Source of the DNA: Ctena decussata
Taxonomy: Eukaryota; Mollusca; Bivalvia; Lucinida; Lucinidae
Assembly: GCA_963989385.1 (NCBI GenBank)
Contig: OZ022503.1
Coordinates: forward strand, 69,290,123 to 69,354,122
Length of the DNA stretch: 64,000 bases
Direction of reading: 5' to 3'
The translations under genes were made by a program, and so were the position numbers. Shown here one piece after another: positions 1-64,000 of this stretch. Position 1 is the stretch's first letter, and each line of letters starts with the position of its first letter. The notes beneath the pieces are model-generated. The model was not told the DNA's origin. It saw only the letters and a list, made by a program, of their open reading frames with translations, and did no database searches.

Positions 1-182
1 GTCATTTTCGTTTTTTCCATACTCCTGAATGGCGGTCGACTTTTATAACAACAACAAAAAATCCGGGGATACTTTACTTTTGTACTCTCTTCGCTCATTT
101 CACACTTTTTTTCAGACCCGAATCCAGACCACCACGCACTGGTGGGGCTCTGGATAAGCGGTGGGGCTGGGAGAGGCCGAGA

Positions 183-215
183 TGTGTGTGTGTGTGTGTG
201 GGTGTGTGTGTGTGT
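183..215. repeat. (GT)n microsatellite
   Basis: An almost pure GT run with a single GG interruption, followed by a short GA tract. Confidence 0.9.
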
Positions 216-297
216 GGAGAGAGGGGTCGGGTTGAAAATATATGACATAATTAGGAATCAGTTTGATGAGAATTCTTGATAATGTCTTTTTGCCTTG

Positions 298-367
298 AAA
301 TATATGTTGCGATATCTCATTAGAATCGCCGAGGCGATTCTAATGAGATGTCACAACATATATTTTA
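298..367. repeat. Family D hairpin, copy 1
   Basis: TATATGTTGCGATATCTCAT and its complement flank the apex TAGAATCGCC/GGCGATTCTA, so nearly 70 bases pair with themselves. The outer stem is shared with copies at 9411, 46608 and 50980, but the apex sequence differs between copies. Confidence 0.75.
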
Positions 368-525
368 ATCTAACCACATGGATCAATTATCTCAAACTGT
401 CATCAGATAGGCATATTTATTATTATCTGAAGGCCTACATATTATACATAACACAGAGTCCCAGATGGTGGGACTGAAGCCCCAAAGCCCACACCCTGGA
501 TCCGTGGAGGAAAAAGTGTTCCACG

Positions 526-612
526 TTGAAAGGACTTATTCGTCCAGGGAAGCAAACAAGAAGGCATATAAGTGGTTCCCCTTTGAAGAAATGGCGGGAA
601 AACACTCCACTC
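526..612. mobile_element. Family B element, end fragment
   Basis: CGTCCAGGGAAGCAAACAAG followed by a 'gtggttcccctttgaagaaatggcgg' type stretch matches the outer end of the family B elements best seen complete at 42125-42355. Only one arm is present. Confidence 0.5.
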
Positions 613-686
613 ACATTAAGAATCTCATCAGGCTGCGCGACTGAATACAGACTGAGTTTCAACTGCGCTGGTCATACATTAGAAAT

Positions 687-749
687 GATAATCGCTACCT
701 TAGCCTCCTCCGATCGGCATCGGAGAAGGCTAAGGTATTAGCGATTATC
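687..749. repeat. Perfect-type hairpin
   Basis: GATAATCGCTACCTTAGCCT on the left pairs with the complementary stretch ending at 749, with tip CGATCGGCATCG. One base is bulged. It is a palindromic core with no recognised family here. Confidence 0.8.
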
Positions 750-759
750 ACTTCTAGTC

Positions 760-1200
760 TTACATGTCCTAAAACCCTTTTTCGCTGGCAGCGTGTCCAA
801 ATTCATTTTTCATTGATCACTAATGCAGCTTTTACACTGTCACATACGTTTTTTTGTTTATAGGAGTGTAAACGCAAAATGAATGAGTGACCAAACGAAT
901 GAATGAATGAATAAACAGACGCGCAAAATAGGTCAGAAATTAGCTGATCTAAAATAAGTCCTGAATCTAAGCCTGATTTTTGGTCAGCGCTGATGGCAGA
1001 GATTTACTCGTAAATACATGAGCGTTACGTATACCTTTAACGTTAACGCTTGTTAAAAAGACGTTAGTGTCAGATTTATGACAAACGTCACTTTTCATTT
1101 TCCAAGAAGCAATTAGTATACGTATGAACACACCTGTTTTTGAGTACATTCATCTTAATGCTATGACAGCTTCTCATTCGAATTGTCAACTTATGGCGAT
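760..1200. other. No recognisable feature
   Basis: AT-rich sequence with a short AATG-type simple stretch near 893-912. No coding, RNA or repeat signal that I can support. Confidence 0.5.
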
Positions 1201-1214
1201 AATGCATTACGTAT

Positions 1215-1441
1215 CAGGGGCGTAACTAGGGGCAATTTCATAATACGCACAACCATGTTTTATTCTCTACTTCTTGAAGGGAAAGCTAGTATTTCAGCCA
1301 CTTTGGTAATTGGTATTGAAATCTTGTCTAACTTATAAATATTCAGCATGCAAATATGCAGGTGCGTTTTGAAATTTTGTCAATTTTGACAAAATTTAAA
1401 TACGCACTTGCGTATTTGCCGTATAGGTAGCTACGCCCTTG
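1215..1441. mobile_element. MITE with CAGGGGCGTAACTAGG end, copy 1
   Basis: It starts CAGGGGCGTAACTAGG and ends GGTAGCTACGCCCTTG, an imperfect terminal inverted repeat of about 16 bp. The interior shares 'CATGCAAATATGCAGGTGCG' and 'TTTTGACAAAATTT' with 31978-32160 and more weakly with 21895-22145. It has no transposase. Ends of this kind suggest a hAT-like non-autonomous element, which is inference. Confidence 0.65.
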
Positions 1442-1483
1442 CGTATAGTATTGTAGTTATTTCATATGTACTGGGACATCTTA

Positions 1484-1640
1484 TAAGTTGAATGGGAACA
1501 CTTTCAGGGGAAGCAACTCCCCATATTATTTTATGGCCTCCCTCCGCAAAGGATATCAGCTCGTAGGGAGCAAATTCTATCTCTGAAGAGTCGCCCTCAT
1601 TATGGAAGGTTTTGTTTTCTTTCATGGAAGTAAACACTGA
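1484..1640. mobile_element. Family B element, diverged partial
   Basis: GGGAACACTTTCAGGGGAAG, a 'cctccct' stretch, GGGAGCAAATTCTATCTCTG and AAGAGTCGCCC are the right half of the family B consensus. The central hairpin partner arm is missing. Confidence 0.5.
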
Positions 1641-1852
1641 GTCACAAAAGTTGTTTACCTTTGTAAATACATCTTGTACTGACGGAAACCATACAGGTGT
1701 ACATGTAACCCTTAAAATTTCTTGTCTAGGGGGTTAGCAGTCTGGTCTCTTAATCTAAAGTTCGGTGGTTTATACATAATTCTTCTATCGTGCATACTCT
1801 TTCAGCCTCATAACATGATTTACCATTTCTCCAAACGCTGTCCTAGAGCCCC

Positions 1853-1902
1853 GCCCAGCAGGCAAATGACGTCGAAATGACCTCGATGCGACGTTCGTGT
1901 GT
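1853..1902. mobile_element. Half of CCCAGCAGGC-type palindromic MITE
   Basis: CCCAGCAGGCAAATGACGTC then GATGCGACGTTC matches the left half of the complete 108-bp copy at 39879-39986. The other half is gone. Confidence 0.6.
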
Positions 1903-1962
1903 TAGGCACTGACTGCTAAGATAGCGATCCGGGTTTGAATACCGCTTGAATTCTTTTCGATC
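1903..1962 (+). repeat. Possible tRNA-like SINE head, degenerate
   Basis: GCGATCCGGGTTTGAATACC resembles a pol III B box (GGTTCGANNCC-like). The A-box side is poor. Weak call. Confidence 0.25.
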
Positions 1963-2139
1963 ACAAAATTCACTTCATGATCGAGACAACTACAATAAAA
2001 CAACCCTGTATTTACATGTGTGTAAGTGATACATGGGTCATGGTTCATGCGCCTTTACGGCAGGCTTTAGCGAGCAAAGGCGATCAAACAATGCTAGATC
2101 TTAATTATATCCCGATCTCGGGATCGTGGCAGAAAAAAA

Positions 2140-2338
2140 TAAATCTGTTTGGGTGGTTGGATGGATGCGATTTTACGTCCTTTTCAACAGTATCTCGGTC
2201 ACATTTGGACGATGGGAGGATGTAAATGAAAGGCTGTGTGCAACGGAATCCCGTTTGGGGTTGAAAAGATTTCCACCTCCAGAGGGAACCGAACCCATGA
2301 TCGCTAGATCACAGGCCAGCACTTAATCTACCGGGCTG
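2140..2338 (-). mobile_element. tRNA-derived SINE, family 1
   Basis: On the minus strand the head reads GCCCGGTAGATTAAGTGCTG (A-box-like) and CATGGGTTCGGTTCCC (B-box-like). The body continues with a 'gaaaaggacgtaaaatcgcatccatcc' type 3' end. The body motif AAAGGCTGTGTGCAACGGAA recurs at 10970, 51165 and 55677, which defines the family. Transcription would be by RNA polymerase III; propagation needs a partner LINE. Confidence 0.7.
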
Positions 2339-2594
2339 CCGGAAAACTGTTAGGACTTTGATGATCCGAATTCTTAACAAATTTTGTAGTTATTTCCTAT
2401 ATATATTTAGAGCACCGAAATTTACCCAAAATTCAAGTTACAGATGATTGCTTGCGATATGTTCAAATGTACATGTATTTTTTCCATAAATGATTTTTTC
2501 TAAATTTGAGGTATGCACGCGGTGGTACGTCTTTTCATCAGATTTGCTCTGAATTTCATGCTTATGTGTATGGTTACGCAAAGGGAACAACACA

Positions 2595-2770
2595 GTTTTA
2601 TAGCTTCTTTTTGCTTCCCTTGACAAAGAGCCCCGTCCCAAATGGGCGCTACTCTTAAAGGAAAGAATTTGCTCTTATAAAGGAGCAAATTCTTTCCTTC
2701 ATGAGTTGACCCAATTTAGAAGGGAGCAAACATAAAAATGGCAGAGTTGCTTCCCTTGAAGTACCCTTTC
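2595..2770. mobile_element. Family B foldback element
   Basis: The central hairpin ACTCTTAAAGGAAAGAATTT / AAATTCTTTCCTTCATGAGT is flanked by 'TGCTTCCCTTGACAA' on the left and 'AGAGTTGCTTCCCTTGAAG' on the right. No reading frame is shared with other copies. Confidence 0.75.
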
Positions 2771-2779
2771 TGCTGAATG

Positions 2780-3095
2780 TATTCACAGTAAATGTTCGGG
2801 CAACTCATTTTCACATCACCCTCAGGCCCTCTCTTTCGAAATCCGATCAGAATCAGACCGATTTTCAGACCATGGTTTGTCTGCCTGTACAGGTAATAAA
2901 CCTCGGATTGTCGATCGCAGTCGAACGAACCGTTCGAACTTGAATACAACACCTATTGTTTGCTCATAACAGAGGTTGCGTTCAATTTAGAGAGCGTGGT
3001 AAATCCCACCATGATGTCATTGATGTTGAATACTATCGTTCAGATATGTCTGTCTGATATCTTAGAGTTAATTAATGTTGTAAATGGATATGGAT
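2780..3095. other. No recognisable feature
   Basis: Unique-looking sequence. A short frame on the minus strand has no family resemblance. Confidence 0.4.
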
Positions 3096-3200
3096 CTTGG
3101 CTCACCTGAGCCGAAAGCCTTATAAGACAGAGGTAGTCGTCATTTTCAAACGACTTCTCCGAAATCAAACCAAATTTCATGTATAGGCTCCATTGGAATT
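3096..3200. repeat. CTCACCTGAGC repeat, diverged fragment
   Basis: GGCTCACCTGAGCCG ... CATTTTCAAACGACTTCTCC ... CCAAATTTCATGTA matches the start of the units at 59030 and 62815 in the same order. Confidence 0.6.
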
Positions 3201-3300
3201 TCGAGGAACAGCGGTTCGTGCAGATAAAGATAGCCGCAAGGGAAAATAACTCTATTCAAGCAAAACGGTTCACTTCTTTGAAGCATGACTGCGACCTCCC

Positions 3301-3400
3301 CGCCCCCCCCCCCCCCCCAATGTAAAAAAACCTTGTTTGGCCTATGTATTCCCCCCCCCCCCCCCTGCCAACTCCAAATGTCAAAAAATTGTTTGGCCGA
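3301..3400. repeat. Two poly-C tracts with duplicated spacer
   Basis: Runs of C at 3303-3319 and 3351-3365 are each followed by a similar 'AAATGT(C)AAAAAA..TTGTTTGGCC' stretch. It looks like a short tandem duplication around a slippage tract. Glycine-rich translations here are artefacts. Confidence 0.7.
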
Positions 3401-3670
3401 TGTTGTTCGTTTATATTTTCGGACTGATGCAAGGTAACACAAATTATCAAAATTGCAAAAAGCTTTTTTTTTTACAGTTAGAATTTTGTCCCCGGGGTTC
3501 TGAGCCTCTTGGAGACAGAAGATGATGAAATGCCACAGAAATTGTTTTCCAAAACGACTCAGTGAGCAATTGGAAGTGACCATAGCCCTCTTTTCGCAGG
3601 TTCACTGAAGTCAAGGGAGCAACTTAAGCCCACTCTGGCTGAGGGAAGTCCGTTTCCTAAAAGAGCCTAC

Positions 3671-3745
3671 ATAACATTAAAACAACATTGAATCAATGTT
3701 GTTTCAACGTCATGACGTTGAATCAGCGTTGATTCAGCCCTGCTT
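3671..3745. repeat. CAACATTGAATCAATGTTG palindrome cluster
   Basis: Interlocking short palindromes (CATTGAATCAATG, CGTCATGACG, CGTTGATTCAG). The same motif set occurs at 5775-5850, 13859-13925 and 14559-14625. Confidence 0.65.
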
Positions 3746-3902
3746 AAATTGAGAACTCTAGAAAGCCGTAGTGTCGGGAGAGCAAGAAAGGACCATTGTG
3801 GTCTTCTGTTTAAATAAGTAAATTCCCGGTAATATTGCTCTGAATCCGGGACGGACCTTCACAAGTGACATAGCTGAATGATATACGCCACAAAAAAAAC
3901 CC

Positions 3903-4143
3903 AAATGAGCCGCGACACGACAAAACCAACAATGTAGTTGTGCGCCAAGTGCAGACTCAGATCAGCCTGGGCATCTGCCAAGACCGATCAAAGTCTTCGC
4001 AGTCCGCATGGAGCTAGCTTAGACCCTAAGCTACCCTCTAAGTTCAAAGGAAAGGATCTGATCAGTGTATGTGGATGCCCAGGCTGATCTGAGTCTGCGC
4101 TGGTGCACAACCACTTTGTTTGTTTTCTCGTGTCGAACTCAAA
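3903..4143. mobile_element. Family A foldback MITE, copy 1
   Basis: Near-complete palindrome. The left end AAATGAGCCGCGACACGACA pairs with the right end, and the inner arms 'CAGACTCAGATCAGCCTGGGC' type and 'GACCGATCAAAGTCTTCGC' type pair across the centre. It is non-coding and about 240 bp. The same architecture is complete at 6930-7168, 30940-31161 and 54167-54406. Confidence 0.85.
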
Positions 4144-4144
4144 T

Positions 4145-4365
4145 GGTCTGTGACGGAGCTATGACTGGAGTAAAAGTGCTGTTTGTCATGTGCGAATGGC
4201 GAGGACTAAGACCAACCTGCGCATCTGCTCCACTCTGACCGGAATCTTTCCTGTCTGGAGTACTGACAATCTATATCTAGAGTGAATGCGACGTATCTGA
4301 ACAGTAGGCGGATGCGCAGGCACGTTTGATTTCGACGTGACGTAGATCAAATTAAAAAAGACACT
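4145..4365. mobile_element. Family A-related foldback, diverged
   Basis: GCGAATGGCGAGGACTAAGA, CCAACCTGCGCATCTGC and GCGGATGCGCAGGCACG keep the family A arm logic with many substitutions. It sits directly against family A copy 1. Confidence 0.5.
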
Positions 4366-4558
4366 GTTTTGACACACATGATTTTTTGCTGGTTTAAAGA
4401 TGTAATTTAACACGGGTTCCCCATAATATTACATTTTTCAATAAATACTAGTTGACCGATTTTGAATTATTTCTTGCTTGGAGTCAAACAAACTTATTTT
4501 CATTACGTTTTTATTATCATTACTAAGAAGATTAATGCATGAGTGACGCTGAAAGTTT

Positions 4559-4675
4559 TTTTTTGTATATTCACAAAAATATAGACTTGGGCAATTCTTA
4601 CGCATTGCGCGCGCGTGTGTGTAAGGTACTCTTCTACATTCACAAAAAATATGGACTTGGGCAATTCTTACGGAT

Positions 4676-4706
<31 letters not shown>

Positions 4707-4725
4707 GCGTGTGTGTGCATGTGTG
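4559..4725. repeat. Duplicated 37-bp anchor plus GC/GT microsatellites
   Basis: ATTCACAAAAATATAGACTT...GGGCAATTCTTACG occurs twice, about 70 bp apart. Each copy is followed by an alternating purine-pyrimidine tract (GCGCGCGTGTGTGT, then a longer GT run at 4677-4726). It is microsatellite-associated tandem duplication. Confidence 0.75.
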
Positions 4726-5009
4726 TTTCTTTTTTGCATAAAAACACACTTACAAGAATTAATGGTTTATGCTTGCCATGCATACGCAAGTTCTGAATTT
4801 ATTATGAACTTTCTTAACCCCCGTCGTCTCATTATAAAAACATGATTTTAAAACGGGCGCTTAATACTAATTCTTTACGACGTAAACGTAAAATGTTTGA
4901 CGTTTTACTTGGCCTTTTCAGACTTTTCTGCATTTTTCATTGCAAGAAGTTTCTTTGATGTTTACGGTGAATGCTTACACCTACATGCTGAACGAGAAAC
5001 AAAATTGGA

Positions 5010-5160
5010 CTATCCTTTTGCTTCTCTGGACAACGAAGGGGGCTACTCTCAAAAGAAAGAATTTGCTCGTAAAGGGAGCAGTTCTTTCCTGTAAGAGTAC
5101 GCTGACATTGAGGTCGCAACAATTTACCAAAGAGTTGCTTCGCCTGAGAGTGTGCTCACT
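5010..5160. mobile_element. Family B foldback element, partial
   Basis: CTACTCTCAAAAGAAAGAAT ... GTTCTTTCCTGTAAGAGTA forms the family B hairpin with a short tip. Confidence 0.65.
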
Positions 5161-5247
5161 CAATTTAAGATATCTTAAGCTGATGCCTTCCAGTCACAGA
5201 AATTCGCCTCAGTGTAGACAGTGAAACACATACAACTCTGCACATCA

Positions 5248-5312
5248 GCCCCCTCCCCCCCCCCCCCCCCCTCCCACACACACACACACACCAGGCACAA
5301 GACACACACACC
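5248..5312. repeat. Poly-C and (CA)n tract
   Basis: A C-rich tract interrupted by T, then CACACA, with a duplicated ACACACCAGGCACAAG unit. Confidence 0.85.
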
Positions 5313-5599
5313 AGGCACAAGGCGTCGCACTGGCGTCGATGCGACGAATCCGTACGACGTCACCAGCAGTCGAAATATGGTGCAAAAAGGAAAACTGATC
5401 ATTCTACATAAATGGTAAATGCGCTGGCTGATCTGAGGGTATTGGTTGTCTCTCCTCGCGGCGAGCTCGAACAAAGGTTTTTAGTACAGATGTCTTGTTT
5501 CACCAGCAATAAGCGACACTCAGCTTGCGTAGTGTTTAGACATTGCTGTATTAGCGGCGATACAACGTTGATACGACGAAAAATACAAGCTAAGTATCG

Positions 5600-5770
5600 A
5601 CGGAGGGGGGGAGGGAGTGAACTCGGGTCTAACGTCCCACCAACAACTAGGTCATACGGAGTTGGGACCGCGGTTTTAAGTCTCATCCGTAAGACAGAAG
5701 CGGGAGTCGATCTTGCGACTCGTAGATTGCTAGTCCAGCGTGTGCTGAGTATCAAATCGTTGACTTCCTA
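5600..5770. repeat. Dispersed repeat R1, copy 1
   Basis: GTGAACTCGGGTCTAACGTC, CCACCAACAACTAGGTCATA and AAGTCTCATCCG are nearly identical to 32690-32840, including order and spacing. It is a two-copy repeat of unknown class, possibly a SINE body. Confidence 0.6.
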
Positions 5771-5771
5771 T

Positions 5772-5850
5772 TGTAAACACAACGTTGATTCAACTTTGAA
5801 TCAACGTTGATTCAACATGACGTTAAATCAATATTGATTCATCGCTGTTC
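5772..5850. repeat. CAACGTTGATTCAA palindrome cluster
   Basis: Repeated CAACGTTGATTCAACTTTGA and TTGAATCAACGTTGATTCAA units that are self-complementary. Probably palindromic MITE remnants. Confidence 0.65.
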
Positions 5851-5919
5851 GACGTTTGCGCCTGTTTGGTTTCCACATTTACATTCAGCGGCGCCTCTGT
5901 GCACGTGTCATTCTTTCAC

Positions 5920-6320
5920 ACCGATTGATTGATTGACTGTGTAATTGTTAAACGTCCACGGTAAACAGGTATGGTCATGTAAGATTTCTGTCTCGTGTTA
6001 GCTGGAAACCAGCTCGTATGTATTTTAGGACTGGGTCGCTGTGACAAGCCCTGAGCCTTATTATAAATAAAAACTTTGTTTTTGCTGAGCTTGAAAATCC
6101 CTTCATACTCTGATTCGATCACATCTGAGGACTGTTCTGTGGTGGAAGAATGCCAGAAATAGTTCTGTATATGGCTGGGAAATACTCTGTGACACCACCG
6201 CAACCCCGAAGGGAACAGCAAACCGTTCACATTTGCCACCGCCGAGGGTTCGAACCTATGCTGCAGACGTATGTAGCCAGTCTGCGGTCTAGAGATCAAA
6301 CGAGCTATCGGGCGCCTTAA
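5920..6320 (-). mobile_element. tRNA-derived SINE, V-tail type
   Basis: The minus-strand head has GATAGCTCGTTTGATCTCTA (A-box-like) and CATAGGTTCGAACCCTCGGC (B-box-like). Its 3' end reads ACCATACCTGTTTACCGTGG, ACGTTTAACA and an AATCAATCAATC tail. The same tail closes the SINEs at 40725-40995 and 46725-46997. A shared tail across different bodies fits mobilisation by one LINE (known SINE biology). Confidence 0.7.
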
Positions 6321-6394
6321 AGTCGTCGTAAGCAAATTTATATTCGAACGCCCAAAACAAGCCTTTTTAAGTTATCTTCATGTATATAACGCTG

Positions 6395-6442
6395 TAACGA
6401 CGTTGATAAAACGTTGTCACAACGTTTTTCAACGTTGTGTAC
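6395..6442. repeat. ACGTTG/CAACGT inverted cluster
   Basis: AACGACGTTGATAAAACGTT followed by CACAACGTTTTTCAACGTTG. Short relative of the palindromes at 5775. Confidence 0.45.
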
Positions 6443-6928
6443 ACCAGTTTTAACGCAAAAAATATTAATGGGCATATGAACTCGTACCATGGAATATTCC
6501 GTATTGCAATGTTATTAAACTTGTGACTGAACGACAGGCAGAGTAGAGCTGTCTGATCTGGCTCGGCGCTGCTAGTTACGCACGTCCGTCCCAAACCTTA
6601 CTGTTTTTTCGGTACACTGTGTAAACAAGTAGTGCGCAACTGAAGCGTTGTAAACTGAATGAATACGGGGAATTCCCAACTATCCCAGTGCCCTAAATAT
6701 AGTAACGCTGGCTAAATATAGGAGTCACAAGACCTGTGATGTCAAAGATTGGCATAATTTATGAATGAAAAATTAATTATTGATTACGCTAATATTTACT
6801 CACAAGTGTAGTTTTCCATGTTTTTCAATGGGGGAATTCTTTCGAAATACTATGATGTAGTACACTGCAAATCTGGAAATATTCTGTTTGTATTTTTCCG
6901 CGATTAACCAAGCAGAAAGCTACTGTAT

Positions 6929-7169
6929 GTGAGCCGCGACACGACAAAACCAACAATGTGGTATGTGCGCTTAGCGAAGACTCAGATCAGTCTGGGCATC
7001 ATCCTAGTCTGATCAGAGTCTTCATTTTGCGCTCAAAGGGTAGCTAAGGGTCTAGGCTACCTCCATGCGGGCAGCGAAGACTCTGATCAGACTGGGCGGA
7101 TACCCAGGCTGGGCTGAGTCTCGCTGGGCGCACATGTCACTTTGTTGGTTTTGTCGTGATGCGGCTCAT
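6929..7169. mobile_element. Family A foldback MITE, copy 2
   Basis: GAGCCGCGACACGACAAAAC at the left and TTTTGTCGTGATGCGGCTC at the right are complementary. The inner arms pair through CTGATCAGAGTCTTC and its complement, with a centre near 7050. Flanks read TATGT on the left and ATGTATGT on the right. Confidence 0.88.
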
Positions 7170-7254
7170 GTATGTAATCCTGTCTGTTTGTCTTCTTTCA
7201 TCAGACGGCCTTCGAAATGAATCTGGCCGGACGCCAATAATTTAGCCTTTTTCG

Positions 7255-7312
7255 GAACAGTTAGGTCATATAAGAAAAGCAGACAGACTCTGATCAGCCT
7301 CCGCAGTAGCGC
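7255..7312. repeat. Family A arm fragment
   Basis: CAGACTCTGATCAGCCTCCG is a lone family A arm. Confidence 0.35.
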
Positions 7313-7444
7313 AATGTTTGTAGCCAATTCTAAAATTGTGACAAAACTTTTGTGTGCATTTGTTGGGACCGTAGATGAAAACCCAGTCTAAAAGTGAACG
7401 GGTAGACGATCAGAGGAAGCAACTGTACCATTTTCTTCATTTTC

Positions 7445-7530
7445 TTTCTTCTCAATAGGGATCGACTGTTAAAAGATAGAATTTGCTCCTGAGCAATTTT
7501 TTTCCTTTAAGAGTAGACCCCATTTTCTAA
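7445..7530. mobile_element. Family B hairpin, decayed
   Basis: TTAAAAGATAGAATTTGCTC and TCCTTTAAGAGTAGACCCC keep the outer arms; the tip is shortened. Confidence 0.6.
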
Positions 7531-8007
7531 GGGGTACGTTGTCCAGTAATGCTACGTTTCTCTTCTCTCGTCTTTCCATAGGATCATTTTAATGAAGCTG
7601 CACAGATTTTCCGATGAAAATAACAAAGAAATCAATTGCTTGATAGACAATGAGTTATTACAGTATGAATATGTTAGACAAAATCTCAGCTTTCAATTTA
7701 AAAGGTGCAAGACGATTCGCACCCTATGTTTCGTACCAATGTAAAATTCCCTTTTAAAAGTAACGTTAGAGTTAAACAGGATATATTACTGTAGCAACTT
7801 GTTAAGCGCCATTCTACATGTATTAGTTTCTAAGTGAAATCTAGTGGAAACTTACTATTGTAAAATAAAGTGGTTCGCTTTTAAAGCAAAAAACTTCTTT
7901 TGTTCAGGTTTTCAGAGTGAATCACTTTTCCACTGCACCATAAAGATAATCCTATGGAGTTACTACAGAGTCGGATGAAGGGAGACTGATCTCGGTACAT
8001 GTAGTAA

Positions 8008-8065
8008 TATTACTACTGGTTGTCCAGGGAAGCAAACGTTATTTCTCATTGTAGAAATGGCAAAA
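8008..8065. mobile_element. Family B outer-end fragment
   Basis: TTGTCCAGGGAAGCAAACG plus 'gaaatggcaaaaa' corresponds to the B element's outer arm only. Confidence 0.4.
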
Positions 8066-8553
8066 ACCAACAAAACAGCATCGAGGTTATACCCATACAT
8101 GGCACCTTAAAACGAGCCTTGGAAAACAGAGTAGACTTAGACCAGACGTCACAGAAAGCACCATCTTATGTTTTCATTTTGAAACATTGTTTGGCAATTT
8201 TAAGAAAGACAGTTTTAATCAATATCATTCACTTTTTAGAAGTGTCCATTAGACATTAAAAATCAGTAGCACATATCGGCATGATACAAGACAACAACAT
8301 GTTTTCATTTTTTTACTCAAAACTTGATTATCTCCCCTGATATGTCAACGCATTTAATTTTCTTCGCATTGAAAGTGTCAGCTAGTTCGAAGAAGAAAAA
8401 CACAACAAAGTTTTCCCGTTAGGATAATACAAAATTAAACGCATCTGATTTACAGTAAACTTTTTGTGTATCTTCCACTTATAACATAAAATTGAGAAAA
8501 TCTGAAGTTTCTGTCGAAAAACCCTTAGCTGGTAATGTAACTGAAACACTGGC

Positions 8554-8773
8554 GGAGCATGGCAAACAAAGTATGCCATGCTCCGGAACAAATGACGTCA
8601 CATATCTGTTACCAAACCAACTAAAAGTTCATATCAATGTCTAAGTGACTTTCTGCCAAGGTACTAAACTTAACAGTCCATAATTTCATCGTTGCTATGG
8701 TAACAGATCTATGACGTCAGCTCACGTATAATTTGAGAGGAGCATGGCATACAATGTATGCCATGCTCCTCTC
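8554..8773. mobile_element. Double-hairpin palindromic element
   Basis: Two hairpins (8554-8584 and 8735-8773), each built from GGAGCATGGCA / TGCCATGCTCC, bracket an inner inverted pair: ATGACGTCACATATCTGTTA and TAACAGATCTATGACGTCA. The whole forms a cruciform-like palindrome of about 220 bp with no coding capacity. Confidence 0.75.
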
Positions 8774-8894
8774 GAATAAAATGTGAGATGCTACCGGAAA
8801 TTCTTACAATGGAAAAGTGCGATTTTCTCAAACCCATAATACATTCTGAAATAATTTATTTCTATGTTTTATCTGTTGAAGCAAGAATGGCAGA

Positions 8895-9015
8895 GTGAAA
8901 TGAAATGAAAAGAGCCAGCAGAGACATTTCATTCCTGTGATTTGGGATGGCACTCTTACAGGAAAGAATTTGCTCCCTTCGAGGGAGCAAATTCTTTCCT
9001 GTAATGGTACCATTC
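8895..9015. mobile_element. Family B foldback element
   Basis: CACTCTTACAGGAAAGAATT ... AATTCTTTCCTGTAATGGTA with the tip TCCCTTCGAGGGA. This is one of the best-preserved B hairpins. Confidence 0.8.
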
Positions 9016-9253
9016 CCCGCTCTAGGAGCTCATCCATTCAATCCCAAGCCATCCCAGTCCAGGTTTAAAAGTATGCCAGCAGGAATACTTCTTCTTGGCA
9101 TGGCTCTATCCCCTCTAATTTTTCTACTGAGATCCAGAGAATCAATCTCAAGGGTCTTTTTATGCTTTACCATTTCTGTAGTAGAAATGGGTACCCATAG
9201 AAAATTCAGCGAAAGTCACCCCCTACTGGAATTTTCCAGCGGAAACGGCGAGA

Positions 9254-9290
9254 ATTTTTTTTTGGGGGGGGGGGGGGGGGGGGAGGGGGG
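9254..9290. repeat. Poly-T/poly-G tract
   Basis: A long G run after a short T run. Proline- or glycine-rich frames across it are artefacts. Confidence 0.9.
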
Positions 9291-9630
9291 CTTTGGGGCT
9301 TAAGCCCCGCCACCTGGGGCTCTATGTCCAATATAATGCAGGAACGTAGGTAATTAGGAGGACCTGATGATACATGTAATTTGAGATGAAATTCCATTAG
9401 GTTAGATTGAAATACATGTATATGATGCGACATCTCATTGTAATCGCTTCCATGAGATGCAATAACATATATTTAAAGGTAAGCATGCTATTATCTTGAT
9501 TTTTCATTGACTATTCTATTTTATCTGGAACCCTGATTACATCATTTTTATTTGTGCCCTAAGCCCCACCAGTTGTCCAGAGAGAGCCCCGCCAGCTAGT
9601 TGTAGTCTAGATTCGGGCCTGTGAAATATT
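9291..9630. mobile_element. Foldback element with family-D core, copy 2
   Basis: Inverse orientation relative to 113-430. Its right edge GTCTAGATTCGGGCCTGTG complements the left edge of that copy. GGGGCTTAAGCCCC-type GC-rich ends frame an AT-rich middle holding the D hairpin at 9411-9474. Confidence 0.5.
9411..9474. repeat. Family D hairpin, copy 2 (decayed)
   Basis: GATGCGACATCTCATTGTAA against CATGAGATGCAATAACATAT; the apex has lost pairing. Confidence 0.55.
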
Positions 9631-9744
9631 GAGCAGTCTCGAACCAACTTACAGTCCCTCTCCTGTAGTAGAACTGGTAACATGTTTTACCTTCTGGCAC
9701 TTGACATTTTAACAAAGTGGCTATAGAAAAAAGTCACGTGAGTT

Positions 9745-9985
9745 TAAGGTGTAGGGGTACACCTCCGTGTTTTTCTGCCATGTTTTCAAAAAAGGGAGAC
9801 AGCTTTTGTGACTGCCTGTTTGCTTCCCTGGATGACTAACGCCTTCAAAATAGGGTCTACTCTTAAAGGATTGAATTTTCTCCTAAAGAATACATGTATC
9901 TCTAAACGAAAAACGACAAAGGTATGCCAACTCATAGCCGGAAAGTTACTTTTTATGAAGATACTCAATGCGGGAAAGTAATTTT
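9745..9985. mobile_element. Family B element, full left arm, decayed right
   Basis: GGGTACACCTCCGTGTTTTT, TTGTGACTGCCTGTTTGCTT and TCTACTCTTAAAGGATTGAA follow the B consensus order seen at 42125-42355. Confidence 0.65.
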
Positions 9986-10147
9986 CTATAAAAGGTACTG
10001 AAAATGCAATTCATCTGAAATTTTAGGCTTAATTTGTTAAAATTCAAAAAGTCAGAAGTCGGTTAAGCGCTTGCTTACTATACTAGCGATACCAGGTTAA
10101 AAATCCTCCTAGCGGCAGAATTTACGTCGGGCTCGATTGCCTTGGTA

Positions 10148-10375
10148 GGGGTCCCGGAAGCTCAGTGGGGCGCTGGCATGCTGAACTAGCGGTCCTAAGT
10201 TTGTTTCTCGGAGGCGGAAATCTTTTCAATCGAAAACGGGGTTCCATTGCACAGAGCCTTTCATTATCATCCATCCATTGTCCTGATATGACTGAAATAA
10301 TGTTGAAAAGGGTGTAAAATCGCGGTGCTGATGTGACTGAAATGATGTTGAAAAGGATGTAACATCCATCGCAAA
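10148..10375 (+). mobile_element. tRNA-derived SINE, family 1
   Basis: The head CCCGGAAGCTCAGTGGGGCG is A-box-like, and AGCGGTCCTAAGTTTG is a decayed B box. The body holds TTTTCAATCGAAAACGGGGT and CACAGAGCCTTTCATTATC. The 3' end carries a duplicated TGACTGAAAT(A/G)ATGTTGAAAA module. Confidence 0.65.
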
Positions 10376-10384
10376 TCAGCCATC

Positions 10385-10605
10385 CAGTGCAAGGGAAATA
10401 ACTCTTTTCTCTCTTGTCCTATCTGCAAGTTCAACATCACCAAAGGACATAAACTACATACTGTCTGCGTGAAAATCTCGCTTTGAGTTGTGTCCCTTAC
10501 TTCATGGCTGTGTACAACAGTGAAAATATATGCGCTTTTAGTGAGATTCGAACCCGGACCACTAGCATAGCAGACCAGCGCTTTCCAGAATTTCTTTGAA
10601 TATTT
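10385..10605 (-). mobile_element. tRNA-headed SINE-like repeat
   Basis: The minus-strand head AGCGCTGGTCTGCTATGCTA / GGTCCGGGTTCGAATC has a good B box. The body motif TGTCTGCGTGAAAA also occurs near 11125. Confidence 0.5.
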
Positions 10606-10664
10606 TTAGCGAGCACAATACTTTCAGCCAGAGCTAGGAGAGAGAATTTTGCCCCATTCTCAGT

Positions 10665-10735
10665 GTGGTTGAAGTCTTAAAGGCAAGAACTTGTCTTCAA
10701 GGACCAAATTCTTCCCTTTAAGACTAGACTTTGTT
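10665..10735. mobile_element. Family B hairpin, decayed
   Basis: AAGTCTTAAAGGCAAGAACT ... ATTCTTCCCTTTAAGACTAG pair imperfectly. Confidence 0.55.
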
Positions 10736-10792
10736 TGGCTGGTTTACATTGCTGAGGAAAGGGAAACTTGGTTATCTTTGGAAGAAAAAGTG

Positions 10793-10956
10793 TGGTCAGT
10801 CTGATCAGAGTCTTTGCTGTCGGTATGAAGGCAGACTCTTACATACCCTTTAAGCGCGCTGCAAAGACTCTGATCAGACTGGGCGAATGCCTAGCCTGAT
10901 CTGAGTCTTTGCTGGGCGCACATGCCACATTGTTAGTTTTGTCATGTCGCGGCTCA
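10793..10956. mobile_element. Family A foldback MITE, left-truncated
   Basis: CAGTCTGATCAGAGTCTTTG through the right terminus TTTTGTCATGTCGCGGCTC. The left terminus is missing. Confidence 0.75.
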
Positions 10957-10959
10957 ACG

Positions 10960-11090
10960 ATGGGACGGTGACAGTGAAAGGCTATACGTGAGCAATGGAG
11001 CTCCGTTTACGATTGAGAGGATTTCCATCTGGTGCGGGAATAGAATCCGGTACCGCAAGTTCAGCAGACCAGCACGTTACTTTAATAGAA
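10960..11090 (-). mobile_element. tRNA-derived SINE, family 1, partial
   Basis: The body GTGAAAGGCTATACGTGAGC and TTTACGATTGAGAGGATTTC precede a minus-strand head at 11030-11085. Its B box is degraded. Confidence 0.5.
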
Positions 11091-11194
11091 AGCGACCAAT
11101 TTAAGGGAATCAACTCTTCCAGTATTGTCTGCGTGAAAACAAAGCGTTTACTGGTATTCTGACCACAATATGGAGAAGTGATCCTCTCTCTGTC

Positions 11195-11300
11195 CGGTCG
11201 TGTTGGTGCGATGTTAGAGCGCTTTGTTCTCATAGTCATAATACATAGGCCTTGGGTTCGAGTGCGACCCAATCTGTGATTCTTCTCTCGTCTTTGGAAT
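11195..11300 (+). mobile_element. tRNA-like SINE head
   Basis: GGTGCGATGTTAGAGCGCTT (A-box-like), then CCTTGGGTTCGAGTGCGACC (B-box-like) 45 bases later. Confidence 0.5.
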
Positions 11301-11459
11301 ACAGTCAGACCTGTCTTCAGCAAGCATCCATGAAATATGCATAAACTGTTTGCTGGTTTCGGGTGCTTGTTTAATACAGGTCAATTTATGCCATAAATGC
11401 TACTTCGGAATGTGAGATTTGGGCCTCTTAAGACAGATTTAGGTTAACAAATGTGGTCT

Positions 11460-11560
11460 TTGAGACCATTTTGACTGTATTTCATTCTCATCATCATTCA
11501 CTAATTTTCTCCACTGGCCCACAAAGGACTGAAATATTGTTGAAAGGGCTGTAAGCGGCG
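11460..11560 (+). mobile_element. SINE family 1 tail fragment
   Basis: GACTGAAATATTGTTGAAAG near 11528 matches the 3' module at 10288 and 10338. No head is attached. Confidence 0.35.
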
Positions 11561-11827
11561 CCAAAATAATTTCTATTTCTGAGCAGCTCTTTAGCTTTGT
11601 GCCACCGCAATAAGGTTTGATTATGCAATGGAATACACTTCTGCGGAAAATTAAAATGGCCAGTTAAAATGGCGAATCTTCTTCAACTATTTGAGTGAAC
11701 TATCTAAATGATTGAATATATTTACATACATTAAAAATCATGAGTAAATATAATTCATATTTATCAGGCTATTTTCTATGATAATGCGTCACATCACATG
11801 AAAAGGTGCTTCTTGGCAAGTATGATC

Positions 11828-11985
11828 ATCTAAGACTCAGTTCAGCCTGTGCTCCCGCGCGGTCTGATCAGAGTCTTCCCTGTTCGTGTTAATGATCTAT
11901 GGGGTCTGAGTAATCTATCTTTTGAAAGTCAAGAGTGCCCAGACTGTCTGGCTACTAAGGCTGATCCGAGTTCTGCTGTATGTGC
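11828..11985. mobile_element. Family A-related foldback, diverged
   Basis: AAGACTCAGTTCAGCCTGTG, GGTCTGATCAGAGTCTTCCC and AAGGCTGATCCGAGTTCTGC keep the A arm order. Confidence 0.55.
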
Positions 11986-12339
11986 ATGTTGTTGTTGTTG
12001 TTTCCATTCTCATAACGATTTTCCCTATGTGGCTCATGTACATGACGCATTGCACTTTTATATGTGACGCTATTAAAAAGGTACACATAATATATAATGT
12101 TTATATGTTTTATATGATAATAAGCAGTGCATAGGGTCTGAAAAAGGCTGACAATTACTTTACATTGCACACTCCTGTCAAAAAGTTTAATATACACGAT
12201 TTGGGATAGCATTTATATAAACGACTGGTAAAGACCAGACTGCGCTGATATGATTTACGGATCACTGAAATTAAGTTTGAGCGCTTATTGCCGTTGCCCT
12301 CACTAAATGACACCAAAGTCAATCTCTGCGGCACCATGG

Positions 12340-12415
12340 ATATGACAGGAGATCGAACCCAGGACACGTTAGAAAATATATCCTGCGGAGCTACCCGGCT
12401 TGATGTTATTGAACT
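12340..12415 (-). repeat. tRNA-like SINE head
   Basis: On the minus strand GCCGGGTAGCTCCGCAGGAT is A-box-like and TCCTGGGTTCGATCTCCTG is a strong B box. Confidence 0.45.
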
Positions 12416-12596
12416 AGAATCGCCACCATCACCGCTCTCGTTCAATCGTCAGCACCCAAGAGGTTCCATGGGGTGAATGCTTATCGGCGTCACCAAACTG
12501 TATGCTACGTTGTCTATTAGATTTCTACTCTCACAATTTTGTTGTTATTATCTAACTCTTTCAGCACCAAAAGCAGAAGACAAAATTTACGTCTGC

Positions 12597-12620
12597 AAAA
12601 AAAAAAAAAAATAAAAAAAT
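12597..12620. repeat. Poly-A tract
   Basis: An A-only run with one T interruption. Confidence 0.8.
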
Positions 12621-12663
12621 GCCTAGTCCAAGACATTTCATATGGAGAATTCAAAGACTACAG

Positions 12664-12731
12664 GGCAAACAGTGTAGATCTGTATGAGGCGGCTCATGAT
12701 GAGCCGCCTCATCAGGATCTACACTGTTTGC
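12664..12731. repeat. Family C core hairpin, copy 1
   Basis: Outer stem GCAAACAGTGTAGATC / GATCTACACTGTTTGC and tip GAGGCGGCTCAT / ATGAGCCGCCTC. It stands alone without the long family C ends. Tips in other copies differ but still pair. Confidence 0.8.
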
Positions 12732-12909
12732 AAATTATGCTATTATAGGGCTTGGTTTAACAAGGCCACAGTCCCTCGATAGGAAACCATAACAGACACA
12801 TTACCTCTGTGTGTTGATTTTTTGAGCCTCAGTTTTTTTGGCGGTTTGATAAAGCGGGCGCCACCGCACTGAAACTAGGCTGAAGCAATCGATCGGACGA
12901 TTGTCTCCT

Positions 12910-13090
12910 TTTGGTTTAAACATATTTTATTTCATTGAAATAAACATATAAGTACAAGTTACAAATAAGATGTTAAAGGATTTGAACGAAAGCTATTAAA
13001 GCTTATTAAAGCTTCCCTTTGGAAGTCGGACCCACGACCCCCTGCGAGAAAGTCGAGCACTCAGTCCACCGGGTCAGACGCTCCAATTAG
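12910..13090 (-). mobile_element. tRNA-derived SINE
   Basis: The minus-strand head ACCCGGTGGACTGAGTGCTC is A-box-like and GGGTCGTGGGTCCGACTTCC is B-box-like. The 3' side has a 'ttggtttaaacatattttatt' type tail on the opposite strand, which I have seen in bivalve SINEs. Confidence 0.5.
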
Positions 13091-13373
13091 CAGTGCTCGT
13101 TGTAAATGGATTAGCGCTGTTCTCATGTGTAAGGTGGTTTTAGATGACGGCAGGATCAAAGAGATTATTTCGTCGTTACCCGAGATTAGCGTCAATCAAA
13201 GTCACGAAAACTTATTAACTTAAATTGCATTGACAAATAAATGCATTATTAAACAGTTATAAGGGACAGCTTAATTTAACAACGACAACCTAATTGTTGA
13301 TTTGATATTTTTATAATCATTAATCTAATAAACTGACCTAGCCCAAGAAAAGGTTGCGCGAACAGCGAAGACT

Positions 13374-13596
13374 GGGGCCGTATTCATAAAACGACTTAAG
13401 TGGTTGCTATGCTGTTGCTAAGGATGAATTTCTTTAAAGAAGATTCCCTACAACTATGAAATTTGCTCTGGAGGAACAGTCCTTTTCAGACTGTTCCTCC
13501 AGAGCAAATTTCGTTGTTGTAGGAAATCTCCTTCATCGAAATTGAGCCTTAGCAACAGCATGACAACAACTTAAGTCGTTTTATGAATACGGCCCC
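13374..13596. mobile_element. Palindromic MITE, GGGGCCGTATTCATAAAA ends
   Basis: 223 bp. GGGGCCGTATTCATAAAACG at the left is exactly mirrored at the right. The inner arms AAATTTGCTCTGGAGGAACA also mirror, giving near-complete self-pairing with tip AGTCCTTTTCAGACT. Similar GGGCCGTATTCATA ends occur on Harbinger/ISL2EU-type elements; that assignment is from memory. Confidence 0.85.
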
Positions 13597-13839
13597 TGAT
13601 CAGCAGTCTGGTGCGGATCTTCCTCGTACGCATAAGCAAGGCCTGAGATATGTGACGATTCTGATCATATTATGCGAACGCATCAATTATAGGCTGAACT
13701 AAGTGTTCGCAATTCGGACAAGCATACGTCATATTTTCCTGTGGTAGCCAAAGAGTTTTCAAATAAAAATCATGCAGAGTCAGATGAAAAATGGCACAAT
13801 ATTTGCTCTGTCTCTGATAAATATATCACCCCCACTCCC

Positions 13840-14530
13840 CGAAAGGCACACATTGTTGGCTCAACATTGAATCAATGTTGATTCAATGCCATGACGTTGA
13901 ATCGACGTTGATTCAATATTGATTGAAAGTTGTGAACGGGACGCGTCCTGGTCCCATCGTTCTATCTCTGTCCCCACGTCCTACAAACCTTCATCAACCT
14001 ATGTGATGTGAGTGTCAAAGAAAAGAAATGTAAAGTAATGTTATGTTGTCTCGTGTTTTCCTTATGTCATGTTATAGAATTGCTGTAATACCCAAGTATG
14101 TTCGGTTTTTCTGTCGCTTTTCTTTTTTCTATTTTCAGGTACAACTTCGGCGAGGAAGATGAAATCAGTGACTTCTGCCAGAAAGCTGAAATCAGTGTAA
14201 GAATTATTTGTATCCTTTTTCGCAAATGAGATGCAAAAAATGTAAAGTCGCACGCAATAGCAAACAGTGAAGAGTCTGTCGCAAACAGTGGTCTCGTTCG
14301 CTATAATAGCTCGGGTAACTCTCGAGCATTACCTAGATATATCTCGGCCGGTTACTCGTTTCTACATATTCGCTGCTCAAAATTCACAGAACGAGTTGCA
14401 GGAGAACACCTTGGTATTGCTCGAGTTTGCCAAAGTGATTATGCTTGAACATTGCCAGTATAGCAAACAGTTTTCAAGACTTATTTGAAAATGGTCCAGT
14501 ATTTGCTTTGCCTCTGTCTTTGTCTTTGTC
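13840..14530. repeat. Tandem unit 1 of a 700-bp duplication
   Basis: From the TTGGCTCAACATTGAATCAA start to the next one at 14559 is 700 bases. Shared landmarks in order: palindrome cluster, 'ATCTCTGTCCCCACGTCCTA', 'GTGATGTGAGTG', 'ACCCAAGTATGTTC', the exon-like block, and 'GCAAACAGTGAAGAGTCTGT' type. Confidence 0.85.
14139..14196 (+). other. Exon-like block 1 (splice-bounded, 58 nt)
   Basis: A polypyrimidine stretch ends in TTTTCAG at 14138 and GTAAG begins at 14197, matching acceptor and donor consensus. The block reads through in one frame as an acidic repeat (GEEDEIS then QKAEIS) and has length 58 (19 codons plus 1). It is duplicated at 14823, and a third acceptor lies at 15114. No protein family is recognised. 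It could be a cassette exon of an unidentified gene or a chance structure inside a repeat. Confidence 0.3.
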
Positions 14531-15012
14531 CCCATTCCCCGGGAGGCACACGATGTTGGCTCAACATTGAATCAACGTTGATTCAACGCCATGACGTTGA
14601 ATCGACGTCGATTCTGTGTTGATGGAACGCTTTGTGCGGGACAAGTCCCGTCTTTCTATCTCTCTCCCCACGTCCTATTTTATCAGCATATGTGATGTGA
14701 GTGCCAAAGAAAAGAAATCTTAAGTTATGGTACGTTGTGTTGTGTTTTGTTATATCATATTATAGAGTTTTAATACCCAAGTATGTTCAGGGGTTTTCTG
14801 TCGCTCTTCTTCAATTTTTCATGTACCACTTCGGCGAGGAAGCTGAAATCAGTCACTTCTGTGAGGAAGCTGAAATCAGTGTCAGTATTCTTTGTATTCT
14901 TGTTTACAAATGAGATGCAATAAATGTCAAGTCATACGCAATGGCAAACAATGAAGAGTCTGTTGCAAACAGTGAGCGCGTTCACTATAATAGCTCGGGT
15001 AAACTCGAGCAG
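14531..15012. repeat. Tandem unit 2 of the duplication
   Basis: Repeats unit 1 with about 10-15% differences by eye, ending at CTCGGGTAAACTCGAGCA instead of continuing. A third, truncated unit (15013-15120) retains only the segment leading to the acceptor. Confidence 0.8.
14823..14880 (+). other. Exon-like block 2 (58 nt, acceptor lost)
   Basis: Same length and frame as block 1 (GEEAEIS, then CEEAEIS). The base pair before the block is AT rather than AG, so the acceptor is broken. The donor is GTCAGT, weaker than in block 1. Frame and length are kept despite changes at several codons. Confidence 0.28.
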
Positions 15013-15150
15013 TCATAGGAAAAAAATGTAAAGTTGTGTTGTGTTTTGTTATGTAACGATTTTATAACCTACTGTGTTCGGTTTTTCTGTCGCTTTTCTT
15101 TTATCTATTTTCAGGTACCATTTCTTAACATTTATTTGATTTTGTTTCAG

Positions 15151-15228
15151 CCTTTTGTGCCTGTGAGGCAGGTTAATTCTGAAAGAGAAGACCTTGAATA
15201 CGTATCAAAATGTGTACTGTGGGCCTAG
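15151..15228 (+). other. Possible terminal exon, 25 codons then TAG
   Basis: TGATTTTGTTTCAG at 15137-15150 is a strong acceptor-like sequence. The following frame starts PFVPVRQVNSE and ends CVLWA before TAG at 15226. Its 3' end touches the left edge of the giant palindrome, so any downstream UTR would lie inside that element. No family is recognised. A decayed host exon is the alternative. Confidence 0.25.
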
Positions 15229-17324
15229 TTCATAAGTTCAAATGATTACCTCTTCTTTAATGATACAGACATCAATAGACTGTTTACATCAAACTGACAA
15301 GAGACATCACCATTTTACATGCAACCTAAAAAATGGAAAACGTTGACGTCATGACGTCATCAAAAGTTGTTATTTTTCAAGATGGCGCTGTACATGGAAA
15401 ATAGTGGAGCAAATATGATTGCGTAAGTGGCCTAGAAAAGGGAGATAGTGGTCTACGGAGTGTAACATTTGTTTTCATTTATCAAAATGATCGCCTTGGT
15501 CTGTAGTTTTTAAATTCAGCGTTTGCCATCTTTGCAAACCTTGCATAACTCTGTAGTGGCCAGTTATTTACGTTACCCCATTAAATTTTGAATATCAAAA
15601 ATATTTATTGAAGTCAGTAGGAAGTATGCTTAAGCATTATAAATGTATCAAATGTCCATATTTTTTGAAGGAATGAATAATTTACTATAAGTTTAGCTAC
15701 TTTGGAAACAATTTAGAACTTTTATGCTGTTATTTTCGTGACAATATATAATGGACCCCATGAAAATTTAAAATACTAACTTAAATCGTTGCATTTTACA
15801 AAAACTCTGTGTCAAAATAGCCCAAACTGTTCAATTTTCTAATTGTATAACTCGCAAGTTTCAATACGTTTCTAGCAAAACAAATTTGAGACCTCTAGCC
15901 TTTGTACTTTGTCAACCATGTACTGTAGAACATGGTAACACCTATTCCCTAATGGAGGCTGAAAAGTAATTTCCACACAATTATTCGTACAAAGAGATGG
16001 CTAATAACTGACAAATTGGGTCTGTTGCAATTAGATCATGTTAGACATGATATAATGCAAATGTTTAAAATTATTTTTGACCTTACGTCACATATTTTAA
16101 CCAAAGTAACGTACTTTACAGATTCTTAATATTTGCGTAAAGCGTATATCATTCCGGCCAGAAAAACACTCTTTTGAAATTTTGACTTCTAAACAGCCCA
16201 ATCATGATAACTATGTGTTTTATCTATCGTTATATCAAAGTTTTGCATGGTGAAGTTGGCAACTCGGGCAACAAACAGATGAGTGTTATTTACATGACAT
16301 GCGAAGGAGAGATTGTCCTACAATCAGAAATAAGCCTTCGTGAATTTTCCTGTACATGGAACACTATTATGTTTTTCCATTAATATCCGAAACTCATCCA
16401 TTATAGCAAAAATAACTGATCACAACATACAGTTTTGTATTCAGAAAGGTAACGTTTGTAACCTTTATTTGAAAGCAATCCCTGAGATTAACTGCTGCTA
16501 CAGCCACATGTGCCTAAGCCGTATTAGTTTGAGTTAAAATATCTTCAAAACGGTTCGTTCGACTGGTTTAATCCCACCCCATTTAATTTATTTATGACAT
16601 TTCCACGGCGGTGCCTCCGTTTTGGTCAATAATTATTGATGTTATAGTTTGTGTTCTTCACTTTCCACTAACCTTAAAAATTGATTTGTTTTGTCTGTTT
16701 ATTGGCCATCAGTCTGATGTTTATAGAAACAGAAAGAAAATCGGTGAAAATAGACAATTTGTGTTGCAGGGTTTGTTTGATTAAGGCTAGCTTTGTGGTC
16801 ATCTGCATGGAATGGACTGGATGTTTATTTTGCCACCCGTTAGTTTCGTTTGAGTACGTGTCTTATTGCGTTATGTCACTATTTTCAGTTTGGTGTTGTG
16901 GGAGAATTGTGGCACTAGTTGAATCAATTCCTGATCGGAGCCCTTTTATATTGTTTATCTGTTTTGACCGTTTTCTATAAAAGCAATATATAAACCCGTA
17001 GTAAAAATATTTTGGCCCTACAGCATATAATTAAACCAAAATAACGTATGTAACAGATTAAATAGTAAGAGTTATTTTAATCCACGGCACTTAGTGTAAA
17101 TTGTCATGTGGCTACCGCGAAACGCTTCCTTGTACTTTCATTTAAATAGAAAGTAAGTATTATCTGGTAATTTGGATCATCTGGACTCATTCCGAGACGA
17201 TTTGAAAAAAAAAAGAAGAAGAAATTCAGCTGAAGATGGTGCTAGGTTGCATTGGAAGTGTTGCAACATTACATTCATGGGCATAAACTTAGTTACACCG
17301 AGGTTGGTTTTTTTGTGTGTGTTC

Positions 17325-17700
17325 CATTTCTTGTTTCCAAGAAATCTTTCTTTCTTAATTTAAGTAATCAGTCCAAGAGTTTAAGGTGCCTGGATACACA
17401 ATAATGTGAAATAATTCTGCAAATTTTACTCTCGCCTTTCTTCTTAATGGGAGTAAACTCTATAAGAAAAGAATTGGCTACTGTAGGAGAAAAGTGTTTC
17501 CTGTAAGAGTAGACAATTTTTGGAAGGGTTACATCATCTACAGAAGTAAATAGGAAGCATGTACGGAAGTATAACAGATTGTAGTATAACATTGACGTAT
17601 GTCCAATTTACAATTATACAAGTATATTTCCAAAATATACTAGAAGATCATGTGGAAGCAAGAAACACACACGAGAAAGAACATAGCAGACTCGGTTAAT
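17325..17700. mobile_element. Family B insertion in palindrome left arm
   Basis: AAACTCTATAAGAAAAGAAT and TTTCCTGTAAGAGTAGACAA carry the B hairpin arms. On either side, TTTCTTGTTTCC (17329) and GGAAGCAAGAAA (17653) are inverted copies of palindrome sequence, so the insertion sits in a locally rearranged arm. Confidence 0.55.
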
Positions 17701-18049
17701 TGATTCATTTTAGGATCTGGCACGGATAATCTGATTATCACATATTTTAAAATCATTATCAAAATGACCCTTTAATTGAGTTAATGATAATTCAATTACT
17801 TTGACTCCTTGTTTTTGGTATTTAAAAGGTAACGTATTCAACATTCAAATGTAAATAATTTGTCAGATTAGAATGATGTTTCTTTACGATATCATCTGTT
17901 TGATGTGATGCAGTAAGATGTAGCATTAAGAGCTCATCAGTTCTTGGGATGGACCCTTTTACTGTGAACAAGTTCTTATTAATGCTCGGGTTACCGGGTG
18001 CAGAAAATAACAGCCTTTAAGTGAAACATCTAAAAATACAAACTAAGCA

Positions 18050-18200
18050 TTATATAGAAAAAAATATGAGCAATTATGTTACTGTCTTAGCCCTTTCTTT
18101 GGGACTACAATTATTTAAAACAATTGTATCACATATTTAAATCCCTTCAAAGTGTATGACGATACTGGTGTTAGGTTTACCTTCGGAACCTCACTGTTTG
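18050..18200. other. Centre (loop) of the giant palindrome
   Basis: AT-rich spacer of roughly 150 bp that I could not pair. CAATTATTTAAAACAATTG (18109-18127) is a small local palindrome close to the axis. Confidence 0.5.
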
Positions 18201-20370
18201 CTTTCAACATATGCGTTATACTTAAGGGCGGTTCCTTTCTGCACCTTGTTACTCTACCATTAATATGAAAACCTCTTAACAGTAAAAGGGTAATTTGACA
18301 ACTTGTTTAGTGCTGAATGCTGTATACGTTACTTTTTGACCACCTAACCAAGGAGTCGAAGTTAGTGAATTATAATTGACTCGAATTAAATGTCATTTTG
18401 ATGATGATTCCAAAGTAAAAGGTTATCCCCATTGGACGGGGAGGCCAAGATAGTCATAGTTATTTCATTTCACACAATGTCCATTCACCTTAATGTCTGG
18501 TAGAATGATAAAAGCTTAACGAAATTCTAAAGGAAGATTCTCTGGAAGCAAGAAATGCATCAGAGAAAACAAAATTAGCACCCTTGGTTAAGCTGAGTGT
18601 GTGCCCAGCAATGTAATGTTGCAACAATGCCAATGCCCCCTAGCACCAGTTTCAGCTAAATTCCTATCTTCAAACAGACTTAAAATGAGCCTAGATTATC
18701 CCAAACATAATTTGCAATAAGTTGAGATACGACAAGGCACGCACACGGAACTTTACACTTGCTTCAGTAGAATAAAATAATTCATACTTTTTAACCTGTT
18801 ATATACGTTACTGTGATGAAAATGTATGCTTTTAAGCAAAGAAAAAAAACTTAAACGTTGGTTTTATATATTGCTTTTTAATAGGAAAAGGTCAGAACAG
18901 AGATATATAGTAGTGTAAACGGACAGCAATCAGGAATTGATTCTTTCTGTGAAACAATCCACTCGCAATACCAAATTGAAAACAGAAGCATAAAGTTATA
19001 AGACAAGTAATCAGACGATACTAGTCAAACAAACATCCAGCCCATTCCATGCAAATAATCACAAAGCTAGCCTTATCTAAACATACATGTAATTAGTCAC
19101 ACAAACGCCTTTTTTCACCCATTTCTGTCCTTTTCTCTATATAGAGCTGTATATGGCAGAATGATGGCAAATATGCCGATGAAATATACTGATTTTTGAA
19201 GATTGCAGATAAGAGGACAACACAAACTATAACATCGATACACCACAACTGATGCTCCGCCTTAGAGCTGTCAATAATGAGTTACATTGGTTAGCCTTAA
19301 ACCAGTCTAATGTGCCTCTAAAAATGTTTTTTTCGGCTAAAAATAATAAAGCTTACACATATTTGACGGTAGTAATATTTAATCTAAGGGACTTTTGGAA
19401 ATAAAGGTTATTAACGTTACCTTTCTGAGTACAAAACTGAAAGTTATGATTAGCTAGTTTGACACTTTTGGTTTTGTTTAAGAGTCATTTTGCTATTAAT
19501 GATGATATATATATTTCATGTACAGATTAATTTGCTAGTCATGTAAATAACACTGTTTACTGTCTAAGTAGGCGATTAAACTCTCATTTTACAATAAATA
19601 ACAACTATTGTCATCATAACTGTGTTGTTTAAAAGTCAGATTTTCAAAAAAGGTATATTCGTGGTGGGAATGATCTATGCTTTACTCAAACATTTTAATC
19701 CGTTAAGTACGTTACTATGGTTAAAATAAGTATTGTGAGGTCAAAACAAAAATGTGAACTGTTGTTTTATATCATGTATTACACGATCTTATTGCAACAG
19801 GGCCAATTTTTCAGTTTGAAATAACTTATTAGCCATCTTTTGTACGAACAATTGTGGGAAAATGACTTTGCAACCACCAACAGGGAATAGGTGTAATCAT
19901 GTTCAACAGTACATATTTGACAAAGTATAGAACCTAGATGTCTCAAATTTGTTTTGTTAGAAACGTATTAAACGGGACAATTAGAAATATGAAGAAGTTT
20001 AGGCTATTTTATCACAAATTGTTTGTAAATGCAAAAAGCTAAGTTTCATTTTAAATTTTCGAGAGGTACATAATATATTGTAACGAAAATAACAGCACGG
20101 ACGTTCTGAACTGCTTTCTAAGCAGCCTTATTTATAGCATATTAATCATTCTTGTAGAAAATATTAACGTCAATAAATATGTTTGATATTAAAATCTAAC
20201 GGGGTAACGTAAATAACTGGCCACTGCAGAGTTATGCAAGGTTTGCCAAAGTGGCAAACGCTGAATTTGATAACTATAGACCCAGGCGATCATTTTGATA
20301 TACAAAAACAAATGTTACACTCCGTAGACCACCCCCTTGAAAGATAGCCCAACATATTTGCTCCACTAAA

Positions 20371-21438
20371 AGTGCTAGAACATCATTCAATTGTACTATG
20401 AAAGCTGATCCATGATTTTTGAAACCAGAAGGATAAGAAAACATTATCTTGGAGAAAGAACGGTATACCAGACTGTATGTTAAGGTGGTGATAATCACTG
20501 ATTTGGGGCAAAGACAAAAATCTGCATAAAACGCTGAAAATACAACTGGTCTTCCCGAAACTTAGCAGATGCCTTCTTTATATTGTTTCTCATAATTTAG
20601 AATCCCAAAATGCAGGATTTGTTGATGTTAAAAAGTGTTTTTATAAGGAAAGATGATCAAGGGGTAGTTTTCTGCGCAGAGGTCTGGAAATATAATATCG
20701 TTATTGAAAATATGCTCAGTGCTGAGGGTAACTTGTTGCATTATGGAGAGCGTCCTTGCAATTATTTTTTCCAACTCTTTCCCACATTATGAGGCTAAGC
20801 AGATAAAAAAGACATAGCCCTTGTCCAATTTTTTTGTCAAAACATCCAGGTGAGACTATTTTAACAAGGTTGAACAATTTCATTAACACACCTGTCATAG
20901 TGTTAGTAATGTATTATTTATATTGTAGGTGTTATATAGGTATGCTTGCCTACCCTATATTCAGTAAATGTGTCCAGTGTATATTTACCTTGTGCATGGT
21001 TGAACATTTGAGGAAAAGCTACTGTTTTCATCTGGTCTACATTACAATTTGAGAAAGAGTTGGAACAAATAATTGCTAGGACGCTCTTCATTATGCACTA
21101 ACGTACCTTCAGCACTACGTGGATTTTCAATCACGATGTTATTTTTTGGAATTCTGCGCAGAAAACTGCACTTTGATCTTTCCTTATAAAAGCATCTTTT
21201 TAAGCAGCATGTACCTCTATTTTGTATTCTAAACTGTAGAGAAAACAGAAATAAGAAGTCTGCCCCTTTTCGGGGAGATATATGTTGTTTTTTTCATGGT
21301 TTTATGCAGATTTTTGCATTTACCATAAATCACCACCTTAACAAAGTACTGAGAAGATTTGAGGAGTATGACAATCTATTAGACTAGGGTCACAGTAACC
21401 AAGGCTGCCCCAGGAGCAGCAGGAAGTCCGGGCACTTT
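20371..21438. mobile_element. Insertion in palindrome right arm
   Basis: The left arm runs without interruption through TGGAAAATAGTGGAGC, while the right arm is split between GCTCCACTA (20363) and TTTTCCATGG (21437). The inserted piece starts AAAGTGC and ends GCACTTTT, so its edges are also inverted. It contains the TTAA-bounded palindrome below. Confidence 0.65.
20480..21341. mobile_element. Nested TTAA-bounded palindrome, 862 bp
   Basis: TTAAGGTGGTGAT at the left mirrors ATCACCACCTTAA at the right. Inside, AAAATCTGCATAAAAC, TTTTATAAGGAAAGAT, TTTTCTGCGCAGA and GGAGAGCGTCCTTGCAATTA all have inverted partners at 21060-21330. Arms are about 300 bp and the loop about 250 bp. The TTAA edges may be target duplications of a piggyBac-like or Kolobok-like element. 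Confidence 0.75.
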
Positions 21439-21639
21439 TCCATGGACAGCGCCATCTTGAAAAATAACAACTTTTGATGACGTCATGACGTCAACGTTTC
21501 CCATTTTTTACGTTGCATGTAAAATGGTGATGTATGATGATCATTTTGATGTAAACAGTGTATTGGTATCTGTATTACTAAAGAAGAGGTGATAATTTGA
21601 AAGTGAATCAGATATTATGAAACACCCTGTACATGTACC

Positions 21640-21890
21640 TTTTATGTAAGCTACAAAGCACCAGCTTAGCGTTTTTTCGCTCTGATGAACATAGCCATTT
21701 TTAAGCAATTTCTTTTTAGGAAAAATAGAGTTTCAAATTATTTTGATTCTTATATTCATATTTTGCCTTTCTTGTTCCATGGCACCATTGCGCTCTTTAG
21801 AAAACTTTATTTCCCAATCGAACGGAAAATGTGTCCCACTCTAAAATCCGTGAAACATAAAAGTGTGTCTCGAATGTTGAAAGAGCGGGT
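21640..21890. other. No recognisable feature
   Basis: A 72-codon open frame begins at 21685. It has no family resemblance and no splice context, so I treat it as chance. Confidence 0.4.
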
Positions 21891-21892
21891 GA

Positions 21893-22146
21893 CCGGGGCA
21901 TAGCACATATACGCAAATACATGTACGCAGATGCTACTGAAATTTTTATACACTGACAAAATTTCAAGACTCACCTGATATGTGCATGGTGAAATTGTGT
22001 AATTGGTCAAGTTTTTGCTACCACCTGCCAACAAAAATGACAAGGTTAAACACCTTTGGGCCTAAAACCCCTAGAGTCCCCTCAAAGAGTATTTGAACAT
22101 AAATGGGCGTATAATGTAACTGCCTCTAGGCTCTAGCTACGCCTCT
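21893..22146. mobile_element. MITE with GGGGC..CTAGCTACGCC ends, diverged
   Basis: It starts CCGGGGCATAGCACATATAC and ends GGCTCTAGCTACGCCTCTGC. The interior CTGACAAAATTTCAAGACTC is shared with 1215-1441 and 31978-32160. Confidence 0.5.
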
Positions 22147-22149
22147 GCC

Positions 22150-22750
22150 CTGGATTTGCTAGGGAAAAGGAATTTTAAAAAATCTTCTTTTTTTCACGGT
22201 AACATTCAATTGAACTGAACTGATCGCTGACGTAACGGATATCCATACGTTTAATTTACTCCGGACTTTTTGAAAAGCAGGCTGTTTTGTATCGGCACTC
22301 CAAAGATTGCCTTTAAGTTCTGTTTGGGTTATTTAAAGTTTAACAAAATAGGTGACCATAATGTTATTAACACATTTTCTTCTTCGTCTATTACAGTGTA
22401 TTTCGTTTTAATTCAGTTGGTTGATCTAGCACAAGGATATTAACCGTGACCACACCAAGACTGCAATGAATGTTTATTATGACTAATTCCTGAATCCTGC
22501 CGAGGGAACGGAAAGACATTTGTACCCTCCAAGTCATGCTTCTCCGACCCTACTAATCTCTTCCACCCTTCCCCTTCTCTACATTGTGTATAACGCTATG
22601 TTTATGGACGTCCACAAGTTAGTGGACGCAGCAGTTTGATAGTCGCCCGTGGTAAACGCACAATTTCATTCCTATAAGGCAGTTAAAATTCAAGTTTCTG
22701 CAAATAGTAAGCCAAAATGATCGTACCATTTTAAAATATGGGATTTATAA
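22150..22750. other. No recognisable feature
   Basis: No repeat, RNA or coding signal that I can defend. Confidence 0.4.
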
Positions 22751-22751
22751 A

Positions 22752-22836
22752 CCGAGGGATGTTAAAAGATTCGATAAAGAAACCAGTCCGAAGGACGAGT
22801 TTCTTATCGGATCACTGAACCTCCCGAATAAACTGT
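22752..22836. repeat. Hairpin CGATAAAGAAACCAGTCC / GGACGAGTTTCTTATCGG
   Basis: A perfect-type stem around GTCCGAAGGAC, with outer pairing CCGAGGG / CCTCCCG. A palindromic element remnant. Confidence 0.65.
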
Positions 22837-22839
22837 ACG

Positions 22840-23390
22840 TTACATTCGTATGTCCTACAACTATTATTATTAATATTTCCATCTGTTTTTACGTTTTCAA
22901 GAGTCCTTCCGAGAGCCTGTACACAATAGCGTCAAAGAATACATGAAAATTGACACAATATGACCGCCATTTTGTTTTCTAAAAGGGCCAAGGTTTGTCG
23001 AAATAAGAATAATTTACTTGCCTATGGAAGCTTCATCATGTTTTTACAATCATTGTCTGTACGGCTAGTTGTCTCGACGATCCAAGGCTAGAAGAAAGTA
23101 AATAAGACATTCTTATAGCACATTGCGGAGCGTGTGTGATAAAAGGCAATGCAGTCCTGCATAAAACTGACGAATTCGTAGAATTATTCAGTTGAACACG
23201 CCGGAAATACACACCAAAGATTGTTATAGGTTTGACCTTTTGTAATAGCGTCTGTTGTTTTCTCAAGATCATAAAAGGCAACCCTAATGGTGTTTTTATA
23301 GCTTCAACTGTAGTGGAAATTTAAACTTGGAAAAGTAGTTCTAAAAGCCGGTATCCGGCCGTACATTAATAACCAATCGCTTAATATTAT
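22840..23390. other. No recognisable feature
   Basis: Mixed-composition sequence without visible repeats. Confidence 0.4.
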
Positions 23391-23410
23391 GGGGAAGGTA
23401 ACCAATCTAC

Positions 23411-23446
23411 AGGGATTTATTTCCCTAGAGGAAATAAATCCTCGTA
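23411..23446. repeat. Short hairpin
   Basis: AGGGATTTATTTCC / GGAAATAAATCCT with tip CTAGA. Confidence 0.65.
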
Positions 23447-23449
23447 GGG

Positions 23450-24030
23450 AACTGGGATAGCATATTTGTATTGACAAGAAATCCTTGTATTTCTCTGCTA
23501 AGAATGTAACTCGTATGTATGAAAACCATATTTGTGCAGAATATTTGTTTTGAAGTAAAAGAACTGGTGGAAATATTACAAAAATCTTGAAAGTGGTCAA
23601 ACATAAATTTTGCTTTGCCCACCGTGCAGGATTTTTTTTCTTTCTTTCTTTTTTAACTTCACCTGTTCAATTTTTTAAAAAGCTGAAATTTTATACTAGT
23701 ATTATGTACATACTTATTACATATGAGTCGAATTTTGGCTAAATATTTACAGTAGCTTGATTTTTTTTTATTGCCAGCTAGGTGGAAATGGAATTGCGCA
23801 GCGCTTACCAGGCGTGATAAGACAGGTTGTACCAATAAACAGGATGTGGATTGTGTCACTCATAGTAAAGTATTCTTAAACGTCTGATCAGCAGGTACAC
23901 AACATTGAAAACAACACTGATTCATGGATGGCATTAACTAAACGTTGGAATACGTTGTGTCGACGCTTTTGAAGCAGGACACCGTAAGACGTGACAGGAC
24001 GTCAGGATAATACCGTATTTCATTGGTTAG
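23450..24030. other. No recognisable feature
   Basis: Contains T-rich simple stretches near 23635-23655 and 23761-23771 only. Confidence 0.4.
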
Positions 24031-24043
24031 AAGACGGGAGGTT

Positions 24044-24128
24044 TTTCCTTCCAAAGCAATCCCAAAAATCTAGATCCGTCTTATAAGACGGATTTAGATT
24101 TTGAGATTGTTTCAGAAGGGAAAGCCCC
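24044..24128. repeat. Foldback hairpin around AAGACGGATTTAGATTTT
   Basis: AATCCCAAAAATCTAGATCC / GATTTAGATTTTGAGATTG, with outer CCTTCC / GGAAGG-like partners. Apex GTCTTATAAGAC. Confidence 0.7.
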
Positions 24129-24243
24129 ATCTCTTATTAGAATTTCATAAGACTAATTTAGATATTTGGGGTCATTCTAGAGATGGAAAAACTTCAGTTC
24201 AGTTCAGTTCAATTCTCCTAACGTATTCTGGCTCAATAAATCA

Positions 24244-24656
24244 CGGGGGGGGGGGGGGGGTCACTTCCATTATAAAGAAGGGTATATATGTGCCGCTGGA
24301 ATAGCCCTACTTTTTTGATCTGCCAGATACATCAATAGGTATGATTTTACAAACAAATATGCACATATAGGTCTTATTTCTCCAAGCTCTGTATATAAAA
24401 ATACCTTTTCTGATTTTTTGTTATCAAAAAAGAAACAAATATCAATTACAAAGGCAACAAATGTTCTCAGCATACTAATTTCTTGAATTTTCTTCAAGGC
24501 AAATTCATGATCTAATCTAAACACTTTTTCTGCAGTATACATGAATAGGGTCCAATTTTGATACAAACTACATGAATAGGTATATATTTAATAGGGTGGG
24601 TTATCAGAGTTCCAGCGGCACATCTGTACCCCATTTAAAGACCAAGTGACCCCCCA
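24244..24656. mobile_element. Inverted-repeat element with poly-G edge
   Basis: GGGGGGTCACTT ... TGTGCCGCTGGAA (24244-24301) is mirrored by TTCCAGCGGCACA ... AAGTGACCCCCC (24610-24656). Arms are about 50 bp, with about 300 bp of non-coding interior. Confidence 0.7.
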
Positions 24657-24758
24657 CCCCCACCCACGCAATAAATACGGTATACTAAAGGCAATCGCTT
24701 TCTATTTATTAATGATTTTAGAAAACCGTCGAAATCCCTAAAAAAAGGTTTGAAGAAA

Positions 24759-25475
24759 TATACTCCTCGCCAAAAGTTTAGCATATTTGATAACGAACTA
24801 AACTGAAAAAAGTGTGTCATCATTCGTCTTATCCGATGTCATAAAGTTAACAGAAGATTCTTAGGCACTGGAAGTTTGGAACTCAGCAGTTGAGACCCCT
24901 GTATTTCAATAACAATTTTCGACCCTTTTCAAAATTGTGTCCAAAACATCACCAAATTTAACTTCATCTTCACCAAACTAGCATCGTCTAATTTGCAATG
25001 TGCTATTATTCGTGGTCATGCTACTTCAAACTCGGACATTTGAGGCAAACTTGTCAAAACTTGTTTCGCAAATGACCGGTAGTGCAATTTTCCTATAGAT
25101 TGTTATCATTTTTGTCTTGCGGAAAATTGGTAGTCTTTGATATTGGAACTGAAAGCTTTTTTATGAAACACATCAGCTACATGGTCTCTTATCTGACGTA
25201 GCACGGATTTTTTAAATGCGCAATTTTTTTTGGTGTGCAGAAAATTAGAATTGTAAAAATAGTGTTTTACTAGAAAATACATTACAATTACACATCCCCA
25301 AAATTCTTAAAAATGATATATGTGGACCAAAATGTCAACAGGCATATGCCTCTGCATACTATCTTTCAAAGTCAATAAATCATATCGTTGTTTAATATTT
25401 TGCAAGTTTTCTGCAGGATGTGTAATAGAACCGCTGTGAAACTGAAATATGCTAAACTTTTGTCGAGGTGTATAG
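24759..25475. mobile_element. TIR element CTCCTCGCCAAAAGTTTAGC, ~0.72 kb
   Basis: Left TACTCCTCGCCAAAAGTTTA and right TAAACTTTTGTCGAGGTGTA are complementary over about 28 bases including GCATATTT. TATA/TA at both edges fits a Tc1/mariner-type TA target. No transposase remains. Confidence 0.72.
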
Positions 25476-25526
25476 ATGGGGCTCCGATAAATATGAAATG
25501 AGAATTTATTTTCCTGAAACCCAAAT

Positions 25527-25561
25527 TTTTTTTTTTTTTGTTTTTTTTTTTTTTTGTTTTT
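25527..25561. repeat. Poly-T tract
   Basis: Three T runs separated by single G bases. Confidence 0.9.
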
Positions 25562-25564
25562 GAG

Positions 25565-26215
25565 ATAATTATCAAAACGTCTATCTTAACCGAGGGTAAA
25601 TATTTAAAAAAATAAAATGAAAAGAATGAGAAGATGAGAAAAAAATGTGTTTCATAAAATCATGGTTGGCCGGTTATTATAGCCGAGCGAGTTATCTCCA
25701 AGTCACCGTGATCAAATGCAATGTCACAGTGATCATAAAGTTGTTGCCCAAAGAAACCCGCATTCTTTACAATAATTTACGAGCAGCTATAAAACAAAAA
25801 CATATTAAACACATATTAAACTAGAAATTGTTTATGAAAACTCCTCCCTTTCTTCATCACTACTAAAGTCCGCCTTTATCCCCAGGTGTACATATTGCAT
25901 ATCCAGATTTTCATTATAACTCAACGGTTTTGTAGAGTTGATCAAAAATGATAATTTTCACGAAAAAAAAATATAATCTTGATTTTATGAATTTTTTTTT
26001 CATGATTTTTTAAGTGTGTGCATCATATCCCCCAGGCAAAGGCAGATAACCCCGGGAAAAATCTGATTGTAACAGCAAGCTTCTGCTTGATTCATTTCTG
26101 TGACTTCTCATTAAAACATCTTAAGAAGCAAAAGAAGAAGCAGTTCGAAACCTACTTTTAGGGAAGGGGCAAGAATTTGTTTCCAACAAAAACAGTGGAC
26201 ATGATTTCAGTACAG
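25565..26215. other. No recognisable feature
   Basis: AT-rich; nothing coding. Confidence 0.4.
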
Positions 26216-26221
26216 AAAAGC

Positions 26222-26265
26222 CTGCGTGCGTGTGTGTGTTGGGGGGGGGGGGAGGGGTAGGGGGA
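26222..26265. repeat. GT microsatellite and poly-G
   Basis: GCGTGCGTGTGTGTG followed by a G run. Confidence 0.85.
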
Positions 26266-26269
26266 CGAG

Positions 26270-26740
26270 AGAGGCGCCCTCTTAAGGAAATGTTTTACCA
26301 TTTTTAAGAAGTACTTTGATCTACTTCGGAGAAAAAAAATTCGTTAAAGGAAGCTGTCCATAAATAGCCATGGGCGTTTTGCCCCATCTAAAAAAGCGCT
26401 CTGCTCCTAAAAGGCAGAATAATGAATTCAAATTCTGGAATCATGTTGAAATCCTATCTTGTTTTCCAGATTGCCATGTTTGCGGACACCCTTTTTCCAA
26501 TAGTCATTCCGAAATTTGTTAATTTGTGAAAAAAGAAAGAAAAAAAGTCACCTTTAAACTGAAGCAAGACTAAAATAGTTCAATCACATTTAAGAGCGTT
26601 ATTATGCTAATAAGTTTACACCTTACAGGCACAGCTTGTTTCAAATTAGTCAGATCTCAGAACCAATCACGACATATAGCAATTAAGATGAATCTTGACA
26701 TTGCGTGATTTTTAGAACATAAATGACGGAGCCAGGAATG
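26270..26740. other. No recognisable feature
   Basis: No repeat or gene signal. Confidence 0.4.
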
Positions 26741-26741
26741 C

Positions 26742-27682
26742 GGCATAGCAATTCATATTACTGATTTCCTTCCTGCGTAGCAAAACATATACTGATTTCG
26801 TTCACACGTAGCCGCTTGAATACTTATACTGATTTCGTTCACACGTAGCAATATATATACTGATTTCATTCCAACGTAGCAATACACATACTGATTTCTT
26901 TCCCACGTAGCAATACATATACTGATTTCGTTCCTACGCAGCATTACATATACTGATTTCGTTCACACGTGGCAATACACATACTGATTTCGTTCCGACG
27001 TAGCTATACATATACTGATTTCGTTCCTACGCAGCATTACATTAACTGATTTCGTTCCCACGTAGCTATACATATACTGATTTCGTTCCAACATAGCAAT
27101 ACATAAACTGACTCCGTTCCCACGTAGCAAAACATATACTGATTTCGTTCCCACGCAGCAGTACATATACTGATTTCATTCCTACGCAGCATTACATATA
27201 CTGGTTTCGTTCCAACGTAGCAATACATATACTGATTTCGTTCCCACGTAGCAATACATATACTGATTTCGTTTCTGCGCAGCATTACATATTCTGATTT
27301 CGTTCACACGTGACAATACACATACTGATTTCGTTTCCACGTAGCTATACATATACTGATTTCGTTTCCACGTAGCAATACATATACTGATTTCGTTCCC
27401 ACGCAGCAATACATATACTGATTTCGTTCCCACGTAGCAATACATAAACTGATTTCGTTCCCACGTAGCAATACATAAACTGAATTCGTTCCCACGTAGC
27501 AATACATATACTGATTTCGTTCCCACGTAGCATTACATAAACTGATTTCATTCCCACGTAGCAATACATATACTGAAACGTTCCCACGCAGCAATACATA
27601 TACTGATTTCGTTCCTACGCAGCATTACATATACTGATTTCGTTCCCACGTAGCAATACATATACTGATTTCGTTCCTACGA
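26742..27682. repeat. 31-bp minisatellite, about 30 copies
   Basis: The unit ACTGATTTCGTTCCCACG then TAGCAATACATAT is repeated with a strict 31-bp period and scattered substitutions. Because 31 is not a multiple of 3, three units form a 93-base frame and several minus-strand frames stay open for up to about 115 codons. These are by-products of a unit lacking stops in those frames, not genes. Confidence 0.95.
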
Positions 27683-27706
27683 AATGAAGTGCGTTCCAAA
27701 GAAATA

Positions 27707-28538
27707 TATACTGAAAGGATTTAAAAACTTCCACTTTTCATTGCTGGCTGCTGATTCTTTCACTTATGACAGTATTAAATATTTTGCCACAAAATGCTTG
27801 GAACTTCTCAAATTTAAAGATTACGCAGTTTATTCGTATCCTCTACTTAAATGACGTCAGTAAAAGCGCGTTACGTCTTTGAAACGCATAAGGCAAAGAC
27901 GGAGTTAGCCTATGCAACACTCTTTTAGATGATTTAATACTGTGTTAATATTGTCACGCCATTCACGTTAATTTGCAATTATTATTGCAGTTGATGCTGT
28001 CACGCAAAACCTGTTACGGGGACGGCGTCGACGTAAGTTAACGTCATGAGCTCTGGTTGTTAATTTTGGGGAGCTGTTTTTCTGACGGTCTTTTGAGCTT
28101 CCTGTGAACCGTGCACGTCATCTGAGATTGCAAGTTGCCGTAATTAGCGCATAAAATTATCGCGCGACGTCAGATTTTAAAATTTCGTCATTTAGCTGGC
28201 CCAAAACTCTGCACCGGTTAGTGACATTTAGGTGCGGTAGGCCAAATGAAGCCACAGACCGAGTTCAAACTTTTAAAATTCAATTTGATATTGTGAGAGC
28301 AATATGTCATCAGAAAACTGTATACATGAAGCTATCCATCTGTATGTACACTGCACTAAGAACACAAGGAGCACGTGCTAATTCCTGACCGATTCGGTTG
28401 AACGATTTCAAATTCGAGATATGGACATAATCAGGTATTAGATAATATAAATGTTGTAAAATTTCGGAGGACATAGCTGCATTTGTTTTTGAGATATTAA
28501 AAATTAATGGGTGGAAGTTTTTAAATCCTTTCAGTATA
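27707..28538. mobile_element. 832-bp segment with perfect 28-bp inverted repeat
   Basis: TATACTGAAAGGATTTAAAA...CTTCCAC (27707-27734) is mirrored exactly at 28511-28538. It directly adjoins the minisatellite, whose unit edge (CATATACTGA) overlaps the repeat's start, so array and element are probably one unit. The interior is non-coding and contains several GACGTC-type motifs. Confidence 0.65.
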
Positions 28539-28549
28539 CATTTCGCTCC

Positions 28550-28568
28550 CACGAATTCTTAATTCGTG
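28550..28568. repeat. Short palindrome CACGAATTCTTAATTCGTG
   Basis: Eight-base arms with a three-base tip just outside the inverted repeat. Confidence 0.6.
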
Positions 28569-28680
28569 CCTATTGAAATAGTAATATATGGGAACGCAAT
28601 ATGATTTCCAGAGAACGAAGTAATATATCGTACCCTTGCACCCGGGCTCCGTAAAATTTATTTGAAATTGAAAAACATAT

Positions 28681-28842
28681 TGACACGACAAAACCAACAA
28701 AGTGGCATGTGCGCCCAGCGAAGACGCAGATCAGCCTGGGCATCCGCCCAGTCTGATCAGAGTCTTCGCTGTCCTCATAGAGATAGATTGGACATTGAAC
28801 TACCCTTTAAGCCCAAAGGGAAGACTCTGATTAGACTGGGCT
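28681..28842. mobile_element. Family A foldback MITE, right-truncated
   Basis: GACACGACAAAACCAACAAA through GACTCTGATTAGACTGGGC. The right quarter is missing. Confidence 0.75.
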
Positions 28843-28849
28843 CACGTGT

Positions 28850-29350
28850 ATTTCTTAGAAGCTGCATATATTAGTACAACAAACCAGTAGATTTTAAGAA
28901 ATTGTGCAGATTTGACAAAGTGGCAATAAAAACCGGGAGCACTCTTAGTAGAGCATAAGGTCACTGGGTCAATATTATAATTCGGTTGTGTAACTTTGCT
29001 CATTTGGTGGTTTATGCAGCCCCTTAAATTATTTGACTATTGAAATGACATCATTAAATGTCCTACTGGTCGCCGAAATACAACTCAAGAGTAGTGGAGC
29101 CCCTAAATCTTCTATATATACATATCTTTCTCCATTAGTCTTTTTCAGTTCTGAATTTTGGCTGTTCCTATCCCTGTCAACAGATGTGTCGTAAAACCGT
29201 AGGCTGAACATCAAAATGGAACTACACTGTTTGCTCATGCATACATGTCCCAATACTTGATGTTTTGTTGGTTACGGTAAGACCACTCTTTTATAGCAGC
29301 TTAAATACCACCATGTTGACGAACATCGGAATTAAAGGGGATACAAAATC
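28850..29350. other. No recognisable feature
   Basis: No supported gene or repeat. Confidence 0.35.
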
Positions 29351-29354
29351 TTAA

Positions 29355-29535
29355 GGCAAATGGATACACTTTGAGGCTTTCAATCAAGTTGCTCCGCCGG
29401 TTTTCACTGGGGGTCAACTCTTTAAAGAAAGTATTTTCTCTCCTTAAAGCTTTTTTCTCGTCAGAGTGGTACCATCTTAAGAGAGCTATGTCGACCAGAG
29501 AAGCAAATAGGAAGTCAACAAAAATGTTTGTAAAA
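29355..29535. mobile_element. Family B element, decayed
   Basis: GGGGTCAACTCTTTAAAGAA, a shortened hairpin, then CCAGAGAAGCAAATAGGAAG in B order. Confidence 0.55.
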
Positions 29536-29647
29536 ACATTGAGATTTACCAAGAGATCTTTACATGAAAATTCGAAAGGTTAACGTTCGACTGTTTGTTC
29601 CGATACTTCCGTCCCTGGTTCTTAGAGTCATTGTGTTTATCGAAATG

Positions 29648-29690
29648 AGAGAGAGAAAGAGACAGACAGACAGACATAGAGATGAGAAAG
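29648..29690. repeat. (GA)n/(GACA)n simple repeat
   Basis: GAGAGAGAAAGAGACAGACAGACAGACA. Confidence 0.85.
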
Positions 29691-29699
29691 GGGCACCGT

Positions 29700-29925
29700 C
29701 AGAAGTAGAAAGAAAAGTTTAACGTGGACTTTTTATTATTTCAAATGATTGATGGTAAAAGTTCTGAAGGTAATGCGTTACACGGAGAAGTAGCCATTAA
29801 AACTTGAATTGTGCAATAAAGCCAATTATATTGTGTGGCAATAAACTGCTACCGTAGATCTGTATATTTATTTGTACCCAATAAAGCTCATTATTTTCTT
29901 GTCAGCTGACCGCCTAAGCTGTCTT
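29700..29925. other. No recognisable feature
   Basis: No signal found. Confidence 0.35.
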
Positions 29926-29934
29926 TATGCACAT

Positions 29935-30145
29935 ACGCATGGGAAAACTTGCGAATAATGACAATCCAGATCAGCCTGCGCATCGACATGCGCAGTCTGA
30001 TCAGGGTAGTCATTTTCGCTCACACAATAGCTATATATGCATATTTCAAAAGAAGTGAAGACCCAGATCTGCCTTAGACTGCACAGATGCACAGGCTGAT
30101 CTTGGTTTCGCCGTTCGCAAATGCCCTTGGTTTGTTTGTTGTTCA
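29935..30145. mobile_element. Family A-related foldback
   Basis: CTTGCGAATAATGACAATCC, AGATCAGCCTGCGCATC, GCGCAGTCTGATCAGGG and ACAGGCTGATCTTGG give the A arm layout with different termini. Confidence 0.6.
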
Positions 30146-30559
30146 AATATCTCTTAATCGCTTGACGGAGCTATTTCACCTTGCTCTAGCTCAGTTTTCC
30201 AAATACGGGTTTCGATTTCTTCCATCCTTCCGTACAAACAGATCTTAAGTGATTTGGCGACAGAAGACAATTGGCACCGTTGCCTTTTCACTGAAAATAG
30301 AGAGCATTTCAAGCATTTCACTTTATCTTAGATCAGTAAAAGAAAGCATGAAAGCGAAACAGACAGCAAAAACGATAAATTCAGTCTGTGTTTGAATTGA
30401 ACCGTTTTAAGAGAGGATCTAAATAAACATTGATGGATTTAACACACACAGAGGCGACTGAAACTATTTTTGACTCTTGGATATGTAAAACATGATGACA
30501 TGACAAATTGGACAAGGTAATAGTTTTTGTTATTAGCAAAACATCATGGCTTGCTTTCT

Positions 30560-30615
30560 TTTTTCTTTTTTCCTGTCCTTTCCTTGTTTTTTTTTTTTTT
30601 CTTTCTTTCTTTCTC
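30560..30615. repeat. T-rich/TTTC simple repeat
   Basis: Poly-T followed by CTTTCTTTCTTTC. Confidence 0.8.
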
Positions 30616-30724
30616 ATTGAACAATTATTACGAACAAGTAAATCTGAACATTATTACGAGATTCGGTCTACATTTTCTTTTTTCATCGAACAATTATTAC
30701 TGAAAAAAATGAGTGAAACCCAAT

Positions 30725-30830
30725 TTGGAAGGTCCGTTTCATCCAGGGAAGCAAACGCGAAGTCATAGTAGTTGTTTCCCTTTGTTTAAATGGCGGAAAA
30801 TACTGGGGTGTACGAAGTTCAGGGAACTTA
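30725..30830. mobile_element. Family B outer-arm fragment
   Basis: GTTTCATCCAGGGAAGCAAA, AGTTGTTTCCCTTTG and AAATGGCGGAAAAT match the B right arm. Confidence 0.5.
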
Positions 30831-30939
30831 TACATGTCAAAATGTATTTTAACGATTCGCTAAATGTTAAAAAAAAGGATAAAAAGAAAAACCTCAGCGT
30901 GCTTTTATTCCGTTCACCAACGAGCCGGAATAATATTAA

Positions 30940-31161
30940 ACCGCGACACGAGATAACTGTGCGCCAAGCGCAGACTCAGATCAGCCTGGGCATCCGCCCA
31001 GTCTGATAAGAGTCTTCGCTGTCTGCATGAAGGTAGCTTGGACCCTTAGATACCCTTTAAGCGCTTAGCAAAGAGTCTTATAAGACTGGGAAACTACCCA
31101 GGCTGATCTGAGTCTGCGCTACCGCACAACCATTTTGTTGTTTTTCTTGCGTCGCAGCTCA
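30940..31161. mobile_element. Family A foldback MITE, copy 3
   Basis: CCGCGACACGAGATAACTGT to TTCTTGCGTCGCAGCTC, with both arms present and centre near 31040. The left outer 20 bases are partly deleted. Confidence 0.8.
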
Positions 31162-31300
31162 TTATACATGGATCGGGGTCATCGTTTTTCCTCAGCCTCC
31201 GTAAAATTGTTGCGCGAACAGGGCGAACAGGATAGACGGATCTGAGTCTTCCTTGTTCAAACATGCTGTAAGGATTCTTTTTTCCTGACACGGCCCACCT
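31162..31300. mobile_element. Family A-related fragment
   Basis: GCGAACAGGGCGAACAGGAT and ACGGATCTGAGTCTTCC are one arm of an A-like element. Confidence 0.35.
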
Positions 31301-31515
31301 GAGACTAAAAACATTTATCATTATCTGTGTATCATCATCATCTCTAATGCTCCAAATGTCTTCAAATGCGTTTTAATATTCATAAATTCAAAATTTTAAT
31401 ATACTTGTCAAACGTAATTGATAGGTGATCTTTGATCACGACTGATAGACTCGCAATTCAATTATTATAATGTACCTAGAAATTAGCTTCTGAGCTACTA
31501 AATTGATAGTCAAAA

Positions 31516-31734
31516 TACAGACAACTCTCGATATCTTAAAGTCAAAGATATTCCCAAACTACTGATATCACGAAGTAAATTTTCTGGCCCCAGAAAATTT
31601 ACTTCGAGATATCAGTTGTTTGAGATAAGAGGAGCTGAAATGTAAATAAAAACAAGGAATGTGTCCAAACTTTTTTCTTTGAAAGAAGAGGCACTTTGAG
31701 ATATCCGTGTTGGAGATATCGAGAGTTAACTGTA
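31516..31734. mobile_element. TA-flanked MITE, TACAG..AACTCTCGATATC ends
   Basis: TACAGACAACTCTCGATATC at the left and GATATCGAGAGTTAACTGTA at the right are inverted. TA at both ends fits a mariner/Tc1-type target. An inner hairpin (AGTAAATTTTCTGG/CCAGAAAATTTACT) is present. 219 bp, non-coding. Confidence 0.8.
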
Positions 31735-31977
31735 TAACAACGCTATTCTAGTCATAAAGATAAACTGATAGACTTCTCATAAAACTCCAGGAAGTTGCCA
31801 AATCGAAATTTAGGTTCGGCCACTTTCAGCAGTTTTGTGAGAACTCCACCAGTTCTTTTACTTCAAAACAAACATTCTGCACAAATATGCTTTGCATACG
31901 TTTCAGTCGAACAGCATTGCTATATTTATGCTAACTATTTGTATATGCAGAAACTTAGATATTTTTTTTAATTTTCA

Positions 31978-32160
31978 AGGGCGTAGCTACCTATACGCAA
32001 CTACGCGGGTGCATATTGAATTTTTGTCAAACTGACAAAATTTCAAAACGCACCTGCATATTTGCATGTTATAATTTTATAAATTGGACAAGATTTTAAT
32101 ACCAGCTGTATTGAAAATGGCTGAAATGTTTTTTTTATTCTATTATATTCCATAACTTTT
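31978..32160. mobile_element. MITE CAAGGGCGTAGCTACC, copy, right end lost
   Basis: CAAGGGCGTAGCTACCTATA, TTGTCAAACTGACAAAATTT and GCACCTGCATATTTGCATG match 1215-1441 in the opposite orientation. Confidence 0.65.
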
Positions 32161-32162
32161 CA

Positions 32163-32525
32163 AGGGCGTTGGAGCAGCACGGATGACTTTGAAACGATCC
32201 CTTTCCACCTTGTCCTGTTTTCAGCTGCCCTAGCTGAGCTAGCAAAGTCCATTCCTGTCCACTCTTTAATGTTATCTTCTCACCTCTTCTTTTGTCTACC
32301 TCTTCTTCATTTTCCTTTCACTGTGCCCTGTAGAATCGCCTTTGCTAAAACCAGAAGACCTTGAGACATGGCCAAACCACCTTAATGTTCGTTTCTTGAC
32401 CAGGTTCTGGAGTTCATCATATTATCTAATGGTCGCTTGGAGTTTCTGCGAACCTCATAACTTGTTATATGGTCCTTGTACGAAATATTCAGTAACCTTC
32501 GGTAGCATCTCATCTCAAAGACCTG

Positions 32526-32559
<34 letters not shown>

Positions 32560-32645
32560 GTCTCTCTCTCAGTAACTCTGCTGTTAAGGTCCACGATTCA
32601 CAGGCATGCAGAATATGGAAATGAAAAGGGAGCGCATAAATTTCA
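32163..32645 (-). pseudogene. Non-LTR retrotransposon 3' end, 5'-truncated, broken
   Basis: On the minus strand the translation contains FEMRCYRRLLNISYKDHIT, the conserved region near the C-terminus of the retrotransposon polyprotein, and corresponds to the same region at 36940-37030. A (CT)n expansion at 32530-32562 splits the segment just upstream of FEMRC, and frame changes follow downstream. The 3' end (GACTTTGCTAGCTCAG.. to CCAACGCC) is retained. The intact element would encode endonuclease and reverse transcriptase; only the C-terminal ~130 codons are represented here, with no catalytic residues. Dead copy. Confidence 0.75.
32530..32575. repeat. (CT)n microsatellite inside LINE fragment
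   Basis: A CT run with one TAG interruption, expanded within former coding sequence. Confidence 0.9.
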
Positions 32646-32689
32646 CCTTTCATCTAAGAAATATGCTGAAATACTACCTCTCCCTTAAA

Positions 32690-32842
32690 GGAGAGTGGGT
32701 GAACTCGGCTTTAACGTCCCACCAACAACTAGGTCATACGGAGACGGGACCTCGGTTTAAAGTCTCATCCGAGAGACCGGAGAAGCGGGAGATCTATCTT
32801 GCGACCCCTCCCTTGAAGGAGAAGAGTGTGAGTATCAAAAAA
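32690..32842. repeat. Dispersed repeat R1, copy 2
   Basis: GTGAACTCGGCTTTAACGTC, CCACCAACAACTAGGTCATA and AAGTCTCATCCGAGAG match 5600-5770. Confidence 0.65.
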
Positions 32843-32859
32843 TCGCTTCTACTTACACC

Positions 32860-32899
32860 CCCCCCCCCCACACACACACACATACACACACACAAACAC
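32860..32899. repeat. Poly-C and (CA)n tract
   Basis: C run followed by CACACA with interruptions. Confidence 0.85.
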
Positions 32900-33349
32900 G
32901 CGATTTTAAGGTGTGAATGGAATTACGCGTTTACCAGGCCTGTTGAACATGTACGAGATAACGAACCGAAGAGCAACTGGTCGAGTCGTCGCTTTTTTGC
33001 ATATCATGATAAAGTCACGGTTTCCGTAAACAAGGCCAATTAAAGATGTAAACGACGTCAGGGCTAGATAATGATTACCACAAAGCCTAGAAAAGACGAA
33101 CTACTCCAGTTTAATGAACTTCTAAGCTGTAGAAAAGCCTATTATACTTTGATAAAATCTCTGGATATACTACTCATTATGAACATCCCTAAAGTTATGA
33201 GTTATGAAATTGTTTCTTATCAGTGCACTAAATTGTGGGGTTTTTTTTTTCATTGTGTGTTGGTGAGAATTTTTTTATTCTTTGGTGTCAGTCCAAGTCT
33301 AAATGCAGTGTTGAAACATCATTTGATAATTTATATTCATTTTGGGGGT

Positions 33350-33500
33350 GATCGGGTGGCGCAATGGTGCTGCGATATAACTTCCAGTGCCGGGCGTCTT
33401 ACTAATTTTGGTTATTGGTATTTTGCGGAACGGAACGTAACGCCGGGTTAATAGTAGGGCAAGGGTCTACTGTACTTGCAGTAGGTGTGGGTGGGTGGTT
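33350..33500 (+). repeat. Possible SINE-like head
   Basis: CGGGTGGCGCAATGGTGCTG is A-box-like. The B box is not convincing. Confidence 0.25.
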
Positions 33501-33569
33501 GTTGGACTTTTTTCTCATTTATCATTTCTCTCTTTTTCTCCCTCTTTCTGGGAGACTAGACTGTCTCAA

Positions 33570-33895
33570 GAGAGGCGCGGTGGTCGAGTGGTTAGAGTGG
33601 CTTGTTAATTGTGCAGAAAGTCACCGGAAGGTCGTGAGTTCGTGGCTCACCGTCGCCATCCGACGACTGGAAAACTCTCTCTGTCAACCCAGCGGTAAAT
33701 GGGTACCTTTTTCGAATTAGGGAAGGATACGGCAGCGAAAGGAGAGAGATGGGCTCCGCCTTTCATCAGCTGTGCCCAAGATACACGGTGGGCCTCTTAC
33801 CCCACTGCCCCTACCGCTATTAGGCTATGGGAATTTTTACCTTTTTTACTTTCTCAAAGGGCCTTTAAACTCAAAACAACCAACCAAAAATTTAT
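33570..33895 (+). mobile_element. tRNA-derived SINE, full length
   Basis: The head GCGCGGTGGTCGAGTGGTTA (A-box-like; Leu/Ser-type D-arm) and AAGGTCGTGAGTTCGTGGCT (B-box-like, diverged) is followed by a body with GTACCTTTTTCGAATTAGGG. It ends TTTAAACTCAAAACAACCAA CCAAAAA, an A-rich tail. About 325 bp. Confidence 0.65.
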
Positions 33896-33899
33896 ATTC

Positions 33900-34530
33900 G
33901 TTCTTAGCCCACTGATTTTCTGTGCGTGGTGAATAACAATCTGCATTTTGTAGATCGTGCATCATCATTCGTTGACGGTTCCATTATATATATTGCTGGT
34001 ATACATTTTTTTGGCCGCTATATTTGTGAGTTTTATTTAGGGTTCTAATTTTTAAGATTTAGATGTAAAAATTTGCAAAGATTGTAATTACCAATAATGG
34101 TTGTAACCCATGTAATTTCGGAGTCATTATAAAGCCTTTTCGATTATTTCGCTATAAAACGCAACATACACCTGTATTTATGCACACATTGCCATTTAAA
34201 TTACTTGGCAATAAAATGCTACCTTAATGACACTGTTCAACTTAAATTACTTGGCAATTATATGTTACCATAAAATGTATACTTACTCGAGCGTATTGCT
34301 TTGTTGTGACATACGATCAGTGATTTTGTGATCTTTGAGCGATCTTTTAATTCGGGCTTTAGTTTCTTGAACTCCTTCCATAATATCAGATGTTATAATA
34401 TTATAATAATCTGTTAATTGAATTAGAGAAAAATCTTATTAGGATTATAACAAAGTTTTTCACCACATATGACTGTTTAATATTCAACATTGACTACGGT
34501 ATCGCGTTTATGTAAAGTGTTCGGACAGAC
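33900..34530. other. No clear feature
   Basis: AAATTACTTGGCAAT occurs twice (34198-34212 and 34243-34257), a short local duplication. Otherwise nothing. Confidence 0.4.
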
Positions 34531-34537
34531 AACCCTC

Positions 34538-34608
34538 AGCAACTAATGTAGATCCTGATCAGACTGCTCCCTGTCGGAGCAGTCTGATCAGGATCTACAC
34601 TATTTGCT
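34538..34608. repeat. Family C core hairpin, copy 2
   Basis: GTAGATCCTGATCAGACTGC / GCAGTCTGATCAGGATCTAC with tip TCCCTGTCGGA; perfect over about 30 base pairs. Confidence 0.85.
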
Positions 34609-34614
34609 GTCATG

Positions 34615-35005
34615 AAAATGTTTGCCATGTGACGTGCATGGTTTCGTCCAAAATTAATTCATTGTAGAAATAGTTGACGTGTCCGAAAGTTTGCGGTAAA
34701 TACGGTACATTTGCGAAGGAAAATCACACAAGAGATTGTTTAACAGGAACATGGCATTCAATTAAAGCATTCTGGAAAGATGTGATCGAAGACTTGAAGG
34801 GATAGTGTTTTGTTCATTATTTGGGTTTACGTTGGAAGCTAAAAGAGGTAAAATCATACCAGTTTCTTTGCATATGAAATTATAAAATTGACCCTTGCAT
34901 ATTCCTCCGAATAGAACCAACAGAGTAGCTGTATTAGCAGGCAACCATAGCCGGTCTAACGTTTACGTTCTACAAATCTATCTGCAATTAAGGCATGAAG
35001 GGGTT
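34615..35005. other. No recognisable feature
   Basis: No supported signal. Confidence 0.4.
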
Positions 35006-35014
35006 GTTGTTTAA

Positions 35015-35552
35015 AGGTAGGTTCCTGTACTTTGGAATGCATCAAAATTTTAATGATTTTTCATCCAGATTGTTGGAAAGCACTTATAAAAGGGAATGAA
35101 TAAGTTCCACTAAAAAGTGTAAATAAAAAAATATTAGAAAAGTTGTTTTGCAAGGGGTTTCCTAACTCTGCTTCGCACACCAGTTAGCGCTATTTTTAGT
35201 CCGCGCCAAAAATAGATAACGCAGCTGAGGCCATGCTGCATTGCATTTTGGGATAGTTTTAACCCATCCACCATGCCAGGACCTCTAGGAGAGCTCACGA
35301 CAACGGAAAATTGACCTTTGGAGAATGGCATCAGAAATCGCGCACTTATAGACATAATAAACAGAGTTATTTTTAGAACTGGAATTCCAACGAAAGAAAA
35401 TAAACCTAAAGGAAAGACGACTATTTTCTTCAACATCTGACGAGTTTCTCAGTAGCAACAAATTCAGAAAAATAACAAAATTCAATACTGCTGAGAAAAA
35501 GACGAAATTATTTTGTGGACATACTTGTTATCGCTAGTACAGGAACCTACCT
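35015..35552 (-). mobile_element. Family P TTAA element, copy 1 (538 bp)
   Basis: Terminal inverted repeats AGGTAGGTTCCTGTACT / TAGTACAGGAACCTACCT are flanked by TTAA at 35011-35014 and 35553-35556. Three copies in the window all have TTAA on both sides, consistent with piggyBac-type TTAA targeting, although the ends are not the classical CCC/GGG. A minus-strand frame of 100 codons (MLKKIVVF..., 35134-35436) recurs in all copies, but its copy-to-copy differences change amino acids freely, so I do not call it a gene. Confidence 0.85.
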
Positions 35553-35559
35553 TTAAGTT

Positions 35560-36000
35560 GCTGACGACAGTATAAATAAACGATGCTAAGGTGTGTCAAA
35601 TGTCATTGATTGGTTTAATAGCCTGTAAATTGAGAAAACGAAGTGAACTCGCCTTTTAGGACGAAACCCTTTTACCCAACAGACCGTTGTTTGTAAAGGT
35701 AAACGTTTTAGAACAACTGGCTCTGTAGTTTGTACACCGATGAGCGACAATTGATTATGGGACGTCGTGGTCAAGCGACGTCTAGATTGGTACACGTAAC
35801 GTTCGATTGACGCCACGTTATAGCAACGGCTGTTTAACGTATTTACCGAAAACGTCGTAACTAACTTTTCTTCGACTCATATTTTGCATATTCTACATTC
35901 GCGCTTCATGGAATTTTAGCTTCGTTCACTGCTTCATCACACGATGAAAGTTGAAAAATCAAACTTCAATTCTTAATTAACGGCTAACGTAGTGCGAACC
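35560..36000. other. No recognisable feature
   Basis: No repeat seen elsewhere in the window. Confidence 0.4.
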
Positions 36001-36004
36001 TCCT

Positions 36005-36858
36005 TTTTAGAGCCATCATCTGACACTATTGAAGCTTGTTACGATACCAAGCTTTTGCCCTTTTACCTTGATCTCCCTCTGAATGCCATTGGCGCTATTT
36101 GTCATCAGTTTGGTCTTCTCAGCATTGCTTTCCATCTTATACCTTGTGTGGGTTTTGTCGAGACTGTCAACTAGGACTTCTAGTTCGTGTTTTTCCTCAG
36201 CTAGAGCGTCTATATCATCGACACACCGTAGATTGGTAATATTTCTGTCGCCTATGCTAACCTTCCCGTCATGTTCTTCCAGAGCACCAGACATGAGCCG
36301 TTCTAGAAAAAATGATGAAGAGGGTGGGTGACAGAAGACATCCTTGTCTTACTCCAGCTGTTGTTCTGAACCATTTTCCCATGCTGCCATTCATCAGGAC
36401 TGCTCTTGTGGCCTTGTCGTATTGCTGCTCAATGGTGCGAACTAGATTTGCACTGATATTGTACTTCCGCATGGTGGCCCATAAGGCTGCATGCCAGACC
36501 CTGTCTAAAGCTTTTTTAAATCAATGACATGGTTCAGATTTTGCTGATGTTTGAGATGCTTTTCACACAGGATTCTAAGGTTGAAGATCTGTTCTGTGGT
36601 TCTCCTTCCAGCTCTGAACCCAGCCTGTTCAGCTATTATCTCTTCGGGTGGGGTTTTAGCTTGTTCAAGATGACATCCAGCATGACTTTGCTTGAATGTA
36701 TGACGAGGCTGATTGTTCTGTAGTTCTGGCAAAGCTCTAGGTTGCCCTTTGTAGGGAGCGTAATAATCAGCGACTGAGTCCATGGGGTAGGCCATTCATC
36801 TGTTATCCAGACCCGATTACAGATATCTGTTAAAACATCAGTCTCTTGGATCAAAGTT
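36005..36858 (-). pseudogene. Non-LTR retrotransposon RT domain, inverted 5' part
   Basis: Read on the minus strand from 36855 down, the pieces are in reverse-transcriptase order: WPTPWTQSLIITLP, NYRTISL, AEQAGFRAGRRTTEQIFNL, NHVIDLKK, NGSMGKWFRTTAGVRQGCLL SPTLF, then NLRCVDDIDALAEE. The palm motif normally [F/Y]xDD reads C-V-D-D here, so the first residue is changed. At least three frameshifts separate the pieces (near 36660, 36510 and 36290). It abuts the C-terminal part of the same protein on the opposite strand (36862-37325), the arrangement produced by twin-primed integration. The clade is probably RTE-like or jockey-like; I cannot settle which. Confidence 0.85.
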
Positions 36859-36861
36859 GAA

Positions 36862-37325
36862 ACATGCGCTCACTTGTCATTTCCGTATTTCTGTATGCCT
36901 GTGAATCGTGGACGTTGACAGCAGAGTTAGAGAAAAGAACGCAGGCCTTTGAGATGAGATGCTACCGAAGGTTACTGAACATTTTGTACAAGGACCATAT
37001 AACCAATGAGAAGGTTCGCAGAAAGATCCAAGCAGCCATTGAAGATTACGATGAACTCCTGACTCTGGTCAAGAAACGGAAACTAAGGTGGTTTGGCCAT
37101 GTGTCAAGGTCTTCTGGTTTAACAAAGATGATTCTTCAGGACACAGTGAAAGGAAAAAGAAGAAAAGAGGTGGGTAGACAATATTAAAGAGTGGACAGGA
37201 GTGGACTTTGCCAGCTCAACTAGGGCAGCTGAAAACAGGACAATGCGGACAGGGATCGTTTCGAAGTCATCTGTGGTGCCCCAACGACCTTGTAAGGTTA
37301 TGGGATAGAACAGAATAGAATAGAA
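36862..37325 (+). pseudogene. Non-LTR retrotransposon C-terminal part and 3' end
   Basis: The plus strand encodes MRSLVISVFLYACESWTLTA, FEMRCYRRLLNILYKDHITN and LRWFGHVSRSSGLTKMILQ, the region after the polymerase palm. A frameshift near 37165 is followed by DNIKEWTGVDFASSTRAAEN-like sequence. It ends in a repetitive GATAGAACAGAATAGAATAG tail at about 37303-37325 rather than poly-A, which many RTE-like elements do. About 40-50 codons between this part and the inverted part are missing. Confidence 0.85.
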
Positions 37326-37329
37326 CGTA

Positions 37330-37785
37330 GTATGTGACAGGCAGTAACTGGACATTTTTTAAAATTGCACCTTATTACGAAAATCACATTTTGCATGACA
37401 ATATTGTTATCAAACGCATAAGTTTTTGCTTTACAAACGCACGAATTCTGCAAACTATTTGTCATTTTGTACATTTCTTAGACATGGTAGGGGCTGAACG
37501 AATGTGGATACAACGGTGCAGGATGGGCATCGAAATTTTAAGTGTCTTTCACCTGATTTGATATACAAACAAACATATAATCTCTTTATTTCGGCCACTT
37601 GTGTCCTTTCCCGCTTATTTCGTAGTTATTATTCAATTTTTAAGCGCCTAAAGTCGTGTAACAATATTTATTGAAAATCAGGTCAAACAGTATTAAATTA
37701 TAGAGAATCTGTCCAAAAATGTTTAATGTTTTTCATAGTGATTAGAAAATAACTATATAGTATGTTTTTATGATTTTGTTGATTG
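37330..37785. other. No recognisable feature
   Basis: Chance frames only. Confidence 0.4.
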
Positions 37786-37789
37786 GATA

Positions 37790-38062
37790 CTGGGTTGGTC
37801 AGTGGTATGCACTACAGTCTGAGTCGCGTCATGAGAAAATGTGCATTTTCGACATGTTCGAACAGCGAAGACTCAAATCAGCATGTACATACGCGCAGTC
37901 TGATTGGAGCCTTCCCTGTTCGCAGCAACAACTCGTGGACCTCCGAAATTAATATATCAGAAACTCAAGACACTGATCTGAGTATACGCGGCGCAGGCGA
38001 GTCGGCTGACCTGAGGTTTCCCTATTCGCGTACGCACTCGAGAAGACACATTTTCAAGTGAC
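37790..38062. mobile_element. Family A-related foldback, long diverged
   Basis: ACAGCGAAGACTCAAATCAG, GCGCAGTCTGATTGGAGCC, ACACTGATCTGAGTATACGC and GAGTCGCGTCATGAGAAAAT ... CGAGAAGACACATTTTC keep the A plan with different outer ends. Confidence 0.5.
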
Positions 38063-38434
38063 AAACTTTCAATAATTTTTCATGAGGTTTGCAAAATTTT
38101 AACTAATTTCGGTTTTCTTAAATCTTAGATAGACTGTTACACAATAAAGTGATCCTAATATATTTTAAAAGCGTGGAGAAAAAAAGCAGAAGATGTAATG
38201 TAATGTTAAATCAGTAAAAAAATACTTAACAGTTTAACTGCATTTACGGAGATGCTATTGTCCGTAGCGATCGACTCATTCGCAGTAAGTAGAAGAAATG
38301 TATGATTGTATAGAGAGAACTTTGTTGTTAATACAGGTATGTCTTTGAAATATAAACTTGGCCAGCGAACCTCTTCTTTGATCGATTGCAATACCTATTT
38401 GTCGGTTAATTTATGGCATTTACGCATTATCATT

Positions 38435-38462
38435 ATTATTATTATTATCATCATTATCATTT
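38435..38462. repeat. (ATT)n simple repeat
   Basis: TTATCATTATTATTATTATTATCATC. Confidence 0.8.
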
Positions 38463-38654
38463 ATTTTCGGATTTTGTAAGACGCTGTCCATACGGCAGGT
38501 TTACTCCTTGAACCGCCCACTCCCCCGCCCCCACCGCCACACACACACACCCCAGCCCGCCTCCCTCGTAAGAAATCCAGCTCATAAATAAATTTTGGGG
38601 ATTATTTTTTTCAAGACTAACCTTAATACAAATGATTGGCGTTGCAAGTTTAAA

Positions 38655-38835
38655 GGTACCTTGTGATAACAGGAAAGCCGTAGATCAACCTGCTTATCCG
38701 TCCTGTCCGATCAGTGTCTCCCTTTCTATGAAACATGTTCATGAGCTATCAAACATTGAACAATAAAGTCTCTGATCAGTTTGCGCATATGCGCAGGATG
38801 ATTTGAATAGTTGCTGTGCGTACGCTTGTCACTTG
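38655..38835. mobile_element. Family A-related foldback, decayed
   Basis: TAGATCAACCTGCTTATCCG, CCGATCAGTGTCTCCC, AAGTCTCTGATCAGTTTGCG and GCGCAGGATGATTTG match A arms loosely. Confidence 0.45.
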
Positions 38836-38882
38836 ACGCCTCTCAACCTTCGTAAGCCAGCGTCGGAGAGGGAAGTAACTAG

Positions 38883-39087
38883 TTTGCAAAGATCGGGGCA
38901 GTGTAATTGTCTCCCTTCATTGAAGGGAGATAATTACAATGCCTTGACCTTTGCAAAATAGAATCAACTAGTATGCAAAGGTCGGGGTCAGTGTAATTGT
39001 CTCCCTTCATTTTTTATGAACAACTACTTTGCAAAGGTCGGGGCAGTTACATTGCCCCGACCTTTGCAAAGTAGTTGTTCATAAAAA
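38883..39087. repeat. Compound hairpins of one arm sequence
   Basis: The arm TTTGCAAAGGTCGGGGCAGT occurs four times in alternating orientation. Hairpin 1 is 38883-38957, a lone direct arm lies at 38974-39010, and hairpin 2 (39011-39087) pairs over about 36 bases. It looks like repeated inversion or duplication of a small foldback element. Confidence 0.75.
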
Positions 39088-39134
39088 AAAAAATGTTTCC
39101 CTTGCCTAGTTTGCTTATTGCGGCATACGGGCTT

Positions 39135-39226
39135 GAATCATGTTGATTTGGGGTAAAAGAATATAGACTGTATATATACATACATTCATAGACAATCATT
39201 ATTCTTTTACCAAATCAGCATGATTC
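39135..39226. repeat. Hairpin GAATCATGTTGATTTGG
   Basis: GAATCATGTTGATTTGGGGT / ACCAAATCAGCATGATTC with AAAAGAATA / TATTCTTTT, loop TAGACTGTATATATAC and flanks. Confidence 0.75.
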
Positions 39227-39387
39227 TTGCCACTGTGATTAAGGTGAGAGGAATGCCATTCCCTATTTTGCCTCCCTTCTCAGTGAGGGTCAGAGCAAAA
39301 AGGAACGAATTGCTTCTAATGGAAGTCAATAAAAGTTTCCCCCCTTTGTAAAGATGGTGGAAGACGGATATGTAACCGTACATCTTA

Positions 39388-39415
39388 ATACCCCCCCCCC
39401 CACCACCACCACCCC
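39388..39415. repeat. Poly-C with CCA repeats
   Basis: C run followed by ACCACCACCACC. Confidence 0.8.
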
Positions 39416-39424
39416 TTGTCCCTC

Positions 39425-39642
39425 TTCGAGTTAAAATGGATGATGGATGACATGACGGTTTTACGGTCCTTTCAACAATAATTCTGTCTTATCAGGACGA
39501 TGGTAGGGTAATTATGAAGGCTCTGCGCAGTGAAGTGGAGAAAGCAGAATCTCGCCTCTGGCGAGACACGAACCCGCGGCCGGACTCGAGCCCGTGGTCC
39601 TAAGTGGAAAGCGACATCCGCTCGGCCACGCGGACGTATCTC
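39425..39642 (-). mobile_element. tRNA-derived SINE, family 1
   Basis: The minus head CCGCGTGGCCGAGCGGATGT has a good A box and GACCACGGGCTCGAGTCC a good B box. The body contains GAAGGCTCTGCGCAGTGAAG and the TTTTACGGTCCTTTCAACAA 3' module also seen at 2172-2191. This is the cleanest head of the family. Confidence 0.7.
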
Positions 39643-39878
39643 TCTGTATTAGACTACGATTTGATAAACATGATAAAGGGGTTTCAGCGCCCCTTACTTC
39701 TGTTAAAGGGCTACAACATCCACCACTTCAGTCACCATGACTAAAATATGAATTCGGGTAATTTATGGTAATTCGTTAACCAAATTATTAGCGTCTAAAA
39801 TCTTGCAACAATATTTGTTCAAAAAAACAGAGTGTGGTTTAATGTCTGAATCGTGTCGTGAGAAAATCTATCTATATA

Positions 39879-39986
39879 CCCAGCAGGCACATGGCGTCGG
39901 AATGACGTCGTACTGACGTCGATGCGACATAATTACCTCGCATCGACGTCACTTCGACGTCATTTCAACATCATGTGCCCGCTGGG
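39879..39986. mobile_element. 108-bp palindromic MITE, TA target
   Basis: CCCAGCAGGCACATGGCGTC at the left and CATCATGTGCCCGCTGGG at the right pair. The inner GACGTCGATGCGA / TCGCATCGACGTC arms also pair. TA flanks both sides (39877-39878 and 39987-39988). Half copies are at 1853 and possibly 5318. Confidence 0.85.
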
Positions 39987-40019
39987 TAAGAACTGCACAG
40001 ACCCATTACACATTACTAT

Positions 40020-40430
40020 AGGGCGTATTGGTACACCTCCATGTTTTTCAGCCATTTTACAAAAGGGACCACTTTCGTGACTTCCTGTTTGCTTTTGCAA
40101 AATAGACTCCATTTTGCAAAATAGCCTTTTGCAAAATAGACTCCACTTTGCAAAATAGACTCCATTTTAGAAAGGCTATGGTGGATTTTTGCAAAATAGA
40201 CTCCATTTTAGAAAGCCTATGGTTGATTTTTGCAAAATAAAACTCCATTTTAGAAAGCCTATGGCATCCACCATAGCCTTTCTAAAATGGAGTCTATTTT
40301 GACAGAAAGAATTTTCTTTCGGAAGAGCATTTTTTTTCCTTTTTAGAGTTGTCCCTCGTTGAGAAGGGAGGTAAAAACGAAAATGGTAGCGTTGCTTTCC
40401 CTGACAGTGTACCTCTTCATAATAAAACCT
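40020..40430. mobile_element. Family B element with internal tandem expansion
   Basis: Both outer ends of B are present (TTGGTACACCTCCATGTTTT and GCTTTCCCTGACAGTGTACC). Between them a GCAAAATAGACTCCATTTT unit is repeated about six times and then inverted once at 40261-40300 (ACCATAGCCTTTCTAAAATG). Confidence 0.8.
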
Positions 40431-40517
40431 GATCAGTAAGAGTCCCCGTCGCGCATACTGATCTGGTCATGCGCAGCTCTAATATGCCCAAAGGCGGACT
40501 ATATGGGCTTGATTCAT

Positions 40518-40583
40518 TTTATTAGAGGCGAAGAAAATAACATTCTGTTTATAATATTTTTTCTCCGCCTCTATATAATAAAG
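40518..40583. repeat. Hairpin TTTATTAGAGGCGAAGAAAA
   Basis: TTTATTAGAGGCGAAGAAAA against TTTTTTCTCCGCCTCTATAT AATAAA. Confidence 0.6.
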
Positions 40584-40724
40584 CGGTTAAAGCCCCTAGG
40601 GACGGACAGATTTTCCTATTAAAGAAAAAAAAATCCACAAAGTTCAAGTTTAACTTGTTTATTATTTTTTCTGCTGATTAAAAAATCCTGACAATTTTGT
40701 ATTTATATACTGCAACGTTTTCAT

Positions 40725-40995
40725 CATTGATTGATTTGTTGCTTTACGTCCACGGTAAACAGCTATGGTCATGTCGGGACGGTCAGTTACCGTAACCACA
40801 CTATTCCTGGGCAGGCTTAGACCTCCTAAGCGGTTAACCAGTGCTACATGTACACATACTTTCGCCAGTAACTGACAACTGCCCTTCTTGAAGAAGCGGA
40901 AGGAGAAACGAAAGTATGTGGCCAGACCGGGTATCGAACCCAGGACCTCTGACTTATGAGTCAGGTGCCCTACCGATTGCGCTACGCGGCCCGGC
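40725..40995 (-). mobile_element. tRNA-derived SINE, V-tail type, copy 1
   Basis: The 75-nt head at 40921-40995 folds as a cloverleaf: acceptor GCCGGGC/GTCTGGC, A box TAGCGCAATCGG, B box GGTTCGATACC. The anticodon arm CTGAC-TCATAA-GTCAG has a CAT but only a six-base loop, so it is not a functional tRNA-Met. The body carries an inverted ACATACTTTCG pair and the 3' tail CACGGTAAACAGCTATGG / TCAATCAATC (as read on the plus strand, reversed). Same element as 46725-46997. Confidence 0.85.
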
Positions 40996-40999
40996 TGTT

Positions 41000-42115
41000 T
41001 TCATCATGCCTTTAATAGGCTTGCTATCCAGTAATTTTTCGTAAAGTTTGTAATATTTCAAGCAGATAATGTCTGAATAAAGTGAGGCTAAGTGCATAAA
41101 AATGTAATAGAAAAAGCAAGAAGCGTAAAACGATACAGTATCAAAACACTGCATCAGTGTTAAAATTATTTAATAAAACTAAATTCATTTTACAGCGTGT
41201 GACAAACGCATTAAACACAATTTAAGTGCATCGATGACAAAGCAAATTGGAAGCAAATATCTAAAATAGTGATAACATATATCTTTATGTTGCCTTTCCT
41301 TTTTTTTTTAATTTCATTTTCTAGGATAAGTAAGTTGGATTTTCTTCGTTTTTCTGAATCATAGTAGCATTAATGTTCACGAAAGAAAATAAATGACAAA
41401 CAAACAAACAAATAAAAAATCTGATTAAGAAAAAAAATGCAAATACTTGTAAGACTTAGCTTAGGAATTTGATATTACAAATATGTTATCGGAACGTATA
41501 ATATGTCATCATGAAACGAATCTAAGAAAAAAACAGACGTCTGTCTTTGAAATGTGAGTCTGAGCTGCTTAATGCCGTATCTGCTTGATTAACCAAACGG
41601 TATTAAATGTCCAGTGAATTTAATTTTGATTGTTTCAAAAGAAAAGATTGATGACAGAGCGATGTAGCATCTGCTCAGAAAGTCTCAGGTCAACAATATC
41701 GGACCACTTTGGCTCTCTTGTTTATATTCGAACATTTACCTGTCACTGTCCTAGTGACACGCCACACCAAAGTCGACCAAAGTCGACCCAATGCTCTAGA
41801 GGAAAGGTCGATTTATCATTTGGCTTTGCTGATTTTATTGATTTATTTCACCGGTCACTCTTTTTCGAATTTTCGGCCACTTGGCCTTTTTCAAGCAACA
41901 AATTCAATTTATATAGACAACTAATGACTGCCACCATTTTGGAAATTAACAGAATTTATTTCCCTGTCGAACATTTAATTCAAGAGTAATTTGCTAATTT
42001 TAGTTTGGCGGAAATATTGGTTAGGCCACCCAACTGCTTTTGCAATTCTGAAGTCAAACCTCCACTTGTAGGAGTAATGGAATTGTCTTGATGATAAAAG
42101 TATCCTTTGCAAAAA
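41000..42115. other. No supported gene
   Basis: A 119-codon plus-strand frame (41630-41989) is the longest here. It has no recognisable domain, no splice context and unremarkable composition, so I leave it uncalled. Confidence 0.4.
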
Positions 42116-42121
42116 GGGTTT

Positions 42122-42358
42122 AATGTGTATAGGTACACCGCCATGTTTTCCGCCATTTTTTTCAAAGGGAAACCACTTTTGTGACTTCCTATTGGCGTCT
42201 TTCAGCCACAAAGCCCTTTCGAAAAGGGGGTCGCCTCTTAAAGGAAAGAATTTGCTCCTAGAGGAGCAAATTCTTTCCTATAAGAGTTGACCCGGATTGA
42301 CAAGGGAGGCAAAAATGAAAATAGCAGAGTTGCTTCCCCTGAAAATACACCCATTCAG
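42122..42358. mobile_element. Family B element, reference full-length copy
   Basis: Order: TATAGGTACACCGCCATGTT, GGGAAACCACTTTTGTGACT, TCGCCTCTTAAAGGAAAGAA, tip TCCTAGAGGA, TTCTTTCCTATAAGAGTTGA, GCAGAGTTGCTTCCCCTG, AATACACCCA. The central 56 bases form a nearly perfect hairpin while the outer arms are only partly complementary. No reading frame is conserved among copies. Confidence 0.85.
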
Positions 42359-42359
42359 C

Positions 42360-42848
42360 TTAGTGCGCGCATGTTTAAGGTAAGCACAAATACGCAAACA
42401 GCTTGGAAATAGCAATGTAGCAAACGTTTTTCTTCGCGTGCTTTGTACTGTGTGATCAATCTTTAAAGTCAGTTATGACAAGTATAAAACGGTTTTCATA
42501 GTTTAGACTTCAAAATTGAATGATATAAAGCATAAGCTTGGAAAGATATTAATCGAACTGGTAAATTAAATTTTATTTTATTCGTTTGAACAGAACTTTA
42601 CAGTGAGCTTGTGTGTTTTCTTTATATTTTTTTTCCTTATGAAGTTATTTCTTGTGTTTGTATGTTTTTCCTTATGAAGTTATTTCTTGTGTTTGTAGTG
42701 TGTGTAAGAAGTGGGGTTGGGGGAGGGTGGGGACAGGGAGGCATAAATGTTCAAAATTGTTGAGGCGATGTTATGTGGCGAGTCTGCGCAGGCTGGACTA
42801 GGCATGCACAACCTGCGCCTATACCATAAACAGTCTCGTATTTAACGT
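42360..42848. other. No clear feature
   Basis: A 37-base direct duplication (TTTTCCTTATGAAGTTATTT..., 42629 and 42666) and a family-A-like scrap near 42780-42830. Nothing else. Confidence 0.45.
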
Positions 42849-42853
42849 TTTAA

Positions 42854-43391
42854 AGGTAGGTTCCTGTACTTTGGAATGCATTATAATCTTGATGAACTTT
42901 CATCCAAGTTGTTGGAAAGCACTTATAAAAGGGAATTAATAAGTTTCACTAAAAAGTGTAAATAAAAAAAATATTAGAAAGTTGTTTTGCAAGGGATTTC
43001 CTAACTCTGCTTCGCACACCAGTTAGCGCTATTTTTAGTTCTCGTCAAAAATAGATAATGCAGCTGATGTCATGCTGCATTGCATTTTGGGATAGTTTTA
43101 ACCCATCCGCCCTACCAGGACCTCTAGGAGAGCTCACGTCAAGGGAAAAATGACCTTTGGAGAATGGCATCAGAAATCCCGCACTTATAGACATAATAAA
43201 CATAGTTATTTTTAGAACTGGAATTCCAACAAAGGAAAATAAACCAAAAGGGAAAACGACTATTTTCTTCAACATCTGACGAGTTTATCAGTGGCAACAA
43301 ATTCAGAAAAATAAGAGAATTCAATACTGCTCAGAAAAAGACGAAGCTATTTTGTGGACATAATTGACATCGCTAGCCCAGGAACCTACCT
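42854..43391 (-). mobile_element. Family P TTAA element, copy 2 (538 bp)
   Basis: Same length and orientation as copy 1, about 90% identical by eye, with TTAA at 42850-42853 and 43392-43395. The shared frame is cut to 76 codons. Confidence 0.85.
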
Positions 43392-43518
43392 TTAAGCAAA
43401 AAATGCATCGATGTGCAGCGTTCCCCAACAGTTATCACTAAGACGAAGAAAGATCAAAGTGATGCAGCTGATATAGTAGCAAAAAAAAAACAACTTAAAA
43501 ACAATCGTAAACTTGCCC

Positions 43519-43636
43519 CGAGATTACAAAACTTGAGTACATTCTCAAACTCAAAATAAAGCACACTGATTGGCTGCTTCCGAGCACATTGTGCTTTATT
43601 TTGAGTTTGAGATTATTCTCAAGTTTTATAACCTCG
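43519..43636. mobile_element. Foldback MITE, 45-bp arms
   Basis: CGAGATTACAAAACTTGAGT ... CTCAAACTCAAAATAAAGCA pairs with TGTGCTTTATTTTGAGTTTG ... CTCAAGTTTTATAACCTCG. The loop is about 25 bases. Confidence 0.8.
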
Positions 43637-43875
43637 AACCCCTATGTATTCGTCGGTTTGTGAATTTGTTATTAGTTTTGAATACTGATGCAGATGAAAG
43701 CCCTAGATATGTTAAATAAGTATAATGTGAACTTATCAGCCACGTAGCGTCAAAACGGTGTCATAATAACATCGACTGAACTTCTGGACGAAGTTGTCAC
43801 AAGTTCAACGCTTTGTGTCCGACATCTCACAATGTCAGTTATCCATGTTTCTTCGTCGTCATGACTGTGAACTTA

Positions 43876-43931
43876 CGGCATTGTCGCCAACACCGTGCCG
43901 GAAAGTGCCGACTGTTGGTGACAATGCCAGT
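43876..43931. repeat. Hairpin GGCATTGTCGCCAACA
   Basis: GGCATTGTCGCCAACA / TGTTGGTGACAATGCC around GTGCCGGAAAGTGCCGAC. GTGCGGAAAATGCCGACTG at 51420 is similar. Confidence 0.65.
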
Positions 43932-44069
43932 ACCGATCTGTTGCATACGAGGCTGGTGGGAGGAACTACTTTTAGTACATGGTAATTGAAGACATTGGTT
44001 CTGAAGGAAAACATTCAACGGGGAACCAAATATTTTCTTCTAATGACCCGGTAGTGCAATAATACATTA

Positions 44070-44282
44070 GGGTCAAGTCATCTAAATTCGAACAGCAGGT
44101 AAATTCGGACAGTGATATTGTTTCCCTTATATGTCAGTTGTTTGGAATTTAAACAAAAATAACAGGACAAACAGTAAAAATCATGATGAGACGGCTCATT
44201 ATGAGCAGTCTCATCTGGATCTTCACTGTTTGCAATGGTATGTCCGAATTTACCTGCTGTCCGAAATTACCTGACTTGACCC
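44070..44282. mobile_element. Family C long element, copy 1
   Basis: The ends GGGTCAAGTCATCTAAATTC and its complement GAAATTACCTGACTTGACCC are flanked by TA. The subterminal direct motif TAAATTCGGACAGCAGG is present twice per arm. The core hairpin (ACAAACAGTAAAAATCATGA...) is in the middle. Confidence 0.85.
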
Positions 44283-44289
44283 TATTGTC

Positions 44290-45448
44290 ACGGTTGTGCT
44301 TGTTTTCAAGCGGTACACCTAAAAGCTAAAAGTAACCAGAATACAGCCAGTGCTGGCTAAACAGCATCAGTTTATCGTATGTCGTATCAACGGTATTTAT
44401 GACATACATCAACTGTATAACTATACTGGCGTGCGACCAGTGACGGCCATGTTTTGTAATACCTTTTTTGTTACCCGGTAACCTGTTAAAGGTATTTAGG
44501 TAGTCTATATTTTGATTAAATATATTAGGGGTGACTGTCGTTATTTTGCCAATTTTTTTTTTTTAAGTTGACTGTAACATGTGCCTGTGACAGGTCCTCG
44601 AAATATGTCACCAACAAGCTGAAAAACACGTACATAATGTACCAGTGGCGGCCATTACGGTTACCACGCGCTGAATGATGCATTTTCTTAAAGTTTCACT
44701 GAAATCTAATTTTCCATAATCATTCGCTGTTGTTAGACTGTGGTCTTTGTCACATTCCACTGTGTGAGTGTATTGGGTTTACAAAAGACCAAAACGTTCT
44801 ATGTGACGGTCTAGATTCATAGTTCCCCGGAAGAGCAATGAGGTTGGTATGAGGGTAACTTGGGAATTTTGTTTATCTTTTGCCTCCTAGTTTGCGATAT
44901 GTGCCGTTTCTTTATGTAGGCGTTGCTTTTTGGTTCCCTTACAAAATGTCGGAAATCTAAGACGCAACAAACACGCCTTGTCCCCTGTAAAACTTCAGCA
45001 GCGACTCTTGCTTCCTGTATGCAGGGGTATATGATTGTGACGTATTAAGTAAATTATTTACATAAATTGAATTCAAATTTTGATCCTTTCTGACGTTCAT
45101 CCAGTCGCACATCCCGAATCCTGCCGCCTGGGATAACGGCTATGATTAGGCTGCATAGCACAGGCAGAGGCATGTTTATTCTTGCTTCGGTTATATTTAA
45201 ATTACACTACTTTCTTTGACATGGAACAGAAGAATGCATGTGCTGCTATTAAATTTAATTTATACTCTACAGAAGCATTTTCTGACTTAAGCGCCAAAAG
45301 TTGTCTTCCCAGATAAGCATGTATTTCTTTTTCTACTTAGGCGCTATTTATCCAACTTGAATTTAAGCGTATTTCCCATTTAGTCGCCTCGCACACGTAA
45401 CTGTCTGCAGAAGGAATATGGCCGCATTTGGTGGTGAACAATGGCCTC
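44290..45448. other. No recognisable feature
   Basis: About 1.1 kb without repeats shared elsewhere in the window and without a supportable frame. Confidence 0.4.
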
Positions 45449-45454
45449 CATTAA

Positions 45455-45980
45455 AGGTAGGTTCCTGGACTAGCGATAACAGTCATGTCCACAAAATAAT
45501 TTTGTCTTTTTCTGAGCAGTATTGAATTCTCATATTTTTCTGAATTTGTTGCTACTGAGAAACTCGTCAGATGTTGAAGAAAATAGTCGTTTTCCCTTTT
45601 GGTTTATTTTCCTTTGTTGGAATTCCAGTTCTAAAAATAACTATGTTTATTATGTCTATAAGTGGGCAATTTCTGATGTCATTCTCCAAAAGTCAATTTT
45701 CCCTTGCTGTGAGCTCTCCTAGAGGTCCTGGCATGGCGGATGGGATAAAACTATCCCAAAATGCATTGCAGCATGACGTCAGCCACGTTACTTATTTTTT
45801 GGCGCGAACTAAAAATAGCGCTAACTGGTGTGCGAAGCAGAGTTAGGAAATCCCTTGTAAAACAACTCTTCTAATAATTTTTTGATTTACACTTTTTAGT
45901 GAAACTTATTCATTCCCTTTTATAAGTGCTTTCCAACAACTTGGATATTATGATGCATTCCAAAGTACAGGAACCTACCT
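45455..45980 (+). mobile_element. Family P TTAA element, copy 3 (526 bp)
   Basis: Opposite orientation to copies 1 and 2. TTAA flanks at 45451-45454 and 45981-45984. The shared frame has 91 codons here (45571-45846). Confidence 0.85.
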
Positions 45981-45989
45981 TTAAGTAAA

Positions 45990-46600
45990 GTTAAATTTCT
46001 TATCAATCAAGACCTATTGCCTTACGTTCCACGTACTACAAGATATTAAAATACCAGTATGCATTTTCACCGATGTTGTTAGATGGGGTTGGGTTGGCAT
46101 CTCCTGATTTAAAATGGCTGTCGGCGAAGCAAGCTTTTTGTGAAAGCTTATACTTGTTTATCTTAAAAGTTTCATGTCTGCATAGAATAGCATAATGCAA
46201 TTACTCATATTATAGCATAATGTTGCCTGGCATTTTAGCGCTTAGGGTAATCAAAATTAATGATATTTTTAATTGTTTGCTTTTTTTTTTTCTCCTCAAA
46301 CGAAGGATTCTGTGAGACAGTAATGGTATTTGTGTCACATCTACTTTTTGTTGGTTTGTGCGTAATTTCATTGACACTTCCTTTCCAGTGTCAATTATCT
46401 TCATCAATTGGAAGACGTTAATGTCATCTAAGAAATGTCAAATGTCAGTCAGTCCCCGCGATGGCACTAATGATGAGATGTGGCCTCGCCAGGGAAATTG
46501 TGGGAATTGTGCCTTTTCAAACGGGCATATTACGTATCATGCGGAACTCTGGATAGGGTAGGTCTTTGAGGATAATTATGAGATAGTGTTTCTTATTGCT
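45990..46600. other. No recognisable feature
   Basis: A 67-codon plus frame at 46358-46561 lacks any domain signal. Confidence 0.35.
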
Positions 46601-46607
46601 CACTGAA

Positions 46608-46680
46608 AACCTATGTTGTGACCCCTCATTAGAACCGTCTCGTCGAGACGGTTCTGATGAGGGGTCACAACATATATTTT
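46608..46680. repeat. Family D hairpin, copy 3
   Basis: TATGTTGTGACCCCTCATTA / TGATGAGGGGTCACAACATA, tip GAACCGTCTC-GTC-GAGACGGTTC. The outer stem matches copy 1; the tip does not. Confidence 0.85.
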
Positions 46681-46724
46681 ACGGAGAAAATTACAAAATT
46701 ATCCTAGATAATACTTGTTACCCC

Positions 46725-46997
46725 GCCGGGCCGGGTAGCGCAATCGGTAGGGCACCTGACTGAGTCAGAGGTCCTGGGTTCAAATCCCGGTCTGGCCACA
46801 TACTTTCGTTTCTCCTTCCGCTGATTCAAGAAGGGCAGTTGTCAGTTACTGGCGAAAGTATGTGCACTCAGTACTGGTTAACCGCTTAGGAGGTCTAAGC
46901 CTGCCCAGGAATAGTGTGGTTAGGTTAACTGACCGTCCCGACATGACCTTAGTTGTTTACCGTGGACGTTAAGCATCAAATCAACCAACCAACCAAT
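46725..46997 (+). mobile_element. tRNA-derived SINE, V-tail type, copy 2
   Basis: Head 46725-46796: acceptor GCCGGGC/GTCTGGC, A box TAGCGCAATCGG, B box GGTTCAAATCC. The anticodon loop has lost three bases compared with copy 1 (CTGAC-TGA-GTCAG... collapsed). Body and tail match 40725-40995 throughout, ending CCAACCAACCAATCAA. Confidence 0.88.
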
Positions 46998-47004
46998 CAA
47001 CTTG

Positions 47005-48043
47005 TTACTGTCAGAGAGTAGCTTTTCCCCCCTAGTAGTTTTTCCCCCCGGAAAAATGACTATGATTTTTCCATAGTAGAATTTCCCACCGGAAAAATGG
47101 CTATATAGTAGAATTTTCCCCCGGAAATATGACTATATAGCCAATTTTCCCAGGGGAAAATCTACTATACGTGTTTTTGCATAGCCGTTTTTCCCCTCCA
47201 TAGTGGATTTTCCCCCTGGTAATATGATTGCAGTAAACACTCTATATAGTGGAATTTGCTCCTTCTCCAAATATAATATTGAGGTTCATAATTGAAACAG
47301 AAATATGAGTATCTGTTCGTAAAATATACATGGATAACAGATGCTAGAACCGCATGCATGTGTACATCTGTCTGTATTATTTTTTTGTTTTGGGGAAAAC
47401 AGGTAGGCATTTTGCTTTTCCGTGTTAGCCTAAAATGGATATGAGTGTACGTGGTTGTGTGCATAAATTTATACAATTTTGTGTTTGTACAAGCGTTCAT
47501 CTGTGCGTGCGCGCAGTGCCTAGACTAGTGTTCGCCTTTCATGCAGGAGTCGTGGGCTCGACTCCCATTGGGACACACGTCCGATTATGATTTTCAATGT
47601 AATAAACTCCCTACTTAATCAATCATGACTAGACAAAGCACCCGTTTGTATATCTTCCTGTAGCTTGCAAGGGTATACATATATAAATATCTGCGATGAG
47701 AAGAAGTCAAACACTGCTCGTTCCTTAAATTAGTAATTATTGATTATTATAAAAATATTGTTGCTAAATTTGCATATTGATTTTTTGGAATTGATCACGT
47801 TTATTACCTCCCTTGAACTACTTAAACATTTCTGATGGGATTAATTCCGTAAAATGTTTCTGTTTCATTCCTTTCCGTTTCGCTCCGTTCCGCAAAATAC
47901 CAATAGCCATACCAAATTTACTAATAGCCAATTTCCCGGTGGGGGAAAAAGGACTATGGGGGAAAAGTGTCTCTATGAGGTCCGGACAATCCACTATATA
48001 GCCGTCCTTCCTATAGCCATTTTTCCACTCTCTGACAGTTACC
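47005..48043. mobile_element. 1.04 kb TIR element, CTGTCAGAGAGT ends
   Basis: GTTACTGTCAGAGAGTAGCT at the left and CACTCTCTGACAGTTACC at the right are inverted. Subterminal regions on both sides are packed with TTTTCCCCCGGAAAA and GACTATATAG motifs in alternating orientation (47025-47215 and 47930-48020). No transposase is visible. Confidence 0.75.
47512..47578 (+). repeat. tRNA-like SINE head inside TIR element
   Basis: AGTGCCTAGACTAGTGTTCG (A-box-like) and AGTCGTGGGCTCGACTCCC (B-box-like). Confidence 0.4.
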
Positions 48044-48121
48044 CCTTCTGATCTGGCGCATTGGATAACACCCAATACACTTGAATATAAACAAATCCGT
48101 CGTACAATCAATACCAGTTGG

Positions 48122-48276
48122 TTTTCAGAACAATCCTAGCCCGTTATTGGGACCGGCACATCTTCGCAAGCCAACGGTACTAAGTCTACTTTGTTCCTTG
48201 CGTAAGGAACAAAGTCACGAAAGTGGACTTAGTACCATGGGACCAGCATGGAGTGTATTAAGGATTGTTCTGAAAA
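48122..48276. mobile_element. Foldback MITE TTTTCAGAACAATCC
   Basis: TTTTCAGAACAATCCT / AGGATTGTTCTGAAAA outer arms. Inner GGTACTAAGTCTACTTTGTT / GGACTTAGTACC arms are close to the axis at 48203. Confidence 0.78.
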
Positions 48277-48279
48277 TGA

Positions 48280-48815
48280 CTGGCATGACTTGTATCATAA
48301 CAAGGTCTAATATGTATGGGGGAAAAGCAGCTATAATAGCGATTGGATTTATAGATAGAATGGTGGTGCACTTTTAAATACTTTTTTAAAGAACTTTCAC
48401 CGCATTATGTTTACAGCATAACATTTTATAACATGATCACCGTGGTGAACTGCCTTACTGAATTCAATGTCATATGAACTTTTATTATGTCTAAATTCAT
48501 TTATTTATTCGTACATTTTAGATAAAGTCTTGCTCATGTATGTATTTATTCATAATTTTTTCTTTCGTTTTTTGAACATCTTTATTGTTATATTACAAAG
48601 CTTTGTAGTTTTCCCTCATAGAAAGGATAATGTTCTCGGGTGAATATGGGTCTATGTACTGATGAACACAAACAGACCGAGATTTACTTGATACCCAAAC
48701 TTGATATTTTACCATAATTGCCCTCTTCATTTGGATACCCTACCCATTTACTGTACATGTTCTTAAGCTTGGGACAAAACTCGTTTATTCGAGAAGTCTC
48801 GGATAAATGATGAGG
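48280..48815. other. No recognisable feature
   Basis: AT-rich, nothing supported. Confidence 0.4.
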
Positions 48816-48820
48816 GAATG

Positions 48821-48889
48821 GCTAACAGTGCAGACTCAGATGAGACTGCTCCAGCACGAGCAGTCTGATCTGGGTCCACGCTGTTTGCT
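48821..48889. repeat. Family C core hairpin, copy 3
   Basis: GCTAACAGTGCAGACTCAGA / TCTGGGTCCACGCTGTTTGC, with tip GACTGCTC / GAGCAGTC. Confidence 0.75.
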
Positions 48890-48899
48890 CAGTTACTTC

Positions 48900-49660
48900 T
48901 GCCCCAGTACTAGCGGTCATTACGGTAACTGAAATCGGTTATATTTTTTTTTTCAAAACCCATTTCAGCATCACCTCGCTCGTATTCTTACACAAGTCTT
49001 CTGATAAGTTTAAAACTGGGAACAAATTTTAAATTTTGTCCAGTTCTCATAACAATGTTCCACAGGAGGCTCAGCGGGTCGGATCCAGAGATGCACACTC
49101 CTGGCACCGAGTCTGTTTGTCCGTCCCCTCTCCTATTTAAAGAGAAGAGAGGTTGAGACATTTGTCGCGGCTATGCAGAATTTATGTAGTGTTTAGCCTT
49201 AGTTTTTAACCTCTCCCTTTTACTTCACAAATTTCGGACACGAACATTTTATCAAATTTTCGTATGCAGCATATCCTACATGATATTTCATGTTAAAAGT
49301 TGGCATTTCCTATGAAGTGTGTTTTAAAAATTAGGTAGAAGGCTAGTAAAGTTTATCTTACTTAGATTTTAATCAATTATCAATCAATCATTTTGTAAAC
49401 AGATCTACAAATAATATCTGCCATGCTTCTTACAACTTTTATCATTTCTTGATCTAACCTAAAACAAAAGCATTCTTGCTTAGTACTTGACCTTTTGGCA
49501 AGGTAACATTATCTCTCATTGGAATATTTTATCATTTAATCGTTCTTTTATGCAAAATATGTATCCGTAAATACCCAAAATATTTTGATCACCGTTACCA
49601 TTTACCGTTATTAACTAATTATCGTAATATTAAAAGAACCGATGAAGGCATGTGTCAGAA
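48900..49660. other. No recognisable feature
   Basis: No signal beyond AATCAATCATT-type simple bits. Confidence 0.4.
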
Positions 49661-49669
49661 TAGTAGCGG

Positions 49670-49735
49670 AACGGCAAAAAGTGTAGACTCAGATCAGACT
49701 GCTCCATTACTGTTTGTTCAGGCCGTTCCGTCCTA
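49670..49735. repeat. Family C core, half
   Basis: GGCAAAAAGTGTAGACTCAG then ATCAGACTGCTCC, with the right arm reduced. Confidence 0.5.
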
Positions 49736-49739
49736 ACAT

Positions 49740-50300
49740 TTCGGTTTATTGGCGTAGTTTGATCATGTTTTATTGTCAAATATCAATAAACTGTTACTAA
49801 ATACGCTGTATCACGCCGATTTAAAAAGATAATGTCTGTAAACATACATTTGAAAAATGATAATGAGCTATGAATTAATTTGCTAAAGATTATATCTATG
49901 AAAATTTCTTTAAGCTCTTCGGTACCGAAATAAGGAAGACCCCGGCGCCATTAACATTATCACTGAGATAATACCAATTTGCTTACCTTTGCTGTCGACT
50001 TCATACCAACAACGGTAAATAGTACTATTGCAACCTGATAATCGGTTGTCTCGGTCGACAGCCACTTTTGCATGTGTGTATTGTAATCGAAAGCACAGGT
50101 ATAGGAAAGTATCATTTGTGACAAGGATGAGAAAGCACGACCCCAGGCGACCTATGCTACCCAGTCCAGTGACAGTTCTTGCTCTTGGTTTAGAACATTA
50201 CAAAACAGTGCCATGACATACCTTAGCTACCCAAAATACGAGGATGCTTTTGCCAATAACTGTATTTCTCGTAGTTTAGGGTGAATGGCTACACTTTCCG
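49740..50300. other. No supported gene
   Basis: A 62-codon plus frame (50028-50216) contains FACVYCNRKHRYRK...RKHD, a CxxC-then-H pattern only loosely like a zinc finger. I do not call it. Confidence 0.3.
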
Positions 50301-50319
50301 TTTTACCTCCCTTGGAGGG

Positions 50320-50459
50320 GTTAGCTCTTCAATAAAAGAATGTTCTCCCCCTATGAGGTCAACTCAAAGAAAAGAATTGGCTACCTTATGAGAAAATTCT
50401 TTCCGTTAAGATTAGCCCCCATTTTGCAAGGGCTTCGTCATCCAGGGGATCAAACAAGT
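50320..50459. mobile_element. Family B element, decayed
   Basis: GAGGTCAACTCAAAGAAAAG, ATTCTTTCCGTTAAGATTAG and TCATCCAGGGGATCAAACAA in B order. It is interrupted on the right by a family C element. Confidence 0.6.
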
Positions 50460-50674
50460 GGGGAGAGTCGGGTATCTTCGGACAGCGGGGTAATTCGGAC
50501 ACTGCTATTGTTTCCTTTATATGTCAGTTGTTTTGAATTAAAATAAAAAGATAACTGGCCAAACAGTGAAAATCCTGATGAGACGGCTCATAATTGAGCC
50601 GTATCATCTGGATTTTCACTTCGTAATGGTATGTTCGAATTTACCCCCATGTCCGAAGTTACCCGACTCTCCCC
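50460..50674. mobile_element. Family C long element, copy 2 (subfamily)
   Basis: The ends GGGGAGAGTCGGGTATCTTC / GAAGTTACCCGACTCTCCCC differ from copies 1 and 3 but are symmetric. Same core AACAGTGAAAATCCTGATGA. It is inserted at the end of a B element. Confidence 0.82.
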
Positions 50675-50979
50675 TACTCATAAACCTAAAATTGATTTTA
50701 CGAGTACATTGTACTATCCAAAGTGTGGTTGCAGAATGTCAAAGCACATAGCGATCTGATCTGGATCTGCCATTCCGCGGGTGCCAAACGACAGCTCTGT
50801 TAGGCATATGGAGTGATGGATAATTGTCCAATTTTGGATCATTTTCGCGAGACTCGTTACGCCCTGTCACCTGTCGCATTTGGCGCAAAGACTCACAAGT
50901 GGGTCATTTTCAACAATATCCAGATAAGAAGGAGTAACAGAAATAATTTTTGGATACTTTTCCATTATTCTCCCTAAAA

Positions 50980-51049
50980 ACTTGTTGTGAACCCTTGTTA
51001 GAACCGTCTCACCGAGACGGTTCTAATGAGTGGTCACAATATATGTTTT
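50980..51049. repeat. Family D hairpin, copy 4
   Basis: TTGTTGTGAACCCTTGTTAG / TAATGAGTGGTCACAATATA with tip GAACCGTCTC-ACC-GAGACGGTTC. Confidence 0.8.
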
Positions 51050-51076
51050 CGTTGAGAAATAAAGAAGAAAAGTTCT

Positions 51077-51084
<8 letters not shown>

Positions 51085-51108
<24 letters not shown>
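51085..51108. repeat. Poly-A tract
   Basis: Uninterrupted A run. Confidence 0.95.
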
Positions 51109-51110
<2 letters not shown>

Positions 51111-51149
51111 TCAACCGTATCTTGAGCTCTGCAGCCATATCTAAGGGTA

Positions 51150-51290
51150 GTAGGGTGATACTGCAGAAAGGCTGTGTGCATACGAATCCCGTTTACGATT
51201 GAAAAGAATTCCGCATTCAGCGGAAATCGAATTTTGGACCGCTAGATCCATTAGGCTAGCGCTTAACCCACTGAGCTACCGGGACTTCTT
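51150..51290 (-). mobile_element. tRNA-derived SINE, family 1
   Basis: Minus head: GTCCCGGTAGCTCAGTGGGT (strong A box) and GCGGTCCAAAATTCGATTTC (B box diverged). Body TTTACGATTGAAAAGAATTC and AAAGGCTGTGTGCATACGAA. Confidence 0.7.
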
Positions 51291-51329
51291 TATCCGAGTG
51301 AAATTTTGCAGCGTCAGATATGCGACAGA

Positions 51330-51600
51330 TCTGTGCGGAAAAGTTCCGACTGTTTGCAATAATGATTTTGTAAAGCTTAAACCTGGTTAGCTGCCGAGTA
51401 ATCCGAATAGCTGCAATTGGTGCGGAAAATGCCGACTGTTTTCGATAATGATTTTGAGCTGCCGAGTAATGTGAATTGCTGCAATTGGTGCGGAAAATGT
51501 TGACTGTTTTCGATAATGATTTTGTATAAGCGTAGTTTAGCTGCCGAGTAATCTGAATTGCTGCTGTCGGTGCGGAAAATACCGACTGGTTGCAACAGTT
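51330..51600. repeat. Short tandem array, ~70-90 bp units
   Basis: TGCGGAAAATGCCGACTGTT, TTCGATAATGATTTTG and AGCTGCCGAGTAATCTGAAT return three to four times with indels. Open frames across it follow the repeat. Confidence 0.85.
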
Positions 51601-51619
51601 CAGGCTGTTCTGTCCTAGC

Positions 51620-52015
51620 ACTTCAAGTCATTGCGGTAGCTAGTTGGATTTGATCAATTTTAGTTCAGTGAATTATAAGGAATGTCTGTGCATTCTAGTT
51701 TACTGCAGACAGTTCAGTTCTTCCTGTGAGATTCGATCTGGGATATTAATTTAATTTGGTGAATATACGTAATAAACATTTATTATATGAACAATCTATA
51801 AACATTTATGATATATTCACTGTCGAGATTTGTGACACCAACATTTATATTTATATTGTCCGTATTTATGAAATGGAGTTTATAAAATTTTGATTACCGA
51901 ATTATTTATATGTACTTGGCCTTTCATTGTCTTGCTTTCTGAATTGGTCTTCCACTTTCGAATCAAATTGGAAATGTGTTTCATGTAAAGAAATTTAAAG
52001 AAACGAAATGTAATT
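51620..52015. other. No recognisable feature
   Basis: AT-rich; TAAACATTTATTATATGAAC and TAAACATTTATGATATATTC are a short local duplication. Confidence 0.4.
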
Positions 52016-52021
52016 TTGAAG

Positions 52022-52090
52022 TTGCAAACGGTGAACAAGATCAGAGTGCTCACATGAGTAGTCTGGTCTGGGTCTTAAACTGTTTGCTTT
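52022..52090. repeat. Family C core hairpin, decayed
   Basis: GCAAACGGTGAACAAGATCA ... GGTCTTAAACTGTTTGC with imperfect arms. Confidence 0.5.
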
Positions 52091-52107
52091 GTCCTTTTAT
52101 CCCAGTA

Positions 52108-52320
52108 GGGTCAAGTCAGGTAAATTCGGACAGCATGTAAATTCGGACAGTGCCATTGTTTCCTTTACATATCATTTGTTTGGAATTAAAACAAAAATAA
52201 CTTGGCAAACAGTGAAAATCCTGATGAGACGGCTCATTATGAGCCGTCTCATCTGGATTTTCACTATTTGCAATGGTGTGTCCGAATTTATCTGCTGTCC
52301 GAATTTACCTGACTTGACAC
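52108..52320. mobile_element. Family C long element, copy 3
   Basis: GGGTCAAGTCAGGTAAATTC / GAATTTACCTGACTTGACAC with TA on both sides and a perfect core hairpin tip GAGACGGCTCAT-T-ATGAGCCGTCTC. Best copy of the family. Confidence 0.9.
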
Positions 52321-52639
52321 TATTCTATTGATTTGTATGTTTGTCCTTGCGAATGAAGTAATCAATTTCGTAATGTGAACAAACTGAAATTTCTTTTTAA
52401 GTTTTCGTACATTTGCGTAATTCGTGTTCACTAGTCATTATCAGTAATGTATCTGTCGCCAAATTGAATATTAACTATGCATTAATTGTACCCACTTTAT
52501 AGATAACAAAACCTAAATGTTAGACTCAGAGATAGAAATATTTGTGCAAGCGAGACTGAGAATTGCATGGGCTAAAGCACTGCATAGCCTTGGTTTGAGG
52601 TCTCATTCATTGCTTTACACGAGCGTACGTACTTGCAAT

Positions 52640-52875
52640 GTTGCAATGTGTGGGGCTCAGTGTGTGGTCGCTTTGAACATTTTTTCACCGTCAAGCCAAA
52701 TGACCTTGAAACTTAGTATATAAGCATTGGGGACTTGAGCCCATCATAGTTTGTTCAAATGATGACCATAGGGTGACCTTGACCTAATTCATGGCAAGGT
52801 CAGCTTTGTTGTGTTAAGCTTTTATATGGAAAAATGCTTCAACCATGGATTTTTCAGAAACCTTGGAAGTCAAAT
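52640..52875. repeat. GACCTTGACC-type repeat unit, diverged
   Basis: ATGACCTTGAAACTTAGTAT, GGGTGACCTTGACCTAATTC, GCAAGGTCAGCTTTGTTGTG and AGCTTTTATATGG follow the same order as the array at 62917-64000. Confidence 0.75.
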
Positions 52876-52884
52876 TGCATATCT

Positions 52885-52935
52885 GTTCTATCTGTTCTGT
52901 ACGTTCTATCCCATAACCTGTAACGTCGTTGGGGC
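52885..52935 (-). pseudogene. Non-LTR retrotransposon 3' tail fragment
   Basis: GTTCTATCCCATAACCTGTA then ACGTCGTTGGGGCA is the reverse of the 3' end at 37278-37310. Only about 50 bases remain. Confidence 0.7.
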
Positions 52936-52984
52936 AGGTCAATGGTATGTCCGAATGCACCTTCTGTCCGAATTTACCTGACTG
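52936..52984. mobile_element. Family C half-element inside LINE fragment
   Basis: CAATGGTATGTCCGAATGCA then CTTCTGTCCGAATTTACCTG is the right half of a C element, placed exactly at the junction between LINE tail and LINE RT sequence. Confidence 0.7.
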
Positions 52985-53995
52985 TGCTGCCATTCTTCAG
53001 GACTGATATTGTACTCCGGCATGGTGGTCCATAAGGCTGCACCCCAAACCCTGTGAAATCAATGAAGACATGGTACAGATTCTGCTGACGTTTAAGATAC
53101 TTTTCAGGATTCTAAGGTTGAAGACCTGTTCTGTCGTGAAGATCTGTTTTGTCGTGCTCCTTCCAGCTCTGAACCCAGCCTGTTCTTCAGCGGTTATCTC
53201 TTCGGCTTGGGGTTTAAGCCTGTTTAAGATGATTTTCAGCATGACTTTGCTTGAATGACTAATGAGGCTGATCGTTCCGCAGTTCTGGCAGAGCTGTAGG
53301 ATGCCCTTTTAGGGAGTGTAATAATCAGCTATACAGATCTCTGTTAAAACATCAATCATGGTCTCCCCGCCAGCTTGAACAATTTCTGCTGGTATATTAT
53401 CAACTCCGGCAGACTTCCCCTTCTTCAGTGCTACACGAACGATCGGTTGTAGATTTTCTTGTGGAGACTGATTGCAGTCCAGAACTGCATTGTCCCATAA
53501 CTCTCATGGGTGTATAGTTCTGAGCAATATTCTGTCCGTCTGCTGAGAATCCCTTGTTCTTCTGTAAGACATTTCCCAGACGTGTCCTGGATAGAAGTGG
53601 ATCTACCCTGTTTCTCTGAAGCTAGACCCTTCACTAGCTGTGTGCTTTCTTGATGTTGTTTTCATTCAGGCAAGTTTCGATCTCTTCGCACTGAATACCT
53701 ACCCAGTCCTTCTTAGATTTCTTCACTGCCTTCTGAATCCTCTTGTTAGCTACCCTGTATTCTTTTGCTCCTCCTGCTTCATACCGCTTCTTCTTCAAAT
53801 CTCTTCTCTCATCACAGAGGACGAGAACATCTCTGGCGACCCAGATTTTGTTTCCTGCGACGTTCCTTACTAAGTATCTCACTGGCTGCATCCATACATA
53901 CTGCTGTATTGTAAGTGGTAATCGTGGTATCTACATGTATTCGCCACAGGAGTGGTTCCGATCGAGACCAATTATTTTCTGCTCTTTCAGGAAGA
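52985..53995 (-). pseudogene. Non-LTR retrotransposon RT and linker, broken
   Basis: On the minus strand, from the high coordinate down: VARDVLVLCDERRDLKKKRY, KSKKDWVGIQCEEIETCLNE, EKQGRSTSIQDTSGKCLTEE, ILSRRTEYCSELYTHESYG, KKGKSAGVDNIPAEIVQAGG-like, then AEEQAGFRAGRSTTKQIF. This covers the linker before the polymerase and the first finger/palm motifs, upstream of what is kept at 36005-36858. The FxDD palm region and thumb are deleted, and several frameshifts and stops occur. A short duplication (CTGTTCTGTCGTGAAGATCT, near 53128) adds another break. Inactive. Confidence 0.85.
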
Positions 53996-53999
53996 ATGA

Positions 54000-54165
54000 A
54001 TAACATTACAATTACAACAGTTTAGCCTAAAGAAAACAGCATGAGGGTGATTACATTCTAATAAGGCATCAGCCTGAAATCTTAAACTATACGTAAGCTC
54101 GCCTTTCCCCACCCTTTGCATTAGCTTGCTGCGACATCACACAGCGTTTTTGTCCACAACTTACA
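54000..54165. other. No recognisable feature
   Basis: Spacer between LINE fragment and family A element. Confidence 0.4.
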
Positions 54166-54408
54166 TTTGAGCCGCGACAGGAGAAAACCAACAATGTGGT
54201 TGTGCGCCCAGCGCAGACTCAGATCAGCCTGGGCATCCGCCCAGTTTGACTAGACTCTTCGTTAAGTGCTAAAAGGGTAGATAAGGGTCTAAGCTACCCC
54301 CATGCGGACAGCGAAGACTCTGGTCAGACTGGGCGGATGCCCATGCTGAACTGAGTCTGCGCTGGGCGCACAGCCACTTTGTTGGTTTTCTCGTGTCGCA
54401 GCTCAAAT
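54165..54408. mobile_element. Family A foldback MITE, copy 4 (best complete)
   Basis: ATTTGAGCCGCGAC at the left and GTCGCAGCTCAAAT at the right are complementary. CCAGCGCAGACTCAGATCAG / CTGAACTGAGTCTGCGCTGG and GGGCATCCGCCCAG / CTGGGCGGATGCCC also pair, giving about 100 base pairs per arm. Centre near 54280. Confidence 0.9.
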
Positions 54409-54744
54409 TTTCATTTTAGTCACCATTATTCGTCCTAATCAATCCGTTCTTTAGGACGGTTATAATACGTTTGAGAACTTTTGACATGTTTTTGTGTACA
54501 CACTTGAAGAAAATAAGTCGGTATATTTACAGAACTTTTTTTAAATTTTATTGAAACTGTTACATTAAAGAGTTGAATTACCTTTTCATTTGGGCTTTTT
54601 AAAAAAATGTTCAAGTAAAAAGGGGCGTGGTTGAAGTCTATATGAAGCATTAAGTTGATATATTTTTATAAGATTTTCACACCTTGCGATATATGATTAC
54701 TTTTGAATGATTAGATTGGAGACAAGGACACCCAGATCAGAATG

Positions 54745-54922
54745 GCCTCCCTTAGCGGGACACCCAATTGCCTCAAAGGTGAATGGGTACACTTTCAGGG
54801 GAAGCAATCCTGCTATTTTCATTTGAGCGTATCTTCTAAATTGGGATCAACTCTTAAAGAAAAGAATTTGCTCCTTTTGGAGCAAATTCTTTCCATTAAT
54901 AGTAGACCCCTTTTTGAAAGGA
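54745..54922. mobile_element. Family B foldback element
   Basis: GAATGGGTACACTTTCAGGG, GGGATCAACTCTTAAAGAAA and ATTCTTTCCATTAATAGTAG with tip CTCCTTTTGGAG. Confidence 0.8.
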
Positions 54923-54982
54923 CTAATTAAAATCTTAAAAAGTTCCTTCAAGAGTAGAGAATACATACAGAAGTAGGAACTT

Positions 54983-55028
54983 GGGCCAGACTACGTAGTT
55001 TCGGCTAATAAAGCCTCGTCAGTGACCC
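54983..55028 (-). ncRNA. Hammerhead ribozyme, type I, apparently intact
   Basis: Minus-strand reading: stem I GGGTCA, core CTGACGA (the invariant CUGANGA), stem II GGCT-TTATT-AGCC, core GAAA, short stem III CT-ACGT-AG, then TC with cleavage expected after this C (54989), followed by TGGCCC. TGGCCC pairs back to GGGTCA over six pairs (one G-U). Every conserved core residue is present, including the A15.1-U16.1 closing pair and H17 = C. Very short stem III is typical of retrozyme and Penelope hammerheads, which often act as dimers. Confidence 0.85.
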
Positions 55029-55042
55029 TGACAATATCTGGT

Positions 55043-55304
55043 GACGAAACCAGAAAAAAAGCATACTGTAATTTCTTAATTTTAATTAGGCTGTCGATTC
55101 AAAGACTGATTACTTTCAAAAGGATCCAAATAATATAAAAGACGATGATCTAGAATAATAGCCTAAATCGATCTCAAATTTTAGATTTCTCAGAATCTAT
55201 CCTCTGATCTCAAAGGATGTAGATAAAATATAATCTGCACTATGGATGATGTACGGGGAGACGTTTTACGGCCGCCACACGGCACAACACCAGCTGCAGT
55301 GAGG
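55043..55304. other. Interior between retrozyme repeats
   Basis: Non-coding. It begins with a small hairpin TCTGG-TGACGAAA-CCAGA and ends with a GC-rich stretch (GGGGAGACGTTTTACGGCCG, 55256-55275). No tRNA-primer site was recognised. Confidence 0.5.
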
Positions 55305-55365
55305 TAAAATTAAAATCTTAAGAAGGTCCTTCAAGAGCAGAGAATACATACAGAGGTAGGAACAT

Positions 55366-55411
55366 GGGCCAGACTACGTAGTTTCGGCTAAGAAAGCCTC
55401 GTCAATGACCC
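55366..55411 (-). ncRNA. Hammerhead ribozyme, second copy, core mutated
   Basis: Same fold as 54983-55028: stem II GGCT-TTCTT-AGCC, GAAA, CTACGTAG, TC, TGGCCC. The core reads TTGACGA, so invariant C3 is U; C3 normally pairs with G8, and its loss should abolish or strongly reduce self-cleavage. Stem I and stem II remain paired. Confidence 0.8.
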
Positions 55412-55564
55412 TGACAATTTTAAAATGATAGTGCTAAGCTACGGGTGATTTAAATAATGAGGTTCTTGAACTTGCATAATTGTATATTTTCTTATGATGC
55501 ATGAAATAAAGTACATGATACTTGGCGATCTGGGTAATTTCATTAAAGCGAGCGTTAGTGGGCT

Positions 55565-55720
55565 GTTAAGACTTGAGGGATGAAGGACTGGCGATTTTTT
55601 TTAACAGTATTTCAGTCTAAATCAGGACGATGTGGGATGGGGGTGGGGGGATCGAGGGGAATGGCGTTGATAATGAAAGGCTGTGTGCAATGGAATCCTG
55701 TTATGATTTCCACAAATAAT
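55565..55720 (-). mobile_element. SINE family 1 body, head missing
   Basis: TTTAACAGTATTTCAGTCTA, ATCAGGACGATGTGGGATGG and AATGAAAGGCTGTGTGCAAT match the 3' half of the family. Confidence 0.55.
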
Positions 55721-55929
55721 TTAGAATACTTGTGGATTAGTGTATTTAATTTCTTATGTATCTAAGATGAAACTGTTGGACGATTAAAGCAGGGGCACAC
55801 TACTCCAGCTCGCGTCAAGTGGCGTTACGTGACATCGACGTTATTTTCGTATATTTGCCAGTTGATAATGTAGCACGTTCGTAGTATGTTAGCCCATTCC
55901 ATTCGGGATATCCCTTTAGGGGTATCTGG

Positions 55930-55996
55930 GCAAACAGTTTGGATCCAGATCAGGCCCCACAAACGTAGGGCCTGATCTGAGATCCAAACTGTTTGC
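55930..55996. repeat. Family C core hairpin, copy 4
   Basis: GCAAACAGTTTGGATCCAGA / TCTGAGATCCAAACTGTTTGC, tip CAGGCCC / GGGCCTG. The tip sequence is unlike the other copies but still fully paired. Confidence 0.85.
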
Positions 55997-56483
55997 TGCC
56001 TAGACGTCATTTCTACAAGAGTTGGTTAGACCAACATTGTCAAAAATATTCTTGATTTTTTATGCAGACGACAATTTCAGCAGAAAGACAAAAAATACCC
56101 AGGATGCAATGGGTTAGAATGGCTTGATATTTGCGTGATATGTCATATTGGACAGATTTACTGTTGTTTCATTTTTTGTCGCACTTGCTTTTGCAAGGTG
56201 TAAATTTGGCATCTAATTTTCCTTCTGTCTAGCTGTCTGTCCGTCATTCCATCCGTCCGTCCGTTTACAGTTGCGTGGCTGGATCCCAGAATTTAAGTCC
56301 AGGCATAATCTGTTGACCGTAACTAGTACTTAAGAACTTTTCTCCCAAACGGTAATGGCCACTGTCATCAAACCTGGTTGAGGATGGTCTTCTGGGATGC
56401 TGGTGTACTTTATACCCTTAACCCATATTTTACGCGACCTCACGATTGCTTCAGGATAATTCAGTTCTGTACTACCATGGAAA

Positions 56484-56959
56484 GGCATATACTAAAACAT
56501 GGTGTAGTGTCAACTGTTGGAGTGGAGCATTGGAGCGGAGTGATTTTTTTTATTGAAGTGGCTTTTTGGAGTCAGGTTATAAGAAGATGATGAGCTCTCT
56601 GTGACTCTGCAGCTATAGGAATCAAAACCAGATCTACAGCTGCTCATTAATAAAATTAATGTCAGTAACAAGCCATCCACTTTGGGGAACCAGTAATTCA
56701 ACATTATGGCCATGTGAATTATCAGCAGCATAGAGCCTTGTCAGTTTGAAATAGGCCCCTTGGGATACGATAATGAATCTTGTCTAACTCGAACCAAATG
56801 AAATTGTACCTTCTGACTGTTGGACAGATACCCTGCCGGGTCCCCCCCCCCTCCACCAAAAAAAAAAAAAAAAAAAAAAAAAAAAGAAAAGAAAAAGAAA
56901 AACTCCACTCCGAGGCTCCACTCCAAAGGTTGACTACACTCCATGTTTCAGTATATGCC
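56484..56959. mobile_element. Inverted-repeat segment with 58-bp arms
   Basis: GGCATATACTAAAACATGGT ... TTGGAGTGGAGCATTGG pairs with CCGAGGCTCCACTCCAA ... CCATGTTTCAGTATATGCC. The interior holds a C/A homopolymer tract. Confidence 0.7.
56844..56902. repeat. Poly-C then poly-A tract
   Basis: C run with one T, then a long A run with G interruptions. Confidence 0.9.
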
Positions 56960-58045
56960 CCCATAGAAGCGCGATGCTGTTGAGACATACGGTTCTGCGT
57001 TATTGTTAGTTTTTTTTTTCTTTCTTCGTTTCGTTGATTTGTTTTGTTTGTTTTCGATAATTTAGTGTCAAGCAATTCATTATACTATAAAAGAATCATT
57101 TAGAAACGATAGAAGAACAAAAAGGAATGAATTTTGAATAAAATGATAATGAAAAGACATTTTTTCCTGCACGACTACCATGTTAAAATCGGTTTTTGAT
57201 TTTCTAATGCAGTTTTGAAGTTTTCTTGAACGGACATTATCTCTAACAAAACCTGCCTACAAACAACGACACATTGACCCCATCCTAACCTTCTGGCAGC
57301 ATGTCATTTGCATAAATTTAGAAATGTTATCACTAAATCGCTCCTTTTGTATTTGGTATGTAACGTGACCAACTTTATAGTCAAATACTAATTGAACGTT
57401 AATAAATGTGCTAAATCACATTGATACGTTAAAGATAACGTCCATCAGACTGTTGATCTCACAAATTAGCTTCGTCATCAGACAACGTGCCTTACACGGG
57501 GGCCCAGGGCGGCTGCTGAGCAATCCGGATCTCCGCTCTTTGTTTCTGAGAGATTCCATGAGATCGGCATATTATGCCTGCCAAAAGTGAAGTTACGAAA
57601 TTAAACTGCAGGCTGCAGAAGCAGATAGGTTTATGGTGTACTCTGAGCCTTTGTATTCCCGTACAGCGGAAGGTTCCAATTATCGTAATACAACGAGAAT
57701 CGTCAATTCTAATTTCCGTCGAAGTAAGGTATTTACCTTGTCAGAAAGTAACGTTATTTCTTAAGTTTGGGAAGTAACCGTCATTTCTTAAACTTTTTGA
57801 ATTATCAGTAGAACGGTAACTATGCTGAAAACTGAACTTTTATTTTTCGTAAGCACCCGCTGAGGAATAAAATTTCATTAATTTTTGTTCCTTCTTCCGA
57901 CTTCCGTCCTTTTTAACGCGGTAATACCGTATTGCTTATCGTACTTTGACTCTTTAAAGCTAAAGTTGATTCTTTGACAATACCGTCAACGTAGCATCAC
58001 GTATGAATACACGTTCAAACCTGACGCTGTCTTTTCTGGTGCGAC
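56960..58045. other. No recognisable feature
   Basis: Short frames at 57408 and 57574 show no family signal. Confidence 0.4.
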
Positions 58046-58049
58046 ATGT

Positions 58050-59156
58050 AAGGGAATTGACATTCATACTGCAACAATTAAAATCGACACATTCCGTGAC
58101 AACTCGAAAGTCATGCTGTTATACTTAATACAACCGAATGCAGCCGCTGGTTATTAAAAATATCATCAATCAAAGCTAGTTACTGGTAATGTGTGTTTTT
58201 GATTTTCTATTATAAGAATTGTCGTAAAGTTATAAATATTTAATTTGGAACTACAAGACGGCTATCCATTCTCTTTTAATTATAAAACTCTATAAGACTG
58301 GTATGCGGAGAGAATAAGAAATAACGAATGATTTATTTTAAGTATAAGACAATTCAGTAGATTAATATTCATTCCCCATTTATTTTTTGTGTAACTTTAT
58401 TATATGTTTCGTAAATGGAAGCGTTTATGTAAGTGCATGAGTCTGTATTCTTCTCTGAGTTATTCCTTTTGTCGAGTAAAATTGATTTAGTAAATTCTAA
58501 GATCTTTAGGTATTTTTCTCGGCGCAGCCGAGGTTTTTTTCACTTTTGTTCCACATATCACAAGATTTCATTGGTCAAATAACGCGTATATCAAAATTTA
58601 GCCAGTAATATCAAAGGCCAACGAACATTTAATCTTCGTTTTCTTTCCGTTGTACTGCACTGCCTGAATACTAGCACTCTGTCACATGTTAATTCAAAAT
58701 GTTTCGTTTGTTTGTACTGGAAACAGACGCGATATTCAAAAGTTTCTTTTAACAGTGTAGATCTACTATCGATTTCTACTTTCGGTTTAATACACACAAA
58801 CAAACATTGCATCATTTTGGTAACTTTTTTGGGAATCAGGTCAATCTCAAGATTGGATTTTGGAATTACAGATTGGACAGCTCAGTCTTGAGATAGGTCA
58901 TTGTCGCTACCCATTGTCAAAATTACGGTTGCGGGTGCCTACCGACATAGTTCACTTGAATCATATTTATAAAAGTTATTGTAAACTCTTCACCTAGAGA
59001 CATTTTACAAAACACACTTCTCTTTTTTAAACTCACCTGAGCCAGCGGCTCCGGTGGAGCTTATGGGATGGTAAGGCTCCGTCGTCCGCCGTACGTCGCC
59101 CGTCCGTCCGTCCGTCAACATTTTCAAACGACTTCTCCTCTGAAACCGCTGGGCCG
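58050..59156. repeat. 1.1 kb duplicated block, copy 1
   Basis: From AGGGAATTGACATTCATACT to GAAACCGCTGGGCCG it is collinear with 61819-62934, about 93-95% identical with small indels. It includes the CTCGGCGCAGCCGAG palindrome (58518-58532) and ends with the CTCACCTGAGC repeat start. Predicted minus-strand frames in the two copies are not kept in register. Could be a real local duplication or an uncollapsed haplotype beside the gap. Confidence 0.85.
59030..59156. repeat. CTCACCTGAGC repeat start
   Basis: CTCACCTGAGCCAGCGGCTC, (CCGT)n run, CATTTTCAAACGACTTCTCC. Same order at 62815. Confidence 0.8.
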
Positions 59157-59263
59157 TTTCTCGCAATAACGTGATAATTTTCTCGATATAACGAGTACAT
59201 TTATTTTTCTTTCTTTGGATGTGGTCCTTCTAGGCTTTCGTAAATAAGACCTAGGCAGGTATA

Positions 59264-59463
59264 NNNNNNNNNNNNNNNNNNNNNNNNNNNNNNNNNNNNN
59301 NNNNNNNNNNNNNNNNNNNNNNNNNNNNNNNNNNNNNNNNNNNNNNNNNNNNNNNNNNNNNNNNNNNNNNNNNNNNNNNNNNNNNNNNNNNNNNNNNNNN
59401 NNNNNNNNNNNNNNNNNNNNNNNNNNNNNNNNNNNNNNNNNNNNNNNNNNNNNNNNNNNNNNN
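59264..59463. other. Assembly gap, 200 N
   Basis: Exactly 200 unknown bases, a conventional scaffold-gap length, so the true distance is unknown. Confidence 0.99.
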
Positions 59464-59885
59464 AGACCCCCCATATTTACGGTAATATTTTAATATTATC
59501 TACAATTAGTTTATACCAGCAGGCCCCACATGTGCATACATTTACAAAAACATCCTATACAACATTCACATACATGTATTATTGATCTGCTACATTACTA
59601 AGTAAATGTTTCCACTAAAACTGAATTGCAAAAGAGTCACTAGCTTATGGGAGACAAAACCATTATGGCAAAATAAACACTCTCAAAGGCAAAAGTCCTA
59701 ATATAAAAACCCTTATTTTTATCATCATTCCTAGTTTTTCTCTATTGTTTCCCAGTCTTAAAATTGCCATTGAAATTGGGAAATTGCTTTAGCTTCTGGG
59801 GGACGTTGCCCCCCCAGACCCCCCCTTTGTTAACTTCTTAGCACATAACTTTCACTCCACCATTTTATTAATTCCCATTCATGTA
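59464..59885. other. No recognisable feature
   Basis: GCCCCCCCAGACCCCCCCT-type short C-rich stretch near 59810. Otherwise unremarkable. Confidence 0.4.
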
Positions 59886-59887
59886 TA

Positions 59888-59918
59888 ATGTAAGTAAGTA
59901 AGTAAGTAAGTAAGTAAT
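59888..59918. repeat. (GTAA)n microsatellite
   Basis: Seven consecutive GTAA units. Confidence 0.95.
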
Positions 59919-60084
59919 GTCTTTATTTAGTGAGGGTAACTCGGTTGGCAAGGCCAATCTTCCCCCGAGGCCCTCAATCATGACTCTATCATGTAAGTAA
60001 TGTGACTCTATCATGAAAGTATTTATCAAACTTTCTGAAGTACGAATAAAGCATGTTTGAGCATATATTGGGATAGAAAAGAAA

Positions 60085-60180
60085 ACTTAAATTCCTAATG
60101 TTAGCCCTAAAACTTTGCCAAAATAGCCCTAAATTTTGGCCAAAATATCTCTAATTTAAGGCCTAATTTTTTGCCAAACT
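60085..60180. repeat. Imperfect short repeats TAGCCCTAAA/TTTGCCAAAA
   Basis: TAGCCCTAAAACTTTGCCAA and TAGCCCTAAATTTTGGCCAA, with a third decayed unit. Confidence 0.5.
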
Positions 60181-60519
60181 CATACAGGGATGTTTGTATC
60201 TGTACCTTAGATGAAAAGAGTAACATGCTCCAGGCACTGGTTTGCAAAAGCAAGCTAAGCCATGCCCTAGGCCTGGTTAAAGACAGCACCATGTTCTTTT
60301 TGTGAGAAAAAAGGTGTAAAAATACTGATGTGGGTAAAATAAAAGAATATTAAGGTCAAGTAAACAAGGATCTGGTAGTTCAGCTATAAAATTAAAAAAA
60401 TAATAACCTGTTTGAGTTAGTTCGTAAAAAAAATAAATTAGCTCCCACTAGGTGAAAAAAAATAAATTGTTTCCAGAGGCCAGTGAAATAAAATGTCGTG
60501 TCTCCATCAAGAATACCAG

Positions 60520-60557
<38 letters not shown>

Positions 60558-60820
60558 CAGAAATGGTCGGTCCCTTAGATGACAATTTCTTGTACCCAAT
60601 TTCTTGTACCCAATTTCTTGTATGCGCGATATCTCTTGAACCCCCCCCCCCCCTCCCAGAAATGGTCGGTCCCTTAGATGACAATTTCTTGTACCCAATT
60701 TCTTGTATGCGCGATATCTCTTGAACCCCCCCCCCCCCCCCCCCCCCCCCCCCAGAAATGGTCGGTCCCTTAGATGACAATTTCTTGTACCCAATTTCTT
60801 GTATGCGCGATATCTCTTGA
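60520..60820. repeat. Three poly-C-separated tandem units
   Basis: CAGAAATGGTCGGTCCCTTA, GATGACAATTTCTTGTACCC and GCGCGATATCTCTTGAACC occur three times, joined by C runs of varying length (up to 36). Gly/Pro-rich frames on both strands are artefacts. Confidence 0.92.
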
Positions 60821-61760
60821 ACCAATGGATGGGATTTCACCAAACTTTCATGGATATATCATTGGGACAAGTGTAAGAGCTGATTAGATTTTGTTGACCT
60901 TGACCTCATTTTGAAGGTCACTGGAGGACTTAGATGACAATTTCTTGTACCCACTACATCTCCTGAACCAATGGATGGAATTTCACAAAACTTGCATGGA
61001 TACATTATTGGGACAAGTTTTTGAGCTGATTAGATTTTGGTAACCTTGACCTCATTTTCAAGGTCACTGGAGGACTTGGATGACAATTTCTTGTACCCAC
61101 TATATCTCCTGAACCAATGGATGGAATTTCACCAAACTTTCCTGGATACATGATTGGGACAAGTTTATGAGCTGTTTAGATTTTGGTGACCTTGACTTTA
61201 TTTTAAAGGTCACTGGAGGACTTACTTGGCAATTTCTTGTACCCACAATATCTCCTGAACCAATGCATGGAATTCCGCCAAACTTTCGTGGATACATGAT
61301 TTGGACAAGTTTAAGAGCTGAACAAAATTTTGGTGACCGTGACCTCATTTTCAAGGTCACAGGAGGATTTAGATATGTGAAAATTTTCACTAAATTGATG
61401 TATCTCTTTAGCCTTTGGCTTGATTTCCACTTTACTTTCATAGATATACCTATGGGACAGTGTAGAGTGTACTGTGTTTTGATGACCTCGACCCCATTTT
61501 CAAGGTCAAAAGCTATCTTACAAATGTGTTTTTTTCTCTTAAAAATGAGATATCTTGAACCAGTGGATGGATATTCATCTGACTTACATGAATGTATCGT
61601 TGTGACAGTTTTAAGACATGTGTAGTAGTTGGTGACCTAGACCCATTTTTGAAGGACATTGTCTTCTATGTAGGATATCTTTAGAACCAGCGGATGGATT
61701 TTGTCCAAACTTGCATAGATATTTTATTTGTACAGGCTTTTTATTCATTAGAGGGGATGG
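60821..61760. repeat. 146-bp satellite-like array
   Basis: Unit starts ACCAATGGATGGAATTTCAC at 60821, 60967, 61113 and 61259 (146 bp apart), then diverged units at about 61405, 61559 and 61686. Each holds GACCTTGACCTCATTTT, CAAGGTCACTGGAGGA and TTTCTTGTACCCAC. The poly-C units upstream are truncated versions of the same unit. Confidence 0.93.
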
Positions 61761-61818
61761 GAAATGGGCTGGTGGAGGGACATCAGTTATTCTCTGAAAA
61801 ACATTTCTAGATGCAGCA

Positions 61819-62934
61819 AGGGAACTGATATTCTTACTGCAACAATTAAAATCGACACATTCCGTGACAACTCGAAAGTCATGCTGTTATAGTTAATACA
61901 ACCGAATGCAGCCGCTGGTTATTAAATATCATCAATCAAAAGCTAGTTACTGGTCATGTGTGTTTTTGATTTTCTATTATAAGACTTGTCGCAAAGATAT
62001 AAATATTTAATTTTGAACTACAAGACGGCTATCCATTCTCTTTTAATTATAAAACTCTATAAGACCGGTATGCGGAGAGAATAACAAATAACGAATGCTT
62101 TATTTTAAGTATAAGACAATTTAGTAGATTAATATTCATTCATCTTTTTCTTTTTTTTTTTGTGTGTAATTTTACAAATATATGTTTCATAAATGGAAGC
62201 GTTTGTGTAAGTGCACGAGTCTGTCTTCGCTTTTGAGTTATTCCCTTTGTCGAGTAAAATTGATTTAATAAATTCTAAGATCTTTGGGTATTTTTCTCGG
62301 CGCAGCCGAGTATAATTTCGCTTTTGTTCCACATTTCACAAAATTTAATTGGTCAAATAACGCGTATATCAAAATTAGCCAGTAATATCAAAGGCCAATG
62401 AATATTTAATCTTCGTGTTTTTTTTGTTGTTGTTGTTTGTGTTTTTTTCCCCGTTGTACTGCACGGCGTGAATACTAGCACTCTGTCAGATGTTAATTCA
62501 AAATGTTTCGCTTGTTTGTACTGAAAACAGACGCAGATATTCAAAACTTTCTTTTATCCGTGTAGATCTACTTTCGATTTCTACTTTCGGTTTAATGCAC
62601 ACAAACAAACATTGCATCATATTGGTAACTTTTTTGGAATCATTGGATTTTGGAATTCCAGATTGGGCAGCTCAGTCTTGAGATAGGTCATTGTCGCTAC
62701 CCATTGTCAAAATTACGGTTGCGGATGCCTACCGACATAGCTCACTTGAGTCATATTTATTAAAGTTGTTGTAAACTCTTCACCTAGAGACATTTTACAA
62801 AACACACTTCTCTTTTTTAGCTCACCTGAGCCAGCGGCTCCGGGGGAGCTTATAGGATGGTAAGGCTCCGTCGTACGTCGTCCGTCCGTCCGTCAACATT
62901 TTCAAACGACTTCTTCTCTGAAACCGCTGGGCCG
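61819..62934. repeat. 1.1 kb duplicated block, copy 2
   Basis: Collinear with 58050-59156; the main differences are a longer T tract (62150-62161) and a GTTGTTGTTGTTTG insertion near 62425. It continues directly into the tandem array. Confidence 0.85.
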
Positions 62935-64000
62935 ATAGTAACCACATTTCATGTAGAACCTCTAGGGGGCGGGGGAACGAAAAGTTGTTCAAACGGTCCT
63001 GGTCACATCACCAACTTGGCCGCCACGCCCATATATGGTAAAAACCTTTAAAAAATCTTCTCCAGAACCAATAGGCCGATGGCCTTGAAACTTGGTATGT
63101 AGCATCGGATATAGGAGTACTACCAAGATTGATCAAATTATGACCTTGGTGTGACCTTGACCTTTTTTGCGGCAAGGTCTGTTGGCTTTCTGTAGCTTTT
63201 ATATGGGAAAGTGCTAGAACATAAGATATCTTGGAAACTGTTGAAGATTTTGACCTGAAAATTGGTTGTTACAGTCATCTTAATGAGTACATGAAAATGT
63301 GTGCATACAAGAGGTCAAGGTCATTCTTCGACCTTTGACCCTGGTCTCTCATATTTTGTCAATTTCACACATCTCCTCAAAAGCCATTGGGCCAACTATA
63401 ACCAAATTTCATGTAGAGCCTCTAGGAGGCGGGAGAACGACAAATTGTTCAAACGGTCCTAGTCACATGACCAACATGGCTGCCATGCCCATATATGGTA
63501 AAAAAGTTTAAAAATCTTCATCCCCAGAACCAATATGCTGATGGCCTTGAAACTTGCTATGTAGAATTGGGTATACAAGTACTACCAAGATTGTTCAAAT
63601 TATGACCTTGTGTTGACCTTGACCTTTTTTATGGTATGGTCAAATTTGCTTTCTGTAGCTTTTATATGGGAAACTGCTAGAACATAAGATTTCTTGGAAA
63701 CTGTTGAAGTAATAAAGTACATGAAAATACAAGAGGTCAAGGTCATTCTTTGACCTTTGACCCTGGTCTCATATTTTGACAATTTCTCACATCTCCTCAA
63801 AAGCCACTGGGCCAATTGTAACCAAATTTCACATAGAGCCTCTAGGGGCTGAGGGAAAGAAAATTTGTTCAAACGATCTGGGTCACATGAACATCATGGC
63901 CGCCATACCTATATATGGCATAAACCTTTACAAATCTTCTTCTCCAGAACCAAATGATCTATGGCTTTGAAACTTGGTATATAGTGAGTGAGTGAGTGAA
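62917..64000. repeat. 420-460 bp tandem array, runs off the window
   Basis: Units start at the CCGCTGGGCC / GCCATTGGGCC / GCCACTGGGCC motif at about 62920, 63381 and 63799. Each contains CAAATTTCATGTAGA, TTGTTCAAACGGTCCT, ATATATGG, CTTGAAACTTGGTATGTAG, TTGACCTTTTTT, AGCTTTTATATGGGAAA and TTTGACCCTGGTCTC. The third unit is cut by the window edge. No frame is conserved across units. Confidence 0.93.
63982..64000. repeat. (GTGA)n at window edge
   Basis: GTGAGTGAGTGAGTGAA. Confidence 0.8.

Follow-up and report, generated by a model that had tools for sequence, protein, structure and literature searches.

A putative degenerate retrozyme with paired type I hammerhead motifs in the bivalve Ctena decussata

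The repeat pair and its genomic surroundings

The window analysed here, a 64,000-nt stretch of the Ctena decussata genome containing 200 N, was compared with itself, which identified a pair of direct repeats of 111 bp with a start-to-start spacing of 383 bp (E-value 8e-45). Repeat copy A (54925-55035) and copy B (55308-55418) are 94% identical, differing at 7/111 positions (Jukes-Cantor distance 0.066), and are separated by a single-copy interior of 272 bp (55036-55307). The element is read on the minus strand, where copy B is the 5' and copy A the 3' copy, giving the order repeat B, unique stretch, repeat A over 494 bp (55418-54925). A preliminary description of this DNA had the 383-bp spacing right, with the repeats given as 110 bp long and placed in a span (54926-55425) which starts one base inside and ends seven bases beyond them. 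The period of 383 bp falls in the range of retrozyme units carrying one hammerhead each (~150-450 bp), but only 1.3 units are present at this single locus, and no additional copy of the 383-bp unit was found elsewhere in the 64-kb window.

Pfam searches of all six frames between 50.2 and 60.2 kb, a region which includes the assembly gap near 59.2 kb, gave no matches in either the interior or the flanking DNA, in agreement with the earlier statement that no protein is present. The scan of the remaining frames between 10.2 and 50.2 kb had as its sole match a broken reverse transcriptase at approximately 36055-36520 (minus strand), spread over two frames which each score below the cut-off, and its detection shows that the method can find such domains. 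This RVT_1 fragment, which we take to be LINE-like, is located 18 kb from the hammerhead element, to which it does not belong; one 110-aa piece of it has 2048 relatives at an E-value of 0.001 or better. With regard to a Pol III internal promoter, neither strand of the 494-bp element gave a B-box match, and A-box-like strings only were seen. Relatives were found neither in viral_contigs (three patterns) nor in genome_contigs (one pattern), viral and prokaryote collections which are little informative in this case, and literal strings of the present hammerhead gave no match in a text search of the literature.

On its 3' side the element is abutted by a copy of a dispersed hairpin-forming repeat (54775-54924), which stops there. 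Further copies of this hairpin repeat are located at about 42212-42361, 2640-2770, 7390-7532, 17383-17527, 50359-50434 and 9844-9888. In 5/7 of the other copies compared, the shared sequence extends 14-30 nt beyond the start of the putative retrozyme; the copy at 42 kb shares 5 nt directly past this point with matching resumed further on, and the copy at 40 kb shares nothing there. The copies which continue past this point support a boundary at 54924/54925. The missing remainder of the hairpin repeat was not found in 55401-57000 on the other side of the element, so the data do not show a simple insertion flanked by a clean duplication; it is possible that target sequence was deleted, or that the hairpin repeat was already truncated before the insertion. 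No convincing target-site duplication was found at the element ends, nor was a 4-bp duplication established. The heptamer TTAAAAT, present inside repeat A (54927-54933) and again at 55420-55426, is a weak candidate, as a match of at least seven bases occurred 54 times among 2000 random 26-mer pairs. Where target-site duplications are described in the retrozyme papers, those reported are long (15 bp in Nematostella).

Several other repeats are present in the window. A tRNA-headed SINE-like repeat is found in two 91%-identical copies (46725-46988 on the plus strand and 40727-40995 on the minus strand); the heads of this repeat score as tRNA in Rfam, and ARAGORN predicted no tRNAs in the window. 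A 97-bp inverted repeat with 91% complementarity is located at 54165-54408, with related copies near 3906, 6927, 10797, 28682 and 30957. The window also contains a satellite-like array in which a 31-bp unit is repeated 30 times (26746-27681), minisatellites of 96 and 146 bp with long C runs (60531-61374), a duplicate of ~1.1 kb in the same orientation with 88% identity (58050-59156 and 61818-62934), and a repeat of ~550 bp present three times (35010-35557, 42840-43396 and 45451-45996) with about 90-92% identity.

Hammerhead motifs and their predicted folding

Both repeats contain the layout of a type I hammerhead on the minus strand, as the preliminary description had stated, but only one of the two has the full conserved core attributed to both. 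The hammerhead of copy A (54983-55028) was recognised by a descriptor match, folding and sub-threshold Rfam scores, and consists of stem I (GGGTCA/TGGCCC, six pairs including one G.U), the core CTGACGA, stem II (GGCT/AGCC) with a 5-nt loop, GAA, and stem III with the loop ACGT, with cleavage predicted after the C at 54989/54988. The six pairs of stem I, the four pairs of stem II and this cleavage position are as described earlier, as a predicted layout, and stem III has the two pairs reported or three if A15.1-U16.1 is counted. The hammerhead of copy B (55366-55411) has an equal layout with the homologous cleavage position at 55372/55371, but its core reads TTGACGA (C3 to U at 55405). In the active hammerhead structure C3 pairs with G8, and since this C3 is a U in copy B, its sequence suggests that copy B on its own is probably poorly active. 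A figure legend in PMC11167929 has C3 and G8 boxed in the core, and gives G8C and C3G as hammerhead mutants. As 2/7 of the differences between copies A and B fall in the 46-nt hammerhead, there is no sign of special preservation of the ribozyme since insertion. A reading as type III hammerhead was rejected: despite the type III model being the best Rfam match in copy A, the alignment shows several non-standard pairs, and UUGUC is separated from the core by only seven bases, which leaves no room for a hairpin in stem I.

Chance occurrence was assessed with a descriptor requiring six pairs in stem I, the core CUGANGA, a stem II of four pairs, GAA and a stem III closed by A-U. This matched one site in the 64-kb window with the strict core and two with C3 left free, and neither version had a match on either strand of 150 simulated 64-kb sequences (first-order Markov), figures which give the rarity of the pattern and not a blind discovery rate, as the descriptor was built on this very motif. 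The preliminary description had named the lack of a covariance-model hit as evidence that would speak against its claim, and at the gathering thresholds of Rfam no support was obtained: none of the Rfam hammerhead models reached its gathering score in the window, where the two gathering-level matches are both tRNA. In a stretch of 1001 bases, Hammerhead_3 scored 20.0 bits (gathering score 48.5) with an E-value of 0.24, ranking below families which are surely there by chance, one of them at an E-value of 0.0017. When restricted to the 76 bases around copy A, Hammerhead_3 scored 20.0 bits with an E-value of 0.018, and RAGATH-1-hammerhead 18.1 bits with an E-value of 0.29; around copy B only RAGATH-1-hammerhead was obtained (16.1 bits, E-value 0.8, gathering score 56.3). 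Taken for this element alone, the scores count moderately against the ribozyme claim.

The stem and loop III of copy A (ACTACGTAGT, 54990-54999, minus strand), which reads ACUACGUAGU as RNA, form a perfect 10-nt palindrome which is identical in copy B (55373-55382). In a single hammerhead it would give three pairs and a four-base loop, but between the two copies it could form a dimeric stem III of ten pairs. Several hammerheads with palindromic stem III and a 10-bp dimeric stem are described in PMC3088659, and according to section 15 of PMC7229834 cleavage by the axolotl hammerheads is poor in the monomer and good in the dimer. For the 494-nt transcript, the ensemble free energy was -133.5 kcal/mol with a nested double hammerhead versus -124.3 kcal/mol with two single hammerheads (a difference of ~9 kcal/mol), -128.4 kcal/mol with hammerhead A alone and -137.3 kcal/mol without constraints, which places the double hammerhead 3.8 kcal/mol above the free ensemble. 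Single hammerhead A lies above the free ensemble by 5.0 kcal/mol in the 111-nt repeat and by 3.7 kcal/mol in the 46-nt motif. The double form is thus favoured over the singles, yet neither is the predicted ground state in nearest-neighbour folding, which gives no credit to the non-standard hammerhead core.

Judged from the connectivity of the double fold, each core would work on the site of the other copy, so site B would be the one cut by the intact core A. By extension, both cuts may be made by the single intact core, with stems I and III swapping partners so that core A first cuts site B and afterwards, folded as a single hammerhead, the site of its own copy; we regard this as rather unlikely. 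If true, the 383-nt unit could still be released from a half-dead locus, retrozymes would tolerate losing one of their two cores, and apparently dead genomic copies could continue to supply the RNA pool. Because one of its hammerheads is intact and the other mutated, the locus is a clean test case for the release of unit-length RNA via dimeric cleavage.

Folding also predicted an alternative hairpin (TTGTCAG/CTGACGA, 55016-55034, minus strand) which would sequester the core of copy A: the UUGUCAG directly 5' of stem I pairs with the core CUGACGA in the free folds of both repeat A and the 383-nt circle. Section 17 of PMC7229834 describes circles of plant retrozymes and viroids with blocked ribozymes, and most animal circles as keeping the ribozyme free, with the exception of some mussel circles. 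The unit between the two predicted cleavage positions (54989-55371, minus strand, 38% GC) would be the circular RNA, and its length agrees with the circle of about 383 nt proposed in the preliminary description; a functional circle from this locus is nevertheless doubtful, because C3 of copy B is mutated. The predicted circle, folded from one decayed copy, has 55% of its bases paired compared with 60% in 100 shuffles (MFE z-score -1.9), and putative animal retrozyme RNAs are given as >70% paired in PMC4918200. This modelled pairing, from a single decayed copy, speaks against a typical, highly self-paired retrozyme RNA.

Origin of the element and rival explanations

Taken together, the element is likely to represent a metazoan-type non-LTR retrozyme, i.e. 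a non-autonomous, ribozyme-bearing retroelement, in the form of a degenerate copy in the genome. This reading is backed by the repeats at a period of 383 bp, the rarity of the descriptor, the lack of Pfam domains nearby, the GC content of 38% and the double-hammerhead energies, and is weakened by the absence of an Rfam gathering score, the C3 mutation in copy B, the single locus in the window, the presence of only 1.3 units, the competing folds, the low pairing of the circle and the lack of a convincing target-site duplication. In its likeliest history, a circular RNA of ~383 nt was reverse transcribed to give the now degenerate 1.3-unit copy. An oligomeric minus-strand transcript would be cut by its own type I hammerheads, and the 383-nt monomer would be circularised by an RNA ligase of the host, after which a reverse transcriptase supplied by an autonomous element would copy the circle for slightly over one round into a new site. 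If the enzyme ran slightly over once round a circular template, the expected product would be one unit plus an overlap, which here would be the 111 bp; tandem cDNA copies from a circle have been proposed in section 17 of PMC7229834. The palindromic stem III would promote cleavage of an RNA that holds two copies and hinder it in a circle with one. The 1.3 units possibly originated instead from a longer tandem which was later cut down.

The preliminary description had called the layout the definition of a retrozyme, and retrozyme is still the best reading of the element, but that wording is too strong, because Penelope-like elements (PLEs) also carry paired hammerhead repeats (PMC7761336, PMC11167929) and because tandem repeats are the arrangement described for animal retrozymes. 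A PLE remnant, in which the 111-bp repeats would be pseudo-LTRs with hammerheads and the coding middle was lost, is in keeping with the paired-repeat layout, with the tandem hammerhead-bearing pseudo-LTRs described in these two papers, and with the AT-rich junction of the element, as a preference for AT-rich targets is reported in PMC11167929. We nevertheless consider it improbable, since the PLE hammerheads are minimal variants, usually without the non-conserved helix III nucleotides according to PMC7761336, compared with two to three pairs and a tetraloop here; a scan for such minimal variants found none in the window and none in 100 simulations, and neither reverse transcriptase nor GIY-YIG domains are present between the repeats, the interior being 272 bp and Pfam matches being absent between 50.2 and 60.2 kb.

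The order of repeat, non-coding interior and repeat would also be expected of a plant-type LTR retrozyme or a TRIM (miniature LTR element) with LTRs of 111 bp. However, inspection by eye revealed no clear TG...CA ends, no PBS directly after copy B and no PPT before copy A, and with a type I instead of a type III hammerhead and no 4-bp duplication established at the ends, this origin is extremely improbable. Finally, an ordinary duplicated non-coding segment could resemble hammerheads by chance without any ribozyme ancestry, which would be in line with the missing gathering-level Rfam match, the chance families with equal scores and the more stable alternative folds. This is highly improbable in view of the 150 simulated windows without a match even with C3 free, and of the agreement of the palindromic stem III and the period with published retrozymes.

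Comparison with known ribozyme-bearing elements

The plant LTR retrozymes share with the element the arrangement of hammerhead-bearing repeats flanking a non-coding middle, but as described in PMC4918200 they have type III hammerheads, direct repeats of 300-400 bp, a PBS and PPT, and 4-bp duplications, features not seen here. The pseudo-LTRs of PLEs (PMC11167929, PMC7761336) likewise have type I hammerheads in paired repeats, and differ from the element in that here helix III is present and no Pfam match to reverse transcriptase or GIY-YIG was found within 4.7 kb.

As in the mussel-type metazoan non-LTR retrozymes described by Cervera and de la Pena (2020; PMC7229834), the hammerhead is of type I with a short helix III and tetraloop, the DNA is non-coding and low in GC, and the period lies within the 350-390 bp given for the mussel repeats, the one feature that speaks for the earlier label 'bivalve-type'. 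This likeness is one of layout features, and the element differs from the mussel-type retrozymes in having 1.3 units instead of a longer tandem, one mutated core and a weakly self-paired unit RNA. The hammerheads of the newt and axolotl satellites or retrozymes (PMC7229834, section 15) are similar in their short helix III with palindromic tetraloop, in the expectation that the dimer is the best form, and in their period of 330-350 bp. With two pairs and a tetraloop, helix III of the Ctena element resembles the stronger axolotl class; the amphibian hammerheads also have loop 1-loop 2 contacts. Judged by sequence features, animal non-LTR retrozymes are a closer match for the element than are Penelope-like or LTR elements, and the element would add one, probably decayed, example to a class of ribozyme-bearing retroelements already described in animals.
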